Assembly: GCF_008017835.1 (NCBI RefSeq)
Contig: NZ_VRLT01000026.1
Span: 1-64,000, forward strand
From: Mesonia sp. HuA40
GTDB lineage: Bacteria > Bacteroidota > Bacteroidia > Flavobacteriales > Flavobacteriaceae
DNA: 64,000 nt
Direction: 5' to 3'
A program made the translations under genes and the position numbers. The notes beneath the pieces are model-generated. The model searched no databases. It had not been told where the DNA came from and saw only the letters and a program-made list of their open reading frames with translations. This document shows, piece by piece, positions 1 through 64,000 of the stretch; the stretch's first letter is position 1; each line of letters begins with the position of its first letter.

Positions 1-91
1 AACTTTTACACATAGCTTTGGCTCTTATTAAAAATCAAACTTATTATAAAAATAGCTTGGATTTGTCATAGAAATCGGTGTGACAGGGCGT

Positions 92-213
92 GGTTTAAAA
101 TACTAGTACTTAGTGCGACCATTTGGGAGTCCCGAGCATTCGGGATCTCGATACACATTTTTATGGCTCACGCCATAAAAACGCACTCGCGCTGACAAGG
201 TAGATTTTAAACC
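92..213. repeat. Nested palindromic intergenic element
   Basis: A 10-bp inverted pair, GGTTTAAAAT at 92-101 and ATTTTAAACC at 204-213, encloses a shorter GTGCG/CGCAC pair (114-118/182-186) and two local hairpins: TCCCGA/TCGGGA at 130-135/140-145, and a perfect 10-bp stem at 158-167/172-181 with a TCAC loop. The right arm contains the stop codon (207-209) of the ABC permease gene. It could be a REP-like or MITE-like element, or a complex terminator for the polysaccharide operon. No target-site duplication is evident. Confidence 0.5.
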
Positions 214-1061
214 GTATCGATAAAATTCTTCTCGGTTCGGTTAAAAATTATGAGGCCGATGAAAAATATTAATACCGAGAAAACAAAAGCATATAACAAT
301 CCGCCCCAGCTAAATTCGCCAAAATCAAGACTAATAAAACGGAATCCTTCGATGATTTGTGTAATGGGGTTGTACTCAAATGCCCAGCTTAGCTCTGGTA
401 ATTTCTCTTTGGCTTTGGCCAACGGAAAAGGCACGGCCGAAACGTACATCAGTAAAGAGGTAGCAAAGCCTACCAACACCGTTAAATCGCGATACTTGGT
501 GGTAAAGGCCGAAATGGTCATTCCCAAACCGAGCCCCATCAGCGCCATCATCATGACATAAACCGGGAACAAAAACAAGTAAACATTGGGAGCAATCGAT
601 TTTCCCGTGAGTACAAAATACAGGTAAAAACCTATAAAAATACCCAGCTGTATCCCAAACTTTAATAAATTAGAAATGGTAATACTCAAAGGCATAATGG
701 CCCGCGGAAAGTACACCTTACCAAAAATCGCTGCATTGCCACGAAAAATATTGGAAGTTCCCGTAAGGCAATCTTTAAAATAATTCCACGCCGTAATCCC
801 CGCCAGGTTAAATAAAAACGAGGGGATGGCTCCGGTAGTTACGCCCGCCACATTATTGAAAATCAGCGTTAAAATTACCGAAGTAAAAAGCGGCTGTATG
901 ATATACCATAAAGGCCCTAAGATGGTTTGTTTATAAAGCGTTACAATATCGCGTTTTACAAACAAAATCAGCAAATCGCGGTAGCGCCAAATCTCTCGAA
1001 TATTAAGATCGATGAGTTTTTTACGCGGACTTATTTCATACAACCAGTTTTCTTGTTTCAT
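207..1061 (-). CDS. ABC-2 type polysaccharide export permease (Wzm-like)
   Basis: This is an inner-membrane permease of the polysaccharide/polyol-phosphate ABC exporter family, 284 aa with about six hydrophobic segments (roughly residues 52-72, 80-98, 120-150, 160-185, 195-215 and 255-273). Family landmarks are LGPLWYIIQP near residues 48-57, YRD near 190 and YNPITQIIEGFR at 230-241. It would move a lipid-linked glycan or teichoic-type polymer across the inner membrane with a partner ATPase, which is not in this window and probably lies beyond position 1. The ATG at 1061-1059 overlaps the upstream epimerase stop as ATGA; an in-frame start seven codons earlier would overlap that gene by 25 nt and is less likely. 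The stop codon lies in the right arm of a palindromic element. Confidence 0.88.
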   Translation of the reverse strand: MKQENWLYEISPRKKLIDLNIREIWRYRDLLILFVKRDIVTLYKQTILGPLWYIIQPLFTSVILTLIFNNVAGVTTGAIPSFLFNLAGITAWNYFKDCLTGTSNIFRGNAAIFGKVYFPRAIMPLSITISNLLKFGIQLGIFIGFYLYFVLTGKSIAPNVYLFLFPVYVMMMALMGLGLGMTISAFTTKYRDLTVLVGFATSLLMYVSAVPFPLAKAKEKLPELSWAFEYNPITQIIEGFRFISLDFGEFSWGGLLYAFVFSVLIFFIGLIIFNRTEKNFIDTV

Positions 1062-2044
1062 GACTTTACAAACTTTTCCCAAGTAATGACCAAACCTTGA
1101 TCTACACGCACTTTAGGACTATATCCCATTTGGGTTTTAGCTTTGGTAATATCGGCTAAACTGTCTCGCACATCTCCTTTTCTTGGCGCACCGTATTGAG
1201 CTTCCACCTTTTTACCAGAAGTATCTTTTAAACTCTCCCATAACTTATTTAGGCTAATACGTTCGCCTACCGCTACATTATATACCTCGTTGGCCGCCTC
1301 ATCTGGAGCAAACATGGCTTTGATATTGGCTTGCACCGCATTGGCTACAAAAGTAAAATCTCGCGTTTGTTCTCCATCGCCATTAATGGTAGGCGCTTTT
1401 TCTTCTTTTAAGGCTTGCATAAATAGGGGGATCACTGCTGCATAAGCGCCATTGGGACTCTGTTTGGGTCCGAATACATTAAAATAACGCAATCCTATAA
1501 GTTGAGTGCCATAGGTTTTAGCAAACACATCGGCATACAATTCATTTACATACTTGGTTACCGCATAGGGCGATAATGGTTTCCCGATAGTGGCCTCTAC
1601 TTTGGGTAAAGCTTTAGAGTCACCATAAGTAGAACTAGAGGCGGCATATACCAATCGCTTTACGGAAGTACTTTCTTTTTGAGCAACCAACATATTAAGA
1701 AAACCACTTACATTCACCTCATTTGAAGTCACTGGGTCATCGATTGATCGTGGTACCGAGCCTAAAGCTGCTTGGTGACTTACATAATCTATACCTTGCA
1801 TAGCTTTTTGGCAGGTGCTTAAATCGCGTATGTCACCTTCGATGAATTCAAAGTTAGGCAAGTCTTCAAATTCCTGAATATTGGCATAATAACCATTGGA
1901 GAGGTTATCTAAAACCCGAACTTTTTTAGCTCCGTGTTTTAGTAGGTACTCCACTAAATTAGAACCTATAAAACCGGCTCCTCCCGTTACTAAAAATGAA
2001 TACTCTCCTAAATCTCCTTGATGAAAGGCCTCTGAATACATCAT
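1058..2044 (-). CDS. UDP-N-acetylhexosamine 4-epimerase, WbpP/TviC type
   Basis: This is an extended SDR nucleotide-sugar epimerase of 328 aa. The NAD-binding motif TGGAGFIGS is at residues 20-28, the substrate-loop signature HQAALGSVPRS at 90-100, a Ser-rich SSSTYG at 137-142 and the catalytic YAVTK at 160-164. The 90-100 signature is the one carried by WbpP (UDP-GlcNAc/GalNAc) and TviC (UDP-GalNAcA) epimerases. Being downstream of a WbpO/TviB-type dehydrogenase, it probably helps make UDP-GalNAcA for a surface glycan; which of the two substrates comes first cannot be read from sequence. It has its own -7 box and is translationally coupled to the export permease. Confidence 0.88.
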   Translation of the reverse strand: MMYSEAFHQGDLGEYSFLVTGGAGFIGSNLVEYLLKHGAKKVRVLDNLSNGYYANIQEFEDLPNFEFIEGDIRDLSTCQKAMQGIDYVSHQAALGSVPRSIDDPVTSNEVNVSGFLNMLVAQKESTSVKRLVYAASSSTYGDSKALPKVEATIGKPLSPYAVTKYVNELYADVFAKTYGTQLIGLRYFNVFGPKQSPNGAYAAVIPLFMQALKEEKAPTINGDGEQTRDFTFVANAVQANIKAMFAPDEAANEVYNVAVGERISLNKLWESLKDTSGKKVEAQYGAPRKGDVRDSLADITKAKTQMGYSPKVRVDQGLVITWEKFVKS

Positions 2045-2070
2045 GTGTTCTGCGCGTTTGTCTTTGCTTG

Positions 2071-2078
2071 CAAATATA
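2071..2078 (-). promoter_or_regulatory. -7 promoter box of the epimerase-permease unit
   Basis: TATATTTG on the minus strand is an exact TAnnTTTG match, 26 nt upstream of the epimerase ATG. No clear -33 TTTG stands at the usual distance. With the hairpin at 2233-2249 it suggests that the epimerase and permease form a separate transcription unit. Confidence 0.6.
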
Positions 2079-2232
2079 GTTTTTTCTGTTTAATGCTTAG
2101 AGATACAAGGTCTTTTCTTTGCTTCTTAACTCAACGGAGTCTATCCTGCTTTTCAAATAACATAAAGCAAAGCGATCTACCAAGCCATTGAGTAATCTTA
2201 GTCTTTATTTTGGGCTTTTCACCAAACAAAAG

Positions 2233-2249
2233 TCCCCCTAAAAGGGGGA
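2233..2249 (-). terminator. Hairpin after the dehydrogenase gene
   Basis: A 7-bp GC-rich stem (2233-2239 with 2243-2249, loop of 3 nt) is followed on the minus strand by CTTTTGTTT. It lies about 70 nt downstream of the dehydrogenase stop in a 275-nt gap that otherwise holds only the epimerase promoter. The T-run is interrupted, so it may be a partial terminator. Confidence 0.5.
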
Positions 2250-2319
2250 ATTGTAGGCCAAATAGGCATATTAATTTTTCTTTTTCATTTGTACTTTAAC
2301 CCGATAGGCATGCGTGAAT

Positions 2320-3606
2320 TTATAAACGCGCATCGATTTGGTCAAGGGGTAAGCAAGACTTTACATCAAAAACCACGGTTTCTGGCTTTTTAAGTCGGTT
2401 TAAATCCATTGTTAAAAACTCGTTATGACTCACACACAAAACTACCGTATCGTATTTTTTATCGAGCTTATTGCAATCGCTAATGAGATTAATACCAAAA
2501 ATACTTTTCACCTCATCGGGGTTGGCCCAAGGGTCGCACACGTCAACATTTAAGTTGTATGTTTTTAATTCTTCAATCACATCAATGGCCTTGGTATTGC
2601 GCACATCGGGACAGTTTTCTTTAAAAGTAATTCCTAAAACCAAAGCGTTTCCGCCTTTGATCTGGGCTTCTTTTTTCACCATTAATTTTATCACTTCTTG
2701 GGCCACATAGCGTCCCATACCATCATTCATGCGTCTTCCCGCCAAAATAATTTCGGGATTATAGCCGGCTTCTTGAGCGCGTTGTGCCAAATAATAAGGA
2801 TCTACCCCAATACAGTGCCCCCCTACTAAACCGGGGGTGAATTTGATAAAATTCCATTTTGTAGCGGCAGCTTCTAAAACCGCATCGGTATCAATATCGA
2901 GCAGTCTAAAGATTTTACTCAATTCGTTTACAAAGGCAATATTGATATCGCGCTGCGAATTTTCGATCACCTTTGCCGCTTCGGCCACTTTAATACTTGG
3001 CGCCAAGTGCGTGCCAGCGGTAATTACCGAAGCATATAATTGATCGATGCTTTGGGCAATCGCTGGTGTAGAACCCGAGGTCACCTTTAGAATTTGGGTT
3101 ACAGTATGCTTTTTATCGCCCGGATTGATGCGCTCGGGAGAATAGCCCGCATAAAAATCTTTATTGAACTTTAGTCCAGCTAATTGCTCTAAAATCGGCA
3201 CACAAACCTCCTCGGTTACCCCAGGGTAAACAGTAGATTCATAAATCACCACATCGTCTTTTTTAAGGTATTTGCCAATGGTTTCACTGGCCTTTTCTAA
3301 GGGAGTGAGTACCGGGCGGTGGTTTTTATCGGTAGGTGTGGGAACCGTAACAATATACACCTGGGCGTCGTGTAAATCATCGGCTTGTGCACTAAGGCTA
3401 AGCCCCTTATCACCCGAAAGCTGGAGCACCTCTTGCAGCAAGTCGTCACTCACCTCAAGGGTATGGTCGTGACCGCCCTGCAGCTCATTTACACGTTGGG
3501 TATTGATATCAAACCCTAGCACCTTATATTTTTGGGCAAAGGCAACCGCTAAGGGTAAACCTACATATCCTAAGCCTATAATGGCAATTTTTGGAGAATT
3601 ATTCAT
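2320..3606 (-). CDS. UDP-N-acetyl-D-hexosamine 6-dehydrogenase, WbpO/TviB type
   Basis: This is a 428-aa NAD-dependent nucleotide-sugar dehydrogenase that oxidises C6 of UDP-GlcNAc or UDP-GalNAc to the uronic acid in two steps. It shows the N-terminal Rossmann motif GLGYVGLPLA (11-20), STVYPG at 124-129, the central-helix AKVIENSQRD (211-220) and the catalytic cysteine in GGHCIGVDPYY (C265). The opening sequence and the GGHDHT segment near residues 44-49 fit the WbpO/TviB branch rather than UDP-glucose dehydrogenase. It follows the Wzc-like gene after 12 nt, so wza, wzc and this gene are probably one transcript. Exact substrate is inferred. Confidence 0.88.
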   Translation of the reverse strand: MNNSPKIAIIGLGYVGLPLAVAFAQKYKVLGFDINTQRVNELQGGHDHTLEVSDDLLQEVLQLSGDKGLSLSAQADDLHDAQVYIVTVPTPTDKNHRPVLTPLEKASETIGKYLKKDDVVIYESTVYPGVTEEVCVPILEQLAGLKFNKDFYAGYSPERINPGDKKHTVTQILKVTSGSTPAIAQSIDQLYASVITAGTHLAPSIKVAEAAKVIENSQRDINIAFVNELSKIFRLLDIDTDAVLEAAATKWNFIKFTPGLVGGHCIGVDPYYLAQRAQEAGYNPEIILAGRRMNDGMGRYVAQEVIKLMVKKEAQIKGGNALVLGITFKENCPDVRNTKAIDVIEELKTYNLNVDVCDPWANPDEVKSIFGINLISDCNKLDKKYDTVVLCVSHNEFLTMDLNRLKKPETVVFDVKSCLPLDQIDARL

Positions 3607-3618
3607 AGTGCAATAATC

Positions 3619-6069
3619 TTATTTTTTGTTTTTAAATAAACGGCGGTACCAGCTTCGCTTGGTTTCGGGTTCGTGGTAACCGTTGCCATAGTTGCCATAA
3701 CTGTATCCGTAACCATAGCCGTAGCCATAACCATAACCGTATTTGGCTTTTTGCTGGAAGTAATTCAGTACAAAACTGATGTTCTTAACCTCACCCGATT
3801 TATATTTTTCGTTGATCACGTTCAACATCCCCTTACGGGTATAATTTTGACGTACAATATATAAATTGGCATCTGAGAATTTAGTCAGGTTCAAAGCATC
3901 CGATACCAAACCGATGGGTGGAGTATCTAATATTATGTAATCATAGCGCTTTTCGAGTTGTCGAATCAAATCTTCCATCTCTTGTTTCATCAATAACTCA
4001 GAAGGGTTAGGCGGCACGGCCCCCGAAGTAATCACATCTAAATTATCATAGCGTGTTTGTTGTATGATATCATCAACACCATCTTGATTGATCAAATAAT
4101 TAACCACCCCTTTATCGTTATTGATTTGGAAATCGTCAAAAATTTTAGGTTTGCGCAAATCCAATCCCATCAACAGCGTTTTCTTTCCGCTTATGGCAAA
4201 TACCGATGCCAAGTTCATAGATATAAAAGTTTTACCCTCTCCCGAAATCGAGGAGGTCACCAGCACGGTTTTACAACCTTGCAATTGTCTTTGGCGGTAG
4301 ATAAATTGAAGACTGGTACGCAATCCGCGAAAGCTCTCGGCTATAGCCGATTTAGATTTGTGGTAAACCACCAAATTGGAAGATAAACGACTTTTGCCCA
4401 CCATACCCAAAATAGAAATAGGCGATAATTTTTCAACATCTTTAACGCTGTTCACTTTGTTATCTAGGAAAACAAGAATAAAAACGAACACCAGCGGTAT
4501 GGCACTACCCAGTAAAATAGCCATCACATAATTGAGCTGAGTATTAGGCCCTATTTTACCTCCGCCTACATCTTTTGCCTCATCGATTACCTGCACGTCG
4601 CTGACATTAGCGGCTTTTACTAAGCCGGCCTCGTTGCGTTTGTTTAAAAACAGGTTATAGGTTTGCTCACTTATAGTGTAGCGGCGCTGAATATTTAAAA
4701 GGTCTTGCTCGTCTTGCGGCAGTTGACGTACTTTGGCTTCCAGCTGATTGATGGTACGCTTTACGGAATTGATCTCGTCTTGTAACAATCCGGTTGAACT
4801 GGCGATATTCTCTAGCAATACCTCTTTGGTAGCATTGATTTGCCTATCGATATCTTTAAATTTGGGGTTATTGGCTTTAGCCCCGTATTCATAAGCGCTG
4901 CGCTGCTCAGACAATTGCACGATGCGCCCCACTCCGCTTGAAATGCTGGGCTCTTCTATACCCGAAACACTAGGTGCAGGTACATTAGAATAATCTGTAC
5001 GCGACTGCAAATAGTCTTTTAAAGTATTGAAATAGTTTAGCTTGCGACTTAATTCTTGTTCTTGCTCATCGAGCACGGTTAGGCGGTCTCTTAGTTGTTG
5101 CGCTTCGCCAGTGATGTCTATAATCGAATTGTTCTTTCTAAAATCATTGAGTTCGTCTTCTACCCCACGTAATTCTTCGGCACGTTTTTGCAAACTGCTA
5201 TCGATAAACCGAATGGTTTTGGTGGCAAAAAGGTTTTTTCTATCGAGCATATTACGGCTTAGTACGGCCGCGGTGGTATTGAGGTAATCTACAATTTTAG
5301 CTTTATTGTTTCCGCGTAAAGCGAGACTCAATACCGAAGAACCTTTTTCTTCTGGTCGAATTTGAATGTTTTGGTAGTTTTTAACCACCTGATTAAAATT
5401 ATGTAACTCGATATAATAGGGCTTACCTATTATTACGGGCATATCATTAGGCAAGAGTCGGCCTTTTAAAAATGGCAGTTCAATAGGCTCTTTAACTTGA
5501 TATTGTTTTTTAAAAGCTCCTGCGGGTAGCCCTACTTGTCCCAATTTCTTATCGCTATACCGCATTGCCGAAGCCTGAGCGGCTTCTTCTAAATTATAGG
5601 AGAGCTCAAAACGCTTTTCGTCTTTAAAAACAACTTTAAGCGGTGTGTACAATACCTGAAAAGCGCTAGTGTCCACTTCAAATTGAAAAGGCACCGAGCC
5701 ATAGGCATCGATGAGCTGGTATTTACCTTCTTGCAGGTAATTGACATAATAGTCTAACTCCTCAACCACCTGCTCGTTATGCGAGCGTGTTTTTAAGGTG
5801 GTAACGGCGGTACTTACTTTATCGGAGGTTCCGCCCCAATTAAAGGTGAGGCTAGTGTTGGAGGTGAAAAACGGATTTTGATCGTCTTTGATGCTGATGA
5901 GCGAACTCAGTTGATAAACCGGTAATTTGCGCACGTTAATGTAGTAGGCAATTCCCAAACCCACCGCAATACTAATGGCAAAAATATACCAATAGCTAAA
6001 AACTTTAAAGACAAAGCCTTTAAAGTCAAAATTTTGTTCTTGTTCTTGTAGGGCAAATTCTTCTTCCAT
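3619..6069 (-). CDS. wzc: Polysaccharide co-polymerase / tyrosine autokinase (Wzc-like)
   Basis: This 816-aa inner-membrane protein should control chain length and export of a capsule or exopolysaccharide. It has a Wzz-type periplasmic domain between a first membrane segment (about residues 25-45) and a second (513-536), with long coiled-coil stretches in between. The cytoplasmic BY-kinase domain carries the Walker A motif GEGKT (610-614), the Walker A' segment LLMGLDLRKPK and Walker B ILDTPP (D715). The C-terminal tail holds ten tyrosines, mostly as alternating Tyr-Gly, which are the expected autophosphorylation sites. Its stop is 12 nt from the next gene, and its start abuts the wza stop. 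Length is within the range for fused Wzc proteins. Confidence 0.92.
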   Translation of the reverse strand: MEEEFALQEQEQNFDFKGFVFKVFSYWYIFAISIAVGLGIAYYINVRKLPVYQLSSLISIKDDQNPFFTSNTSLTFNWGGTSDKVSTAVTTLKTRSHNEQVVEELDYYVNYLQEGKYQLIDAYGSVPFQFEVDTSAFQVLYTPLKVVFKDEKRFELSYNLEEAAQASAMRYSDKKLGQVGLPAGAFKKQYQVKEPIELPFLKGRLLPNDMPVIIGKPYYIELHNFNQVVKNYQNIQIRPEEKGSSVLSLALRGNNKAKIVDYLNTTAAVLSRNMLDRKNLFATKTIRFIDSSLQKRAEELRGVEDELNDFRKNNSIIDITGEAQQLRDRLTVLDEQEQELSRKLNYFNTLKDYLQSRTDYSNVPAPSVSGIEEPSISSGVGRIVQLSEQRSAYEYGAKANNPKFKDIDRQINATKEVLLENIASSTGLLQDEINSVKRTINQLEAKVRQLPQDEQDLLNIQRRYTISEQTYNLFLNKRNEAGLVKAANVSDVQVIDEAKDVGGGKIGPNTQLNYVMAILLGSAIPLVFVFILVFLDNKVNSVKDVEKLSPISILGMVGKSRLSSNLVVYHKSKSAIAESFRGLRTSLQFIYRQRQLQGCKTVLVTSSISGEGKTFISMNLASVFAISGKKTLLMGLDLRKPKIFDDFQINNDKGVVNYLINQDGVDDIIQQTRYDNLDVITSGAVPPNPSELLMKQEMEDLIRQLEKRYDYIILDTPPIGLVSDALNLTKFSDANLYIVRQNYTRKGMLNVINEKYKSGEVKNISFVLNYFQQKAKYGYGYGYGYGYGYSYGNYGNGYHEPETKRSWYRRLFKNKK
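3676..3741 (-). repeat. Tyr-Gly codon repeat in the wzc tail
   Basis: Near-tandem copies of a six-base TAY-GGN unit encode seven alternating tyrosines followed by three more, ten Tyr in 66 bp. Both Tyr codons and three Gly codons are mixed, so the DNA repeat is imperfect. It encodes the phosphorylatable tail of the kinase. Confidence 0.8.
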
Positions 6070-6861
6070 CTATAAACGCGTTGACAATAAAATGATCGAA
6101 GTAAACAAAGTAACCACAGAAGCTATGGCGGTAAAGGTTTCTAAACCGTTGGCCCCAAAGCCCAGACTCTTTTGCGGCAGCGGTTTTACGATAATCAAAT
6201 CGTTGGGTTGTATATAATAATAAGGAGAATGAATGGCATCTAGATTGGTAAGATCTATATGGTGTACCTTTTGGCCTTCGGGATATTGGCGCAGGATCAC
6301 CACATCTGTACGATCTCCCGTAACTTCGATATCGCCTGCATTGGCAATGGCCTCCATAATGGTTACTTGGTCTTTGTAAATAACTTGGCTACCCGAACCA
6401 ATCTCACCAATGGTTGTATAACGCACCCCAGCTAATTTTACGGTTACAAAAATATTGGCCTCCTCTTTAAAATAATCGGCTAGCAAGCGTTTCTCAATTT
6501 TCTCTCGAATCTCTGCCAAGGTATAGCCCAGCACATTTACTTCGCCTAAAGTAGGAACGCGAATATTCCCATGATCATCTACACGAAAACCATCGTAATA
6601 CAAACGCTCTTCGCCAGTAGCCGATATCTCACTATCGTTTATGGGGTTAAACATCGCCACCAATTCTTGATCGAGTGCCTTGATACGAATACTCAACAAA
6701 TCATTGGTTTGCACGCGATAAGGCGGTTGCAACTTGCGCACAGCCATCAAACTGTCTATTTGACTTTTTTCTTCTTGCAAATAGGTTAATCGTTCTGTAC
6801 TGATACACGAACTCAATCCTAGTATTAGCAATATAAAGACGATTAATTGGCTGTATTTCAT
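6070..6861 (-). CDS. wza: Polysaccharide export outer-membrane lipoprotein (Wza-like)
   Basis: This 263-aa exporter subunit should form the outer-membrane or periplasmic channel for the glycan assembled by the Wzc-like kinase. A lipoprotein signal peptide ends in LSSC with the lipidated cysteine at C19. A Poly_export domain follows (about residues 45-135; TNDLLSIRI and LGEVNVLGYTLAEIREKI are visible), then SLBB-type segments. A hydrophobic C-terminal stretch, about residues 240-260, probably replaces the amphipathic barrel helix of E. coli Wza, as in other Bacteroidota. It is first in the operon wza-wzc-dehydrogenase and has a consensus -7 box upstream. Confidence 0.9.
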   Translation of the reverse strand: MKYSQLIVFILLILGLSSCISTERLTYLQEEKSQIDSLMAVRKLQPPYRVQTNDLLSIRIKALDQELVAMFNPINDSEISATGEERLYYDGFRVDDHGNIRVPTLGEVNVLGYTLAEIREKIEKRLLADYFKEEANIFVTVKLAGVRYTTIGEIGSGSQVIYKDQVTIMEAIANAGDIEVTGDRTDVVILRQYPEGQKVHHIDLTNLDAIHSPYYYIQPNDLIIVKPLPQKSLGFGANGLETFTAIASVVTLFTSIILLSTRL

Positions 6862-6887
6862 AGGCGTAAATTAGGCTATATAAGCCA

Positions 6888-6895
6888 CAAATATA
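6888..6895 (-). promoter_or_regulatory. -7 promoter box of the wza operon
   Basis: TATATTTG on the minus strand matches TAnnTTTG exactly and ends 26 nt before the wza ATG. The 112-nt divergent spacer also serves the ABC-F gene on the plus strand. Confidence 0.6.
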
Positions 6896-6973
6896 AGTTT
6901 TAACAAGTAATAATAAAACCCAAAAGAAGTAAACTCAAATATTTCTCGTTTATTTGTGTAAAAATCTTACGTT

Positions 6974-8833
6974 TTGAATTACGCTTCTATAGAAAATATT
7001 GCTAAGGCTTTTGGCGAGCGGGTCTTATTTACGGGACTTTCTTTTGGCATTAACCAAGGACAAAAAATAGCCTTAATCGCTAAAAATGGAACAGGAAAAA
7101 CCTCTTTGCTCAATATTTTATCGCAGCAAGAACTACCCGATGAGGGACAGGTGGTTTTTAGAAAATCGATCAAAACCGCATTTTTGCCTCAAGAACCTCA
7201 ACTCGACCCCAACTTGAGTGTAGAGCAAACAATTTTTAGCAGCGACAACGAGACTTTACGGATTATCGCCGCTTACGAAAAAGCATTAAAAAACCCCGAA
7301 GACACCGAAGCTTACCAAGCGGCCTTTGAAAAAATGGAGGCACAACAAGCTTGGGATTTTGAAACCGAATACAAGCAAATATTATCTCAGCTTAAATTAG
7401 ACCGCTTAGACCAGCCGGTTGCCAGCCTGAGTGGAGGCCAAAAAAAACGATTGGCATTGGCGACGGTGCTATTAGACCGTCCCGATTTATTGATTCTTGA
7501 TGAGCCCACCAACCACCTAGATCTAGAAATGATCGAGTGGTTAGAAGATTTTTTTAAGCGCGAAAACTTCACCCTGTTTATGGTTACCCACGATCGTTAT
7601 TTCTTAGAACGTGTGTGTAATGAAATCATAGAATTAGAAAACGGAAACCTCTATACCTACAAAGGCAATTACTCCTACTACCTTGATAAAAAAGAGGCAC
7701 GAGTGGCGCTAGAAGAAACCAATACCGATAAAGCCAAGCAGTTGTATAAAAAAGAATTGGATTGGATGCGGCGTCAACCCAAAGCCCGTACCACCAAATC
7801 GAAATCGCGTATCGCCGATTTTAGTGACATCAAGGCTAGAGCGCATCAACGTCGTAAAGACCACCAAGTACAGCTCGAAATAAATATGGAGCGTATGGGT
7901 AATAAAATTGTCGAGTTACACAAGGTGAGTAAAAGCTATGACGATAAAGTTTTACTAGACCAGTTTAGCTACAACTTTCAGTCAGGAGAGCGTGTAGGCA
8001 TCATCGGTAAAAACGGAACAGGAAAATCTACCTTTTTAAATATCGTCACCGGTGCTTTAAAGCCCGATGCGGGAAAAATCACACTAGGAGAAACCATAAA
8101 ATTTGGCTATTACACCCAGAAGGGAATTGCCATTAAAGAAGGCCAAAAGGTAATTGATGTGATTCGCGAGTTTGGCGATTATATTCCGCTTAAAAAAGGA
8201 AGGCAAATTTCGGCAGCGCAATTGCTGGAGCGATTTTTATTCGACCGTAAAAAGCAGTATGACTTTGTAGAAAAATTAAGTGGAGGCGAGCGCAAAAGAC
8301 TTTATTTATGTACGGTACTCATACAGAATCCTAATTTCTTGATTTTAGATGAGCCTACCAATGATTTGGATATTGTAACCTTAAATGTGCTCGAAAGCTT
8401 TTTATTAGATTATCCCGGTTGCTTGATTGTAGTTTCGCACGACCGTTACTTTATGGATAAGATTGTAGACCACTTATTGGTGTTTAAAGGGGGCGGAAAA
8501 ATCGAGGATTTCCCTGGTAACTACTCCGATTACCGGGCTTACGAGAGCAGTAGCACCCCAGAACCAACGCCAGATAAAGACACCAGCGCCAAAGCAGCTT
8601 ATGCCGAACAAAAGCAGGCTAAAAAATTATCCTACAACGATCAAAAGCTGTTTAAGCGTCTCGAAAAAGAAATCACTCAATTAGAAAAAAAGAAAGAGCA
8701 ACTACAGCAAGCCTTTTTATCGGAATTAAGCGAAGATGAAATCAAAGAAAAATCTATTGCACTGCAGCAGCTAGAAAAAGAATTGGAAGAAAAAACCGAA
8801 CGCTGGTTTGAACTGAGTATGGAGCTGGAGTAA
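6974..8833 (+). CDS. ABC-F family ATPase (Uup-like)
   Basis: This soluble protein of 619 aa has two ABC ATPase domains and no membrane segment. The first domain has Walker A AKNGTGKT (36-43), signature LSGGQKKR and Walker B LLILDEPTNHLD; the second has GKNGTGKS, LSGGERKR and FLILDEPTNDLD. The linker between the domains is rich in Arg/Lys as in ribosome-binding ABC-F factors. The C-terminus, about residues 535-619, is a charged coiled coil like the Uup C-terminal domain. Such proteins act on the ribosome to relieve stalling or assist assembly; the specific role is not readable. The start is TTG, and no in-frame ATG precedes the first Walker motif. It heads a plus-strand gene run. Confidence 0.9.
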   Translation: MNYASIENIAKAFGERVLFTGLSFGINQGQKIALIAKNGTGKTSLLNILSQQELPDEGQVVFRKSIKTAFLPQEPQLDPNLSVEQTIFSSDNETLRIIAAYEKALKNPEDTEAYQAAFEKMEAQQAWDFETEYKQILSQLKLDRLDQPVASLSGGQKKRLALATVLLDRPDLLILDEPTNHLDLEMIEWLEDFFKRENFTLFMVTHDRYFLERVCNEIIELENGNLYTYKGNYSYYLDKKEARVALEETNTDKAKQLYKKELDWMRRQPKARTTKSKSRIADFSDIKARAHQRRKDHQVQLEINMERMGNKIVELHKVSKSYDDKVLLDQFSYNFQSGERVGIIGKNGTGKSTFLNIVTGALKPDAGKITLGETIKFGYYTQKGIAIKEGQKVIDVIREFGDYIPLKKGRQISAAQLLERFLFDRKKQYDFVEKLSGGERKRLYLCTVLIQNPNFLILDEPTNDLDIVTLNVLESFLLDYPGCLIVVSHDRYFMDKIVDHLLVFKGGGKIEDFPGNYSDYRAYESSSTPEPTPDKDTSAKAAYAEQKQAKKLSYNDQKLFKRLEKEITQLEKKKEQLQQAFLSELSEDEIKEKSIALQQLEKELEEKTERWFELSMELE

Positions 8834-8866
8834 AACTATCCGCTTTAAGCGAAAAAAAAATAGTAT

Positions 8867-9637
8867 ATGAATCACTTGTTAAAATCATATCCTAGATTTT
8901 GGTTAAAAAGTACCAATGCCCACGGGGTACACTCTCCCTTTGTGTATAATTGGGTAACCCGATGTTTATACGACAAAAAAGACTATGCGGCTTATCGGCT
9001 TATCAAGGCATATCATAAAGCTATGCGTAGTAATCACCATGCGATTGAGGTAAAAGATTTTGGTGCCGGTTCACGGGTTTTTAATCCCAATAAAAAAAGA
9101 AAGGTAAGTGCTATTGGCAAACAAGCCGGGAGTTCGCTTAAACGCAGTCAACTGCTTTATAGAATTTGCCGTTATTTTGATATCAAGCAAGCGGTTGAAT
9201 TGGGCACTTCATTGGGCTTGGGAAGTATTGGGATGGCCGCAAATTCGGGCACGCAAGTACACAGCTTTGAAGCCTGCCAGGCCACGGCAAAATTAGCCCA
9301 AAACCAAATGCAAAAAATGCAACGCAACAATTGGCAGTTGCATTTGGGCTTGTTTAAAGATACTTTAAAGCAAGTACCCCATAATATTGATCTGGCTTTT
9401 ATAGATGGGCACCATGATGAGCAGGCTACTTACGCGTATTTTTGTACCTTGTTGGCGCATAAACACAACGACAGTGTATTTATTATAGACGACATTTACT
9501 GGTCGGCTGGTATGCAGCGCGCTTGGGAGCGGATTAAAAAGCATCCCGAGGTAAAGGTAAGCATAGATTGTTTTTATTGGGGCTTGGTATTTTTTAGAGC
9601 TGAGCAAGCTAAAGAAGAATTTAGCATTCGCATGTAA
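8867..9637 (+). CDS. SAM-dependent methyltransferase, class I
   Basis: This 256-aa protein has an N-terminal segment with [12 protein letters not shown] (near residues 20-31), common in a Bacteroidota methyltransferase family. A Rossmann-type SAM site follows ([15 protein letters not shown], about 107-121), then an acidic motif [10 protein letters not shown] (about 180-189) typical of O-methyltransferase-like folds. It sits 33 nt after the ABC-F gene and just upstream of an ABC ATPase gene, so it is probably co-transcribed. The substrate is unknown. Nothing shows membrane association. Confidence 0.75.
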
Positions 9638-9680
9638 CAAAGCTGCCGTGCTAACGTCTTATAAAACAGAAAGCAGAAGT

Positions 9681-10385
9681 ATGAATAAAGTTATTGATAT
9701 TACTAAAATTACCCGAGATTTTAAACTTGGCCAAGAAACCGTACACGTTTTAAAAGGCATAGACCTGGTTATTGAAAAAGGCGAATACGTTGCGATTATG
9801 GGGCCGTCTGGATCAGGAAAATCAACTTTGATGAATTTACTAGGCTGTTTAGATACCCCTACCGCCGGAAAATACATTTTAAACGGCCAGGATGTTTCTC
9901 AGCTCAGCGATGATGAGTTGGCAGAGATTAGAAATAAAGAAATCGGCTTTGTATTTCAAACCTTTAATTTGCTTCCGCGAACCACAGCTTTAGACAATGT
10001 GGCTTTACCTATGATTTATGCTGGCAAATCAAGACAAGAACGCAACGAGCGAGCGGCCGAAGTATTGCAAGACGTTGGGCTAGGCGATCGGATGGACCAT
10101 AAACCCAATCAGCTTTCAGGTGGACAGCGTCAAAGAGTAGCCGTGGGGCGTGCTTTGGTAAACAAGCCTTCTATTATCTTAGCCGATGAGCCTACGGGAA
10201 ATCTAGATTCTAAAACCTCTGTAGAAATTATGCATCTTTTTGATGCAATTCACGCCGCAGGCAATACGGTAATTTTAGTTACTCACGAAGAAGATATTGC
10301 AGCCCACGCGCATAGGGTAATTCGACTGCGCGACGGACTTATTGAAACCGATGTGAAACAAAAGCCAAAAAGTTATGCAACTTGA
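9681..10385 (+). CDS. ABC transporter ATPase, MacB/LolD type, without permease
   Basis: This 234-aa ATPase has Walker A GPSGSGKS, a Q-loop in [10 protein letters not shown], signature LSGGQRQR and Walker [14 protein letters not shown]. The [16 protein letters not shown] stretch is characteristic of the MacB/LolD/FtsE branch that drives mechanotransmission permeases. The chosen ATG opens with [13 protein letters not shown], the normal family start; an in-frame upstream start eleven codons earlier adds an atypical extension. No FtsX/MacB-type permease is encoded nearby, so the partner must be elsewhere. The end overlaps the next small gene by 11 nt. Confidence 0.85.
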
Positions 10386-10560
10386 GAACCTCTCTCCGCT
10401 CACTCAAATTTTACTTGTTTTCGGCGGGCTAGTAATACTGTTTCTCGCAGTAATTGCCAACAATAATCGCAATAAAACCAAGCGTAAGCCTAGAAGTACG
10501 CGAGCGTTTAAAGAACGTTTGAAAGCCAAAAGAGCAGAGAAAGAGAAAGAAAATGCATAA
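10375..10560 (+). CDS. Small single-pass membrane protein
   Basis: This 61-aa protein has one transmembrane segment (about residues 9-27) followed by a strongly basic cytoplasmic tail. It overlaps the end of the ABC ATPase gene by 11 nt, which indicates coupled translation. I do not recognise a family. The overlap suggests a link to the ATPase, for example as a small accessory subunit, but this is inference only. Confidence 0.6.
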
Positions 10561-10711
10561 GGTATTACTATAAATGGTTTAGGCTACAAATTTGAACCGA
10601 GTCATTCGCATCCTTTAAAATTTTGGCTTCATCTCCCAATACATTCAAATTGATTATATAAAAATTCTACATTTATCTTTTTCTTTCTTACTTTGTATGC
10701 AAAAAAAGAAA

Positions 10712-11290
10712 ATGAAAATTTATACCAAGACAGGAGATCAAGGTACCACTGCACTATTTGGCGGCACACGTGTACCCAAACATCATATTCGCATAGAAAG
10801 TTACGGCAGTGTAGATGAACTTAATGCCCAAATTGGTTTAATCAAAGATCAAGATATCGACCGGGATACAAAACAAGATCTTTTTGCCATACAGCATCAT
10901 TTATTTACGCTTGGCGCGGAATTAGCCACAGATCCGGAAAAAGCCAAGTTAAAAAACGGTAAAGAGCGTTTAGCCATCAAAAAAGTCAACGATCAAGAGA
11001 TAAGCTTTTTAGAAGAACGCATAGATCAAATGAATGAGCGTCTTCCCCAGATGACGCATTTTATACTACCAGGAGGACATACCACCGTGTCATATTGTCA
11101 TATCGCACGCTGTGTTTGCAGACGTGCCGAGCGTATGGCTGCCGCTTTAAATGAGTTGGAGCCATTTGACCCGAGTATTTTGAGTTATTTGAACCGATTA
11201 TCGGATTATCTTTTTGTGCTGGCACGAAAATTGACAAAAGACTTAGGTGTTGACGAAGTAAAGTGGATTCCTAAGAAGGATGAAAATTAA
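10712..11290 (+). CDS. Cob(I)alamin adenosyltransferase, PduO type
   Basis: This 192-aa enzyme attaches the 5'-deoxyadenosyl group to cob(I)alamin to make coenzyme B12. Signature features are the N-terminal KIYTKTGDQGTTALFGG, SYGSVDELNAQIG, and the C-terminal CRRAERMAAAL and YLNRLSDYLFVLAR motifs. The ATG at 10712 is preferred over one five codons upstream because a TACTTTG element ends one base before that earlier ATG. The adenosyl-B12 product is needed by methylmalonyl-CoA mutase, and the mutase chaperone MeaB is encoded at 20210. No cobalamin riboswitch is visible upstream. Confidence 0.92.
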   Translation: MKIYTKTGDQGTTALFGGTRVPKHHIRIESYGSVDELNAQIGLIKDQDIDRDTKQDLFAIQHHLFTLGAELATDPEKAKLKNGKERLAIKKVNDQEISFLEERIDQMNERLPQMTHFILPGGHTTVSYCHIARCVCRRAERMAAALNELEPFDPSILSYLNRLSDYLFVLARKLTKDLGVDEVKWIPKKDEN

Positions 11291-11361
11291 GCATACAACC
11301 AGCTTTATTTAGTACACACAAGTTCTTACAAATCAAAAAAATAAAATAATAGATTTTTTTC

Positions 11362-11391
11362 TTGGACTATTCAATTAAAAATTTATTTTTG
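11362..11391 (+). promoter_or_regulatory. Consensus promoter of the DUF2795 gene
   Basis: TTG (11362-11364), 19 nt, then TATTTTTG (11384-11391) reproduces the Bacteroidota -33/-7 arrangement. The box ends 23 nt before the ATG. Confidence 0.72.
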
Positions 11392-11414
11392 CAGAAATTA
11401 AACACGAGTATCAG

Positions 11415-11636
11415 ATGTATTGGACTTTAGAATTAGCATCCTACTTAAGTGATGCCCCTTGGCCAGCAACCAAAGATGAATTGATAGATTATGCTATTAG
11501 AACGGGAGCTCCTTTAGAGGTGGTTGAAAATTTACAATCTATAGAAGATGAAGGTGATTCTTATGATTCAATAGAGGAAATTTGGCCAGATTACCCCACC
11601 GATGAAGATTACCTTTGGAACGAAGATGAATATTAA
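11415..11636 (+). CDS. DUF2795 family small acidic protein
   Basis: This 73-aa, very acidic protein has a DUF2795-like core: an N-terminal helix, WPATKDELIDYAIRTGAP, and a second helix, then a Tyr/Asp/Glu-rich tail. Function is unknown. It lies directly upstream of secA but is separated from it by a hairpin terminator and a secA promoter box, so the two are neighbours rather than one operon. It is probably real, given the consensus promoter and the family match. Confidence 0.8.
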   Translation: MYWTLELASYLSDAPWPATKDELIDYAIRTGAPLEVVENLQSIEDEGDSYDSIEEIWPDYPTDEDYLWNEDEY

Positions 11637-11655
11637 AAATCAGCAAAATAACTAG

Positions 11656-11685
11656 AAAAAAGTCTCCCTGTGAGGCTTTTTTTTT
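11656..11685 (+). terminator. Rho-independent terminator after the DUF2795 gene
   Basis: The stem AAGTCTC/GAGGCTT (11660-11666 with 11672-11678, one G-U pair, loop CCTGT) is flanked by an A-run and nine T residues. It lies 20 nt after the stop. Confidence 0.8.
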
Positions 11686-11688
11686 GCT

Positions 11689-11696
11689 TACATTTG
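11689..11696 (+). promoter_or_regulatory. -7 promoter box of secA
   Basis: TACATTTG matches TAnnTTTG and lies 25 nt before the secA ATG, immediately after the T-run of the preceding terminator. No -33 TTG stands at the expected spacing. Confidence 0.5.
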
Positions 11697-11721
11697 ACAC
11701 TTATAAAAACAATTACAAGTT

Positions 11722-14700
11722 ATGGGGTTTTTAGACTCGGTATTAAAAGTATTTATTGGCGACAAGTCTGAAAAAGACATCAAAGCCATCAAACCTATTG
11801 TAGAAAAAATCAAAGCTTTAGAAAAAGACTTTGAACAACTTAGCCTCGATCAATTAAGGCAGAAGACAAGCGATTTTAAAGCTAAAATAAAATCGGCTAC
11901 CCAAAATTTAACCGAAGAAATTGCAGCTTTAAAAGAAAAGGCTAGTCAAGAAGAAGACATCAACCTCAAAGAAGACCATTACAACAAAATAGACAGTCTT
12001 GAGAAAGAAGTTTATACGGTTTCTGAGCAGGTTTTAAATGATATTTTACCAGAAGCTTTTGCAACGGTTAAAGAAACCGCTAAACGCTTTTGCCATAACG
12101 AGCGTTTAGAGGTAAAAGCCACCGCCTATGATCGCGAACTTTCTGCCACTAAAGACTATGTAAATCTAGAGGGAGAAGATAAAGCCATTTGGTTAAACCG
12201 ATGGGATGCCGCCGGTAAAGAAGTGCAGTGGGATATGATACACTACGATGTTCAGCTGATTGGTGGTATTGCTATGCACCAAGGTAAAATTGCCGAAATG
12301 CAAACGGGTGAAGGGAAAACCTTAGTGGCAACCCTACCGGTATACCTTAATGCATTAACCGGAAAGGGTGTACACCTTGTAACGGTAAACGATTACTTGG
12401 CCAAAAGGGATAGCGCTTGGATGGCTCCTATCTTTCAATTTCACGGTCTTACAGTAGATTGTATCGATTATCATAGACCTAATTCTGAAGCTAGGAGAAA
12501 AGCTTATAATGCCGATATTACCTACGGTACCAATAACGAGTTTGGTTTTGACTACCTGCGTGATAATATGAGTCACTCACCTAATGATTTAGTTCAGCGT
12601 AAGCACAACTATGCCATTGTAGATGAGGTCGATTCGGTATTGATTGATGATGCCCGAACTCCACTTATTATTTCGGGACCAGTGCCTAAAGGAGATGTGC
12701 ACGAATTTGATGCATTAAAACCTCAAATCAGTAAAATAGTTGAAGTTCAACGCAAGTATCTTGTTGGCGTATTGGCAGAAGCCAAAAAGCTTATCGCTGC
12801 AGGAGATACCAAACAAGGTGGATTTTTATTGCTTCGCGTTTTCCGCGGATTGCCTAAAAACAAAGCATTAATCAAATTTTTAAGTGAAGAGGGTATCAAG
12901 CAGCTACTGCAAAAAACCGAAAATCACTATATGCAAGATAACAACCGCGAGATGCCAAAGGTAGACGCTGAGTTGTATTTTGTAATTGAAGAGAAAAACA
13001 ACCAAATTGACTTAACCGATAAGGGAGTTGAGTTTTTATCGGGTAAAGAAGATCCTAACTTTTTTGTGATGCCCGAGATTGGTATGGAAATCTCTAAAAT
13101 TGAGCAAAAAAACCTACCTAAAGAAGAAGAAGCTGCATTAAAAGAAGAACTCTTTAGAGATTATAGTGTAAAAAGCGAAAGAATTCACACCCTGCGTCAA
13201 CTTTTAAAAGCTTATACACTTTTTGAAAAAGATACCGAGTATGTGGTGATGGACAATAAAGTGAAGATTGTAGATGAACAGACTGGCCGTATTATGGATG
13301 GGCGTAGATATAGCGACGGGTTACACCAAGCTATTGAGGCCAAAGAAAATGTAAAGATTGAGGATGCCACGCAAACCTTTGCTACCGTAACCTTACAAAA
13401 TTACTTTAGAATGTACGGCAAGTTATCGGGTATGACCGGTACAGCGGTAACCGAGGCGGGCGAATTCTGGGAAATTTATGAATTGGATGTTGTTGAGATA
13501 CCTACCAACCGGCCTATTGCACGTAAAGATAAAGAAGATTTGGTATACAAAACCAAACGCGAAAAATACAATGCAGTTATTGAGGAGGTAACCAAATTAT
13601 CGCAAGCAGGACGCCCCGTACTTATTGGTACAACCTCGGTAGATATTTCAGAGCTGCTTAGCCGTATGCTTAAAATAAGAAATGTACCGCATAATGTATT
13701 GAACGCAAAATTACACAAGAAAGAAGCTGATATTGTAGAAGAAGCGGGTAAAGCTGGAGTGGTAACCATTGCAACCAATATGGCAGGTCGTGGTACCGAT
13801 ATTAAACTGAGTAAAGAAGTGAAAGAAGCTGGTGGTTTGGCCATTATTGGTACCGAACGCCACGATTCGAGACGAGTAGACAGACAGTTAAGAGGTCGTG
13901 CTGGTCGTCAAGGAGATCCAGGTAGTTCACAATTCTACGTTTCTTTAGAAGATAATTTAATGCGCCTCTTTGGTAGTGAACGTATTGCTAAACTAATGGA
14001 CCGCATGGGGCTTGAAGAAGGTGAGGTTATACAGCATAGTATGATTTCTAAATCTATAGAACGTGCCCAGAAAAAAGTAGAGGAAAACAATTTTGGTGTA
14101 AGAAAGCGCTTGTTAGAATATGATGATGTAATGAATGCGCAGCGTGAAGTGATTTATAAGCGTAGATACCACGCCCTATTCGGGGAACGTTTACGTGTTG
14201 ATTTGGCCAATATGATTTTCGATCTATCGGAATCGATTACCGAAACCAACAAAAATGCTGCTGATTTTAAAAACTTTGAATTTGAGTTGATTCGTTATTT
14301 CTCTATGGATTCTCCTGTAGATGAAAAAATTTTTGAAAAACTAAAGCCACAAGAGTTAGCGGGTAAAGTTTATAAAGCTGCTTATGCCAATTACGAAGAG
14401 CGTATGCGGGCCAATGCAGAAAGAGCTTATCCTGTAATCAAACAAATTTTTGAAACCCAAGGTGATCGTTTTGAGCGTATTGGAGTACCTTTCTCTGACG
14501 GTCAAAAAACCTTACAGGTTGCCACCAATTTAAAAATGGCTTATGAAACCGAAGGTAAACAATTGGTTCAAGATTTTGAGAAAAATATCACTTTGGCTAT
14601 TATCGATGATGCTTGGAAAACCCATTTGCGTAAAATGGATGAATTAAAGCAAAGTGTACAACTTGCGGTTCACGAACAAAAAGACCCCTTGCTTATTTAT

Positions 14701-15081
14701 AAATTTGAGGCGTTTGAATTATTCAAATCGATGTTAGATGAGGTAAATAAAGAGGTGATTTCCTTCTTGTTTAAAGGAGAAATACCTCAGCAAGAAACCA
14801 ATATTCAAGAAGCTCGTGAGCAAAGACCTAAAGAAAATCTAGAGACTTCTAAAGAGGAAATCCCTAATATGGATGAGCGTGCTGCTCAAAACAGAGCCGC
14901 GGGTCAACAAGCCTCACAACAACCACAAGTAACCGAAACCATTGTTCGTGAACAACCCAAAATTGGACGCAATGACAAGGTTACTATTCGCAATGTTGCA
15001 ACGGGAGAAAGCAAAACCTTAAAATACAAACAAGCAATACCCTTATTAGAAAAAGGACAATGGGTTTTAACTAAACACTAA
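11722..15081 (+). CDS. secA: Preprotein translocase ATPase SecA
   Basis: This is the motor that pushes unfolded preproteins through SecYEG, 1119 aa. It has DEAD-type Walker A MQTGEGKT (193-200), VNDYLAKRD, the DEVD box in [20 protein letters not shown] (about 302-320), the GTDI motif and [12 protein letters not shown] in the second nucleotide-binding fold. It is about 220 aa longer than E. coli SecA. Roughly 100 of these residues, about 335-440, are inserted just after the [10 protein letters not shown] motif, as in other Bacteroidota. The C-terminus ends in a short conserved-looking block ([16 protein letters not shown] is visible) and lacks the CxCx8CH zinc motif that binds SecB. It is monocistronic with its own promoter and terminator. 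Confidence 0.98.
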
Positions 15082-15102
15082 AATACTGTACCTTTTAAAA
15101 AC

Positions 15103-15161
15103 AAAGCGGTCTTATACCTTAAAAGTCTTCTTTATAACTTTTTTTGATAAGACCGCTTTTT
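15103..15161 (+). terminator. Long-loop terminator of secA
   Basis: A perfect 13-bp stem (AAAGCGGTCTTAT at 15103-15115 with its complement at 15147-15159) encloses a 31-nt loop and ends in a T-run. It lies 22 nt after the secA stop. Confidence 0.85.
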
Positions 15162-15201
15162 GTATTTTTACATTTCACAACAAGTCAACAGTTCAACTCA
15201 C

Positions 15202-15678
15202 ATGAAGAATTTTAAAATAGAATTTAAATGGGCAATCTACTTTAGTATTCTTACCCTTTTTTGGCTGAGTATAGAAAAAGGTGTAGGGCTTCACGACCAG
15301 TATATCGATTTACACCCTATTTATACCAATTTAATTGCTATACCTTATATTTTATTGTATTATTTGGCTTTGCGACAAAAAAGAGAATGGTTTTACAATG
15401 GCCAGATCACTTGGTCTCAAGCCGTGGTTTCTGGTGCGGTATTATCGGCAATTGTGGCGCTTCTCTCACCCTTGGTACAATATATCGGAGCCACCTTTAT
15501 AACTCCCGATTATTTTAAAAATGCCACCAAATACGCTATTGAGCAACGTAATATGCATCCAGATTTAGCCAAACAATATTTTAGTATGCGTAGTTATATT
15601 ATCCAATCTATATTCTATGCCTTGGCAATGGGTATTGTAACTTCTGCTTTAGTGGCGCTTTTTGTCAAGAAAAAGTAG
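15202..15678 (+). CDS. DUF4199 family membrane protein
   Basis: This 158-aa integral membrane protein has about four transmembrane segments (residues 8-24, 35-53, 70-93 and 132-152). The arrangement and the VVSGAVLSAIVALLSPL stretch fit DUF4199, a Bacteroidota family of unknown function. The ATG at 15202 is chosen because an in-frame start 14 codons earlier lies inside the T-run of the secA terminator. Its stop is 1 nt from the stop of the convergent M23 gene, leaving no room for a terminator. Confidence 0.8.
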   Translation: MKNFKIEFKWAIYFSILTLFWLSIEKGVGLHDQYIDLHPIYTNLIAIPYILLYYLALRQKREWFYNGQITWSQAVVSGAVLSAIVALLSPLVQYIGATFITPDYFKNATKYAIEQRNMHPDLAKQYFSMRSYIIQSIFYALAMGIVTSALVALFVKKK

Positions 15679-15679
15679 C

Positions 15680-16372
15680 TTACGCGGATTTGTATTTCAA
15701 AAGTATATTAGGGTCGGGACAATTCTTCAAGTAGTATGGCTTTTCTAAAGCCCTTGCCACGCCAGGGTAATCTCCTACATAATTTTCAATATCTAAAATT
15801 AACTGAAAATGTAGATGTGGAGCGTAATCACCATTTACCCTTGCATCTCCTAAAAAACCAATGGTATCTCCTGCTTTTACAAGGTCGCCTTGTTGTAAGA
15901 GCGAAAGACTAGCTAAACTTAAATGACCGTATAAACTGAAGAATTGATGCCCACTAATTTGATGTTCTAATAGTAGTGTTGGACCATAATTTCCGTACCC
16001 TTCATTGTTTGCTAAACTGTGCACACGACCAGCTATGGGAGCCACAACAGGTGTTTCTGCAGCTGCCCAAAAATCAACCCCCAGGTGTAAATTTCTCTTT
16101 TGTGCTTCATCTGTCAAAAAATGCATACTCCGATCATAAATTTTACGCAATTCCATATATCCACCAAAAGCGACTTCGGCTTGGTTTTTATGCAACCATT
16201 GGGTCAAACGTTCTTGCATTTGTACGGGGTTAAACAAAACCGAAGTACTCAGCAAGTTTTGATGAATTGAAAGGTCTAAGGGAATATAAGTCTGATGTGC
16301 AAAGCCTTTTATTACCGGAGTAAAATCTGTAGTAAGTGATGATAAAAAAGCTAAAGAAGGTTTATTAAACAT
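15680..16372 (-). CDS. M23-type peptidase-fold protein without signal peptide
   Basis: This 230-aa protein has a complete LytM/M23 zinc site: H96 and D100 in HLGVD, YGHL with H150, and HLHF with H186/H188. M23 enzymes usually cut peptidoglycan cross-bridges, but this one has no signal peptide or membrane segment. The region around residues 69-90 (FGGYMELRKIYD) and the M23 core resemble, from memory, the C-terminal M23 domain fused to class III aminotransferases in some bacteria. A cytosolic role is therefore possible. It has its own -7 box and is convergent with the DUF4199 gene. Confidence 0.78.
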   Translation of the reverse strand: MFNKPSLAFLSSLTTDFTPVIKGFAHQTYIPLDLSIHQNLLSTSVLFNPVQMQERLTQWLHKNQAEVAFGGYMELRKIYDRSMHFLTDEAQKRNLHLGVDFWAAAETPVVAPIAGRVHSLANNEGYGNYGPTLLLEHQISGHQFFSLYGHLSLASLSLLQQGDLVKAGDTIGFLGDARVNGDYAPHLHFQLILDIENYVGDYPGVARALEKPYYLKNCPDPNILLKYKSA

Positions 16373-16396
16373 AAAAAAATAGTTTCACTTATAAAG

Positions 16397-16404
16397 CAAA
16401 ACTA
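16397..16404 (-). promoter_or_regulatory. -7 promoter box of the M23 gene
   Basis: TAGTTTTG on the minus strand matches TAnnTTTG and ends 24 nt before the ATG of the M23 protein. It lies in the 59-nt spacer after the upstream gene. Confidence 0.5.
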
Positions 16405-16431
16405 TTTTTACACAAAAACCAAATAAAAAAA

Positions 16432-17856
16432 CTAATTAAAAACAACTTTACTAAATTTCACATCGATATTAATTCGATTATCGGTTGTCTTATCTTTAAA
16501 GAAACCTGTAACCAATTCTGTGCCATAGGTGTTATCTCGAGTAACTTTAATATTAGAGGGTAGTTTCAAATTACTTTTACTACCCGTATAATTGAGCTCA
16601 AAGGCCAGTTTTGGCATTGCTATACTCAAATCGGTATTGCTCAAGTTCATATCAAGACGATTAAAATCGGCTCCTATTTTCAAGATTTTCAACTGTCCGA
16701 AGGTACTGGTTAATCTACCAAAGCCATTCCACTCTTCTATACTTAAATCACTTGCGTTAGCTCTTAAGGCCATACTTTTCACCTTGCCTATTTCAGCTTG
16801 TTTTACGTAATTTATATGCAGCTCTCCATGTTCCCAAAAATTAATATTTACAGGAGCATAAGCTACTTCTACCCTATTGTTTTCTCCTATTATCCTATCC
16901 GCTTTAAGCGATGCATAAGCCAATTGTACTTGTAAATTACTAACCGGTTTCTCCAAATTTAATGCGCCATAGCGCTGCTTGATTTTTATACTAGATTGCG
17001 AAGGAATTTTAACCTTTACAATAGGAACGATTAAAGCTTTCTCTGGAGCCTTGTTTGCATTAGGACTCAGTGTAGAAACCATAAAAATTTGGGTTGTTTT
17101 TCTTCCGTCAGGATGCTCTACAACTTCCTTTTTTAAGTGCGTATTGGAATTATTTTCGCTCATTGACCAAGCAGTAATTCTTTCATTGAACTGGGCTTCC
17201 ATTTGCTGCATTTTGCGCTCTAGCTCTTGGCGCCAAGTTTGATTGGCTGCATTTTTTTGCAATTCAGATTGACGTTGAAGCACTGCGGCATTTTCTTTAT
17301 CTTCTAAGAAAGATAACACCAAATTTTCATAGGCCCTTAAGTATTCTTTTCCTTGCTTCTGGTATGCGCTATAATCAAATTTGAGTTTACTGATTTTTTG
17401 AAGTGCGCTACTGGTAATATTTAGTGCATTTAACTCAGCTAGCAAATTCTTCATCAACTTCATTTCGCCTGGCTTAGGATAATCTGCTGCTGTTTCGCTG
17501 TTCAATGTTGCTTTTTGTAATTCGTAGGCGATTTGCTGTGCAGGCCGAGCAAAAGAACGCAAGAAAATACGGTCTTTATCTGCTTTAAAGCTCACCCCCC
17601 AGAGTTTTTTGATTTGTTCAACTTGTTCATCAGACAAATCAACACCTTCAATATAGGCCTCTATTACGGTTCTGTTTTGGTTCCAAGTTTCAATAATAAC
17701 TCGGGTGTGCCTAGACTCTAAATCTAAACTTGGTTTGGCATTAACCTCTAGTTTTTCGTGTAATAATGTGGTTTTTTGGGCTACCAAAGCGGTAGTCGTC
17801 AAACCAAAAAAACTAAGGATTAACACTTTACAATAATAAATAGCTAATTTTCTCAT
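16432..17856 (-). CDS. Secreted protein with repetitive beta-strand C-terminus (DUF4097-like)
   Basis: This 474-aa protein has a Sec signal peptide (residues 1-26, ending VAQ) and then a bacterial adhesin-like N-terminal strand region. A charged coiled coil follows at about residues 130-230. The C-terminal half (about 280-474) has short beta-rich repeats such as IKQRYGALNLEKP and VEVAYAPVNINF, as in DUF4097-type beta-helices. It is the last gene of a sigma/membrane-protein operon, 1 nt after the upstream stop. In Bacteroidota such trios probably respond to envelope conditions. No enzyme motif is visible; the family call is tentative. Confidence 0.65.
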   Translation of the reverse strand: MRKLAIYYCKVLILSFFGLTTTALVAQKTTLLHEKLEVNAKPSLDLESRHTRVIIETWNQNRTVIEAYIEGVDLSDEQVEQIKKLWGVSFKADKDRIFLRSFARPAQQIAYELQKATLNSETAADYPKPGEMKLMKNLLAELNALNITSSALQKISKLKFDYSAYQKQGKEYLRAYENLVLSFLEDKENAAVLQRQSELQKNAANQTWRQELERKMQQMEAQFNERITAWSMSENNSNTHLKKEVVEHPDGRKTTQIFMVSTLSPNANKAPEKALIVPIVKVKIPSQSSIKIKQRYGALNLEKPVSNLQVQLAYASLKADRIIGENNRVEVAYAPVNINFWEHGELHINYVKQAEIGKVKSMALRANASDLSIEEWNGFGRLTSTFGQLKILKIGADFNRLDMNLSNTDLSIAMPKLAFELNYTGSKSNLKLPSNIKVTRDNTYGTELVTGFFKDKTTDNRINIDVKFSKVVFN

Positions 17857-17857
17857 G

Positions 17858-18460
17858 CTATATGCTTATTCCCGTTAACTGTTGCTTTTGCTCTTGTTTA
17901 AGGGATTTTAATTTACTTTTTAGTCGTTTTAACAAGTCGAGTCTTAACTCTAAGTTTTGAATAAGCGTACCTATAGAGGCCTCACTCACACCATATTCTT
18001 TAATTTCTTCATTAAGCTTTAGGTATTCGTCATCGAGTTGCTCTAATTGTAGCATAAAATCATCTATTAATTCTTTATTTTCTGGGGTAATGGTTAAAGC
18101 GGCCAGTTCTGTATGCAAGTTTGCCAGATAAAAATCTTCTATCTTTTTAAATTCTGGCGAACTTTGGCTCAACATAGTAGCCGGCACAACAGGAAGACTT
18201 CCAGGATTCACAGACTGCTCTTCAACCAATTGCTCTTGGTTTAATTGAGGCGAAGTGGGCCAAAACAGCACTCCGCTTACCAACACCACTACTATAACAG
18301 CAGCAATTTTATACCATAGAAAATAGTCTTTTTTATTTTGAGATGCAGGAAACTCAGCCTCTAACCGACTTAAAAATCTATCTTTATGCCCATCTGCCAA
18401 GGGCGGGTTTGCTTTTTTCTGGGCCTCAAACTGCAACATTTCTCTAAGATCCTGTGCCAT
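17858..18460 (-). CDS. Single-pass membrane protein, probable anti-sigma partner
   Basis: This 200-aa protein has an N-terminal cytoplasmic part of about 47 residues, one transmembrane helix (about 49-67) and a periplasmic part rich in leucine and glutamate that looks helical. Its gene overlaps the ECF sigma gene by 17 nt, the usual arrangement for a membrane anti-sigma factor. The N-terminal domain lacks the zinc-binding HxxxCxxC motif of ZAS anti-sigma factors. The role is inferred from position and topology. Confidence 0.65.
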   Translation of the reverse strand: MAQDLREMLQFEAQKKANPPLADGHKDRFLSRLEAEFPASQNKKDYFLWYKIAAVIVVVLVSGVLFWPTSPQLNQEQLVEEQSVNPGSLPVVPATMLSQSSPEFKKIEDFYLANLHTELAALTITPENKELIDDFMLQLEQLDDEYLKLNEEIKEYGVSEASIGTLIQNLELRLDLLKRLKSKLKSLKQEQKQQLTGISI

Positions 18461-18989
18461 TGTAAATATGTTTTAATTGTTCTTGCAACTTTTTCTTTCC
18501 TCGATGCACAAGGGTACGCGACGAAACTTGTGTTATATTTAAAATTTGCGAAATTTCTTCGTGGTCATAACCTTCGATTAAAAAGAGCATTAATGCAAAG
18601 CGATATTTATCGGGTAATTGAGCAATACACTCTTTTACTTGTTCTACGCTAATCTCATCTGCAATGCTCCAATTGTCTTCCTCTTCTACCTTACCTAAGG
18701 TTTGCTCATTAATCGCGATTAAGTTTAACTTTTTAGCTTTAAGCATATCCAAACTGGTATTGATCACAATCCTTTTTAACCAAGCGCCAAAAGTAACTTC
18801 TCCTGTAAATTGATGCAGTTTTGAAAAAGCTTTGATAAAACCTTCTTGCATAGCCTCTTCGGCCTCGTGTTGATTTTTTAAAAATCTCAGGGCTACATAA
18901 TACATGGCGTCACAGTATTTGTTGTAAATTTTCAACTGTGCGCGTCTGTCTTGCTTTCGGCAACGTTCGATTAAGTCGTTTTGAAACAA
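18444..18989 (-). CDS. ECF-type RNA polymerase sigma factor
   Basis: This 181-aa sigma-70 family factor has region 2 at about residues 20-85 (HEAEEAMQEGFIKAF, FGAWLKRIVIN) and region 4 at about 120-175 (QLPDKYRFALML, YDHEEISQILNITQVSSRTLVHRGKKKL). It should direct RNA polymerase to a small regulon, possibly including its own operon. Translation most likely starts at TTG: upstream ATGs in frame are blocked by a stop, and the first internal ATG would remove part of region 2. It overlaps the putative anti-sigma gene by 17 nt. Confidence 0.9.
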   Translation of the reverse strand: MFQNDLIERCRKQDRRAQLKIYNKYCDAMYYVALRFLKNQHEAEEAMQEGFIKAFSKLHQFTGEVTFGAWLKRIVINTSLDMLKAKKLNLIAINEQTLGKVEEEDNWSIADEISVEQVKECIAQLPDKYRFALMLFLIEGYDHEEISQILNITQVSSRTLVHRGKKKLQEQLKHIYNGTGS

Positions 18990-19044
18990 AATAAAGCTTA
19001 ATTAGTTTCTATTCATTTTTAAATACGATGGCCTTTTCTTATTG

Positions 19045-19073
19045 TTGCAGTTTCTAAAAAATTTTTATCTTCA
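19045..19073 (+). promoter_or_regulatory. Promoter of the DUF2911 gene, variant -7 box
   Basis: TTG (19045-19047), 18 nt, then TATCTTCA (19066-19073), 10 nt before the chosen ATG. The box departs from TAnnTTTG in its last two bases. Confidence 0.4.
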
Positions 19074-19083
19074 CTTAAAAAAT

Positions 19084-19644
19084 ATGAAAAGAAGTATTCG
19101 TATCTTCCTTATTCTGCTTATTGGAGGCATCATTGGCTTCTTTTTAATCAAAAATCAAACCAAATCACATAGTCCTGAGGAAACCGTACATTATCGTACA
19201 GGAAATTTAAAAGTAGAAGTTTTTTACAACCGCCCTGCAAAACGAGGTAGGGAGATTTTTGGCGGACTAGTACCTTTTAACCAAGTTTGGCGAACAGGGG
19301 CTAACGAAGCTACTACCTTCTCTGTAAATCAAGCTATTCAAGTTGACGGTTCGCTGCTGGACGCCGGGCGATACACTTTATGGACGATACCCCAACCGGA
19401 TTCTTGGAAAATTATTTTTAATAAAAAGATGTATGCTTGGGGTATTGATCTGACTACAAAAAAAGCCGCACGAGACGAAGCCTTTGATGCTTTGATTATC
19501 GAGGTGCCAACTGAAAAATTACCCGAGACCGTAGAACGCTTTAGTATTCATTTTGAGAAACAAAACCAATTGTATTATATGGTTTTAAGTTGGGATCAAA
19601 CCCAAGTGAGCTTTGCTATTGATAAACTCAACAAAAAAACCTAG
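19084..19644 (+). CDS. DUF2911 family membrane-anchored protein
   Basis: This 186-aa protein has an N-terminal signal-anchor (about residues 5-24) and a DUF2911 domain with the family pattern: VEVFYNRPAKRGREIFGGL, VWRTGANEATTF, AGRYTLWTIPQ and WKIIFNKK. Function is unknown; the domain is exported in many Bacteroidota. The ATG at 19084 is preferred to an in-frame start 14 codons earlier, which would lie upstream of the promoter box. The stop codon falls inside a terminator-like stem shared with the convergent ohr gene. Confidence 0.82.
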   Translation: MKRSIRIFLILLIGGIIGFFLIKNQTKSHSPEETVHYRTGNLKVEVFYNRPAKRGREIFGGLVPFNQVWRTGANEATTFSVNQAIQVDGSLLDAGRYTLWTIPQPDSWKIIFNKKMYAWGIDLTTKKAARDEAFDALIIEVPTEKLPETVERFSIHFEKQNQLYYMVLSWDQTQVSFAIDKLNKKT

Positions 19645-19667
19645 ATGCAAGAGCACCTAGGCTTATA
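19633..19667. terminator. Bidirectional terminator-like hairpin, DUF2911/ohr
   Basis: The stem CCTAG-A-TGC/GCA-C-CTAGG (19640-19648 with 19653-19661, one A-C mismatch, loop AAGA) is preceded by seven A residues and followed by a T-rich stretch. It serves two convergent genes and includes the DUF2911 stop. Confidence 0.6.
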
Positions 19668-19688
19668 TTTGTTTAAACATTTATTAGA

Positions 19689-20114
19689 TTATTCGTCTAA
19701 TAATAGATTTAGGGTAACATCAATATTATCTCGTGTGGCGCGAGAAAACGGACAAATTTCGTGTGCTTTATTCACTAATTTCTCTCCTGTTTCAACATCA
19801 ACTGTTGGTAGATAAGAATCTAAGATTACAGCCAATTGAAAGTCACCTTCATCTGTGCGCCCAATACTCACAGAAGCCGAAACGCTATAATCGCCTAAAT
19901 CTATATTATCTTCTTTAGCCACAGCCTCAAGTGCACCCCCATAACATGCCGAATAAGCGCAAGCAAAAAAGTGCTCTGGGTTTACTCCATCACCATCGTC
20001 TCCGCCCATGGCTTTAGGAACACTCAAGTTCATATCTATCTTACCGTCTTCGGTTTTTACGTGTCCGGCTCTACCTCCTTTTGCGGTGGCTTGTTCTGTA
20101 TAAAAAGTTTTCAT
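19689..20114 (-). CDS. ohr: Organic hydroperoxide resistance protein (OsmC/Ohr family)
   Basis: This 141-aa peroxidase reduces organic hydroperoxides using two redox cysteines. The first lies in the CAYSACYGG segment (about residues 51-59) and the second in CPFSRATRDN near residue 121, the Ohr-type spacing and contexts. The opening, YTEQATAKGGRAGHVKTEDG, is typical of the family. The first segment has two cysteines five residues apart, so which one is peroxidatic is not certain. It is convergent with the DUF2911 gene. Cytoplasmic. Confidence 0.9.
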   Translation of the reverse strand: MKTFYTEQATAKGGRAGHVKTEDGKIDMNLSVPKAMGGDDGDGVNPEHFFACAYSACYGGALEAVAKEDNIDLGDYSVSASVSIGRTDEGDFQLAVILDSYLPTVDVETGEKLVNKAHEICPFSRATRDNIDVTLNLLLDE

Positions 20115-20147
20115 CTTTTTTAAAAATTTAAGGTTTAATTTATGGCT

Positions 20148-20178
20148 TGAAGATAAAAAGCTTTTTATCCGTTTTCAA
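20148..20178 (-). promoter_or_regulatory. Candidate promoter of ohr, variant -7 box
   Basis: On the minus strand TTG (20178-20176), 20 nt, then TATCTTCA (20155-20148), 33 nt before the ATG. It has the same variant box as the DUF2911 promoter. Confidence 0.4.
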
Positions 20179-20189
20179 GAATGAATTCA

Positions 20190-20197
20190 TAAATTTG
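20190..20197 (+). promoter_or_regulatory. -7 promoter box of meaB
   Basis: TAAATTTG matches TAnnTTTG and ends 12 nt before the meaB ATG. Confidence 0.5.
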
Positions 20198-20209
20198 TGC
20201 TAAATAAAA

Positions 20210-21307
20210 ATGTATATGCCCACCCCCAAGAAAAACAAATCGGCTTTAAGCGAAAAGACATCACAGCACGCTCAATCTATTGGGTCAAAAAATGCGGCAC
20301 GTATTAAAGCTTTACGAAAAAAACGCATTAATGCCGCCGATTTAGCAGAGCGTATATTAGCGGGCAATAAAACGGCCTTGAGTCAAGGTATCACCCTAGT
20401 TGAAAGCAAGCAACAGAAGCATTTTGAATCGGTAAAAACACTTATCAACACCTGTTTACCTGCTTCGGGCAAATCTATTCGCATAGGCATTACGGGGGTG
20501 CCAGGTGTGGGTAAAAGTACTTTTATAGAGGCTTTTGGGAACTATCTTATCGAGCAACATGCTAAAAAAGTTGCCGTTTTGGCTGTAGACCCTACAAGTA
20601 GCGTTTCGCACGGAAGTATTTTGGGCGACAAAACCCGTATGGAAGAATTAGTAAAACAAGAGAATGCTTTTATTCGGCCAACGGCATCGGGAGATTCGCT
20701 TGGTGGAGTTGCGCAGAAAACACGTGAATCGGTTATTTTATGCGAAGCGGCAGGCTTTGATGTTATTTTAATCGAAACCGTGGGGGTGGGACAAAGTGAA
20801 ACTTTGGTGCATAGTATGACTGACTTTTTTTTGTTGCTCAAATTAGCTGGTGCGGGTGACGAGTTACAAGGTATTAAACGTGGTATTATGGAAATGGCCG
20901 ATGCTATTGTTATTAATAAAGCTGATGGAGAGAACCTAAAACCCGCACGACAAGCCCAGGCAGAATTTAAAAAAGCACTGCATCTTTATCCGACCAAGGA
21001 AAGCACCTGGAAACCTTTGGTGAAAATTGCTAGTGGCTTGCATCAAAAAGGTATAGACCGCATATGGGAAATGCTTGAGACTTATTTTAAATTAACCCAA
21101 GCCAATGGGTATTTTGAACAATTGCGTTTAGAGCAAAATAAGCATTGGCTTTTGCAAACCATACAAGATCAATTAAAAGCCGACTTTTATGCTAACCCAA
21201 AAATAAAACAAGCCTTAGCCGAAAAAATTGAGGCTTTAAAGCGACAAGAAGTTTCTCCGTTTGAAGCTGCTTTTGATTTACTCCAATTGCATAAAGAAAT
21301 AAATTAA
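20210..21307 (+). CDS. meaB: Methylmalonyl-CoA mutase-associated GTPase MeaB
   Basis: This 365-aa G3E GTPase protects and reloads adenosylcobalamin-dependent methylmalonyl-CoA mutase. It shows P-loop GVPGVGKST (96-104), DPTSS (about 127-131), GDKTRME, the switch region RPTASGDSLGGVA, the IETVGVGQSE motif and a NKAD-type base-recognition motif (NKADG). The mutase genes are not in this window. A PduO-type cobalamin adenosyltransferase is encoded at 10712, so the pair point to B12-dependent propionate/succinate metabolism. The next ATG is two codons downstream, an equally good start. Its stop shares a TTAA tetranucleotide with the convergent PAP2 gene. Confidence 0.94.
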   Translation: MYMPTPKKNKSALSEKTSQHAQSIGSKNAARIKALRKKRINAADLAERILAGNKTALSQGITLVESKQQKHFESVKTLINTCLPASGKSIRIGITGVPGVGKSTFIEAFGNYLIEQHAKKVAVLAVDPTSSVSHGSILGDKTRMEELVKQENAFIRPTASGDSLGGVAQKTRESVILCEAAGFDVILIETVGVGQSETLVHSMTDFFLLLKLAGAGDELQGIKRGIMEMADAIVINKADGENLKPARQAQAEFKKALHLYPTKESTWKPLVKIASGLHQKGIDRIWEMLETYFKLTQANGYFEQLRLEQNKHWLLQTIQDQLKADFYANPKIKQALAEKIEALKRQEVSPFEAAFDLLQLHKEIN

Positions 21308-21879
21308 GCTTTAGCGTTTAGCTTATTTATACTGATTTGATGCAGTTTATAAAATAAAAACCCGATTAGACTCCCTATGAGTATACCCGTTATAACATCT
21401 CCTGGGTAATGTTTACCAACATAAATACGGCTATAGCTCACCAACATGGCCCATATTAATAGCAAAGGGAAGGCTGATTTATACCATTTTTTTAGAATAT
21501 TACCTAGAAAGATGGCTAAAGCTGTTGAGCTCGCTGCATGTGCAGAAAAATAACCGTATTTACCGCAATAATCCATTAAAAATCGGCCTTGAGCCATAAA
21601 ATCTTCTTTACAAGGTCGGGGTCTGGCAAAAGCGTCTTTAAATACATTAGCCAATTGATCTGTAGCTGTTATTAAAAGCGCAATAAAAACCAGTGTAATT
21701 CCGAGTGTTTTTAAGTTATAGTTTTTATAAAGCAAATAAAGTAAGTAGGCATACATAGGTATGGCGGCAAACTTATGCGTTATAAAAACCCAGAACCAAT
21801 CCCATACGGGTGTACCTAAATTATTAAGGTACAAGAAAAGTTCTTGGTCCCATTGCAGCAGTTGTTCTATAGTGGGCAT
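21304..21879 (-). CDS. PAP2-superfamily membrane phosphatase
   Basis: This 191-aa protein has about six membrane segments and the three PAP2 phosphatase motifs: KDAFARPRP (motif 1), FSAHAASS (motif 2, with the His) and SRIYVGKHYPGDV (motif 3). Such enzymes dephosphorylate lipid phosphates, for example undecaprenyl pyrophosphate or phosphatidate; the substrate cannot be read from sequence. The ATG at 21879 is 4 nt after the upstream small gene's stop; a start ten codons earlier would overlap that gene. It is probably last in the MATE/75-aa/PAP2 operon. Confidence 0.88.
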   Translation of the reverse strand: MPTIEQLLQWDQELFLYLNNLGTPVWDWFWVFITHKFAAIPMYAYLLYLLYKNYNLKTLGITLVFIALLITATDQLANVFKDAFARPRPCKEDFMAQGRFLMDYCGKYGYFSAHAASSTALAIFLGNILKKWYKSAFPLLLIWAMLVSYSRIYVGKHYPGDVITGILIGSLIGFLFYKLHQISINKLNAKA

Positions 21880-21883
21880 AGTT

Positions 21884-22111
21884 TTATTCTTGGTAGCGTG
21901 CCACTTCACGGTCGTAAAACTGCGAAGCCTCTTCGATTAAATTTTCAACTTCACTTTCCAGTTCTTTTTGATCGTGTGCATCAAACTCCTCCAGCCACTC
22001 AATCTCGTCATCTTGAAGATTGATTATAAATCTTGGGTAATCGGTATGCACAATAAATATAGCCTCGGGAAAATCGGTATTATCGGCGAGTAAAAATTTT
22101 GGAAATTCCAT
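21884..22111 (-). CDS. Small acidic hypothetical protein
   Basis: This 75-aa, strongly acidic protein has no signal peptide or membrane segment. It appears to have two beta-strands (AIFIVHTDYPRFIINL), then a helical Glu-rich tail ending at VARYQE. It sits 12 nt after the MATE gene and 4 nt before the PAP2 gene, which supports it as a real gene. I do not recognise a named family. Confidence 0.65.
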   Translation of the reverse strand: MEFPKFLLADNTDFPEAIFIVHTDYPRFIINLQDDEIEWLEEFDAHDQKELESEVENLIEEASQFYDREVARYQE

Positions 22112-22123
22112 AGTTTGAATTTT

Positions 22124-23485
22124 TTATAAAGGTAAAGAAATACTTCCTTTTTCAATTAATTTTTTGCTAAGGTAATTAAATCTAAAGTATAACATAACCG
22201 CCGAAGCAGAAAGCCCTACCAAAAGACCAATCCAGATTCCCATACTTCCTAGTACATCCTCCTTACCGAGATAGAAACAAATAGGAAACCCTATTACCCA
22301 ATAGGCAATAAAACAAAACAAAGTAGGTATTTTTACGTCTTGCAATCCGCGTAAAGCACCTAAAATAACAACTTGCAAACCATCACTTAACTGAAATAAA
22401 GCGGCTATGATAAGCAATTGAGAGGCTAGATAAATTACCTGCGCATTGTCTATATAAAAAGTAGGCAACCAATCTTTAAGTACGATAAAACCTACGGCAA
22501 AAACGGCTTCGATTAAAAATACTAACAAAAACGTAGATAAAGCAATTCGCCTTAGGTCTTTAAAAGCTTTTTTTCCTTTTTGATTACCCACCCGGATAGT
22601 CGCAGTTACGCCAAGGCCTACTGCAATCATAAATGTCATAGAAGCTAAATTTAAAGCCACTTGATTTGCCGCTTGTGGATCTGTGCCCAAGGTACCTGCT
22701 AGGAAAACTGAACCGGTAAAAACACCTACCTCAAAAAGCATTTGTAAAGCTGTGGGAAAGCCTAAATTAAACAAGCGTTTAAACACTTTCTTTTGTAATG
22801 ATTTTTTTGCCCAAACAAAGTAAGTTGCAAATTTCTTTTTTGATCTTAAAATATAATACAAGAAGAAAAGCATAAAGAAACGCGAAATCAAAGTTCCTAA
22901 AGCGGCTCCTTCTAACTCTAATCGCGGAAAAATCCAAATTCCGTAAATGAGTAAATAATTAAATAGCACGTTAACCACATTGGCCCCGATGGTAGCATAC
23001 ATCGCGTATTTTGTTTGTGATAACCCGTCGCCAAATTGCTTAAAACCCTGAAAAACCATTAGTGGAATCATTGAAAACGCTACAATATCTAAATAAGGCA
23101 TTGCTAATTGCACCACCTCATCGGGCTGATTGAGATAGAACAATACAGGTTTGGCAAGCCAAAGTGCTAGAAACAGCGCAACACCTGTTGTTAAGCACAT
23201 GATGATACCGTGTTGAAAGTAAGAACGACCTTTTTCTATATTATTAGCACCATCGGCCTCGGCAATCAAAGGTGTAATGGCAAAACTAAATCCGACCCCA
23301 ATAGAAAGCGCAATAAAAACCAATGAATTACCCAGAGAAACCGCTGCCAAAGGGGCAGCACCCAGCTTACCAACCATAATATTATCGGCAAGACCGACTA
23401 ATACATGACCCAATTGACCCAACATCACTGGGTAGGCAATGCTAAGGTTCTTCTTAAACTCTTTGGTGTAAGCGCTTAATTGCAT
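22124..23485 (-). CDS. MATE family multidrug efflux transporter (NorM-like)
   Basis: This 453-aa inner-membrane antiporter has about 12 transmembrane helices in two halves. The N-terminal PVMLGQLGHVLVGLADNIMVGKLG is the classic MATE start. It should export cationic drugs or metabolites using a Na+ or H+ gradient. The ATG at 23485 is chosen because the longer in-frame start is a TTG overlapping the -7 box. It is the first gene of a three-gene unit. Confidence 0.93.
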   Translation of the reverse strand: MQLSAYTKEFKKNLSIAYPVMLGQLGHVLVGLADNIMVGKLGAAPLAAVSLGNSLVFIALSIGVGFSFAITPLIAEADGANNIEKGRSYFQHGIIMCLTTGVALFLALWLAKPVLFYLNQPDEVVQLAMPYLDIVAFSMIPLMVFQGFKQFGDGLSQTKYAMYATIGANVVNVLFNYLLIYGIWIFPRLELEGAALGTLISRFFMLFFLYYILRSKKKFATYFVWAKKSLQKKVFKRLFNLGFPTALQMLFEVGVFTGSVFLAGTLGTDPQAANQVALNLASMTFMIAVGLGVTATIRVGNQKGKKAFKDLRRIALSTFLLVFLIEAVFAVGFIVLKDWLPTFYIDNAQVIYLASQLLIIAALFQLSDGLQVVILGALRGLQDVKIPTLFCFIAYWVIGFPICFYLGKEDVLGSMGIWIGLLVGLSASAVMLYFRFNYLSKKLIEKGSISLPL

Positions 23486-23506
23486 GATTCTGCTTTTAAT
23501 AGTGCG

Positions 23507-23514
23507 CAAAGATA
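23507..23514 (-). promoter_or_regulatory. -7 promoter box of the MATE operon
   Basis: TATCTTTG on the minus strand matches TAnnTTTG and ends 21 nt before the ATG at 23485. Confidence 0.6.
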
Positions 23515-23816
23515 TGCAGTTTAGTTAGAATTATAATTTAAATCGCTTGAAGTTTTAACGTCAAAAAAATCAAATTACTTTAACAATATAAGCAGCAGTG
23601 GTATTTATTGTGACCTAGTTAAATAAGGCATTGAAATCTCATTTTACACGTATAAAACATTCGTATCTAATTATTTTTATTTCTTGTAATTCATAAAGTC
23701 GCTCTGTTTCCTGAAGGCTAAATAATGACGCTAGAGCGGTAGTAAGGCGCTAGAATTTTTAGAATTGCTTAACAGCCGTATTTAATCAAAAAACCTAATT
23801 TGTAAATTAAAAGCAA
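23515..23816. other. Divergent intergenic spacer
   Basis: About 300 nt between the MATE promoter and the start of the small metallopeptidase gene, AT-rich. The direct repeat CGCTAGA occurs twice around 23731-23758. A TAATTTG element at 23796-23802 is one base short of a -7 box. No coding potential or RNA was recognised. Confidence 0.4.
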
Positions 23817-23822
23817 TTGCAC

Positions 23823-24428
23823 GTGAAAAACTATACCAGAAAATCAATACCTAAAAGCATACAGCCCCAAGTTGAAGAAGCACTGGCTTATTTTCCTGAT
23901 TTAAAAGACACAACCATTTGTTTTAAATTTAAGTCATCGATAAAGAAATCTACTATGCAGGCGCAGCCAGCCTTTGGTAGTATTTTTAAGCCTAAGAATG
24001 AGCGCGCCTATTTTATTTTAATTTCTGAAAAATTTCATATCGAGAAAGAAAAATTTTCGATTCTAGATGTACCCGATGAAGTTTTAATTGGTTGGATTGG
24101 ACACGAATTAGGACATATTATGGATTACCTCAACCGAAATGCGTTTGATTTAATTCTTTTAGGATTTAAATACCTGTTTTCTAAGAAACATTTAAAGGAA
24201 GTTGAGCGTACCGCTGATACATATGCCATTAAACACGGTATGAAGGACTATATTTTGGCCACCAAAAATTTTATTTTGAATAATGCAGACCTTTCACCTG
24301 CATATAAAGCCCGAATTAAAAACTTATACATGTCTCCCGAAGAAATCATGGAACTTGTAAATGAGCTAGGAGCCGACAAACTAAAGCAAGAAGTAGCAAA
24401 AAAAGTAATTCAAAAACGGGCGCTATAA
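23823..24428 (+). CDS. Small cytosolic zinc-metallopeptidase-like protein
   Basis: This 201-aa protein carries an HExxH zinc motif (HELGH at 94-98). About 30 residues later EVERTADTYAIKHG gives an ExxxD arrangement (E128, D132) like M48 and related gluzincins. There is no signal peptide; a hydrophobic patch at about 108-120 is too short for a sure membrane helix. The start is either GTG at 23823 or TTG at 23817; GTG gives the more usual MKNYTRK opening. Its stop abuts the stop of the convergent GH3 gene. Substrate unknown, family assignment tentative. Confidence 0.65.
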   Translation: MKNYTRKSIPKSIQPQVEEALAYFPDLKDTTICFKFKSSIKKSTMQAQPAFGSIFKPKNERAYFILISEKFHIEKEKFSILDVPDEVLIGWIGHELGHIMDYLNRNAFDLILLGFKYLFSKKHLKEVERTADTYAIKHGMKDYILATKNFILNNADLSPAYKARIKNLYMSPEEIMELVNELGADKLKQEVAKKVIQKRAL

Positions 24429-25952
24429 GTGACTTTTTACAAAATCTCTAAAAGCGGTGTATTTTTCTTCACCCATCACTTTTTCCATCTTTACTTGTCC
24501 GCCTTTTTTCTTATTGGCACCACTCCATTCATAAAACAGATCGAGTGGAATGGTATGTACTTTTACCCCTTTAAGTGCTTTAGATCTTGCCACACGGTAA
24601 TTTTTATTCGCTGCTTTTAAATTCTCATCTAAGGCCTGGGCCAGCTTCTCGTTTTCAATAACTCCTTTTTCATTAACTCCTAGGTGCCAAACGTGATAAA
24701 ATTCATCATTTTCTTTAACAGCACTCACGGTAAATTCAGGTAGTTTTATGCTGAATTGTTCTTCTAGCTCCTGGATGGCTTGATTCATTTTATTCACAGA
24801 AAGCTGAGAGCCAACTACATTAAGGAAAAACTTAGTTCTACCCGTAATTTTAATTTCGGCCTTACTTACATCCGTAAAGGCAATGGTATCGCCAATTAAA
24901 TACCTCCAAGCTCCCGAAACAGTACTAATAAGCAGTACATAATCTACATTTTCTTCAACTTGATCGAGCCTTAAAACAGGGGCATCTTGACACAATGAAC
25001 CATCGGCGTTAATATAATCTGGTTCAAAAGGTACAAATTCAAAATAAATTGCATTATCGGTAACCAATTTCATGGCGGTTGTTTCGGGACTATTTTGAAA
25101 AGCTAAAAACCCTTCTGAAGCCAAATAGGTATCAATAACAGTTATTGGTTTACCCAGCAGGGCATTAAAACTTTTTTCATAGGGTTCAAAAGCCACCCCT
25201 CCCGAGGTATAAACTTGTAAATTAGGCCAAACTTCATGAATATTATTTACCCCGTGGTACTTGATTACCTCCTTTAGCATTAGCTCCATCCAAGATGGAA
25301 TCCCACTTAGGGCACCGATATCCCAATTTTTAGCATTTTCGGCTATGTGCTTTACGCGCTCATCCCAATCGTCTATTTGAGCAATTTCTTCGCCTGGTTT
25401 ATAATAGCCTTTAAACCAAAAAGGAATATTACTAGCACTAATACCACTTATTTCACCTTCTAGGTGCCCCTGATTTTGTTGCAGATTGGTGCTACTTCCC
25501 AACATCATGATCTCTTTCTCAAAAAAATCAGCGGGCAGCTCAAAATTAGCTAAAGCGCTCACCTGCTTTATCCCGGCTTGGCGAATAGCTTCTATCATCT
25601 CATCGGTTACCGGAATACGTTTACTTGCTTTACCGGTGGTGCCTGAGCTTAACGCAAAGTATTCTGGAGCACCAGGCCAAGTGATATCGGGAAGTCCTTT
25701 TTGGGTTTGCGCCCACCAACGTTCATGCATTTGGTGATAATCAAAATAAGGTACGGTTTCTTGAAAAGCCACAAGCGGCTCTTCTGTCGCTAACAATTCT
25801 TTAAAGCCATAATATTTACCAAAGGCGGTATCTTGAGCCGTTTTAAGCAAATGCATTAAAACTTCTTCTTGTTCTTTAACCGGATTTGAATTTTGATTGA
25901 GCGTACCGCTTACATCGATGACTTTTTTAATAATAGATCCTAACAGTGGCAT
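24423..25952 (-). CDS. GH3 family acyl-acid-adenylating protein
   Basis: This 509-aa protein belongs to the GH3 branch of the ANL superfamily, known from plants as auxin/jasmonate-amino acid synthetases and also found in Bacteroidota. It shows the ATP-binding SSGTTGKASKRIPVT (about residues 93-107), VYTSGGVAFEPYE, TYLASEGF, WRYLIGDTI and a C-terminal GRTKFFLNVVGSQLS. It would adenylate a carboxylic acid and probably conjugate it; the bacterial substrate is unknown. The ATG at 25952 lies 15 nt after a -7 box; a longer TTG start would sit inside the box. Confidence 0.88.
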   Translation of the reverse strand: MPLLGSIIKKVIDVSGTLNQNSNPVKEQEEVLMHLLKTAQDTAFGKYYGFKELLATEEPLVAFQETVPYFDYHQMHERWWAQTQKGLPDITWPGAPEYFALSSGTTGKASKRIPVTDEMIEAIRQAGIKQVSALANFELPADFFEKEIMMLGSSTNLQQNQGHLEGEISGISASNIPFWFKGYYKPGEEIAQIDDWDERVKHIAENAKNWDIGALSGIPSWMELMLKEVIKYHGVNNIHEVWPNLQVYTSGGVAFEPYEKSFNALLGKPITVIDTYLASEGFLAFQNSPETTAMKLVTDNAIYFEFVPFEPDYINADGSLCQDAPVLRLDQVEENVDYVLLISTVSGAWRYLIGDTIAFTDVSKAEIKITGRTKFFLNVVGSQLSVNKMNQAIQELEEQFSIKLPEFTVSAVKENDEFYHVWHLGVNEKGVIENEKLAQALDENLKAANKNYRVARSKALKGVKVHTIPLDLFYEWSGANKKKGGQVKMEKVMGEEKYTAFRDFVKSHL

Positions 25953-25967
25953 AAACGTGGTTTTTAC

Positions 25968-25975
25968 CAAAAATA
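25968..25975 (-). promoter_or_regulatory. -7 promoter box of the GH3 gene
   Basis: TATTTTTG on the minus strand, with TTTG 21 nt upstream (26000-25997). It overlaps the in-frame TTG of the longer reading frame and so favours the ATG at 25952. Confidence 0.55.
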
Positions 25976-26020
25976 AGACCTATTTAAAAAGTCAAGCAAA
26001 CCCAGCATAATAAAACTATG

Positions 26021-26905
26021 TTAATTTGTCTCTTGTTCAAGTTCTTTAATGTAATTGGTCAACTCACTTTTAATATCTAGCGGTAGCGTGGGTTCTTTAA
26101 CATCTTTGAAAGTGGTAAGGCGTTCAAACAAAATTTTAGCCACCAAATAGCGCGCATATTTTTTATTATCGGATGGGATGATATACCAGGGGGCTGTTAG
26201 TGTACTGGTTTTTTGAATGGCTTCTTGATAGCAGTCTTGGTAGTTGTCCCACAGCTTGCGTTCTTCAATATCTCCGGGTGAAAATTTCCAGTTTTTCTCG
26301 GGTTTATGTAAACGCCGCAGCAGTCTATTTTTTTGTTCTTCTTTAGAAAGATGAAGAAAAAATTTAAAAATAAGTGTACCATTTTGAACCAGTGTTTGCT
26401 CAAAGGAGTTGATTTCTGCAAAGCGTTTTTCCCAAAATTTAGGCGTGATATCCTTTACGGAATTAATTTGCGGCAAATTTTCATTTAGAATGTACTCGGG
26501 ATGCACGCGGGTTACCAAAACATTTTCATAATGGGTTCGATTAAAAATCCCAAATTTTCCACGCTCTGGCAATCTCTTGTAGTGTCTCCAAAGATAGTCG
26601 TGCTTCAATTCATTTTTAGAAGGAGTTTTAAAGCTATGTACTACCACCCCACGTGAATTAAAGCCTTGAAAAACCTCCCGGATCAAGCTATCTTTTCCTG
26701 CCGTATCCATTCCCTGTATACAAACCAAAACCGAATATTTACCGTGTGCATATAATTTATCTTGCCAGGCAGCAAGCTCTTTACGGATAGGCTTTAGGGC
26801 TCGTTTAGCCTCCTTATTGGTTGCTCCTAAATCGATGTGGGTAGGTGCATTTTTTAAATTTACATTTTCTGAAGCGATAAAATCGTTTATATCAATTGAT
26901 TTCAT
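26021..26905 (-). CDS. Polyphosphate kinase 2 family protein
   Basis: This 294-aa PPK2-family phosphotransferase uses polyphosphate to phosphorylate nucleotides. It shows Walker A GMDTAGKDS, the PPK2 segments RGVVVHSFKTPS and DYLWRHYKRLPERG, and the lid motif NRTHYENVLVTRVHP. A single domain of this length fits class I or III (ADP/AMP kinases); the class cannot be assigned safely by eye. Cytoplasmic. No clear promoter box was found upstream. Confidence 0.9.
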   Translation of the reverse strand: MKSIDINDFIASENVNLKNAPTHIDLGATNKEAKRALKPIRKELAAWQDKLYAHGKYSVLVCIQGMDTAGKDSLIREVFQGFNSRGVVVHSFKTPSKNELKHDYLWRHYKRLPERGKFGIFNRTHYENVLVTRVHPEYILNENLPQINSVKDITPKFWEKRFAEINSFEQTLVQNGTLIFKFFLHLSKEEQKNRLLRRLHKPEKNWKFSPGDIEERKLWDNYQDCYQEAIQKTSTLTAPWYIIPSDNKKYARYLVAKILFERLTTFKDVKEPTLPLDIKSELTNYIKELEQETN

Positions 26906-27031
26906 AATGTTTGGTTTTATAGCTATAGCTGCCTGATGAGTATTTTGCTTAAAAGTAAAACAAATTTCACAACATTCCTTAGTATTCTCGATAAACCAGA
27001 AGAGCCCTATTAAAAATAAAAGTGAAATCAG

Positions 27032-27039
27032 TATCTTTG
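27032..27039 (+). promoter_or_regulatory. -7 promoter box of the GNAT-like gene
   Basis: TATCTTTG matches TAnnTTTG and ends 19 nt before the TTG start at 27059. Confidence 0.5.
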
Positions 27040-27058
27040 CGCTTTAAAACATTTTAAT

Positions 27059-27670
27059 TTGGACAAAAACACTATCGTAGAGCGCATGGCCGAGATTTTG
27101 AAAGAGACGCCAACCTCTATGGAAATCGTAAAGAAAGATGCGAAAACCGAACAGCGGTTCAAATATTTAGCTACTTATATGCTTGATAAAGCAATAGCTA
27201 AAGACGCGTTGGTGTTATCTGATAATGAGATGGGTATTGGTATTGTTATTCAAAACAGTAAAGATAAACCTAATTTTTTCAAAGATAAATGGGAAGATTT
27301 AAAGTTGGTTTACCATGTAACAGGTTTCAAAAATATTCCTAAAATTTTACGAAATCAAAAATATGTACGCCAGCAAAGACCAGCTGACCAAGATTATTTA
27401 TACTGCTGGTTTTGGGGAATTAGTAAAGATAATCGCGGTGCAGATACGCAGGTAGCAAAACAAATGAAAGATGAGTTTTTAAGACGAGCGCATAAGTTAA
27501 ATTTGCCCCTATTTGCAGAAACGCAAATGCGCCGAAATACCATTGTATATCAAAAATTTGGTTTTGAATTATTCCACACTTGGAATAGAGAAGATGGTAA
27601 AACCATGTATTTCTTAAAATACGATCCTAAAAAGCATCCTGAATACCAAGACCAGCAAAATATAGAATAA
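27059..27670 (+). CDS. GNAT-fold acyltransferase-like protein
   Basis: This 203-aa soluble protein has a pattern resembling GNAT acetyltransferases. LPLFAETQMRRNTIVYQKFGFELFHTWN (split here by beta-alpha elements) reads as the usual strand, then the YxxxGF motif at the C-terminal half. The acetyl-CoA pyrophosphate loop (Q/RxxGxG/A) is not obvious; SKDNRGADTQVAKQM may replace it. It starts with TTG; an ATG ten codons in is an alternative. It is single-gene, ending at a strong hairpin terminator. Substrate unknown. Confidence 0.6.
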   Translation: MDKNTIVERMAEILKETPTSMEIVKKDAKTEQRFKYLATYMLDKAIAKDALVLSDNEMGIGIVIQNSKDKPNFFKDKWEDLKLVYHVTGFKNIPKILRNQKYVRQQRPADQDYLYCWFWGISKDNRGADTQVAKQMKDEFLRRAHKLNLPLFAETQMRRNTIVYQKFGFELFHTWNREDGKTMYFLKYDPKKHPEYQDQQNIE

Positions 27671-27699
27671 AAAAAGCAGCCTTACAGCTGCTTTTTTTT
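27669..27699. terminator. Bidirectional terminator, GNAT-like gene / response regulator
   Basis: The stem GCAGC/GCTGC with loop CTTACA (27676-27691) is flanked by seven A and eight T residues, so it works in both directions between convergent genes. Confidence 0.85.
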
Positions 27700-27716
27700 A
27701 CTTAAATGGATTTTTT

Positions 27717-28880
27717 TTATTTACTCGCAAAGGCTTCAACATCGCGCTGAGTGATTTCTTTTCCTCCCAAAATCATCAAGCGTTCAACCACATTTCGTAA
27801 TTCCCGAATATTACCTGTCCAATCATAATCTTTGAGTTGGCTTAAAGCGTCCTCACTAAAGGTTTTGGGCGAGGTGCCCTGTTCTTTGGCTATTTTTTCT
27901 GAAAAATAATTTACTAAACTAGGAATATCTTCTCTTCTATCGTTTAAGTTAGGAACAGCAATAAGAATAACCGCTAGTCTATGGTATAAATCTTCTCTAA
28001 AACGCTTGGCTTTAATTTCTTCCTTTAAATTTTTATTGGTTGCTGCAATTACGCGTACATCAACTTTTAAATCTTTATCAGACCCTACCCTTTGCACCTT
28101 ATTCTCTTGTAAAGCTCGCAAAACTTTAGCTTGCGCGGATAGACTCATATCTCCTATTTCATCGAGAAACAAAGTACCCCCATTTGCCGCTTCAAATTTA
28201 CCTGCGCGGTCTTTGTTGGCAGAAGTAAACGCACCTTTTACGTGCCCAAAAAGTTCACTTTCGATCAATTCACTTGGAATAGCAGCGCAATTCACTTCAA
28301 TCATTGGTCCTTTGGCTCGTTCACTTTTTTGATGCAACCAGTGTGCTACCAATTCTTTACCGGTACCATTTTGCCCGGTTATAAGTACCCTAGCCTCGGT
28401 TGGCGCGACTTTTTCTATGATTTCTTTTATTTGCACTATAGCTGGCGATTCACCAATCATTTGGTAATTTTTACTTACCTTCTTCTTTAGGCGTTTATTT
28501 TCGGTAACCAGTGATTTTCTGTCTAGTGCGTGGCGCACAGTATTGAGTAATCGATTGAGGTCTGGTGGTTTGGCGATATAATCAAAAGCTCCTTTACGCA
28601 TAGTTTCTACTGCGGTTTCTAAATCACCATGGCCAGATATCATGACCACAGGAATTTCAGGCTTTATCTTCATGACTGCATCGAGCACCTCAACACCGTC
28701 CATTTTTGGCATTTTGATATCGCATAACACCAAATCATAGTCGTTGTTTTTTATGAGTTCTATTCCAATCAAGCCATCTTCGGCTTCACTAACTTCATAA
28801 GTTTTACTCTCCTCGGTTAATATTTTTTTAAGCACCCTTCTAATCGCTGCCTCATCTTCTATGATTAAAATTTTTCCCAT
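27717..28880 (-). CDS. Sigma-54 activator response regulator lacking an HTH domain
   Basis: This 387-aa NtrC-type protein has an N-terminal receiver domain (E8, D9, phospho-acceptor D54 and K106). A sigma-54 interaction AAA+ domain follows, with Walker A GQNGTGKE, ESELFGHVKGAFTSA and GGTLFLDEIGD. The sigma-54 contact loop reads GAFTSA rather than GAFTGA. The protein stops soon after the AAA+ lid (RNVVERLMILGG) and has no Fis-type helix-turn-helix. It would activate sigma-54 polymerase without specific enhancer binding, or need a partner. It follows directly on the DUF6268 gene. No sensor kinase is nearby. Confidence 0.9.
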   Translation of the reverse strand: MGKILIIEDEAAIRRVLKKILTEESKTYEVSEAEDGLIGIELIKNNDYDLVLCDIKMPKMDGVEVLDAVMKIKPEIPVVMISGHGDLETAVETMRKGAFDYIAKPPDLNRLLNTVRHALDRKSLVTENKRLKKKVSKNYQMIGESPAIVQIKEIIEKVAPTEARVLITGQNGTGKELVAHWLHQKSERAKGPMIEVNCAAIPSELIESELFGHVKGAFTSANKDRAGKFEAANGGTLFLDEIGDMSLSAQAKVLRALQENKVQRVGSDKDLKVDVRVIAATNKNLKEEIKAKRFREDLYHRLAVILIAVPNLNDRREDIPSLVNYFSEKIAKEQGTSPKTFSEDALSQLKDYDWTGNIRELRNVVERLMILGGKEITQRDVEAFASK

Positions 28881-29786
28881 TTATATTTTAAATTTAAGTC
28901 CTGAACGAATATACCAAGTATTATCATTTTCAATAACATAAACATCGTCACGGTTATTATCTCTTATTCTGTATTCATTATAAACTGTATGGCCAACATA
29001 CAAATAATATTGTAAATGGTCGGTAAAATAAAACTCATATCCTAGACCTAGAGTAACGTTGGTCATAGAAATATTTTCGCCTACTCGATTTACATTATCT
29101 ATACGTATATTGTTTTGAATATTTGCGAAATGGTTATCTAAAGAAGCGAAAGCGTGAAGATGGTGCTTATCATTAAACGAATATCTTAATAAAGTCTTCG
29201 GCACACCCAAAGTGTACGACCAAGTATCATTAGGTTTTCTAAAAAAATTAATTAGGGGTAAGGGATAATTTCGCCCTGGGGTGCTAGTATACACCAAACC
29301 GAAAATCCAGCGATAAGGTTTTCCTATTACCGTACCGTTTTCATCCCGTTGTTTCACATCGTTTATCGCATAAACGGCACCTAGATATATTAGGTCATCC
29401 TGCACTAATGAACGCTCAAAATTTGAGGTAAAGCGTATTCCGCCCCTAAAGGCTAAACGCCAATTACTTGCTTTAATTTTTTTAATATAGCCTAAGGTAG
29501 CGTCTATGCGTTGTGTAGATTCTAATCGGTTATATTCAAAAGGGATGTCTTCTTTAAAATCTAAATCGGTTTTTCTATACTCGGCCCCGAATACTAAATA
29601 ATCTTCCTTTATGGGAATTGGGGCCTGTATAAATGCCCTAAATCGATTCATGGATTGTTTTCCCTTACTAAAAGGTATACGAGTATATTCAATCCTTGCA
29701 AGATCTGTAGTCTGTGCTTTTAAACCACAAGAGTAGCTTAAAAATAGGATTAGCCAAAAATTGAAAGCCTTAAAAAAATTTCTCAT
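28881..29786 (-). CDS. DUF6268-like outer-membrane beta-barrel protein
   Basis: This 301-aa protein has a signal peptide (residues 1-24, ending LKAQ) and alternating hydrophobic/polar strands rich in Tyr, Phe and Asn. The last residue pattern (YIRSGLKFKI) has an aromatic/hydrophobic end typical of outer-membrane barrels. It fits the DUF6268 family, of unknown function. Its stop abuts the ATG of the response regulator, so both are one transcript. A loop segment (DNRDDVYVIEN) near the C-terminus is acidic. Confidence 0.75.
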   Translation of the reverse strand: MRNFFKAFNFWLILFLSYSCGLKAQTTDLARIEYTRIPFSKGKQSMNRFRAFIQAPIPIKEDYLVFGAEYRKTDLDFKEDIPFEYNRLESTQRIDATLGYIKKIKASNWRLAFRGGIRFTSNFERSLVQDDLIYLGAVYAINDVKQRDENGTVIGKPYRWIFGLVYTSTPGRNYPLPLINFFRKPNDTWSYTLGVPKTLLRYSFNDKHHLHAFASLDNHFANIQNNIRIDNVNRVGENISMTNVTLGLGYEFYFTDHLQYYLYVGHTVYNEYRIRDNNRDDVYVIENDNTWYIRSGLKFKI

Positions 29787-29881
29787 AAATTGATCGAAGT
29801 GTCAGTTCTTACCGAATATAATTATTTACAACAAACTCATTAAAGCATTAACGTTTGTTTGACGTGATTTGGTTTAATTTA

Positions 29882-31168
29882 TTAGTTTTTTAACCATTTT
29901 AATAACTCCTTATAAGTAGGCTTTTTACCATACATTAAAATACCTATGCGATAAATTTTTGCTGCCATCATAATTACAAAAAAAACTGAAGCAAATAAAA
30001 TACTTAAAGATATTAATACTTCCCACCAAGCTACTCCAAATGGAATTCGCATCAGCATAACAATTGGAGAAGTTAAAGGAATATGCGAAAAAAGTGTTGC
30101 TACGGTACCGTGTGGGTTTTCAATAACCGTAAAAAAGCCAACATAAATTCCGAGCATAAGGGGTATAATTATGGGAAACATAAATTGCTGGGTGTCGGTT
30201 TCACTATCAACTGCAGCACCTATTGCCGCATAAATGGCACTGTACAAGAAATAGCCCCCAATGAAATAAATGAAAAATGAAAGGCTTATTTTAAAGAGCG
30301 GGAGTGCCATAATGTTTTGAAATAGCAAGGCCATCTCATCGCTATTAACAGGTGTCGCCGCGCTTGCTATTCCTGGTTCATTTGGTGCTATAAGGCTGCT
30401 GCTAATTAGCAAAAGAAACCCGCCTAAGATCAGCCAAATTAGAAATTGTGTAAGACCTGCCAAACTAGTACCTGTAATTTTACCCAACATTAATTGAAAC
30501 GGTTTTACCGAAGAAATAATAATTTCTACAATACGGTTGGTTTTTTCTTCTATAACGCTGCGCATAACCATATTGCCATAAATGATTATAAACATCATAA
30601 GTAAATAACCCGCGGCACCACCAAAAACCATTTTAACATAGCCTGCCAATTTAGAGGTTGACTGTCCGTCAAAATCTTCAATTTGTAGGTTTACTTTTGT
30701 TTGTGCTTGTTGCATTTGGGTTTTGTCTATCCCTGCATTGGCCAAGTTGGTATCGGTTATAATTCGACTTATTTTTTGTTCTAAATCTGAGACTAAAAAA
30801 CTACTGGGAGCCTCTTTAGCAAAGAATTCTATATTGGGATTAGAAATAGCAGCATCTTCCAAAGCAGGCACATAAAGCAAACCATAAAGGTTTTCTTTAT
30901 CAGCACGCATAATAGCTTGATCTAAAGGTAGGTTTGAAAAATCTACAAACGCGAGCTGGTTGGTGTTGGGTAGTTCTTTATTAATTAATTCTTGCACATC
31001 GTGAAGGGCAATTATCTTCTTTTCGTCGTTATTTACACTGCTAAGGTAAGCCACTAAGAATATCATCCCCACAACGAGAAGCGGACTTAAAAAAGTCATA
31101 ATGATAAAAGCCTTGTTTTTAATTCTGGCCAAATATTCGCGCTTTATAATAAGGCTTAAGTTACCCAT
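29882..31168 (-). CDS. ABC-2 type exporter permease (NatB-like)
   Basis: This 428-aa inner-membrane protein has one N-terminal transmembrane helix (about residues 20-40), a large extracytoplasmic domain (about 45-180) and five or six C-terminal helices. This is the NatB/ABC2_membrane_3 layout. It overlaps the ATPase gene by 8 nt, so the two form one exporter. Substrates in this family include sodium ions, drugs and peptides; none can be assigned. RIVEIIISSVKPFQLMLGK (about 220-238) is the family's conserved loop. Confidence 0.88.
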   Translation of the reverse strand: MGNLSLIIKREYLARIKNKAFIIMTFLSPLLVVGMIFLVAYLSSVNNDEKKIIALHDVQELINKELPNTNQLAFVDFSNLPLDQAIMRADKENLYGLLYVPALEDAAISNPNIEFFAKEAPSSFLVSDLEQKISRIITDTNLANAGIDKTQMQQAQTKVNLQIEDFDGQSTSKLAGYVKMVFGGAAGYLLMMFIIIYGNMVMRSVIEEKTNRIVEIIISSVKPFQLMLGKITGTSLAGLTQFLIWLILGGFLLLISSSLIAPNEPGIASAATPVNSDEMALLFQNIMALPLFKISLSFFIYFIGGYFLYSAIYAAIGAAVDSETDTQQFMFPIIIPLMLGIYVGFFTVIENPHGTVATLFSHIPLTSPIVMLMRIPFGVAWWEVLISLSILFASVFFVIMMAAKIYRIGILMYGKKPTYKELLKWLKN

Positions 31169-32090
31169 GTTGCTCTACTGTTTTTATAAATATATCATTT
31201 ATCGAAGGAACCAACTCACTGAAATGAGTGATTTCTACTTCTGTATCAATAAGAAATTGCAGGAGCGAGCTGGTAGATTGATGATCATTTAATTTGACAT
31301 GCAGCTTAGCTTGAGCAGTAATATTCTTGAAATAAGCCGGTTGTACCGTAAAATTATTTGATAATTGCCTGGTGATTTCCTCAGCTCTTTCCGATTGAAA
31401 ACCTACCTCATAAGTTTGCGTTCGGTAATTATTTTTAATGGTCTTTACAGGGCCGTCTAAAACTTTTTTAGACTTATGAATCAAAGCTATATTATCGCAG
31501 AGCTCTTCTACATTTTCCATTCGGTGAGTTGATAAAATAATAGTTGCACCCTCCTCCTTTAAAGTTAAAATTTCATTTTTGATCAAATTTGCATTCACTG
31601 GATCAAAACCACTAAAGGGCTCATCTAAAATTAACAAAGGTGGATTATGAATCACCGTAACAATAAATTGAATTTTTTGCGCCATTCCCTTTGATAGCTC
31701 TTCAATTTTTTTGTTTCCCCAACCCTTTATATTTAGCCGATCAAACCAATAAAGCATACGTTTCTTGGCATCCTTTTTAGACATACCTTTTAATTGAGCC
31801 AGATAAATAATCTGTTCGACCACTTTCATGCTTTTATACAGGCCTCTTTCTTCGGGTAAGTAGCCAATGAGCTCAACATCTTTTGGTTTAAGAGGTCTAT
31901 CATCTAAGTAAATTTCACCTGAATCGGGTTGGGTAATTTGATTCAAGATTCGGATTAAGGTTGTTTTCCCCGCACCATTAGGTCCCAAGAGTCCAAAAAC
32001 GCTATTTTTAGGCACCTTAAAAGAAAAACAATCCAGAGCCAATTTGTCTCCGTATTTCTTGGTAAGGCCTTTTATTTCTAGAAGATTCAT
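31161..32090 (-). CDS. ABC exporter ATPase (NatA-like)
   Basis: This 309-aa ATPase has Walker A GPNGAGKTT, signature ELSKGMAQK (in place of LSGGQ) and Walker B LLILDEPFSGFDP, followed by STHRMENVEELCD. The C-terminal extension resembles DUF4162, found in NatA-type proteins. The weak LSKGM signature is normal in this subfamily. It is the first gene of the pair with the downstream permease (8-nt overlap). Two inverted repeats that look like dnaJ terminators lie in the 169-nt gap upstream. Confidence 0.9.
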   Translation of the reverse strand: MNLLEIKGLTKKYGDKLALDCFSFKVPKNSVFGLLGPNGAGKTTLIRILNQITQPDSGEIYLDDRPLKPKDVELIGYLPEERGLYKSMKVVEQIIYLAQLKGMSKKDAKKRMLYWFDRLNIKGWGNKKIEELSKGMAQKIQFIVTVIHNPPLLILDEPFSGFDPVNANLIKNEILTLKEEGATIILSTHRMENVEELCDNIALIHKSKKVLDGPVKTIKNNYRTQTYEVGFQSERAEEITRQLSNNFTVQPAYFKNITAQAKLHVKLNDHQSTSSLLQFLIDTEVEITHFSELVPSINDIFIKTVEQHG

Positions 32091-32140
32091 AAGCAGTATT
32101 AGGGGATAAATTTAATAAAGAAATGGTTAAAAAAACAAAA

Positions 32141-32174
32141 CCCATCCTTAAAACTTCTATGAAATAAGGATGGG
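32141..32174 (-). terminator. Inverted repeat 2 downstream of dnaJ
   Basis: A perfect 10-bp stem CCCATCCTTA/TAAGGATGGG (32141-32150 with 32165-32174, loop 14 nt) is followed on the minus strand by TTTTGTTTTTTT. It lies beyond the first dnaJ hairpin. Confidence 0.7.
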
Positions 32175-32198
32175 AAAAAAATTGCTATGAAAAAGAAA

Positions 32199-32227
32199 AA
32201 TATCACCAATATGCAATCGGTGATATT
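32199..32227 (-). terminator. Inverted repeat 1 downstream of dnaJ
   Basis: A 9-bp stem AATATCACC/GGTGATATT (32199-32207 with 32219-32227) is followed on the minus strand by TTTCTTTTT. It lies 33 nt after the dnaJ stop, the nearer of two tandem terminator-like hairpins. Confidence 0.7.
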
Positions 32228-32259
32228 CAAATATATATAAAATTTTGTTAATACTGCAA

Positions 32260-33387
32260 TTATGAGAACATATCTTTCACTTTTTCAAAAAAAGATTTAT
32301 CAGATTTTTCTGGATTAGGTTCAAAATTATCATCTCCCTGCATTTTTTCGAAAAATTCTTTTTGTTCTTTATTTAGCGTTTTGGGTGTCCAAACATTTAC
32401 ATGCACCAGTAAATCTCCTTTACCATATCCGTTTATACTTGGAATTCCCTTATTGCGCAAGCGCAAAATTTTGCCGCTTTGCACGCCAGCTTCAATCTTT
32501 ATACGTACTTTACCGCTAACCGTTTGTATTTCTTTAGAAGCACCAAGTGCTGCCTCAGGAAAACTGATATAAAGGTCATAATGTAAATTATCGCCCTCTC
32601 GCTGTAAGTACGGATGTTCTTTTTCTTCAATAGCAACCAACAAGTCACCCGAAATGCCATTACCAGGTGCTTCATTTCCTTTACCTGAAACCTTCAGTTG
32701 CATTCCTTCTACTACCCCAGCTGGAATTTTTATTGATACGGTTTCTTCTTTTTGAATCATACCTTGTGCATCGGCTCCGGCAGGTTTTTTATCTATAACC
32801 TGTCCGCTACCTCCACATTGAGTACAAGGAGAGGCGGTTTGCATACGACCTAAAATGGTATTGGTTACGCGGGTAACTTGCCCCGAACCTTGACAGGTAG
32901 AACAAGTACTGTAAGTTGTTCCTGGTGCTTGCACCTTGCGTTTTACTTTGATTTTTTTCTCTACACCATTGGCAATTTCTTCTAAAGTAAGCTTTACACG
33001 AATACGCATATTGCTCCCTTTAGCGCGGCGTTGACCGCCACCAAAACCACCACCAAAGCCAGAAAAGCCACCTTGACCACCACCAAAAGCAGAGCCAAAT
33101 ATATCTCCAAACTGACTAAAGATATCATCCATATTCATTCCGCCGCCGCCAAAGCCACCAGAACCATTAAATGCTTCATGTCCCATTTGGTCATAACGTG
33201 CCCTTTTATCGGGGTTACTCAATACATCATAAGCCTCGGCAGATTTTTTAAACATCTCCTCGGCTTTAGGGTCATCTGGATTTTTGTCGGGGTGGTATTT
33301 CACCGCCATTTTGCGATAGGCCTTTTTAATCTCGGCCTCGGTCGCATTTTTACTCACTCCTAATATGTCGTAATAATCTTCTTTCAT
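32260..33387 (-). CDS. dnaJ: Chaperone DnaJ with two zinc-finger motifs
   Basis: This 375-aa Hsp40 co-chaperone stimulates DnaK. It has a J domain (1-70) with HPD at 32-34 and a Gly/Phe-rich linker (about 75-120). A cysteine region follows, then the C-terminal substrate-binding domains. The cysteine region has only two CxxCxGxG repeats (C162/C165 and C188/C191) where E. coli DnaJ has four, so a single zinc site is predicted. The gene follows grpE after 15 nt, forming a grpE-dnaJ operon. dnaK is not in this window. Confidence 0.96.
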
Positions 33388-33402
33388 CGATTCTATATTT
33401 AA

Positions 33403-33984
33403 TTACTTACCGGTAACCACTTTTGGATAACGAATAATTTTATCCCCTAAGGTATAACCTGTCTCCACCACATCGATTACCTTACCTTTTAATTTTTTAT
33501 CGGGTGCCGGAATTTGTGTCACAGCTTCGTGTAAATCGGCATCGAACTTATCACCAGCTTTAACAGCGATAGGGGCTAAGCCTTTACTTTCTAAAGTTCT
33601 GCGTAGTTTATTACTGATAAGCTCTACTCCCTTAAGCATATTTTCATCTTCAGATTTCTGAATTTCTTTTAAAGCTCTATCAAAATCATCTAAAACAGGA
33701 AGCATGACCTGCATGATTTCTTCTCCCGCTGTTTTAAACAACTCGATACGCTCTTTACTGGTTCTGCGTTTATAATTTTCAAATTCTGCAAATAGGCGTA
33801 AAAACTTTTCTTTTTCTTCCTGCAAATCATTTCTTAGATTATCCAACTCACTAATTTCTTGATTGGATTCTTTATCGGCTTCAGCCTGATTATCCTCGGC
33901 TTCATTCTGCATTACATCATTCATTTCCTGGTCTAGTTGCTCTTTATAATTTTCGCTATTTTGCTTTTCTTGTTCCTTGCTCAT
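33403..33984 (-). CDS. grpE: Nucleotide exchange factor GrpE
   Basis: This 193-aa protein has an acidic, low-complexity N-terminal tail (residues 1-55), a long coiled coil, and a C-terminal beta domain with KGLAPIAVKAGDKFDADLHEAV, GYTLGDKIIRYPKVVT at the end. It releases ADP from DnaK. It is the first gene of the grpE-dnaJ pair. No sure -7 box was found; CAGTTTTG about 35 nt upstream is one base from consensus. Confidence 0.95.
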   Translation of the reverse strand: MSKEQEKQNSENYKEQLDQEMNDVMQNEAEDNQAEADKESNQEISELDNLRNDLQEEKEKFLRLFAEFENYKRRTSKERIELFKTAGEEIMQVMLPVLDDFDRALKEIQKSEDENMLKGVELISNKLRRTLESKGLAPIAVKAGDKFDADLHEAVTQIPAPDKKLKGKVIDVVETGYTLGDKIIRYPKVVTGK

Positions 33985-34107
33985 GATTAATAAAATTAAA
34001 TCTCTGTTGCCCTATGAGCAAAACTGTTGCCATTCTTATAAAAATGCCAAAATGTCACCTGTACTTTTTTTATCATATTTTTATGATTTTTTAAATGCCA
34101 AACATTG

Positions 34108-34115
34108 TATTTTTG
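34108..34115 (+). promoter_or_regulatory. -7 promoter box of the YceI lipoprotein gene
   Basis: TATTTTTG matches TAnnTTTG and ends 30 nt before the ATG at 34146. A longer in-frame start at 34095 lies upstream of the box and is rejected. Confidence 0.6.
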
Positions 34116-34145
34116 CGCACATTAAAATCAATTATTTATACCACT

Positions 34146-34814
34146 ATGAAAAAAGTATTATTAAACGGTATGCTATTAGCCTTTTTAGGATTAAGCACCG
34201 TAGCTTGTAAAAATGAAGCTAAAAACGAAACCAATCCAAAAGAAGCACAAGAAGTTGCTGAAACAAGTGCTGAATCTGCAACTTATGCCATAGACACAGC
34301 AGAGTCAAAAATTGACTGGGTGGGTTCTAAACCTGCTGGTGATCACACAGGTACAGTTATGCTAAGTAAAGGAGAATTTACTGTTGACGGCGATAAGCTT
34401 TCTGGCGGTACGGTAGTTATAGATATGACCAGTATTGATGTTACCGATCTTGAAGGTGAAGACCGTGATAAATTAATGGCACACTTAAAAGGAACAGCTG
34501 AAGGACAAGAAGATCACTTTTTTAATGTAGCCGAGTTTCCTACTGCTATGTTTCAAATCACTGAAGTAAAGGAGATGGATGGCAAAACAATGCTTGCAGG
34601 AAATTTAACTATGAAAGATATTTCTAAAAATATCGAAATTCCTGTAAACTATGAGGTAAGTGAAAATAAGCTTACTCTAAAAAGCGAGCCGTTTACTATT
34701 GATAGAACAAAGTGGAATGTTAATTATGCCTCTAAAAGTGTTTTCGACGACTTGAAAGATAAGTTTGTTAACGACGAGATTGAGTTAAGTTTAGTAGTAA
34801 TTGCTACAAAATAA
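34146..34814 (+). CDS. YceI family lipoprotein
   Basis: This 222-aa protein has a lipoprotein signal peptide with lipobox STVAC (C21), an acidic linker to about residue 50 and a YceI-like domain. YAIDTAESKIDWVGSKPAGDHTG, GEFTVDGDKLSGGTVVIDM and a LTMKDISKNIEIPVNY segment mark the lipocalin-like barrel that binds isoprenoid-type lipids. It probably sits in the outer or inner membrane facing the periplasm. It is monocistronic, between a -7 box and a strong terminator. Confidence 0.9.
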   Translation: MKKVLLNGMLLAFLGLSTVACKNEAKNETNPKEAQEVAETSAESATYAIDTAESKIDWVGSKPAGDHTGTVMLSKGEFTVDGDKLSGGTVVIDMTSIDVTDLEGEDRDKLMAHLKGTAEGQEDHFFNVAEFPTAMFQITEVKEMDGKTMLAGNLTMKDISKNIEIPVNYEVSENKLTLKSEPFTIDRTKWNVNYASKSVFDDLKDKFVNDEIELSLVVIATK

Positions 34815-34834
34815 TAACGGTAACTTTTTACTAT

Positions 34835-34869
34835 AAAAAAAGCGGTGAAAATGTTTCACCGCTTTTTTT
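34835..34869. terminator. Bidirectional terminator, YceI / TIGR01777
   Basis: The perfect 10-bp stem AGCGGTGAAA/TTTCACCGCT (34841-34850 with 34854-34863, loop ATG) is flanked by A and T runs. Confidence 0.88.
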
Positions 34870-35770
34870 ATAATAAATCTTCTAAGGCTGGTTTAATATG
34901 GGTAAACTTATAAAGAAACCCTTGACTATCAATTTTATTATTAGAAACCAGTTGACTCCCAAGTACAATGGTGGCCATTTCTCCCAATGCGGTTTTAAGA
35001 ACAAATTCTGGCACATTAGGCAGCCACAAAGGCTTATCTAAAACCTTTGCTATTTGTACAGTGAGTTGTTTGTTGGTAACTGGATTCGGAGCAACACCAT
35101 TATAAACGCCCTCTAATCTATTCTTTGCAACAAATAAAAAGATACTGGCCAAATCTTCAATATGAATCCAAGATTGCCATTGCTTACCAGTGCCTAAAGG
35201 TGCTCCTACACCATATCGCACAGGTTTAGCTATTTTTTCTAGTGCGCCACCATTTTTTGATAAGACCAGACCTATTCTAATTTTAGCTACATCTATTCCA
35301 AGTTGTTCAAACCCGTCGACTGCAGCTTCCCATTTTTTTACCACTTCACCTAAAAAATTATCAGCAATTGGGTGTTGGTCTTCATGATATAACTTTTGGA
35401 AATCACTAGGGTAAATACCAATGGCGCTTGCCGAGATGACATGATCAACCTTATGTTCTATGCGATTAAGTGTATCGATTAAAAGTTGGGTAGTAGTTAA
35501 CCTACTGGATAAAATAATTTCTTTTTGCTTTTCTGTCCAACGCTTAGCTACACTTGCCCCTACCAAATGAATTATCTTAGTTACCCCTTCAAAACAAGAT
35601 TCGTCTATCTTTCCTTGTTCAGGATTCCAATAAAAGCCTTTGTAATAGTCTTGGTTTTCTAGCTTATCTTTACTGGTAGTCAAATAATTCACCGCTATGT
35701 TTTCCCGTTGGCATAGACTAACAATTTGTGAACCAATAAGCCCCGTCGCCCCCGTAATTAAAACCTTCAT
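34868..35770 (-). CDS. TIGR01777 family NAD-dependent epimerase/reductase-like protein
   Basis: This 300-aa extended SDR of the TIGR01777 family (E. coli YfcH-like) shows the N-terminal VLITGATGLIGSQI, GASVAKRWTEKQK (about 70-82) and the C-terminal NGVAPNPVTNKQLT and P-rich WLPNVPEFVLK. The family role is unknown, possibly linked to nucleotide sugars or cell division. The usual YxxxK is replaced by a family-specific pattern. Upstream is a -7 box. Confidence 0.88.
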   Translation of the reverse strand: MKVLITGATGLIGSQIVSLCQRENIAVNYLTTSKDKLENQDYYKGFYWNPEQGKIDESCFEGVTKIIHLVGASVAKRWTEKQKEIILSSRLTTTQLLIDTLNRIEHKVDHVISASAIGIYPSDFQKLYHEDQHPIADNFLGEVVKKWEAAVDGFEQLGIDVAKIRIGLVLSKNGGALEKIAKPVRYGVGAPLGTGKQWQSWIHIEDLASIFLFVAKNRLEGVYNGVAPNPVTNKQLTVQIAKVLDKPLWLPNVPEFVLKTALGEMATIVLGSQLVSNNKIDSQGFLYKFTHIKPALEDLL

Positions 35771-35798
35771 TTTTTGATTTAAATTTACAATTTAAAAA

Positions 35799-35806
35799 CA
35801 AACCTA
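35799..35806 (-). promoter_or_regulatory. -7 promoter box of the TIGR01777 gene
   Basis: TAGGTTTG on the minus strand matches TAnnTTTG and ends 28 nt before the ATG. Confidence 0.45.
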
Positions 35807-35825
35807 TAAAAGGTTTTGCAAGGGT

Positions 35826-36488
35826 TTAACAAGCTTTTATGGCTCGTAGCATCTCGCGTTTACCTGGCGGACCAGGAAGCCGTTCTACCTGAAATCCTAC
35901 TTCTTGCAAAGCTCTGCGAACACTGCCCTTCGCAGAATAGGTGACCAAGACTCCTTGAGAATTAAGTGCTCTATACATTTTTGCCATAATATTCTTGTCC
36001 CAAAGTTCAGGTTGCACCCTTGCTCCAAAAGCGTCAAAATAAATTAAATCATACGCTGACTTATCTTCAATTTCTTGGAAAAATTGCTGTTTTTTGTGTA
36101 AGTGAAAATGGGGTTCTATGGGTTGTAGGGATTCCCAAGTTGACTGATGGATTTTATTGACCAGTAGTTTAAATTCGTTTTCAAACAGGTCGCTATAATT
36201 TAAAAGTTCCAGTTCGTTTGGGCTCACAGGGTAAGCTTCTACCCCTGTATAATTAACTTTTCGATTTGCTTTTTTTGATTCAATAGCGGTAATGATAGCA
36301 TTTAAGCCCGTACCAAAACCAATTTCTAAAATAGATAACTCAGGTTTGCATATAAATTGAAAACCCATCTTTATAAAAACATGATAGGCCTCTTGCAAGG
36401 CCCCATGTTTAGAATGATATTGTTCGTTCCAATCAATAATCTGGATGGTTTTTGAACCATCTGCAGTGGTAACTATTTGGCGTTTCAC
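35826..36488 (-). CDS. mnmD: tRNA 5-(methylaminomethyl)-2-thiouridine methyltransferase MnmD
   Basis: This 220-aa SAM methyltransferase, the stand-alone form of the MnmC C-terminal activity, methylates the aminomethyl-uridine at tRNA position 34. It shows the SAM motif LEIGFGTGLNA (about 49-59), IYFDAFGARVQPELWD, YSAKGSVRRALQEVGF and PGPPGKREMLRA at the C-terminus. The start is GTG, overlapping the upstream lipoprotein stop as GTGA. It is third in an operon with two lipoproteins, with no obvious functional link. Confidence 0.9.
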   Translation of the reverse strand: MKRQIVTTADGSKTIQIIDWNEQYHSKHGALQEAYHVFIKMGFQFICKPELSILEIGFGTGLNAIITAIESKKANRKVNYTGVEAYPVSPNELELLNYSDLFENEFKLLVNKIHQSTWESLQPIEPHFHLHKKQQFFQEIEDKSAYDLIYFDAFGARVQPELWDKNIMAKMYRALNSQGVLVTYSAKGSVRRALQEVGFQVERLPGPPGKREMLRAIKAC

Positions 36489-36937
36489 GGCTTAATAATC
36501 AGTTTTTTAATCCGCGGAAGCGGTCCTGCACACTTTACTTCATGACAACTAATACACGCCTGAATTGCTTGATTATAATAGTGCTGCGCTTGCTCAGGAT
36601 TTTCTATCATTTGTATTTCATATTGCTTAAAACGGTTGGCCCAAGATTTAAAAAAAGCATCATAGTCTTTAGGGTCGGTAAATGCTGCAGAGTGCAAGTT
36701 TTCTAAATCAAAACTCAGTTTAGTAATCTCCTCTCCGTCTAAAATTTGCTGTTTCATTTGTTGATGCGCGGCATACATTTGCTCCATATAGGCAGCCATT
36801 TCAGACATTTGATACATCTGCATAGGTTCTTTTTCTTCAACTAAAGGAGTTGGCTTATTGGGTTCTACAGTTTGCTTATTTTTACAAGCCATTAGAATCA
36901 GTAACAATAAAAGCGTAATTAAAGATTTAGCTTTCAT
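36485..36937 (-). CDS. Lipoprotein with a C-type haem motif
   Basis: This 150-aa protein has a lipoprotein signal peptide (lipobox LMAC, C18), a Met/Gln-rich helical core (about 40-110), and a C-terminal CISCH motif (128-132) that is the CxxCH site for covalent haem. A third cysteine (C136 in VKC) follows nearby. A mature cytochrome c would need an axial ligand, possibly one of several Met residues. It lies between the DUF4920 lipoprotein and mnmD without gaps. A periplasmic electron-transfer or sensing role is inferred. Confidence 0.75.
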   Translation of the reverse strand: MKAKSLITLLLLLILMACKNKQTVEPNKPTPLVEEKEPMQMYQMSEMAAYMEQMYAAHQQMKQQILDGEEITKLSFDLENLHSAAFTDPKDYDAFFKSWANRFKQYEIQMIENPEQAQHYYNQAIQACISCHEVKCAGPLPRIKKLIIKP

Positions 36938-37453
36938 TTACTCTTGCATTAAAACTCCATCAGCCATAAAGGCATACTCTACCTTAGGCTCGGTAATAGC
37001 ATCTATTTCTTCTTGAGATTTCCCGGCATCTTTCGCATAATGTTTTAGCTCTTCGACAGAGGTCTTACTAATAAAAGCTTTCCCCTTTACTACGGTTTCA
37101 CGCTCTTCGCTGTTTAAAGGCACAAAAAAGGCATAGTCTTTAAAGCGAACAAAAGTGGCTTTATCTTCGCCCAGGTCTAAAGACATCCAGCAACCTTTTT
37201 TCTTACATACTTTTTCTACTTCACTTTTAAAGGCAACATTAAGCGTATCTCCTTCGGCCAATTGCTCATATTGAGCTTTCATTTCGGCTCGTGTTAAGAC
37301 GTTAGCATCTCCTATCTCTTCACCAAAGTTCACAAAATTCACTTCAGTTTTTTCAACCACTTCTGGCGTTTCTTGGTTTTCGGTCGGGGCCGGATTATTC
37401 TCTTGCTTACAAGCCATAAAGGCCAACAAAATTAGAAAAGAAAACTTTTTCAT
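36938..37453 (-). CDS. DUF4920 family lipoprotein
   Basis: This 171-aa lipoprotein (lipobox FMAC, C15) has a Glu/Thr/Pro-rich linker and a DUF4920-like domain. Its central segment KVCKKKGCWMSL has two cysteines five apart and reads as an OB-like strand region (about 80-130). Function is unknown. The conserved cysteine pair could bind a metal or be redox-active. It is the first gene of the operon with the haem-motif lipoprotein and mnmD, behind a consensus -7 box. Confidence 0.78.
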   Translation of the reverse strand: MKKFSFLILLAFMACKQENNPAPTENQETPEVVEKTEVNFVNFGEEIGDANVLTRAEMKAQYEQLAEGDTLNVAFKSEVEKVCKKKGCWMSLDLGEDKATFVRFKDYAFFVPLNSEERETVVKGKAFISKTSVEELKHYAKDAGKSQEEIDAITEPKVEYAFMADGVLMQE

Positions 37454-37477
37454 TTTTTTAAATATTTTAGATTAGTC

Positions 37478-37485
37478 AAAATTAA
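37478..37485 (-). promoter_or_regulatory. -7 promoter box of the DUF4920 operon
   Basis: TAATTTTG on the minus strand, 24 nt before the ATG, matches TAnnTTTG. Confidence 0.55.
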
Positions 37486-37519
37486 AAAAAGCAGCGGTAT
37501 AAAAGTTGTTTTATTTTAA

Positions 37520-37527
37520 TACTTTTG
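37520..37527 (+). promoter_or_regulatory. -7 promoter box of ilvE
   Basis: TACTTTTG matches TAnnTTTG and ends 15 nt before the ilvE ATG. It is divergent from the DUF4920 promoter, about 35 nt away. Confidence 0.55.
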
Positions 37528-37542
37528 TGAAAATTTTTTATT

Positions 37543-38616
37543 ATGCACTCCACATCCGATATTTTAGATATACGCCAAGTAGAAAAATCAAAAATTGACC
37601 AAATTGATTTTGACAATATAGCCTTTGGAAAAAACTACGCCGACCATATGATGTTATGCGATTACAAAGATGGCGCCTGGCAAAAACCTAAAATCTTGCC
37701 TTATGGTCCTATGGAGTTTGAGCCCTCTGCTAAAGTTTTTCATTATGGGCAAGCGGTTTTTGAAGGGATGAAGGCCTTTAAAGATGAAAATAATAGGGTT
37801 TGGCTTTTTAGACCAGAAGAAAACTTTAATCGAATTAATATTTCTTCTAAAAGAATGGCTATACCTGAGTTCCCCAAAGACTATTTTTTCGCTGCCTTAG
37901 AAACCTTACTTAAGTTAGATGAAAAATGGGTACACCCAGGAGATGGAAATTCGCTTTATATAAGACCTTTTGTCATTGCTTCTGAAAATGGCGTTTCGGC
38001 TTCACCCTCTAACGAATATAAGTTTATGATTATCTGCTGTCCGGCCAAAGCTTATTACAATTCACCTGTAAAAGTGCTAGTAGCCGATCATTATTCACGT
38101 TCTGCAGATGGTGGTGTAGGTTTCGCTAAAGCAGCGGGTAATTATGGCGCACAGTTTTATCCTACTAATTTAGCTAAAGAAAAAGGTTACCAGCAAATTA
38201 TATGGACTGATTCTAACAGCCATAAATATCTTGAAGAGGCAGGAACCATGAACCTTTTCTTTAGAATAAACGATAAATTAATAACAGCCCCTACAAGCGA
38301 TCGTATTTTAGATGGGGTAACCCGTAAGAGCATTATAGATTTAGCTAGGCATCAAGGTGTTGAAGTAGAGGTAAGAAAAATTACTGTAGAAGAATTGGTA
38401 GGCGCTGCCGAGGATGGTTCATTAAAAGAAATTTTTGGAACAGGAACTGCCGCGACTATTGCTTTTATCGAAGGGTTTGAATATGCGGACAAATACTACG
38501 ATTTACCTAAAATAGAAAATCCATACAGTGTTCGCTTCAAAAAAGGACTTCAAGATATTCAGTACAACCGTGCCGAAGATCCATTTGGATGGCGATACGA
38601 AGTAAAATTAGATTAA
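37543..38616 (+). CDS. ilvE: Branched-chain amino acid aminotransferase
   Basis: This 357-aa PLP-dependent fold-type IV transaminase acts on Leu, Ile and Val. It shows FEPSAKVFHYGQAVFEGMKAF (in two conserved blocks, about residues 58-80), SLYIRPFVIAS, KAAGNYGAQFYPT near the PLP lysine region, YLEEAGTMNLFF and GTGTAATIA. Cytoplasmic. It is monocistronic, between its own -7 box and a terminator. No leader peptide or T-box was seen upstream. Confidence 0.95.
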   Translation: MHSTSDILDIRQVEKSKIDQIDFDNIAFGKNYADHMMLCDYKDGAWQKPKILPYGPMEFEPSAKVFHYGQAVFEGMKAFKDENNRVWLFRPEENFNRINISSKRMAIPEFPKDYFFAALETLLKLDEKWVHPGDGNSLYIRPFVIASENGVSASPSNEYKFMIICCPAKAYYNSPVKVLVADHYSRSADGGVGFAKAAGNYGAQFYPTNLAKEKGYQQIIWTDSNSHKYLEEAGTMNLFFRINDKLITAPTSDRILDGVTRKSIIDLARHQGVEVEVRKITVEELVGAAEDGSLKEIFGTGTAATIAFIEGFEYADKYYDLPKIENPYSVRFKKGLQDIQYNRAEDPFGWRYEVKLD

Positions 38617-38643
38617 TTTTACATTATCATAAAAAAGCCTTAC

Positions 38644-38671
38644 AGCGTTCTTTTTAAAGAGCGCTTTTTTG
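38644..38671 (+). terminator. Terminator of ilvE
   Basis: A 9-bp stem AGCGTTCTT/AAGAGCGCT (38644-38652 with 38657-38665, one G-U pair, loop TTTA) ends in six T residues, 28 nt after the stop. Confidence 0.85.
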
Positions 38672-38715
38672 TTTTCTTTTTTTTCATTAGCCTAAAGCAT
38701 TTGGCTTTTTATACC

Positions 38716-38723
38716 TAATTTTG
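38716..38723 (+). promoter_or_regulatory. -7 promoter box of the MutS-like operon
   Basis: TAATTTTG matches TAnnTTTG. Its last base is the first base of an in-frame GTG; translation therefore more likely starts at the ATG at 38738, 14 nt downstream. This is the only promoter seen for the six genes up to 43473. Confidence 0.6.
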
Positions 38724-38737
38724 TGAAAAACAAAGCT

Positions 38738-38923
38738 ATGTTTACGCAAGGTCAAATTATTTTTACCCTTTTTTTTATTGTGGCTTTCGCCCTTTTATTG
38801 CTTTATAGTTACCGTAAAGATTTAAAATTGCATCAAAAATATTACAAACGCAGTTGGCTCGTCTTGCTAGGTTTTCTGGTTTTTTTAAGCAGTTTATGGT
38901 TAATTAAAAGTTTTTTGTATTGA
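38738..38923 (+). CDS. Small two-helix membrane protein
   Basis: This 61-aa protein has two transmembrane helices (about residues 7-24 and 42-59) joined by a basic loop (YRKDLKLHQKYYKR). It is the first gene of the six-gene operon; its stop overlaps the ATG of the cyclase gene (TGATG). No family was recognised. Tight coupling to the next gene makes it likely real. Confidence 0.65.
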   Translation: MFTQGQIIFTLFFIVAFALLLLYSYRKDLKLHQKYYKRSWLVLLGFLVFLSSLWLIKSFLY

Positions 38924-39669
38924 TGCGTGCAAAAATTAATATTTCTGAAAAAGACTATATGGTTAACTTAAACCAACCTATAGATATTTCATTAACCTTG
39001 TATGGTAATAAACAAAATGTAACCGCTTGGTATAAAGATGTACCAAGCATTAAGCCGGTGCAAGATGGCAACTGGGTGGCTAGCGTAAAACAAGGAGCAT
39101 CGGTGAACTTTAATGATATTAGTTTTAATCCGCATGCGCATGGAACCCATACCGAGTGTGTAGGCCATATTTCTAAAGAATTTTATAGCATTAACGATTG
39201 CCTTACCCAATTCTTTTTTGAGGCTCAGCTTATTAGTTTAACGCCAGAATTGAGCGATGGAGATTGTATTTTTACCGCAGATCAAATCCGTAAAGCATTA
39301 AACGATAATAATCCAGAAGCCATTATAATAAGGACCCTACCCAACACTGAGACCAAGAAAAGTTTTAAATATAGTCACACCAACTGGCCCTATTTAAAAG
39401 AAGAAGCCGCCTTGCTGCTACGTGAATTAAAAGTGATGCATTTATTAATTGACTTGCCTTCTATAGATCGCGAAAAAGATGATGGAAAACTACTGGCTCA
39501 CAAAGCCTTTTGGAATTACCCTGCTAAGCCTCGCCTAGATGCCAGCATTACCGAATTGATTTATGTGCCAAATACTGTAAAAGACGGACAGTATTTATTA
39601 AATTTACAAATAAGCTCGTTTCATAACGACGCTTCCCCCAGTAAACCGATTTTGTATGAACTTTTTTAG
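38923..39669 (+). CDS. Cyclase-family protein (kynurenine formamidase-like)
   Basis: This 248-aa protein has the family metal-binding signature HAHGTHTECVGH (about residues 67-78), with both HxGTHxD/E-type histidines, and a C-terminal DLPSIDREKDDG segment. Known members are metal-dependent hydrolases such as kynurenine formamidase (KynB) and isatin hydrolase. A substrate cannot be assigned, and no tryptophan-degradation gene is nearby. The start ATG overlaps the upstream stop; an in-frame TTG one codon earlier is not needed. Confidence 0.85.
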   Translation: MRAKINISEKDYMVNLNQPIDISLTLYGNKQNVTAWYKDVPSIKPVQDGNWVASVKQGASVNFNDISFNPHAHGTHTECVGHISKEFYSINDCLTQFFFEAQLISLTPELSDGDCIFTADQIRKALNDNNPEAIIIRTLPNTETKKSFKYSHTNWPYLKEEAALLLRELKVMHLLIDLPSIDREKDDGKLLAHKAFWNYPAKPRLDASITELIYVPNTVKDGQYLLNLQISSFHNDASPSKPILYELF

Positions 39670-39681
39670 ATTTTTAGTACA

Positions 39682-40308
39682 ATGGAGCTACTTTTCTTAG
39701 GTTTGGCCGTAGGTGCCGTGGCAGCCTATTTTGTTTACCGATTCACCCACAAAGATCAAGCAAAGCAATCGCAGGATCAACAATCGCTCATTATAATGGA
39801 GAAAATTAGAGCGGTTTGTAAATTTATTACCGTAGAAGGTGATTTTGCCGAAATTTATCATTATAAAAATGTAAAAGACAAGTGGTTAAATATATTTTTA
39901 GGAAGTAAAAAAGCCCTTATCTTAATAGAAGCAAAAGCCCACGTAGGCTTTGATTTAACCAAAATACAAATGCAGGCCAAAACGGCCGAAAAAACCATCG
40001 TGCTCACCAATTTTCCCGAGCCCGAATTGCTCTCTATTGAAACCGATTTTAAGTATTACGATAAACGTGAAGGGTGGGCAAACCCCTTTACATCAACTGA
40101 CTTGACTGATATCAACACTGAAGCCAAACGCTATATTGTAGAAAAAATACCTCAAAGCGGCTTGCTTAACGAAGCTCAAAATCAAGCTTTGGAGACTATA
40201 CAATTAATGGAAAAACTTGTTGAAACCATCAATTGGAAACTCGATTATTCTGCATTAATCCTCGAAAAAAGCCCCACAACTACCAACACCAAAAGAATAG
40301 GTAAATAA
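39682..40308 (+). CDS. DUF4230 family membrane-anchored protein
   Basis: This 208-aa protein has an N-terminal transmembrane helix (about residues 2-21). The rest fits DUF4230: KFITVEGDFAEIYHYK, KKALILIEAKAHVGFDLTKI and VLTNFPEPELLSIETD are visible, and a C-terminal helical part follows. Members are membrane-anchored proteins of unknown function. It lies 12 nt after the cyclase gene and 3 nt before the YjbR gene. Confidence 0.82.
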   Translation: MELLFLGLAVGAVAAYFVYRFTHKDQAKQSQDQQSLIIMEKIRAVCKFITVEGDFAEIYHYKNVKDKWLNIFLGSKKALILIEAKAHVGFDLTKIQMQAKTAEKTIVLTNFPEPELLSIETDFKYYDKREGWANPFTSTDLTDINTEAKRYIVEKIPQSGLLNEAQNQALETIQLMEKLVETINWKLDYSALILEKSPTTTNTKRIGK

Positions 40309-40311
40309 CTT

Positions 40312-40683
40312 ATGGAGATTGATGAAATTCGGCAATATTGCCTTAACAAGCCAGGCACAACAGAGGATTTTCCTTTTGATCAGCATACCTTAGTTTTTAA
40401 AGTTATGGGTAAGATGTATGCTCTGATAGGACTAGAAAAATGGGAAGCAGGAAGCCCTACCATTAACTTGAAATGTGACCCAGAAAAAGCCATCGAATTG
40501 AGAGAACGCTACCCCGATGAAATTTATGGTGGTTATCATATGAGTAAAAAACATTGGAATACGGTTGTTATTAACGGACCGCATTTAACACCAAAACAGA
40601 TAATACATTTTATCAACCACAGTTATGAACTGGTAGTTAGCAAATTAACTAAAAAGCAAAAAGAAGAGTTGAATAAACTTTAA
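40312..40683 (+). CDS. MmcQ/YjbR family protein
   Basis: This 123-aa soluble protein shows the YjbR fold markers: N-terminal CLNKPGTTEDFPFDQ, then VFKVMGKMYALIG, LKCDPEKAIELRERYP, GYHMSKKHWNTV and a C-terminal helix. YjbR-type proteins have a CyaY-like fold proposed to bind DNA; the function is not established. It sits immediately before the membrane MutS-family gene in the same operon. Confidence 0.9.
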   Translation: MEIDEIRQYCLNKPGTTEDFPFDQHTLVFKVMGKMYALIGLEKWEAGSPTINLKCDPEKAIELRERYPDEIYGGYHMSKKHWNTVVINGPHLTPKQIIHFINHSYELVVSKLTKKQKEELNKL

Positions 40684-40702
40684 CCTCCTAATCTTATTTT
40701 TA

Positions 40703-42475
40703 ATGCAAGACCCCAAAACTACGTATAGCGCCTATATAGAAGAATTTCAGCTTGAGCTAAGAAAACTAAAGCAACAACTCTTTGCTTCAAGCATGTTGAG
40801 ATTGGCTGTTTTCTTATTTTTTGGCTTTTTAACTTACTTTTACTCCGATTCAACTTCGCTTGTATTTCTTTTTATTTTTTTAGGAATTGTTTCTTTCTTA
40901 TTTCTGGTATCTAGGCACAGTGATCTTCAACAACAAAAAGAAAAATTGCGACAGCTTATTGAACTTAATGAAACTGAACTAAAAGTTTTAAATCGGGATT
41001 TTCACCATTTACCAGATGGAGAAGAATTTATTGATGCCCAACACGAATTTAGTCAAGATATCGATTTATTTGGTAATCGAACGTTTTTTCAATACCTCAA
41101 CCGTACCGCCTTAGCTTCGGGAAAAAGAACCTTAGCCCATTTACTAAGCAGCAACAATATTGACCAGATTGAGCAAAAACAAGACAGTATTAGAGATCTT
41201 GCAAAAAAAATTAAGTTTAGACAAGAATTCACGGCGATTGCTAAAATGACTCAAGTAAAAATAAAACCGCCTATTGTTTTAGACTGGTTTAAAAATTACA
41301 AGCCTTTTGTACCCTCTGTTTATAAATGGCTGCCTAAGGTTTTTACAGCTGTCTCATTTTTGTTATTTTTTAGCCTAGCTTTAGATTTAATTCCTTGGTT
41401 TTATGTGGCAGGCTGGTTTATTTTGGGTTGGATTATAATTGGGAGGTATGCGAAAAAAATAAACGAGTTGTCGGGTTATGTGAGCGAAATTCAAAGCACA
41501 TTTCAACAATATCATTTATTGCTGGCTTTAATTGAGGACAGTGATTTTCAATCGGAATGGAACAAGAATCAGCAAAACAAAATTCAAATCAATCAAAAGA
41601 AAGCATCCACTTTAGTCAGGGATTTTTCTAAAACTATAGATGCTATAGAGCGAAAGAACTTTATGATCTTTGGGCAGTTAATCAGTGGTTTTATGCTTTG
41701 GGATTTATGGAAAGCTTATGAAATAGAACAATGGATCAAGCAATATGCTCCAAGCACCGAAAATTGGTTTACAGCGATTGATTATTTTGACGCTTACAAC
41801 TCCTTAGGTGGTTTTGCTTTTAATCACCAAAGCTACACCTATCCTAAAATAACGCAAAACGAAGTAGTATTAAAATCAACCGAGGCTGTGCATCCATTAA
41901 TCAACCCAAAAGATGCAGTGAAAAATGATTATAAAATCAATCAACAAGAGTTTTTCATTATAACTGGGGCCAATATGGCAGGAAAAAGTACTTTTTTACG
42001 GAGCATTTCGCTACAAATAGTTATGGGTAATGTAGGACTTCCTGTTTGCGCTAAAACTTGCGAATACTCTCCAATAAAACTAATCACAAGTATGCGTACA
42101 GTAGATTCTCTAGCCGACGATGCCTCCTATTTCTTTTCGGAATTAACCCGGTTAAAATTTATTGTAGATCAAATTAAAAATGATAAGTATTTTATTATTC
42201 TTGATGAGATTTTAAAAGGCACCAACAGCACCGATAAAGCCATTGGTTCGCGAAAATTTGTTGAGAAACTAGTAAACTCACATTCCACGGGAATTATTGC
42301 GACCCACGATTTAAGTTTATGTGAAGTTGCCCATAGCTTACCACAAGTAGAAAACTATTATTTTGATGCTCAAATTATTAACGAAGAGCTTCATTTTGAT
42401 TATAAATTTAAAAAGGGTATTTGCCAAAATATGAACGCCTCTTTTTTACTTAAAAAAATGGAAATTGTAGATTAA
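40703..42475 (+). CDS. Membrane-embedded MutS-family ATPase
   Basis: This 590-aa protein has two predicted helix pairs in its N-terminal half (about residues 29-70 and 210-250), a short third hydrophobic stretch (about 318-335) and a MutS domain V ATPase at the C-terminus. The ATPase shows Walker A GANMAGKS (422-429), DDASYFFSEL, Walker B FIILDEILKGTNS and the switch ATHDLSLCE. The mismatch-recognition domain (with its Phe-x-Glu) and connector domain are missing. It is not a normal mismatch-repair MutS or MutS2. It may act at the membrane on an unknown substrate. It overlaps the next gene by 1 nt. Confidence 0.88.
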   Translation: MQDPKTTYSAYIEEFQLELRKLKQQLFASSMLRLAVFLFFGFLTYFYSDSTSLVFLFIFLGIVSFLFLVSRHSDLQQQKEKLRQLIELNETELKVLNRDFHHLPDGEEFIDAQHEFSQDIDLFGNRTFFQYLNRTALASGKRTLAHLLSSNNIDQIEQKQDSIRDLAKKIKFRQEFTAIAKMTQVKIKPPIVLDWFKNYKPFVPSVYKWLPKVFTAVSFLLFFSLALDLIPWFYVAGWFILGWIIIGRYAKKINELSGYVSEIQSTFQQYHLLLALIEDSDFQSEWNKNQQNKIQINQKKASTLVRDFSKTIDAIERKNFMIFGQLISGFMLWDLWKAYEIEQWIKQYAPSTENWFTAIDYFDAYNSLGGFAFNHQSYTYPKITQNEVVLKSTEAVHPLINPKDAVKNDYKINQQEFFIITGANMAGKSTFLRSISLQIVMGNVGLPVCAKTCEYSPIKLITSMRTVDSLADDASYFFSELTRLKFIVDQIKNDKYFIILDEILKGTNSTDKAIGSRKFVEKLVNSHSTGIIATHDLSLCEVAHSLPQVENYYFDAQIINEELHFDYKFKKGICQNMNASFLLKKMEIVD

Positions 42476-43473
42476 TGGATTCACTTACACAAATTGTATT
42501 GGGCGCTGCTGTAGGCGAAGTAGTTTTAGGTAAAAAAGTAGGTAATAAAGCCATGCTATATGGGGCTATTGCTGGCACAATACCCGACTTAGATACCTTT
42601 GCCTCGCATTTTGTAACTACCGTTGATGCTTTAGCTATTCATCGTGGTTTTACACATTCTATTTTTTTTGCGGTTTTATTTGCTCCTATTATGGGGTGGT
42701 TCATTTCACGTTTTGAAAAAGCTGCCAATTTTAAAGACTGGTCTTGGTTATTCTTTTGGGGTTTTTTAACGCACCCCCTCCTTGATGCTCATACTACTTG
42801 GGGTACGCAACTTTTTTGGCCATTAGACCTACGCTTAGCTTATAAGAATATATTTGTGATAGATCCGCTTTATACGCTACCTTTTTTGATTTGTGTTCTA
42901 GCAGCTATGCGTTTACCTAAAAAATCCGCTCGACGTAAAAACTTAAATAAATGGGGATTAATTCTGAGTACCACTTATTTAGGTGTAACTTTACTACTTA
43001 AGTTTTACACCTACCAGCAATTTAAAAGTGCGTTAAACCATCAAGAGATTTCGTACACAACTATTGAAACTAAACCAACGGCTTTTAATAGTTTATTATG
43101 GACGGCCAATGTAGATACAGAAAATCATTACTTAATAGGTCACTACTCTATTTTTGACACTCAGCCCATACATTTTTCAAAGTATCCCAAAAACCATTTG
43201 TTGCTTGACCCTCTGAGGCAAGAGCCACAAGTGCAAAAACTCATTAAAATTACAGAAGGTTGGTACAATATAGAGCAAAAAGAAGATTATATTATTTTAA
43301 ATGATTTGCGTTTTGGATTACTTAGCTTATCTCCTCAAGCTAAGAATTTTGTGTTTAGCTATACTATCAAAAAAGATAAAGATGGGGCTATTTCTATCGA
43401 AGAAAGAGAGAAGCATATGCGCGATGGCAAAAAATTAATACAAGAATTAATTTGCAGAATACAAGGGAATTAA
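42475..43473 (+). CDS. Membrane-bound metal-dependent hydrolase (YdjM/DUF457-like)
   Basis: This 332-aa protein has an N-terminal integral membrane region with metal-binding motifs: IPDLDTF, HRGFTHS and HPLLDAHTTWG. A C-terminal extracytoplasmic part follows from about residue 195. The family is known as LexA-regulated or YdjM-type membrane hydrolases, without a firm substrate. Its ATG overlaps the MutS-like stop (TAATG), so it is co-translated. The stop shares a TTAA with the convergent gene. Confidence 0.88.
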   Translation: MDSLTQIVLGAAVGEVVLGKKVGNKAMLYGAIAGTIPDLDTFASHFVTTVDALAIHRGFTHSIFFAVLFAPIMGWFISRFEKAANFKDWSWLFFWGFLTHPLLDAHTTWGTQLFWPLDLRLAYKNIFVIDPLYTLPFLICVLAAMRLPKKSARRKNLNKWGLILSTTYLGVTLLLKFYTYQQFKSALNHQEISYTTIETKPTAFNSLLWTANVDTENHYLIGHYSIFDTQPIHFSKYPKNHLLLDPLRQEPQVQKLIKITEGWYNIEQKEDYIILNDLRFGLLSLSPQAKNFVFSYTIKKDKDGAISIEEREKHMRDGKKLIQELICRIQGN

Positions 43474-44237
43474 TCTTTTGTAAAGAGATTAACCTGTTGT
43501 TTGATTTGGCTATCATTGGGTACAGGATTAGTATAAAACTTCACAAAATCTTGAATGGAGTAGTGTTTTAACGTATCATTTTTAACCTGGTTGTTGTTTA
43601 AAAAAATACGGTATTGTGTATCATAAGTAAAAAGATCGAGTCGTTGTGCACTCAAAGTTTGTTTTTGGGTTAAAGCTTCTACGAAAGGCAAAAAATCTGG
43701 AAGTTTTTCGGCCTTGATTCGTTGCTCAAAAGTCATATTTTGATAAATGTATTCTACCTGTTCTAAATCTTCGGCTTTTAAAATGCGGTCTTCTACTTTA
43801 CTTTGTTTCCAGTTTTTAACAAGACTGTCATACAGTGCTAGCTGTGCCTCTCCTATTTTAGTTTTTTCTTGATTGATTTCTGTTCGTTGTTGAACGTTTA
43901 GAATTCTAATTTGGGTTTTTTTCAGGGATTGCTTAACAAATTGAATAATCTCTGGGTCTGAACTTTCGCTTATAATTAAGGTGGCAGAATCTCTAAACAA
44001 ACTTTCTTCTTCTAGACTATCAACTATAGCATTAATCACCTTTACCAAATTTTCTGGCTGTACCACTTCTTGATTAACAATAATCTTTTTTTCTCCTTCT
44101 ATACGAATAATAACCTTGTTGATCTCCTGCAACTGAAACGGTACATTAGAATATAAAACCTCGGTATTACTACTAAATAGAGGATTAAAAAAGCACAAGG
44201 CTAAAAAACTAAAAAGAATATGATAAAATTTGCGCAT
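43470..44237 (-). CDS. Secreted ExbD-like/hypothetical protein
   Basis: This 255-aa protein has an N-terminal signal sequence (about residues 1-22) and a periplasmic region. INKVIIRIEGEKKIIVNQEVVQPENLVKVINAI resembles (read in two blocks) the ExbD/TolR periplasmic fold, where the strand-Glu-Asn-loop repeats, and STLIISES follows. It lacks the ExbD transmembrane Asp. A helix-rich tail with QxxxD segments follows. Function is unknown. The ATG at 44237 lies 17 nt after a -7 box, while a longer TTG start is 2 nt from it. Confidence 0.6.
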   Translation of the reverse strand: MRKFYHILFSFLALCFFNPLFSSNTEVLYSNVPFQLQEINKVIIRIEGEKKIIVNQEVVQPENLVKVINAIVDSLEEESLFRDSATLIISESSDPEIIQFVKQSLKKTQIRILNVQQRTEINQEKTKIGEAQLALYDSLVKNWKQSKVEDRILKAEDLEQVEYIYQNMTFEQRIKAEKLPDFLPFVEALTQKQTLSAQRLDLFTYDTQYRIFLNNNQVKNDTLKHYSIQDFVKFYTNPVPNDSQIKQQVNLFTKD

Positions 44238-44254
44238 AACATTAGATAACAAAG

Positions 44255-44262
44255 CAAAGTTA
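44255..44262 (-). promoter_or_regulatory. -7 promoter box of the ExbD-like gene
   Basis: TAACTTTG on the minus strand matches TAnnTTTG and ends 17 nt before the ATG at 44237. Confidence 0.5.
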
Positions 44263-44356
44263 ATTTATAATTTACAAATTAACGCTTTAAAAAAAATAGA
44301 ATATTGATTTATATCAGTCTTTGAAAAATAAAAACAATTCTGCATTTATAATAATG

Positions 44357-44364
44357 TATTTTTG
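44357..44364 (+). promoter_or_regulatory. -7 promoter box of phnA
   Basis: TATTTTTG matches TAnnTTTG and ends 21 nt before the ATG at 44386. A longer in-frame start at 44362 lies inside the box and is unlikely. Confidence 0.6.
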
Positions 44365-44385
44365 CAGCATTCAAAAAACAGAATT

Positions 44386-44967
44386 ATGAGCTTAGATCAA
44401 GATTTAATGCAGCGTGCTTCTTCTAGTTGTGAACTTTGCGGAAGTAAGGAGAATTTAGAAATATATAATTTACCCCCTCAAAACGCAGCAAGTATAGAGA
44501 ATAGTATTTTATGCTGCGAGACTTGCCACCTGCAAATTACTGGAGAGCAAGAATTAGACCCCAACCATTGGCGTTGCCTCAATGATAGTATGTGGAGCAC
44601 AGATAAACCAGTTCAAGTTGTAGTATGGCGATTGTTAAATGCTTTAAAAAATGAAGGTTGGCCACAGGATTTGCTTGATATGATGTATATAGAAGATGAG
44701 GTTTTGGAGTATGCTAAACAAGGGGTGAATAAAACAGAAGAAACAACTACAGGATTGGTACACCGAGACAGCAATGGGGTGCAAATTGAATCTGGAGATA
44801 ACGTTGTACTTATTAAAGATTTACCGGTAAAGGGTTCAAGTATGGTAGCGAAAAGAGGTACTGCTGTTAGGCGTGTTTCTCTCGTGCATGACAATGAAGA
44901 ACAAATAGAGGGAAAAGTAGATGGCCAGCAAATTGTGATTCTTACCAAATTTGTAAAGAAAATGTAA
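44386..44967 (+). CDS. PhnA domain zinc-ribbon protein
   Basis: This 193-aa protein has an N-terminal zinc ribbon (CELCGS and CCETCH, two CxxC pairs about 27 residues apart) and a C-terminal PhnA domain (GDNVVLIKDLPVKGSSMVAKRGT, split here by strands). The family is named for an E. coli protein now known not to act in phosphonate breakdown (alkylphosphonate utilisation operon protein PhnA), and its role remains uncertain. It is monocistronic with its own promoter and a very strong terminator. Confidence 0.88.
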   Translation: MSLDQDLMQRASSSCELCGSKENLEIYNLPPQNAASIENSILCCETCHLQITGEQELDPNHWRCLNDSMWSTDKPVQVVVWRLLNALKNEGWPQDLLDMMYIEDEVLEYAKQGVNKTEETTTGLVHRDSNGVQIESGDNVVLIKDLPVKGSSMVAKRGTAVRRVSLVHDNEEQIEGKVDGQQIVILTKFVKKM

Positions 44968-45004
44968 TAAAAAAAGCTTGGTAAATTTACCAAGCTTTTT
45001 TTTT
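44968..45004. terminator. Bidirectional terminator, phnA / pseudouridine synthase
   Basis: A perfect palindrome (17 bp each side of 44985/44986), AAGCTTGGTAAA with its complement, is flanked by A and T runs. The stop codon of the convergent pseudouridine synthase (45005-45003) overlaps its T-run. Confidence 0.9.
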
Positions 45005-45824
45005 AAATCATCCCGAGGTTAATGACTTCTTGTTTGTTCAAATGTCGATAATGGCCTCTGGGCAAATCTTTTTTCGTAAGTCCGCCAAATACTACACGAT
45101 CTAGCCGAACCACCTCATAATTTAGCTTTTTAAACATACGCTGTACAATATGTGGTTTTGTACTATGTATTTCGAGACCAACATTACGTTTACTTTGGTT
45201 TTCAACATAGCTGATGGCATTAACATGTACCTTACCATCTTCTAAAACTATTCCTTCTTCTATTTTCTTCAGATCAGATAAATCGAGGTTACGATTCAGT
45301 TCTACATCGTAGATTTGCCTTATCCCCTTTTTGGGATTAGCTAAATTCATAGCTAATGTTCCGTCGTTGGTAAATAGCAATAATCCCATAGCACTGGTTT
45401 CTAATTTACCCACAGGACTCAGTTTAGATTTTGATGCGTTAGCCACCAAATCCATTACTGTTCGATTACTTCTTTCTAAGCTACCAGTAACATAAAATCC
45501 GCTAGGTTTATTAAGCAATACATATTCTTTTCTTTCTGGAGTTATTCTACGACCGTCAAATCTTACCTCATCATCGGGTTGCACCTTATAACCCATTTCG
45601 GTAACCACCTCTCCATTTACCCGAACATTTCCTGCCTTAATATAAATATCTGCGTCTCTACGGCTACAAATACCGGAGTTAGCTATATATTTATTCAAAC
45701 GCATTTTAGCATCTGGATTTTTAACCTGTTTGTCTACAGCTACCTTCTTAGCTGCTGGCTTCTTATGAGGTTTAGGCACAACATACTCTTTCTTCGTTTT
45801 CTTTTTGCCTTGTCTTTTAGTCAT
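45003..45824 (-). CDS. RsuA/RluB-type pseudouridine synthase, altered catalytic motif
   Basis: This 273-aa protein has a basic N-terminal tail (1-40), an S4 RNA-binding domain (41-90; MRLNKYIANSGICSRR, VRVNGEVV) and a pseudouridine-synthase fold. The VLLNKPSGF motif at 102-110 is present. Where RsuA/RluB enzymes have G-R-L-D, with the catalytic Asp, it reads GKLE (139-142; codon 45399-45401), followed by TSAMGLLLFTNDG. The family normally isomerises uridine in 16S or 23S rRNA; with Glu in place of Asp activity is uncertain. The ATG at 45824 follows a -7 box, which overlaps a longer TTG start. Confidence 0.85.
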   Translation of the reverse strand: MTKRQGKKKTKKEYVVPKPHKKPAAKKVAVDKQVKNPDAKMRLNKYIANSGICSRRDADIYIKAGNVRVNGEVVTEMGYKVQPDDEVRFDGRRITPERKEYVLLNKPSGFYVTGSLERSNRTVMDLVANASKSKLSPVGKLETSAMGLLLFTNDGTLAMNLANPKKGIRQIYDVELNRNLDLSDLKKIEEGIVLEDGKVHVNAISYVENQSKRNVGLEIHSTKPHIVQRMFKKLNYEVVRLDRVVFGGLTKKDLPRGHYRHLNKQEVINLGMI

Positions 45825-45840
45825 TACTATATTTTTTTTG

Positions 45841-45848
45841 CAAAGGTA
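45841..45848 (-). promoter_or_regulatory. -7 promoter box of the pseudouridine synthase gene
   Basis: TACCTTTG on the minus strand matches TAnnTTTG and ends 16 nt before the ATG at 45824. The in-frame TTG at 45851 overlaps it. Confidence 0.6.
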
Positions 45849-45942
45849 CAATTAATTGACTCACTGCCACTGATGCGTTACTTATTTTTCAAGAAGTACT
45901 CTAAATGCTTAAGAGAAAAATTGTTTTTAGCGCTTTTTTCAA

Positions 45943-45973
45943 TGAAAAAAGCCTCTTAATACTAAAGAGGCTT
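45943..45973 (-). terminator. Terminator of the M20 dipeptidase gene
   Basis: A 9-bp stem AAGCCTCTT/AAGAGGCTT (45949-45957 with 45965-45973, loop of 7 nt) is followed on the minus strand by a TTTTTTC run, 17 nt after the stop. Confidence 0.82.
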
Positions 45974-45989
45974 CTATTAAATTGCATGT

Positions 45990-47381
45990 TTATTTTTGTT
46001 TTAATCGAGCAAAATGCTTGTAGAAAAACGGTATAGTTTCAATACCTTTTAAATAATTCCAAATACCAAAATGCTCATTTGGGGAGTGAATTGCATCGCT
46101 ATCGAGACCAAATCCCATCAAAATGGTTTTACTTTTAAGTTCTTTCTCAAACATAGCAACAATTGGTATACTTCCTCCGCTACGCTGAGGGATAGGTTCT
46201 TTACCAAAAACCTCTTTATAAGCTTCGCTGGCAGCCTGGTATTCTATACCATCTATTGGGGTAACATAACCCTGACCTCCGTGATGCGGTTTCACTTTAA
46301 CATATACTCCATCTGGAGCGATAGATTCAAAATGTTTTTGAAATAATTCTGTTATCTCTTTCCAATCTTGATGTGGTACTAAACGCATAGAGATTTTGGC
46401 ATAAGCCTTACTAGGAATAACTGTTTTAGCACCTTCACCAATATATCCTCCCCAAATACCGTTTACATCTAAAGTTGGACGTATAGAATTTCGTTCATTA
46501 GTGGTGTAGCCCTTCTCGCCATATATATCGTGTAAGCCTATAGATTCTTTATATTGCTCTACATCAAATGGCGCTTCAGCCATTTTAGCTCTCTCCACTT
46601 GGGAAAGCTCTTCTACCTTATCATAAAAACCTGGAATGGTAATTCTATTGTTCTCATCGTGTAAAGAAGCAATCATCTTGCTTAAAATATTTATAGGGTT
46701 GGCCACAGCACCTCCATAAAGTCCTGAATGTAGATCTCTATTTGGTCCCGTTACTTCTACCTCTACATAACTTAGTCCGCGTAAACCTGTAGTAATCGAA
46801 GGCACATCTTTAGCGATCATACCAGTATCAGAAATTAAGATAACATCATTTTTTAATTTCTCTTGATTGCGTTGAATAAACCAACCCAAATTTTCGCTAC
46901 CCACTTCTTCTTCTCCTTCTATCATAAATTTCACGTTACAAGGTAGGTCGTCATTTTTCACCATGTATTCCAAGGCTTTCACGTGCATATACATTTGGCC
47001 TTTATCGTCACAAGCCCCTCTAGCAAAAATAGCTCCTTCTGGGTGCTTATCGGTTTTTTTGATTACAGGTTCAAAGGCCGGACTGTTCCACAACTCAATG
47101 GGATCTGCCGGCTGCACATCATAATGACCATAAACCAGTACGGTTGGTAAATTTTCATCTATTATGCGTTCTGCATAGACCACAGGGTATCCAGGTGTCT
47201 CGCAAATTTCGGCGTGAGTGCAACCCGCTTCTACCAAACGTTTTTTAACCATCTGCGCTGTAGCTATAACATCATCTTTATAACTAGGATCGGCACTAAT
47301 GGATGGTAATTTTAATAAATCTATTAACTCTTCGAGAAATCGCTCTTTATTTTCTTCTAAATAGGCTTTTGACTTGTTCAT
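45990..47381 (-). CDS. M20 family dipeptidase
   Basis: This 463-aa zinc dipeptidase is of the CNDP/PepV-like branch. It has the metal site GHYDVQP (about residues 82-88, H and D), ARGACDDKG (about 116-124, bridging Asp), catalytic MIEGEEEVGS (about 149-158), a dimerisation lid and a C-terminal LMGFGLDSDAIHSPNE with the last histidine ligand. Cytoplasmic cleavage of dipeptides is expected. A -7-like TATCTTCA is present upstream on the minus strand (47410-47403), the variant form. Confidence 0.94.
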   Translation of the reverse strand: MNKSKAYLEENKERFLEELIDLLKLPSISADPSYKDDVIATAQMVKKRLVEAGCTHAEICETPGYPVVYAERIIDENLPTVLVYGHYDVQPADPIELWNSPAFEPVIKKTDKHPEGAIFARGACDDKGQMYMHVKALEYMVKNDDLPCNVKFMIEGEEEVGSENLGWFIQRNQEKLKNDVILISDTGMIAKDVPSITTGLRGLSYVEVEVTGPNRDLHSGLYGGAVANPINILSKMIASLHDENNRITIPGFYDKVEELSQVERAKMAEAPFDVEQYKESIGLHDIYGEKGYTTNERNSIRPTLDVNGIWGGYIGEGAKTVIPSKAYAKISMRLVPHQDWKEITELFQKHFESIAPDGVYVKVKPHHGGQGYVTPIDGIEYQAASEAYKEVFGKEPIPQRSGGSIPIVAMFEKELKSKTILMGFGLDSDAIHSPNEHFGIWNYLKGIETIPFFYKHFARLKQK

Positions 47382-47451
47382 TCCTTGTTTTTTTAATTGG
47401 GATGAAGATAGCCATACTAGAATAAAAAATGAAATTTTTTTAAAGTTATTC

Positions 47452-47481
47452 TTTGATTATTCCAGTCTTTGTTTATATTTG
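47452..47481 (+). promoter_or_regulatory. Consensus promoter of tRNA-Leu
   Basis: TTTG (47452-47455), 18 nt, then TATATTTG (47474-47481), 46 nt before the tRNA 5' end. This is the fullest plus-strand promoter in the window after that of the DUF2795 gene. Confidence 0.7.
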
Positions 47482-47527
47482 CACTCGCTAAGGAAATATA
47501 CTTTAGTTAAGTTCTAATAAAACAATT

Positions 47528-47609
47528 GCGGGCGTGGTGGAATTGGTAGACACGCTAGACTTAGGATCTAGTGCTTCACGGCGTGAGAGTTCGAGTCTCT
47601 CCGCCCGCA
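47528..47609 (+). tRNA. tRNA-Leu (anticodon UAG)
   Basis: This is an 82-nt class II tRNA. The acceptor stem GCGGGCG (47528-47534) pairs with CGCCCGC (47602-47608), discriminator A. The D-arm carries GGTAGA. The anticodon stem CTAGA/TCTAG encloses CTTAGGA, giving anticodon TAG for CUA/CUG leucine codons. The long variable arm is TGCTTCACGGCGTGA and the T-loop TTCGAGT. No CCA is encoded. It has its own promoter and terminator. Confidence 0.97.
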
Positions 47610-47619
47610 CAACACAAAA

Positions 47620-47649
47620 CCCGACTTAAATTATTAAGTCGGGTTTTTT
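47620..47649 (+). terminator. Terminator of tRNA-Leu
   Basis: A perfect 10-bp stem CCCGACTTAA/TTAAGTCGGG (47620-47629 with 47634-47643, loop ATTA) ends in six T residues, 11 nt after the tRNA. Confidence 0.9.
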
Positions 47650-48358
47650 ATTTCTTTCATAATTTTCTTTAATTCTATTTATCCAGAATCAAAGTTAACT
47701 GTAACAAATCTATACGCCGTGTTTAATCAAAATTTGAAGATTATCTGTATAAAAAGAAATCTACATTTTTCATACCTCTAAATTAAGACCTAGAAGCTTT
47801 TAAATTTCGAGTAGATGGCTTATTCATAAAGTACTAAGTTTTAAACACCAGGCGGTATTTTAATCTTATTACTCTTTAAATCTTACTTGCTTAAAGTTGA
47901 CTTTGTCATTAAGTATACTAACGTTTTATCAAAGCAAGGTTTAAACCATATCGTCTTTAATTTAAATCTACATCAAATCTGTTATGAAACTAACTTAGCT
48001 CACTATTCAGTGAACTATGTATGGGGTCAATTCGCTTCTGATTCGACAATGCTATGGCATTTATATGTATCAAATTAGCTAATAATCTGCAACAATAAAT
48101 GGATCAACCCTAAAAGCTAGTTAGATGTAAAAATATAATCAATCTAAGTAGAAAGATTTCTATTTATTTTACTAGCTCGGGTTCTGCGACCCTTTAAACA
48201 TTGGAAATGAATTTTTCTTTTTGCTTTCCCTTCCATTTATTGATTTATGAAAGTCTCCAAATTCTAATTAATCTTTCAAAATAAATCTAAATACGGCAAA
48301 ATTGGTTTGTTAGAGCCTCAAGATGGTTTGACTGGGAATAGAACACTACATAAGAATA
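47650..48358. other. Gene-free stretch after tRNA-Leu
   Basis: About 710 nt of AT-rich sequence with no recognised gene, RNA or repeat. One 63-codon frame (47887-48078) has no family resemblance and no promoter box close upstream. A short GGGT-TCTGCG-ACCC hairpin lies at 48179-48192. No copy of the tRNA 3' end was found, so no attachment site is evident. Confidence 0.5.
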
Positions 48359-49162
48359 TTAAAAATATACTGCTTCAAAAACGGCTAATGGAGCCCTTCT
48401 CCCTACATTTAAAGTTAAACGGTCGTTTTTTATGCTGTAATTATCTGCGGTGTCAAATACCTTAAAAAATTCCTTTTCTATTTTCGAGATATCCCCTTCG
48501 CACATTCTCATGGTACTCAGTAAATTAGAAAAATCTATACGCTGACCAGTTTTCAACTCGAAACTACCACCTATAGTATTACAACCGCCAAAACCTGTTA
48601 ATCTATTTTCATCGGTTTTAAGCATAAAATAAATCTCTTTATCCTGGTTGGGTTGCATTTCTATCGTTTTTCCGTTAAGCTCTTTTAATTTCCAATACTT
48701 TTCTACAATTTGTTCTTGTTGCTCAATTTTTTTAAATTTTGCTAGCAAATTATCCTGACTGTTTTTTAGGAATAAGTTATCACCCTCAAGCGTGTAAAAT
48801 TTGGTTTGATTGAAAATATTTAGGACTTCTTGTTCGTTTACCTTCACATCTGGACAGGCCATTCTAGTAGTAGCAAGCGGAGAAAAAGATAAGGCATAGT
48901 TATCGTCTAAGCTAAAGTTTCCATTGAAATTATTACACCCTGTAAAACCATAAACACGATTATTCACGTCTAAGGTAAATTGTATAGGTTTTTGGCTATC
49001 TCCAGCTTTAATTTCTTCACCACTTAATCCTATAAGCTGCCATGTAGTAGTGGTATTTTGCTTTAGCTGAGCCATATTATTTTTATTTTTACTAGATTGA
49101 CTCGATTTGCAGCTCGCCAAACCCATCACGATTAATAACAATAAAGCGAATTTATTTATCAT
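48359..49162 (-). CDS. Lipoprotein with two META (HslJ-like) domains
   Basis: This 267-aa lipoprotein (lipobox GLASC, C18) carries two tandem META-type domains. The first (about residues 38-145) shows TWQLIGLSGEE, GFTGCNNFNGNF and ATTRMACPD; the second (about 153-262) shows KYWKLKELNGK, GFGGCNTIGGSF and LLSTMRMCEGD. Each has the family's GCN and MxC cysteines. META proteins such as HslJ are linked to novobiocin or heat-shock stress, without a clear mechanism. It has a fully consensus promoter. The duplication within one protein is notable. Confidence 0.85.
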   Translation of the reverse strand: MINKFALLLLIVMGLASCKSSQSSKNKNNMAQLKQNTTTTWQLIGLSGEEIKAGDSQKPIQFTLDVNNRVYGFTGCNNFNGNFSLDDNYALSFSPLATTRMACPDVKVNEQEVLNIFNQTKFYTLEGDNLFLKNSQDNLLAKFKKIEQQEQIVEKYWKLKELNGKTIEMQPNQDKEIYFMLKTDENRLTGFGGCNTIGGSFELKTGQRIDFSNLLSTMRMCEGDISKIEKEFFKVFDTADNYSIKNDRLTLNVGRRAPLAVFEAVYF

Positions 49163-49180
49163 AATATTAGATTAAAAACA

Positions 49181-49211
49181 CAAATCTACCCTAGGTTTGG
49201 TTAATTTCAAA
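49181..49211 (-). promoter_or_regulatory. Textbook promoter of the META lipoprotein gene
   Basis: On the minus strand TTTG (49211-49208), 19 nt, then TAGATTTG (49188-49181), 18 nt before the ATG, an exact TTTG-N19-TAnnTTTG match. Confidence 0.8.
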
Positions 49212-49270
49212 CTAGATCAAACTAAACCTATGTTAAAATTTATTTATCTTATAGAAGCGTCTAATTATTT

Positions 49271-49301
49271 GTTTATTAACTTGTATACACCCTTAATAAA
49301 C
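49271..49301. repeat. AT-rich inverted repeat
   Basis: GTTTATTAA at 49271-49279 and TTAATAAAC at 49293-49301 form a 9-bp stem with a 13-nt loop. It lies just after the DUF4403-like stop on the minus strand but lacks a T-run, so a terminator role is uncertain. Confidence 0.35.
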
Positions 49302-49302
49302 T

Positions 49303-49914
49303 TTAAAAAGCATCTAAAGAAATCATTTGCACGGCCAAATTTCCTTCTACCAATAGATGAACTACAATATTATTTGCATAAAATTTAATCGCACTAATTT
49401 CTATGAATTCCACACTCCCGTAGAGCATCAGCTTATTTTCAATAGGAATAATATCATTTAAATGGGCGTTAATTTTATCTCGAAAGCTATCCGTAAATTG
49501 ATTTATCGAAACAATTGGCGGTTGCCCCATTTTTTTGTTAATCGTTTTTTTAATAATGCTTCGAATAAGTTGTTGACTTATCCAAGACTCTTGTTGGAGT
49601 ATTATATCATAATCTCGTAGCCAGAGTTCTTGTTTATTAGGATCAAACTGAACATCTGCCTGAAGTTGTATCTTAAGTATTTTATCTTTACGGATTTTGG
49701 TTTTAAGTTGTACTACCAAATCTAGAATCAATTTTTGATTATTATCTATATCAAAAAATATATCTTTTACTACAGCCCAAGTAGATTGATCACCACGAGT
49801 TATTGAAAAACCAATTAATAAATCTTTAAGACGCCCCTCGATTAAATGCTTTGGTATTTTTACGGGAAGGTGAAGGGTTAATAAATTTTCTGTTGACTCA
49901 AATTTATTTGACAT
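49303..49914 (-). CDS. DUF4403-like protein
   Basis: This 203-aa protein, without signal peptide, reads as alternating beta strands and helices. Segments such as LTLHLPVKIPKHLIEGRL near the N-terminus and FYANNIVVHLLVEGNLAV at the C-terminus recall lipid-binding SMP/BPI-like or DUF4403 proteins (the strand, a long amphipathic middle and GNL pattern). The resemblance is weak and the call is tentative. It is expected to be cytosolic. The following 505 nt upstream are gene-free. Confidence 0.5.
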   Translation of the reverse strand: MSNKFESTENLLTLHLPVKIPKHLIEGRLKDLLIGFSITRGDQSTWAVVKDIFFDIDNNQKLILDLVVQLKTKIRKDKILKIQLQADVQFDPNKQELWLRDYDIILQQESWISQQLIRSIIKKTINKKMGQPPIVSINQFTDSFRDKINAHLNDIIPIENKLMLYGSVEFIEISAIKFYANNIVVHLLVEGNLAVQMISLDAF

Positions 49915-50419
49915 ATTTTTTTATAGCATAAACTAGTATTTTTCTGCCAAGCTATCAAATAATTAAACTTAAAGTTGAAAGTATTTTTTTTGAAATAACC
50001 CTACGCTTAAAATAAAATTCTTTCCTTACGGTGAAAAAATTCAAAAGTCGTAATTTTTATTTTAATTGGCGTAGAGCCTAAGCAAAATTAATAAGTTTTT
50101 ATATGCTATAAATCATCACAATCATTGTAAAAAATTTTTAACTGTAAAAACATTCACAGATAAGTCAATTTCTTGGTTACAGCCAAGACTAGACCACTAG
50201 CTTCCGCTAAAAGCGAAATAAAAATTCTTTTACTGGTATTTATAGGAAAAATTTAAAACCTAAGGCGAATCTATCTTAAAGGGCTAAAATATTTAATACT
50301 AGTACTCTCTCATAAACGCTAATTTATCTTAATTTTAGCTCAATCATAAAAAGAAACAAAAGCAACCTAGTTAGTAATTTAAGGCTATACTGTAACTCAT
50401 AAAGACTTACCTTTATCTC
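49915..50419. other. Gene-free stretch upstream of the hemolysin III gene
   Basis: About 505 nt, AT-rich, without a coding frame or RNA that I recognise. A TACCTTTA element (50408-50415) one base from the -7 consensus sits 4 nt before the hemolysin III ATG. A small CGCT/AGCG hairpin with loop AAA lies at about 50205-50215. Confidence 0.4.
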
Positions 50420-51085
50420 ATGAAAACATCTTCTAGAAAAATATTTCATCACCCATCATATTACAACAAGAAAGAAGAAAAACTCAATGTTGTTTCCCAC
50501 GGTTTGGGGTTAATTTTAAGTTTAATAGGGTTATGCTTTTTACTGCATAAAAGCACTCAAATAAATCAATTTGATACATGGGTAGCCTATACTATTTATG
50601 GTTTTAGTCTCATTTTACTTTATGCCGCATCTACAGCCTACCATTATACCAAAGATCGTAAAATAAGGTACCGACTAAATATTTTGGATCACGCCGCGAT
50701 TTTTGTTTTAATTGCTGGCACCTACACTCCCTTCACTCTATTGGCGCTACCCGAGAGTACGGGCCATTCAATTTTATATCTTGTTTGGGGTATTGCGCTT
50801 TTGGGGGTAATACTAAAGTTGTTTTTTACTGGTAGATTTAATATTGTGTCTACCTTGCTATATGTAGGTATGGGTTGGATTATATTGCTCGTTTTCGAGC
50901 CTTTGAGCGCAGCTCTAAGTCAAGAAGGACTATTTTGGTTGTTTGCTGGTGGTGCCGTTTATACCATGGGAGCTGTTCTTTATAGTATTCCCAAATTACC
51001 GTATCATCATGCTATTTTCCACATCTTTGTGTTGTTGGGATCTTTGTTTCATTTTTTATGCATTTATAATTATCTACCCATTTAA
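50420..51085 (+). CDS. Hemolysin III / PAQR family membrane protein
   Basis: This 221-aa protein has seven transmembrane segments and the family markers: N-terminal EEKLNVVSHGLGL, STAYHYT, LDHAAIFVLIAGTYTPFT and a C-terminal HAIFHIFVLLGSLFHF. The histidines and Ser/Asp of these motifs form the zinc site of the PAQR fold, a possible ceramidase-type hydrolase. The name hemolysin III comes from one Bacillus protein; the E. coli homologue is YqfA. Toxin activity is not implied. Confidence 0.92.
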   Translation: MKTSSRKIFHHPSYYNKKEEKLNVVSHGLGLILSLIGLCFLLHKSTQINQFDTWVAYTIYGFSLILLYAASTAYHYTKDRKIRYRLNILDHAAIFVLIAGTYTPFTLLALPESTGHSILYLVWGIALLGVILKLFFTGRFNIVSTLLYVGMGWIILLVFEPLSAALSQEGLFWLFAGGAVYTMGAVLYSIPKLPYHHAIFHIFVLLGSLFHFLCIYNYLPI

Positions 51086-51117
51086 GCCCATTTTTTTTAT
51101 TTACCCATCAAAGTTTT

Positions 51118-51125
51118 TAACTTTG
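51118..51125 (+). promoter_or_regulatory. -7 promoter box of the T9SS protein gene
   Basis: TAACTTTG matches TAnnTTTG and ends 11 nt before the ATG. Confidence 0.5.
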
Positions 51126-51136
51126 TTTAAAAAACC

Positions 51137-52606
51137 ATGAAACAACTTTCCTTTTTTTTCTTTGCATTTTTATTTAGCCTAAATATACAGGCTCAATTTA
51201 CGACCCCAGGTAGTGGTATAAATTACTCACTATCAGATCTAGTCACGGCTAGCCCAAGCACTATTAGTTTTAATGGCACAAGATACACTCTATCACAACC
51301 GCTAACCATTTCGGCTAATGACACTTTACAAATTAGTACCGCAGATTCACTTATGGTTGCCCCAGGTATACGCATTACGGTATCCGGCAGCTTTTTTACT
51401 GATTCTGCATCAGATCCTGTTGTGATTTCGGCAGAAAACCCTCAAAATCATTTTGATGGTCTTCGCTTCGAACAAGGAGCCGAGGTAGCCATTAACAACA
51501 CTAAAATCACCTATGGTGGTGGACTGCGTGTGCTTACAGAAGATTTTGCTATAACCAACAGCTATATTGCGCATCATATTTCGGGGGCGGCAACAGGGGC
51601 GGCTATTTCTCTATCTAGAGGAGCTCCTGTTATAGCAAACAATACCATTACCTTAAACGATTTACCTGCTGTTGCCTCTGGTGCCAATCAAAATGTTCCT
51701 GCGAGTATTTTAAACAACTGGATAGAAAAAAACAGCCAAAGCAATCAAAATAGACCTCAAATAAATATGGGACCTACAGGAGGCACCCAAGACACTCTAA
51801 AAATAATTGAGAATACTATTATAGGCGACCGTAGTTTGGACAAAGTTGGCGGTATTGCCATCTCTAATTTTGTAAATCAAGAGATTAGAGCGATTATAGA
51901 TAATAATACCGTAGAAGACAACCGTTACGGAATCACCATTGCAGGACCAAATGCTTTCGCTTATATAAGAGAAAACAATATCAATAATAACGATAGTCAA
52001 AATTTACCAAATTCTGGCGGTAGCGGTATATCTTTAAATAGCAACACCAATACTCAAAACATAATTGCACGCAAAAATACAATTACAGGAAATCTATGGG
52101 GAATTACCCTTTTGGGAAATGCTAGTATTAATTTAGGAACCAATCAAGATTTGGGTGAAAACAGTTTTGATAACAATGGAAATAACGGTACTATCTACGC
52201 CTTGTATAACAATACTTCAAACAACATAAATGCAATTGGAAATTGCTGGATTAGTTCTAACCCAAACGCCACCAATACACAGGTAGAAGATGTTATAGTA
52301 CACCAAACAGACGATCCTAATTTAGGTTTGGTTAACTTTAGCCTTTTCGGATGTAATTTGAGTACACCAAATACCGAAGCTTTAAATATTGTAGTATATC
52401 CCAACCCAACAGATGGCCAGATTAATTTTAAAAACGATCTTAATTTTAATAAATTAGAGGTATACAATCTAATGGGGAAGAAAATTAAAAGTTTTAAGCT
52501 CTCGCAAAGCGAGAACAATATTCATCTAGGCTTATCAGAAGGCTTATATTTGATAAAATTTATAGGTATACAGCAGCAATACACAAAGAAATTAATGATA
52601 AACTAA
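51137..52606 (+). CDS. T9SS-secreted right-handed beta-helix protein
   Basis: This 489-aa protein has a Sec signal peptide (about residues 1-19, ending IQAQ) and a long parallel beta-helix region with recurring IxNNxI/ITxNxxGI-type coils (about 90-380; AIIDNNTVEDNRYGITI and IIARKNTITGNLWGITL are visible). The type A sorting domain of the type IX secretion system forms the last 80 residues (VVYPNPTDGQINF, LEVYNLMGKKI, LGLSEGLYLIKF). It is therefore exported through T9SS to the cell surface or medium. No polysaccharide-lyase catalytic residues were identified. It ends in a clean terminator. Confidence 0.92.
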   Translation: MKQLSFFFFAFLFSLNIQAQFTTPGSGINYSLSDLVTASPSTISFNGTRYTLSQPLTISANDTLQISTADSLMVAPGIRITVSGSFFTDSASDPVVISAENPQNHFDGLRFEQGAEVAINNTKITYGGGLRVLTEDFAITNSYIAHHISGAATGAAISLSRGAPVIANNTITLNDLPAVASGANQNVPASILNNWIEKNSQSNQNRPQINMGPTGGTQDTLKIIENTIIGDRSLDKVGGIAISNFVNQEIRAIIDNNTVEDNRYGITIAGPNAFAYIRENNINNNDSQNLPNSGGSGISLNSNTNTQNIIARKNTITGNLWGITLLGNASINLGTNQDLGENSFDNNGNNGTIYALYNNTSNNINAIGNCWISSNPNATNTQVEDVIVHQTDDPNLGLVNFSLFGCNLSTPNTEALNIVVYPNPTDGQINFKNDLNFNKLEVYNLMGKKIKSFKLSQSENNIHLGLSEGLYLIKFIGIQQQYTKKLMIN

Positions 52607-52623
52607 TAATATCAAAATCAACG

Positions 52624-52654
52624 AAAGCCTTGGAAATCTAATCCAAGGCTTTTT
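52624..52654 (+). terminator. Terminator of the T9SS protein gene
   Basis: A perfect 11-bp stem AAAGCCTTGGA/TCCAAGGCTTT (52624-52634 with 52642-52652, loop AATCTAA) ends in five T residues, 17 nt after the stop. Confidence 0.9.
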
Positions 52655-52727
52655 AGCTTAAATAAAGATCAATTGCCTATGTGTTATCGCTAAATATGCG
52701 TAATTTTATGGTTTAAAATTCTAGTGC

Positions 52728-53549
52728 ATGCAATCTATTTTATTGTTAACCGATTTTTCTGACAATGCCTATAATGCTTTAAAATATGCCGTAAGCTTAC
52801 TTGGAAAAAGCAATTGTAAATTTCATCTATTAACCATTGATAAACCTTCCTCATATATTACCGGAGAGCTATTGGCAGCAAACCCAGAGGATAGTATTTA
52901 TAGACGCGTCATAACCGAAAACAAGACCAAATTAAATAACCTAGCTGAGAAACTTCAAAAAGAAATTAACGGGTTTAACGGTAATTTTCAATGCCATGTT
53001 CTTTTTGACGGATTTATTTCGGCTATTGAAACATGTATTGACAAATACAAAATAGACACCGTAGTTCTAGGAACAAACGGCGCTAGTAATTTAGAAGAGA
53101 CTTTATTTGGTAGCAATGCGCTTAAGGTAATTCGGCAAGTGAAAGTAACCTCTTTAATAATCCCTCAGCATTTTGAGTACAAAAAAATGAACAGTATTCT
53201 GTTTAGTGAACATCAAAATGACGACTTGAGCAAAAAAGATTTAAACGATTTGGCTTTTATCTTTAGAGAATTTCAGCCGCAGCTTCATGTGTTAGAAATC
53301 AATCAAAATAACAGCAATACCAAACACAACGCACTAGAAAAAACAAGCTTACAATTTGTAGACTATAAAATCCATCGGTTAAGCGGTATCCCTGCCCCTT
53401 ATGCTATTCAGGCTTTTTGTCAGCTTTTCAAGGTAGACTTGCACGCTCTATTTGTCAAGGAAGAAAGCTTTATAGACCGTTTCATACAAAAGTCTACAAC
53501 CACTGAAATCAGTTACCAAACCACTGTACCTCTACTTATTTTAAGATAA
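52728..53549 (+). CDS. Universal stress protein (tandem UspA-like domains)
   Basis: This 273-aa cytoplasmic protein has a canonical first UspA domain: N-terminal ILLLTDFSDNAYNAL, then a VVLGTNGASNLEETLFGSNALKVI nucleotide-binding segment (about 107-130). The second domain is degenerate; its final PYAIQAFCQLFKVDLHALFVK lacks the G-2x-G-9x-G(S/T) ATP motif. Such two-domain proteins are common in Bacteroidota. The gene is 11 nt before the flavoprotein gene. TAATTTTA about 20 nt upstream is a possible imperfect -7 box. Confidence 0.88.
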   Translation: MQSILLLTDFSDNAYNALKYAVSLLGKSNCKFHLLTIDKPSSYITGELLAANPEDSIYRRVITENKTKLNNLAEKLQKEINGFNGNFQCHVLFDGFISAIETCIDKYKIDTVVLGTNGASNLEETLFGSNALKVIRQVKVTSLIIPQHFEYKKMNSILFSEHQNDDLSKKDLNDLAFIFREFQPQLHVLEINQNNSNTKHNALEKTSLQFVDYKIHRLSGIPAPYAIQAFCQLFKVDLHALFVKEESFIDRFIQKSTTTEISYQTTVPLLILR

Positions 53550-53560
53550 GCGTTTAACCT

Positions 53561-54775
53561 ATGCATCACGATATAATAATTTTAGGAGGTGGCGCATCTG
53601 GTGTCTTCACAGCCATTCAAATCGCCGAAATGAATAGCCAGCTTAGGCCTTTGATTATCGAACGCTCCAAAACATTATTAAACAAGGTTAAGATTTCGGG
53701 TGGAGGGCGATGCAATGTAACCCATGCAGAATTTATACCTCAAGATTTAACCAAAAACTACCCTAGAGGTGAACGTGAATTACTGGGCCCTTTTCATCAA
53801 TTTATGACCGGAGATATGATGGCTTGGTTAGAACAAAATCAAGTGGCTTTAAAAATAGAAGAAGATGGGCGTGTTTTTCCTACCAGCGATGACTCCCAAA
53901 GCATTATTGATTGTTTTTTAAATGCACTAAACCGTTACAAAATTCCTGTGCAAACCCAAGAAGCTGCAACCCAGATAAGATATGAAAATAATTTATGGCA
54001 AGTAAGGACCTCCCGTAACACGTACACCTGTAAAAAAATAGTGGTGGCAACGGGCAGCAGTTCGAAAATATGGGAGCTACTCAGCCAATTAAATATAGCA
54101 ATAGTTTCGCCCGTACCCTCTTTGTTCACATTTAATGTAAAAGATAATCGAATTCTTAATTTAGCCGGCTTAAGCACACAAGCACACATTAAATTAAGAG
54201 ATTTTCCGCTTGACGCCTATGGCCCCTTATTAATCACGCACTGGGGATTAAGTGGTCCTGCCGTTTTAAAGTTATCGGCCTGGGGTGCGCGTCACCTTCA
54301 CGAGAAAAACTATCAATTTGTAATTGAAGTGAACTGGCTAGAAAACAGCACTACCTCTTCTTGCTTAGAATTATTATTAGGCAAAAAGCAAGTTTTAGGA
54401 AAGCAAAAAGTTCATACTCATAGCGTGGTCGATATCCCCAAAAGACTTTGGCAGTCTTTGGTAGCTTATTGTCAAATTGATAAAGAGTGTTCTTGGGCAG
54501 AAATCACCAAAAAAGAACTTAACAAGCTTGCCGAATGTCTTACCGCAAGCCAATTTAATATACAAGGAAAAAGTACTTTTAAAGATGAGTTTGTTACCGC
54601 CGGTGGAGTGGAATTAAAAACGATAAATTTTAAAAGCATGGAAAGCAAAACTCACAAAAACATGTATTTCACTGGCGAGGTATTAAACATAGACGCCATT
54701 ACGGGTGGTTTCAATTTTCAAAACGCCTGGACTACAGCATATATTGCGGCCAAACATATTGCTCATGAAATTTAA
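53561..54775 (+). CDS. BaiN/HI0933-type FAD-dependent oxidoreductase
   Basis: This 404-aa flavoprotein has the GxGxxG-type dinucleotide motif IILGGGASGVFTAIQIA near residues 6-22 and the family signature KVKISGGGRCNVTHAE (about 44-59). FTGEVLNIDAITGGFNFQNAWTTAYIA, in the last 30 residues, closes the FAD site. The HI0933/YhiN family has no well-proven reaction; BaiN members reduce bile-acid-type substrates. It overlaps the next gene by 11 nt. Confidence 0.9.
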   Translation: MHHDIIILGGGASGVFTAIQIAEMNSQLRPLIIERSKTLLNKVKISGGGRCNVTHAEFIPQDLTKNYPRGERELLGPFHQFMTGDMMAWLEQNQVALKIEEDGRVFPTSDDSQSIIDCFLNALNRYKIPVQTQEAATQIRYENNLWQVRTSRNTYTCKKIVVATGSSSKIWELLSQLNIAIVSPVPSLFTFNVKDNRILNLAGLSTQAHIKLRDFPLDAYGPLLITHWGLSGPAVLKLSAWGARHLHEKNYQFVIEVNWLENSTTSSCLELLLGKKQVLGKQKVHTHSVVDIPKRLWQSLVAYCQIDKECSWAEITKKELNKLAECLTASQFNIQGKSTFKDEFVTAGGVELKTINFKSMESKTHKNMYFTGEVLNIDAITGGFNFQNAWTTAYIAAKHIAHEI

Positions 54776-55706
54776 TTGGTTTGTTATTGCCTTGTTAACA
54801 GCTATGGGTTTAAGCTTTATTTATCCTGACCCATCTAAAAGCATGTGGCTAGAGGGTGTCATCAATTACGGTATTGGTTTTATTTTTTTCTTTTACGGAT
54901 TAAAATTACCTATTGAAGCATTAAAAGAAGGCTTAAAAAACACTCGTTTACACCTGTTAATACAAAGTTTTACATTTCTGGTGTTTCCTTTATTAATACT
55001 TATTTTTTATCCCCTTCTGGAAGAAACAGATTTTGAAATTTATTGGTTTGGATTTTTCTTTTTGGCATGCTTGCCTTCTACGGTTTCATCTAGTGTGGTC
55101 ATGGTATCATTGGCACGAGGCAATGTTCCTGCAGCCATCTTTAATGCCAGTATTTCGGGGATTATTGGTGTATTTGTCACTCCCTTATGGCTAAAGTTAT
55201 TTTTAGCTAACACAGCGCAAGCCGTATCATTTAATGAAGTAATCATAAAATTGATTGGCCAGATTTTACTTCCGCTTTGCATAGGTTTTTTAATTCAGCA
55301 ATCCGTAAAGAAAAAAATAACTCCTTTTATACATTATTTACCTTTATTTGACAAGACCATTATTGCTCTTTTAGTTTACCAAAGTTTTGCCAATTCCTAT
55401 TTGGCCGGTGTTTTTGAGAAAGTAGCTATTCTAGAATTAATAGTTATAATACTCGTAGTTTTACTTCTTTTTTTTATTATCTATTTTAGTCTAGGAATAC
55501 TCGGCAGAAGTTTAAATTTTAATACAAAAGATCAAATAACAGCTCGTTTCTGCGGCTCAAAAAAGTCACTTGTTCATGGCTCGGCAATGGCAAAAATCAT
55601 TTTCTCTAGCAGTCCCTTCTTAGGCTTATGGTTACTTCCGCTCATGATATATCATATAGCCCAATTAATTATTGTAGCCTATTTAGCTGATAAACAAGTA
55701 ACTTAA
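54765..55706 (+). CDS. SBF-like bile acid:sodium symporter family transporter
   Basis: This 313-aa integral membrane protein has about nine or ten transmembrane segments. The ATG at 54765 overlaps the flavoprotein stop; a longer frame would overlap by 70 nt. GFFFLACLPSTVSSSVVMVSLARGNVPAAIFNAS is the SBF-like crossover pattern (blocks of about 20 residues around 100-135), and FCGSKKSLVHGSAMAK lies near 262-277. It resembles the YfeH type of the ASBT/SBF superfamily. Substrate unknown. The convergent tspO stop is 5 nt away. Confidence 0.82.
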   Translation: MKFNWFVIALLTAMGLSFIYPDPSKSMWLEGVINYGIGFIFFFYGLKLPIEALKEGLKNTRLHLLIQSFTFLVFPLLILIFYPLLEETDFEIYWFGFFFLACLPSTVSSSVVMVSLARGNVPAAIFNASISGIIGVFVTPLWLKLFLANTAQAVSFNEVIIKLIGQILLPLCIGFLIQQSVKKKITPFIHYLPLFDKTIIALLVYQSFANSYLAGVFEKVAILELIVIILVVLLLFFIIYFSLGILGRSLNFNTKDQITARFCGSKKSLVHGSAMAKIIFSSSPFLGLWLLPLMIYHIAQLIIVAYLADKQVT

Positions 55707-55711
55707 ATAGC

Positions 55712-56194
55712 TTAATTTAAGCGCCAAATTTCAAAATTGAGCATTGCTGCACAGCCAACCCAAGCGATGTACGGAATTAAAAGATAAGCTGCCAGCGGAC
55801 TCGCAATCTTAAACCATTTAAATGTAAATAAAAGCACAACAAAAAGAGCTAAGATTATCATCAAGGCAAAAAACGGACTTTGCAATCCAAAAAAAACAAT
55901 AGACCAGGCAGTATTAAGTAAAAGTTGAAATCCAAAATGATAAATCGCTGTTTTGACCCAAATATGATGCAAGCCTCGATTTAATACCAAACCCATTGCC
56001 ACACCCATTAAAACATAAAGTAACATCCATACAGGAGCAAACAACCAAGCTGGAGGAGTAAAAGTTGGTTTTATTAAATCAAAATACCACGAATCTATAG
56101 AAGTTTGCGTGACAATTGAGGCAATGAGTCCTACTAGTAGACATACCATAACCGATAAAGAGATATACCGAATTTTTGAAAACATAGTGCTCAT
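55712..56194 (-). CDS. tspO: TspO/MBR family tryptophan-rich sensory protein
   Basis: This 160-aa membrane protein with five helices belongs to the mitochondrial benzodiazepine-receptor family. It shows the conserved LIKPTFTPPAWLFAPVWMLLY (two blocks near residues 36-57), LNTAWSIVFFG and a C-terminal PYIAWVGCAAMLNFEIWRLN. Members bind tetrapyrroles and may degrade or sense them. It is divergent from the mevalonate operon. Confidence 0.93.
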   Translation of the reverse strand: MSTMFSKIRYISLSVMVCLLVGLIASIVTQTSIDSWYFDLIKPTFTPPAWLFAPVWMLLYVLMGVAMGLVLNRGLHHIWVKTAIYHFGFQLLLNTAWSIVFFGLQSPFFALMIILALFVVLLFTFKWFKIASPLAAYLLIPYIAWVGCAAMLNFEIWRLN

Positions 56195-56254
56195 TTTGAT
56201 TTTAAATTTAGAAATTAATTTTTAATAAGCATAATATCGGCATACTTAGATTAG

Positions 56255-56262
56255 TATATTTG
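56255..56262 (+). promoter_or_regulatory. -7 promoter box of the mevalonate operon
   Basis: TATATTTG matches TAnnTTTG and ends 14 nt before the ATG of the decarboxylase. Confidence 0.6.
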
Positions 56263-56276
56263 TAAAAAAAAGAAAA

Positions 56277-57359
56277 ATGGTTGAAGAAGAATTTTGCTGT
56301 CCTACCTTAAATATACCCGAAAACGGAGTTCATTCTTGGCAAGCACCTAGCAATATTGCCTTGATAAAATATTGGGGAAAGTATGGTTTGCAAATGCCTA
56401 AAAATACCTCTTTAAGTTTTACACTATCTGCTTGCCAAACGCAAACAAAAGTGATTTACACCAAACAGAAACAAGCAGATAAGTTTAGTTTCAAGGTATT
56501 TTTAGAGGGAGAACACGCCCCTGGTTTTGAACCAAAAATAGCCAACTTTTTTGATAGAATTGAAGCTTATCTTCCTTTTTTAAAGAATTATCATTTTGAT
56601 ATTTATACGCAGAACACATTTCCTCATAGTAGTGGAATTGCCTCTTCGGCTAGCGGTTTAGCTGCATTAGCCTGCTGCTTACTAAGTATTGAAAAAGAGC
56701 ACAACCCAGAGTTAACAGAAAAAAAATTTGCAAAAAAAGCCTCTTTCATAGCTAGACTGGGTTCTGGAAGTGCTGCTCGCAGCATTACTGGTCCATTAAT
56801 GCTATGGGGAGAACACCAAGGAACTAAGAAATCTAGTCAGTTATTTGCGATTCCTTACGAAGAGCCTATAGCTGCTGTATTTAAAGACTTTCAAGACACC
56901 ATTTTATTGGTAGATCGTGGAAAAAAGGAGGTGAGCAGCACTTTAGGTCATAATTTGATGCTAAATCATCCATATGCCGAGAATCGGTTTCAACAAGCTC
57001 AACACCAATTAAGCCAATTAAAAATAGTTTTAAAAGAAGGTGATTTAAAGAGTTTTACAAAAATAGTAGAAATGGAAGCGCTTGCATTGCATGCGATGAT
57101 GATGATGAGCGATCCTTATTTTATCTTGATGAAACCCAATACTCTTGAAATAATTCATCGTATCTGGGCTTATAGAGAGGCCAATGATAGTGCAGTTTGT
57201 TTTACACTAGATGCCGGGGCAAATGTTCATTTACTTTACCCTAAAAAAGAAAAGGAGAAAATTTTAGACTTTGTTAAGAACCAGTTAGTTGCATTTTGCG
57301 AAAAAGGACAGTATATTTGTGACGAAGTAGGTCTGGGCGCTTCTGAAATTAAAAGTTAA
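56277..57359 (+). CDS. mvaD: Diphosphomevalonate decarboxylase
   Basis: This 360-aa GHMP-superfamily enzyme makes isopentenyl diphosphate from mevalonate 5-diphosphate with ATP. It shows the N-terminal APSNIALIKYWGKYG (about residues 20-34), the phosphate loop PHSSGIASSASGLAALA (about 117-133), SGSAARSITG (about 161-170) and a MNxMMSxP-like MMMMSDPYFILM region. Cytoplasmic. First gene of an isoprenoid operon, followed after 20 nt by the kinase. Confidence 0.94.
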   Translation: MVEEEFCCPTLNIPENGVHSWQAPSNIALIKYWGKYGLQMPKNTSLSFTLSACQTQTKVIYTKQKQADKFSFKVFLEGEHAPGFEPKIANFFDRIEAYLPFLKNYHFDIYTQNTFPHSSGIASSASGLAALACCLLSIEKEHNPELTEKKFAKKASFIARLGSGSAARSITGPLMLWGEHQGTKKSSQLFAIPYEEPIAAVFKDFQDTILLVDRGKKEVSSTLGHNLMLNHPYAENRFQQAQHQLSQLKIVLKEGDLKSFTKIVEMEALALHAMMMMSDPYFILMKPNTLEIIHRIWAYREANDSAVCFTLDAGANVHLLYPKKEKEKILDFVKNQLVAFCEKGQYICDEVGLGASEIKS

Positions 57360-57379
57360 TAGACCGAAAACATATATAT

Positions 57380-58315
57380 ATGAAAGGACCCTTATTCTAC
57401 TCTAAAATTTTACTCTTTGGCGAGTACGGCATCATTAAAGACTCTAAAGGTCTTTCTATACCGTACAATTTTTACAAAGGTGCGCTTAAAAAAGAAGAAA
57501 CCCTATCTTTAAGTCAACAAGCCTCAAATAAAAATTTAAGAAGATTTGCTTCTTATCTGGCAGAGATGCAAGAAGGAAATGATTTAGTGCGATTTGACTT
57601 ATCTAAATTTGAGCAAGATTTAGATGAGGGCATGTATTTTGATAGCAGCATACCACAGGGCTATGGCGTGGGGAGCAGTGGAGCGCTCGTAGCGGCAATT
57701 TATGACCAATATGCGCTAAAAAAAATAACTGTTTTAGAAAACCTAAATCGCGAAAAATTGCAATGTTTGAAAGCTATTTTTTCACAAATGGAGTCTTTCT
57801 TTCACGGTAAATCATCTGGATTAGACCCTTTAAATAGTTACCTCAGCCTCCCTATTCTTATCAATTCTCAAGATCACGTAGAAGCTGCAGGCATCCCGTC
57901 TCAATCTACCAATGGCAAAGGGGCGGTGTTCTTATTAGATAGCGGTATTGTAGGTGAAACAGCACCTATGGTTCATATTTTTATGGAAAATATGAAGCAA
58001 GAAGGGTTTAGAAAAATGCTAAAAGAAAAATTTGTAAAACATACAGACGCTTGCGTAGATGACTTTTTGAAGGGAGATGTGAAATCCTTGTTCAAAAACG
58101 TAAAACAGCTTTCTCATGTAGTTTTAGATAACTTTAAGCCAATGATACCTAAACAGTTTCATGAATTATGGAAAAAAGGAATTGATACTGGAAATTATTA
58201 CCTAAAACTATGTGGTTCTGGAGGTGGAGGATACATTCTAGGTTTCACTGAAGATTTTGAGAAAGCGCAAAAAGAACTAAAAGATTATAAGCTAGAAGTG
58301 GTTTATAACTTTTAA
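57380..58315 (+). CDS. Mevalonate kinase-type GHMP kinase
   Basis: This 311-aa GHMP kinase has KILLFGEYGII (about residues 9-19), the phosphate loop GYGVGSSGALVAAIY (about 94-108), FHGKSSGLDPLNSYLSLP (about 136-153) and LKLCGSGGGGYILGF (about 274-288). The ordering and the HGKSSGLDP block match mevalonate kinases of Bacteroidota. It stands between the decarboxylase and the UbiA gene, fitting the mevalonate pathway; phosphomevalonate kinase activity cannot be excluded. Confidence 0.88.
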   Translation: MKGPLFYSKILLFGEYGIIKDSKGLSIPYNFYKGALKKEETLSLSQQASNKNLRRFASYLAEMQEGNDLVRFDLSKFEQDLDEGMYFDSSIPQGYGVGSSGALVAAIYDQYALKKITVLENLNREKLQCLKAIFSQMESFFHGKSSGLDPLNSYLSLPILINSQDHVEAAGIPSQSTNGKGAVFLLDSGIVGETAPMVHIFMENMKQEGFRKMLKEKFVKHTDACVDDFLKGDVKSLFKNVKQLSHVVLDNFKPMIPKQFHELWKKGIDTGNYYLKLCGSGGGGYILGFTEDFEKAQKELKDYKLEVVYNF

Positions 58316-58318
58316 ACC

Positions 58319-59227
58319 ATGAGTACCCCCGCTAGAAAGAAACGGTTTTTAAAGTGGGTAAGCTTGTTTTCTGTTGTACGAGGCTATAATATTCTATTAT
58401 TAGCTCTAGCTCAATATTTTGCTAGCATATATATACTTGCCCCACATATTCCAACACGCAAGGTGCTCTTTGATCCTAATCTATTTATACTGGTGCTAGG
58501 CTCGAGTTTAGCTATAGCCTCTGGATATATTATTAACAATTTCTACGATAGTGAAAAAGATCTTATCAATAGGCCTAATAAAACCTTTTTAGATAATTAT
58601 ATCAGCCAACAAACTAAACTAAGCGTATATTTTGTTCTAAACTTCATTTCTGTAGTCTGTGTGAGCTATGTTTCATTTTCTTTGGTTCTTTTTTTCTCTG
58701 GGTATATTTTCTTTTTGTGGTTTTATTCTCACAAACTTAAAAAGTATCCGTTTATCGGAAATTTAACCGCCTCTATATTGGCTGTAATTCCCTTTTTTGT
58801 CGTTTTTGTTTATTACAAAAACTTTGACTTGGTTATTTTTATTCACGCAACCTTTTTGTTTTTAATTATTTCTATAAGAGAAATGGTCAAAGATTTAGAA
58901 AATCTAAAAGGCGATTTCACCCAAAAATACCATACTATTCCAGTGGTTTATGGAATAAAATTTTCAAAATTTCTAATTAGTTTCTTAGTAGGATTAACCC
59001 TTATTCCCATCCTCTTCTTATTTTTTTATGATTTCAACATTGGGTATATGGATTACTATTTTATCTTGAGCTTTGTACTTTTACTACTTACGCTACTGTT
59101 TTTATGGAAATCTACCACACGATACCAATATATCTTAATTCATAATTTATTGAAGTTTATTCTAGTGGCAGGTGTTTTTTCTATTTTACTGATTGATGTA
59201 GACTTATTACTCAATAAATTATTTTGA
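58319..59227 (+). CDS. UbiA family prenyltransferase
   Basis: This 302-aa membrane protein has eight or nine helices and the two Asp-rich UbiA motifs: IINNFYDSEKDLINRP (about residues 77-92) and REMVKDLENLKGD (about 185-197). It transfers a prenyl chain from prenyl diphosphate to an acceptor. In Bacteroidota such genes next to mevalonate genes are often annotated as geranylgeranylglycerol-phosphate geranylgeranyltransferases, but the acceptor here is unproven. The start is 3 nt after the kinase stop. Confidence 0.85.
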   Translation: MSTPARKKRFLKWVSLFSVVRGYNILLLALAQYFASIYILAPHIPTRKVLFDPNLFILVLGSSLAIASGYIINNFYDSEKDLINRPNKTFLDNYISQQTKLSVYFVLNFISVVCVSYVSFSLVLFFSGYIFFLWFYSHKLKKYPFIGNLTASILAVIPFFVVFVYYKNFDLVIFIHATFLFLIISIREMVKDLENLKGDFTQKYHTIPVVYGIKFSKFLISFLVGLTLIPILFLFFYDFNIGYMDYYFILSFVLLLLTLLFLWKSTTRYQYILIHNLLKFILVAGVFSILLIDVDLLLNKLF

Positions 59228-59333
59228 TATTTCCTTTACGGAAGAAACACATACGCCCTTTTTTAAACTTTTCAATTAAACCCGTCTTCAATTCAAATTA
59301 AAATCTTGGTCTCTAATCTTAAGTGAAAAATTA

Positions 59334-60581
59334 TTAAATCTCTTGGCGTGCAGCGTCTAGACGAATGAAAATGAAAAGCAAAACCGTAAAGCCCCACAAA
59401 GAAGATCCGCCATAACTAAAAAAAGGTAACGGAATACCGACAGTAGGAAAAATACCGATAACCATCGCTACGTTGATAGCAAAATGTATAAATAGAATTC
59501 CGGCTACACTATAACCATATATTCGGCTAAATTGATTTTTCTGTCTTTCAGCCAAAACGATTAACCGAATTATTAAAATTACAAATAAGAGGGTTAGAGT
59601 TGCACTGCCTACAAACCCCCATTCTTCTCCTACGGTGCTAAAGATATAATCGGTATGTTGTTCTGGCACAAAGCCTCCTTTAGTTTGCGTACCTTTTGTC
59701 CACCCTTTGCCCCATAAGCCCCCACTACCTATGGCTATTTCACTTTGATCGGTATTATAACCAATTCCTTTGCTATCTACTTCTTTACCTAGCACAAGAT
59801 TAAATCGGTCACGATGACGCTGCTCAAAAACGTTTTCGAAAATATAATTAACCGATAGTGAAAATAGTATCGCTAGGCCACCTAAAAATACATAGCGCGA
59901 AATATGTTTTCTTTTTTTCTTACGATTGAAAAATAAAATTAAAAGAGCAATCGCCAAAACACCCACACTCACCCATAAACTACCTACAGCTAGGGTAAAA
60001 ACAAAAATAAAGAGTAAAGAAAAACCTAAGATTAAATAGAGCCCAGATAGCCCTTCTCGATACAACGGAAAGAAAAAAGCCAGATACACCAAGGCACTAC
60101 CGGGGTCGGGTTGAGGTATTATAATTAACGCTGGTAAGATAATGATAAGAAATGCGCTTAATTGATTTTTAAAACTCTTTATATTGATTTGTATATCGCT
60201 AAGATATTTAGCCAGTGCTAGTGCCGTTGCTGCCTTGGCAAATTCACTGGGTTGCAAACTGAAACTTCCGAAACTATACCAAGAAGTTGCCCCCGAAATG
60301 GTTTTTCCAAAAATAAAAAGACCCAATAAAGAAAGAAGCGATACTAAATAAATAATGCTTGAAAAACGATAGTAAAATTTAGCTTCTAGCGAGAGCATGA
60401 TTACAATTAAAACCAAAGATAAACCAATCCACAAAGCTTGTTTACCGTAAATTTGGTTCATGTCAAAAAAGCCAGTTGCTGCATCGTTCAAACTAGCCGA
60501 ATAAATATTAACCCACCCAAATAAAACCAAAATGAGATATAAAAAAATTGTGAACCAATCGGGTAAAAAGCTTTTGCCCAT
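59334..60581 (-). CDS. rodA: Rod-shape peptidoglycan glycosyltransferase RodA
   Basis: This 415-aa SEDS-family membrane glycosyltransferase polymerises peptidoglycan strands of the side wall with PBP2. It has about ten transmembrane segments; family motifs such as GATSWYSFGSFSLQPSEFAK, PQPDPGSALVY, EQHTDYIFSTVGEEWGF and GIPLPFFSYGGSS are visible. It is the last gene of mreB-mreC-mreD-mrdA-rodA, 1 nt after mrdA. Confidence 0.96.
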   Translation of the reverse strand: MGKSFLPDWFTIFLYLILVLFGWVNIYSASLNDAATGFFDMNQIYGKQALWIGLSLVLIVIMLSLEAKFYYRFSSIIYLVSLLSLLGLFIFGKTISGATSWYSFGSFSLQPSEFAKAATALALAKYLSDIQINIKSFKNQLSAFLIIILPALIIIPQPDPGSALVYLAFFFPLYREGLSGLYLILGFSLLFIFVFTLAVGSLWVSVGVLAIALLILFFNRKKKRKHISRYVFLGGLAILFSLSVNYIFENVFEQRHRDRFNLVLGKEVDSKGIGYNTDQSEIAIGSGGLWGKGWTKGTQTKGGFVPEQHTDYIFSTVGEEWGFVGSATLTLLFVILIIRLIVLAERQKNQFSRIYGYSVAGILFIHFAINVAMVIGIFPTVGIPLPFFSYGGSSLWGFTVLLFIFIRLDAARQEI

Positions 60582-60582
60582 T

Positions 60583-62445
60583 TTACTGATTTATTTTAAA
60601 TTCTTCACCCGAATAGGGTTTTAAATACTCTTCTTCTAAGCTATGACTCAAAATCCACTGCTCCATATCCTTTCGTGTTATTTTGCCTTTGAGGTATTTT
60701 TCAATCATCAAACTAGCAATTCTTCCCGCATAACGTGAGCCCCAGTAGCCGTTTTCAACTATTACGGCAATGGCGATTTTAGGATCATCTTTTGGTGCAA
60801 AAGCCACAAATAAAGAGTGGTCTGTAAGCTGAGTCCTTTTTCCGTCAATACGTGTAAAATTTTCAGCAGTCCCGGTCTTTCCGCAAATTTCAATATTGGG
60901 TATTTGCAAATATTTAGCCGTTCCTGAAGTATAAACTTGATGCATCCCTTCAACTATAGGCTCAAAATGTTCTTTACTTATACTTGTCTTTTTCTTTTGC
61001 GTAAATTTCTCATCTTTTATTGGCTCACCATCAATGGCTTTTAAAATATGCGGTGTGTAGTAATACCCGCGGTTGGCAATTGCCGCAGTAAAATTTGCCA
61101 TTTGAATAGGTGTAGCCAATATTTCTCCCTGACCTATAGCATTTGACAAGGTATAAGTAGCCGCCCAACGTGTGTTAGGGTACCACTTGTCATAATAATC
61201 TCCGTCTGGTATTCTTCCAGGCTGCCCTACTGGTAAATCATTTCCTAAATAATTTCCTAACCCAAAACTGCTTAAATGATTGTACCATACATCCATACCT
61301 TTGTGAGCGGTGGGGTATTTCTCTATAATTCTTTTGTAGGTCTTAGCAAAATAAGCATTGCAAGAATTGGCCAGAGCTGGGGTTAAGGCAAGCGGACTGG
61401 CATGGGCATGACAACCCATTTTTGCGTTTCTTCCGTAACGAAAGCCATGTGAGCAAGATTCTTTGGTATTTATATCGGTTACCCCTTCTTCTAAGGCAAC
61501 CAACCCTGTTAGGGCCTTAAATGGAGATCCAGGCGGATACATAGCTTGCAAGCCTCTATTTAGCAGTGGCTTATTGATACTATCATAATACAATTTTGTA
61601 TAATTCCCAGATCGTTTACGCCCAACAAGCAAATCTGGATCATAGAACGGAGCTGTAACAACACTAAGCAACTCTCCCGATTTTGGCTCAATAGCAACAA
61701 TTCCCCCGTGTTTATTTTGCATTAATTTTTCACCATAAGCTTGAAGCTCTTGATCAAGGGTAAGCGTAATATCTTTTCCTTTTACCGATAGGGTATCATA
61801 AATACCATTTTTATAGGGCCCTATTTCCCGGTTAAACCGATCTTTTTGAACGTAGTTTACACCTTTAACACCTCGTAATAGCGATTCATATTGTTTTTCA
61901 ACGCCAGACCTACCAGTTAAATCGCCTAACTTATAATAAGAACTTTCTTTAACCTCTGATTGAGTTACCTCTGAAATATAACCTAAAACGCTCGCTGAAT
62001 GATTTACCTTGTAATCTCTCAAAGATCTCTTTTGAATATAAAACCCCTTGTATTTCCTCATTTTCTCTTTTAACAAAGCAAACTCGTCTTGAGTTAACTG
62101 AGGAATAATTACCGATCGTAATCTCGGGGAATAAATACGAGCTTTATCAAGCCGTTCAATCAATTTTTCTTTGGTTATATTTAAAAGACTTGCTAATTCT
62201 ATGGTGTCAAATTCCTTTATTTCTCTAGGTATCGCCATCACATCATAAGAAGGCTGATTGGCTACCAAAAGGTTACCGTCACGATCAAAAATATATCCAC
62301 GTTGAGGATAGTCATACTTAATGCTTACCGCATTATTTCGTGATAGCGCCTCATAAGAGCGATCAATTACCTGTAAATACAACAGCCTAATCAAAAAGAT
62401 CAAGCCCGTTAAACTTACTAAGACAATTGGAAAAAATTTTCTCAC
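60583..62445 (-). CDS. mrdA: Penicillin-binding protein 2, transpeptidase
   Basis: This 620-aa inner-membrane protein has one N-terminal transmembrane helix (about residues 6-23), a PBP dimerisation domain, and a transpeptidase domain with SxxK at S307-K310 (GSPFK), SxN in NSCNAYF and KTGTAEN with K523. It cross-links peptidoglycan of the side wall with RodA as partner. The start is GTG, overlapping the mreD stop as GTGA. Confidence 0.96.
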   Translation of the reverse strand: MRKFFPIVLVSLTGLIFLIRLLYLQVIDRSYEALSRNNAVSIKYDYPQRGYIFDRDGNLLVANQPSYDVMAIPREIKEFDTIELASLLNITKEKLIERLDKARIYSPRLRSVIIPQLTQDEFALLKEKMRKYKGFYIQKRSLRDYKVNHSASVLGYISEVTQSEVKESSYYKLGDLTGRSGVEKQYESLLRGVKGVNYVQKDRFNREIGPYKNGIYDTLSVKGKDITLTLDQELQAYGEKLMQNKHGGIVAIEPKSGELLSVVTAPFYDPDLLVGRKRSGNYTKLYYDSINKPLLNRGLQAMYPPGSPFKALTGLVALEEGVTDINTKESCSHGFRYGRNAKMGCHAHASPLALTPALANSCNAYFAKTYKRIIEKYPTAHKGMDVWYNHLSSFGLGNYLGNDLPVGQPGRIPDGDYYDKWYPNTRWAATYTLSNAIGQGEILATPIQMANFTAAIANRGYYYTPHILKAIDGEPIKDEKFTQKKKTSISKEHFEPIVEGMHQVYTSGTAKYLQIPNIEICGKTGTAENFTRIDGKRTQLTDHSLFVAFAPKDDPKIAIAVIVENGYWGSRYAGRIASLMIEKYLKGKITRKDMEQWILSHSLEEEYLKPYSGEEFKINQ

Positions 62446-62945
62446 GTTTTTTTTGATTTAAATATAAGGGTAATCAGTATAATAAAAAGAAAGGTTAAGA
62501 CACTTGAATAGATCGTTTTTTCTAATATATCGAGCATCCTTTCAAAATTAAAATATTCTAAGAGGTATAAAACAAAATGATGCGTTAAAATTACTAACCC
62601 AATGTAAGACAATCTTTGGGAAACAGGAGTCTGGTTAAATTTCAATGTATTTAACTCATAACTAATACCAAATGCAAACCGTAATAAAATTGGACGTATG
62701 TAGGCTACAAATACACAGGCCGCAGCATGCATCCCACCAGTATCATCGAAAAAATCTAAGCTTAATCCCAGTATAAATGAAAGTAGCATTACCCGTGCAT
62801 GACTTAAACCAAAGGGTAATAATATTATGAAAATGACATATACCTGAGGATTAACAAATTCAAAGAGATTAATTTTATTAAAAATAAATATCTGAAATAA
62901 AACCAACAGTATAAATCGAGTGCTATGTTTTAAGATTGTATTCAT
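62442..62945 (-). CDS. mreD: Rod-shape determining protein MreD
   Basis: This 167-aa membrane protein has about five transmembrane segments, with GLSLDFFDDTGGMHAAACVFVAYIRP (read in two blocks) holding the MreD pattern of charged DDTG and conserved AAxxxxAYIRP. It belongs to the elongasome with MreC and RodA. It overlaps mreC by ATGA and mrdA by GTGA, indicating tight translational coupling. Confidence 0.92.
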   Translation of the reverse strand: MNTILKHSTRFILLVLFQIFIFNKINLFEFVNPQVYVIFIILLPFGLSHARVMLLSFILGLSLDFFDDTGGMHAAACVFVAYIRPILLRFAFGISYELNTLKFNQTPVSQRLSYIGLVILTHHFVLYLLEYFNFERMLDILEKTIYSSVLTFLFIILITLIFKSKKT

Positions 62946-63751
62946 TCTAAATTTTGTAAATCTCCTTTTTGCTTATTATTAATGAAATAAACATAGTTTA
63001 AATTAGTCATATCATTAAACAATTGGACATTTATGGTGTAATAATTCTTACCTGGTTCAAGTTCAAAACTCACCACCTTGCCCACTGGTAAATTTGGCGG
63101 GAAAATTAAAGAACGACCTTCTGTTGTTATTGTATCTCCTTTTTTCACATCGGCTAGACGAGGTATGTCTTCTACTTGGATAATTTGCGGATTTTCACCA
63201 TTCCAAGTTAGGGTCCCAAAGTGATTAGATTTTTTCAGTTTGACATTTACTGCAATTTGCGAGTTTAATATCGAAATAACTCGACTATGGTTTTGGGCAG
63301 TTTGTTCTACAATACCTACAATACCTTTTTGTGTAATTACCCCTAGATCTACTTGAATACTATCCTTTTCACCCTTATTGACCAACAAGTAATTATCTAA
63401 ATGATTGTAACGGTTTGCCACTACTCGACCAGAACTCAATTCATAAACCGAATCGGAAATATTAAGTTGCACTGATCCTCTTTCTTTCAAAATCGTCTGT
63501 GCCTCTAAAAGCTGTTTTCTAAGGTCTAAATTTTCCTCGACTAATAGTTTATTATCCTTTTTTAATCTAAAATATTGATCTACACCGCTCAATGCGTTAT
63601 AAATTCCTCCTGTAAGCCAATTTGCAGACGAAACAATCTTACTTTTATGATAAGAATGTGACTCTATGGTAAATATCAAGGAAATACAAAATAACAACAA
63701 GAATAGCAGGGTATTCTTATAAGATATAAGAAAATTAATTATTTGCTGCAT
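62942..63751 (-). CDS. mreC: Rod-shape determining protein MreC
   Basis: This 269-aa bitopic protein has an N-terminal transmembrane helix (about residues 12-29), a coiled coil (about 60-95) and the periplasmic beta-barrel domain with VVANRYNHLDNYLLVNKGEKD, GVITQKGIVGIVEQ and GTLTWNGENPQIIQVEDIP. It scaffolds the elongation machinery. The order mreB-mreC-mreD is conserved. Confidence 0.93.
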   Translation of the reverse strand: MQQIINFLISYKNTLLFLLLFCISLIFTIESHSYHKSKIVSSANWLTGGIYNALSGVDQYFRLKKDNKLLVEENLDLRKQLLEAQTILKERGSVQLNISDSVYELSSGRVVANRYNHLDNYLLVNKGEKDSIQVDLGVITQKGIVGIVEQTAQNHSRVISILNSQIAVNVKLKKSNHFGTLTWNGENPQIIQVEDIPRLADVKKGDTITTEGRSLIFPPNLPVGKVVSFELEPGKNYYTINVQLFNDMTNLNYVYFINNKQKGDLQNLE

Positions 63752-63768
63752 TACATCTTTATGCTATT

Positions 63769-64000
63769 TTATTTAATTAAAATACCTTTGAATTTGTTTA
63801 TATTTTTAAGTGTAATTCCTGTACCACGCACCACTGCACGCAAGGGATCTTCTGCGATATATACAGGAAGATCTGTTTTTAAAGAAAGCCTCTTATCTAA
63901 TCCTCGTAGCATAGAGCCTCCTCCTGCAAGGTAAACACCTGTATTGTAAATATCTGCAGCCAATTCGGGCGGAGTCTGCGATAAGGTCTCCATTACCGCA
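63769..64000 (-). CDS. mreB: Rod-shape determining protein MreB (C-terminal part)
   Basis: The window end cuts this gene; only about the last 77 codons are visible. GVYLAGGGSMLRGLDKRLS and the DPLRAVVRGTG segment are the actin-fold C-terminal signature of MreB. It is the first gene of the elongasome operon; the 17-nt gap to mreC is consistent with one transcript. The nucleotide-binding N-terminal half lies outside the window. Confidence 0.94.
   Translation of the reverse strand, partial: AVMETLSQTPPELAADIYNTGVYLAGGGSMLRGLDKRLSLKTDLPVYIAEDPLRAVVRGTGITLKNINKFKGILIK

Follow-up and report, generated by a model that had tools for sequence, protein, structure and literature searches.

A predicted membrane-embedded MutS-family ATPase in a loosely linked gene string of Mesonia sp. 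HuA40

What does a MutS-family ATPase with predicted transmembrane (TM) helices do, and do the genes packed tightly around it form a dedicated system? We addressed this at 38716-43473 of a 64,000-nucleotide stretch of contig NZ_VRLT01000026.1 (the window), in the 2.64 Mb draft genome of Mesonia sp. HuA40. A sequence-only reading had described a row of six genes here behind one -7 box. The presence of the six open reading frames, their Pfam assignments and the box (38716-38723) were all verified, and the ATPase is called MutS-TM below. The features of the locus are:

38644-38665, + strand: terminator-like hairpin after ilvE (9-pair stem, then a T-rich tail), which sets ilvE apart from the string
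38716-38723, + strand: -7 box TAATTTTG, a Bacteroidota-type promoter motif, kept upstream of the first gene at 13/13 loci
38738-38923, + strand: 61-aa membrane protein with two TM helices predicted by hydropathy and a conserved linker, SYRKDxKLHKKYYKGS
38923-39669, + strand: putative cyclase / formamidase-like metal hydrolase (PF04199, E=2.8e-16)
39682-40308, + strand: DUF4230 protein with a predicted N-terminal membrane helix (PF14014, E=4e-25)
40312-40683, + strand: YjbR/MmcQ-fold protein (PF04237, E=5e-31)
40703-42475, + strand: MutS-TM, a 590-aa MutS-family ATPase with four predicted TM helices (PF00488, E=1.4e-28)
42475-43473, + strand: YdjM-family membrane metal hydrolase (PF04307, E=7.6e-36)

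The measured distances between successive genes were -1 (TGATG), 12, 3, 19 and -1 (TAATG) nt, which agrees with the earlier description of 3-19 nt gaps or overlaps, and TM segments were predicted by hydropathy in four of the six products, the number expected to be membrane-bound. The -7 box is kept at all loci that have the first gene, with one copy reading TAAATTTG. Across the whole window, TAnnTTTG boxes occurred at chance level (108 observed vs 97.7 expected); within 60 nt upstream of a gene, such a box was found for 15 of the 43 genes that we chose to score (about 2 expected). As a string in the window, TAATTTTG is ordinary, but it is positioned as a promoter would be. The short or overlapping gaps and the conserved box are both consistent with a single transcript, so the six genes are probably transcribed as one unit in Mesonia sp. 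HuA40. Several relatives (6 loci) carry a separate TATTTTTG box immediately upstream of MutS-TM, which suggests that MutS-TM is often a separate unit. The Rfam scan of 37000-45500 found no RNA family.

For the 61-aa protein, the start was placed at ATG 38738, which 12 homologues share (MFxQGQ), and an alternative GTG at 38723 falls within the -7 box; the Pfam scan assigned it no family. The cyclase contains an HxxGTHxE metal-type motif, read by eye, and a sequence search for a solved relative gave none. The DUF4230 structure model was middling (pLDDT 76); its fold search returned no match at E<=0.001, and the structure suggested no function. YjbR has the solved relatives 2a1v and 2fki.

Within MutS-TM, the following parts were distinguished:

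40778-40909, + strand: predicted hairpin 1 (TM1-TM2, residues 26-69), from hydropathy and positive-inside flanks
41078-41242, + strand: core helices resembling domain III (residues 126-180; PF05192, weak match)
41330-41443, + strand: predicted hairpin 2 (TM3-TM4, residues 210-247), within the core/lever region, from hydropathy and the structure model
41957-42430, + strand: MutS domain V ATPase (Walker A GANMAGKST, Walker B LDEILKGTN, ATHD)

The TM segments are predictions from hydropathy and a single-chain model. Hydropathy placed hairpin 1 at residues 26-44 and 51-69 and hairpin 2 at about residues 210-226 and 232-247, the end boundary at 247 being taken from the model. The hairpin 1 peaks were seen in nearly all of 80 homologues, and the two-hairpin pattern ran through the set; in individual proteins some TM peaks fell under the cut-off, TM4 of the window protein among them. 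The mean number of K and R residues was 2.2-4.2 on the cytosolic flanks, compared to 0.1-0.3 in the short outer loops. From this distribution, the N-terminus, the C-terminus and the ATPase are predicted to be cytosolic, with next to nothing outside. Secondary-structure order and profile alignments would place hairpin 2 between the core helices and the lever, its exact site being approximate. The sequence-only reading had given the protein N-terminal TM helices; hairpin 1 does lie there, but the second, internal hairpin had been missed, and the predicted total is four.

The AlphaFold model of MutS-TM (pLDDT 90) has MutS proteins as its nearest solved folds (top PDB match 7oto, E=4.8e-18, TMq 0.55). 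Its residues 1-96 form two long helices that contain TM1 and TM2, and the first strand of at least 3 residues does not appear before residue 388; in a model of this quality, the lack of early strands indicates that the protein has no counterpart to the beta-rich MutS clamp. The Pfam scan likewise listed no MutS_IV match (clamp domain IV) for the homologues. Pfam recognised domain V clearly and domain III weakly in MutS-TM, and PF05192 (domain III) was detected in 44 of 75 homologues. No Pfam match to mismatch domain I or connector domain II was found in any of the 75, which bears out the claim that the protein lacks both, and the missing DNA-contacting domains support the view that mismatch repair is an unlikely role. 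That the DNA-reading parts have been swapped for two membrane hairpins suggests, on sequence grounds, that MutS-TM does something other than mismatch repair.

The ATPase region was present in 75/75 homologues (PF00488). Invariant in all 75 were the Walker A residues T421, G422, N424, M425, G427, K428 and T430, the Walker B residues D501-E502 together with H535, and the D468/S475/F477/E480 motif. With catalytic residues invariant or nearly so, MutS-TM would be expected to be an active ATPase.

MutS-TM was found in 128 of 395 genomes sampled over the phylum (E<=1e-20, some matches being shorter relatives) and in all 15 other genomes of the genus that were searched. A tree of the ATPase region and profile comparison placed it in a non-mismatch clade (support 100/98), within which the membrane types group together (97/95), with the soluble 440-aa proteins as their sister group; MutS1 and MutS2 branch elsewhere. 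The membrane MutS clade is real, and three types make it up: the 590-aa type, one of 550 aa from Bacteroidota and one from Firmicutes. Relatives of the 550-aa and Firmicutes types, from Staphylococcus, Ruminococcus and other Bacteroidota, carry the internal hairpin at the same site, whereas the soluble 440-aa relatives lack it. The Firmicutes type has a single N-terminal TM helix plus the internal hairpin, as does the 550-aa type, except for one member whose N-terminal helix was unscored. The Staphylococcus/Ruminococcus proteins annotated as 'MutS family DNA mismatch repair protein' (for example WP_000106330.1, 536 aa) share the core, ATPase, internal hairpin and clade with MutS-TM (hhalign 100%), but have one N-terminal TM helix where MutS-TM has a hairpin, and other gene neighbours; the S. 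aureus gene is flanked by tsaD and an ABC-F gene. Our literature search returned no description of this clade, which may be named among the further MutS subfamilies reportedly described by Ogata et al. in 2011.

Known MutS-type proteins were then compared with MutS-TM. MutS1 has the domain V motifs and core fold in common with it, whereas MutS-TM lacks the mismatch, connector and beta-rich clamp domains, has two TM hairpins and belongs to a separate clade. It fails the NCBIfam MutS cut-offs (131 bits vs 480 and 103 vs 642), and the genome encodes its own 871-aa MutS1. KamC (lysine 5,6-aminomutase reactivase ATPase, NF052383) is a MutS-related ATPase with, by its model name, a non-DNA role; it aligns to residues 341-535 of MutS-TM at 88 bits, short of the cut-off of 300, and MutS-TM is therefore not a member.

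In MutS and MutS2, the domain V heads dimerise and ATP moves the arms. With the DNA-contacting ends lost and hairpins set into the arms, the simplest interpretation is that the same stroke now reaches a membrane partner. MutS-TM would dimerise through its ABC-type ATPase heads, like MutS; ATP binding and hydrolysis would shift the lever helices and hence the membrane hairpins, and this movement would remodel a partner that is embedded in, or located at, the inner membrane. Both the dimer and the lever motion are drawn by analogy. We give about an even chance to the overall reading in which the six genes make up a string inherited locally rather than a dedicated system, and MutS-TM is an ATP-driven lever acting on an inner-membrane partner. 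The wider proposal, that in a clade spanning Bacteroidota and Bacillota, Staphylococcus included, a MutS DNA clamp became a membrane-embedded mechanical ATPase with an undescribed non-DNA function, hairpins replacing the DNA-contacting parts, is plausible but falls somewhat short of even. If it is true, this membrane-embedded branch in many Bacteroidota and in Staphylococcus represents a further use of the MutS ATPase. The database label 'DNA mismatch repair protein MutS' is probably wrong for the entire clade, which merits a direct test.

MutS-TM could instead be a membrane-anchored DNA handler that tethers the chromosome or takes part in DNA uptake or in the control of recombination, YjbR being its DNA-binding partner. 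Its MutS ancestry fits this, as does the DNA binding predicted for MmcQ/YjbR from similarity to MotCF (PMC7641849). We profiled 120 Flavobacteriaceae genomes, nearly one per genus, and found MutS-TM in 83 and YjbR in 99 (76 with both, 7 with MutS-TM only, 23 with YjbR only, 14 with neither). Presence was mildly associated (Fisher p=0.0004, uncorrected for phylogeny or genome size), and five of the 7 genomes with MutS-TM alone were <90% complete. The two genes adjoin in 31 of the 76 genomes that have both, almost all of different genera, which is above chance; some functional coupling between them may exist. Against the DNA-handling role, domains I and IV, through which MutS contacts DNA, are absent, YjbR occurs without MutS-TM in 23/120 genomes and the reverse in 7, and the recurrent neighbours of MutS-TM (109 scanned) include no uptake gene. 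We regard this role as unlikely.

A role as a transporter-like ABC protein, with a lipid or small molecule as its cargo, would fit the four TM helices of each chain (eight in the dimer) and the ABC-type head. The relatives, however, have only three TM helices per chain, and the fold is that of MutS and unlike an ABC transporter; this explanation is quite doubtful. No transporter TM family came up in the Pfam scan.

MutS2 offers a precedent for a MutS ATPase serving translation: lacking domains I and II, it uses its ATPase to split collided ribosomes, which requires Walker A and Walker B (PMC10897456). MutS-TM has a core and domain V ATPase of the same kind and likewise lacks domains I and II, and might be a membrane-bound counterpart acting on ribosomes, for example those stalled at the translocon. 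MutS2 is no membrane protein, however. It has a clamp and C-terminal KOW and SMR domains (PMC10897456), whereas the MutS-TM chain ends after domain V and lacks the KOW and SMR recruiters. MutS-TM also falls outside MutS2 on the tree, scored 85 bits against a cut-off of 400 with the MutS2 model, and shares its genome with a separate MutS2-type gene, which makes a ribosomal role very unlikely.

That the six genes are a functional module for defence or genome integrity is highly improbable: the single conserved promoter and overlapping genes here, and a block that persists in Mesonia and, in part, in several further genera, favour it, whereas the members separate freely in a 36-genome comparison, PADLOC matches are limited to generic ATPase similarity, and MutS-TM behaves like a gene of the chromosome with mostly vertical inheritance. 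A defence system was rejected by the PADLOC and neighbour scans, in which MutS-TM gave only weak matches to PADLOC models and at most 3/109 neighbours matched any of them. A mobile element was rejected as well: homologues (>=80% coverage) occurred in just 5 of 72,556 PLSDB records, with one or more of the five replicons being chromosome-sized, and in none of the phage records.

The sequence-only reading had suggested, as an inference, that the six genes could be a genome-integrity or DNA-uptake/defence module, and the way its members part company across genomes contradicts this. Part of Mesonia has the complete block, and Salegentibacter, Salinimicrobium, Maribacter, Euzebyella, Leeuwenhoekiella and Aquimarina retain portions of it; many relatives have the genes split by inserts or located elsewhere. 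Genes that we take from their sequences to be DUF4260, pirin or HemW often lie between or ahead of them. At the other loci, which range from Winogradskyella, Tenacibaculum and Flavobacterium to Bacteroides, MutS-TM stands among unrelated genes. Random neighbours of MutS-TM homologues, which the sequence-only reading had named as refuting its proposal, are found outside Flavobacteriaceae and in the majority of the Flavobacteriaceae sampled. The 109 nearest neighbours of MutS-TM genes outside the string fell into 144 Pfam families, the commonest a ferredoxin-type family with 5 members; these neighbours are unrelated housekeeping genes. Among about 41 loci in other families, no linkage of the members was seen, with profiles trained on close relatives that may miss remote homologues.

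We compared 36 genomes in three groups of 12 (MutS-TM beside YjbR, MutS-TM elsewhere, no MutS-TM), picked by YjbR-MutS-TM adjacency rather than by the cyclase-DUF4230-YjbR trio. YjbR lay <=3 kb from the cyclase in 12/12, 11/12 and 11/12 genomes, respectively (the exception in the last group has no cyclase), and <=3 kb from DUF4230 in 11, 8 and 8. YdjM lay <=3 kb from MutS-TM in 9, 0 and 0, and was frequently elsewhere or missing. Whether MutS-TM is adjacent, distant or absent, YjbR remains linked to the cyclase and in most cases to DUF4230. Together with the adjacency counts, this comparison rejected a tight operon conserved across the family. The Flavobacteriaceae string HemW-cyclase-DUF4260-DUF4230-YjbR shares three of the six genes, in the same order, and occurs with or without MutS-TM and YdjM. 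This family-wide string would be the starting arrangement; MutS-TM and YdjM, as two independent genes, would have joined it in part of Flavobacteriaceae, and in Mesonia sp. HuA40 the whole would have been compacted behind the single -7 promoter. On the MutS-TM tree (44 rows), the linked state required only 3 changes, compared to 14.6 when shuffled, which looks like one inherited arrangement with few losses or gains rather than repeated assembly.

Soluble MutS-family proteins of 438-448 aa (loci L234-L237), which were found in several Bacteroidota and contain nothing beyond the core and domain V, formed the sister clade of the membrane MutS types, and these short proteins are apparently uncharacterised too. 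A relative of MutS-TM was also identified in Staphylococcus aureus:

L242, 3215-4825: MutS-TM relative with three TM helices

Its gene lies on NZ_CP077935.1, a 256-kb record labelled 'plasmid', which looks like a chromosome fragment because it also bears rex, tsaBDE and ilvD.

The cyclase-DUF4260-DUF4230-YjbR-MutS-TM string of Flavobacteriaceae was found on PAIP01000040.1 (locus L217), a contig labelled Parvularcula (Pseudomonadota). This contig is probably mis-binned; otherwise, the string would represent a transfer. One MutS-TM homologue (G450:C1:529325-531085) carried a single in-frame TAG, possibly a sequencing error or the mark of a recent pseudogene.

Two further genes stood out in the window:

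43473-44252, (-): protein of 260 aa, its N-terminus signal-like
44362-44967: YjdM/PhnA protein, extended at its N-terminus by a CxxC zinc-finger part

No Pfam or NCBIfam matches were found for the 260-aa protein, whose gene adjoins YdjM in several relatives as well. The CxxC part of the YjdM/PhnA protein showed faint likeness to a portion of IscB (E=0.008).
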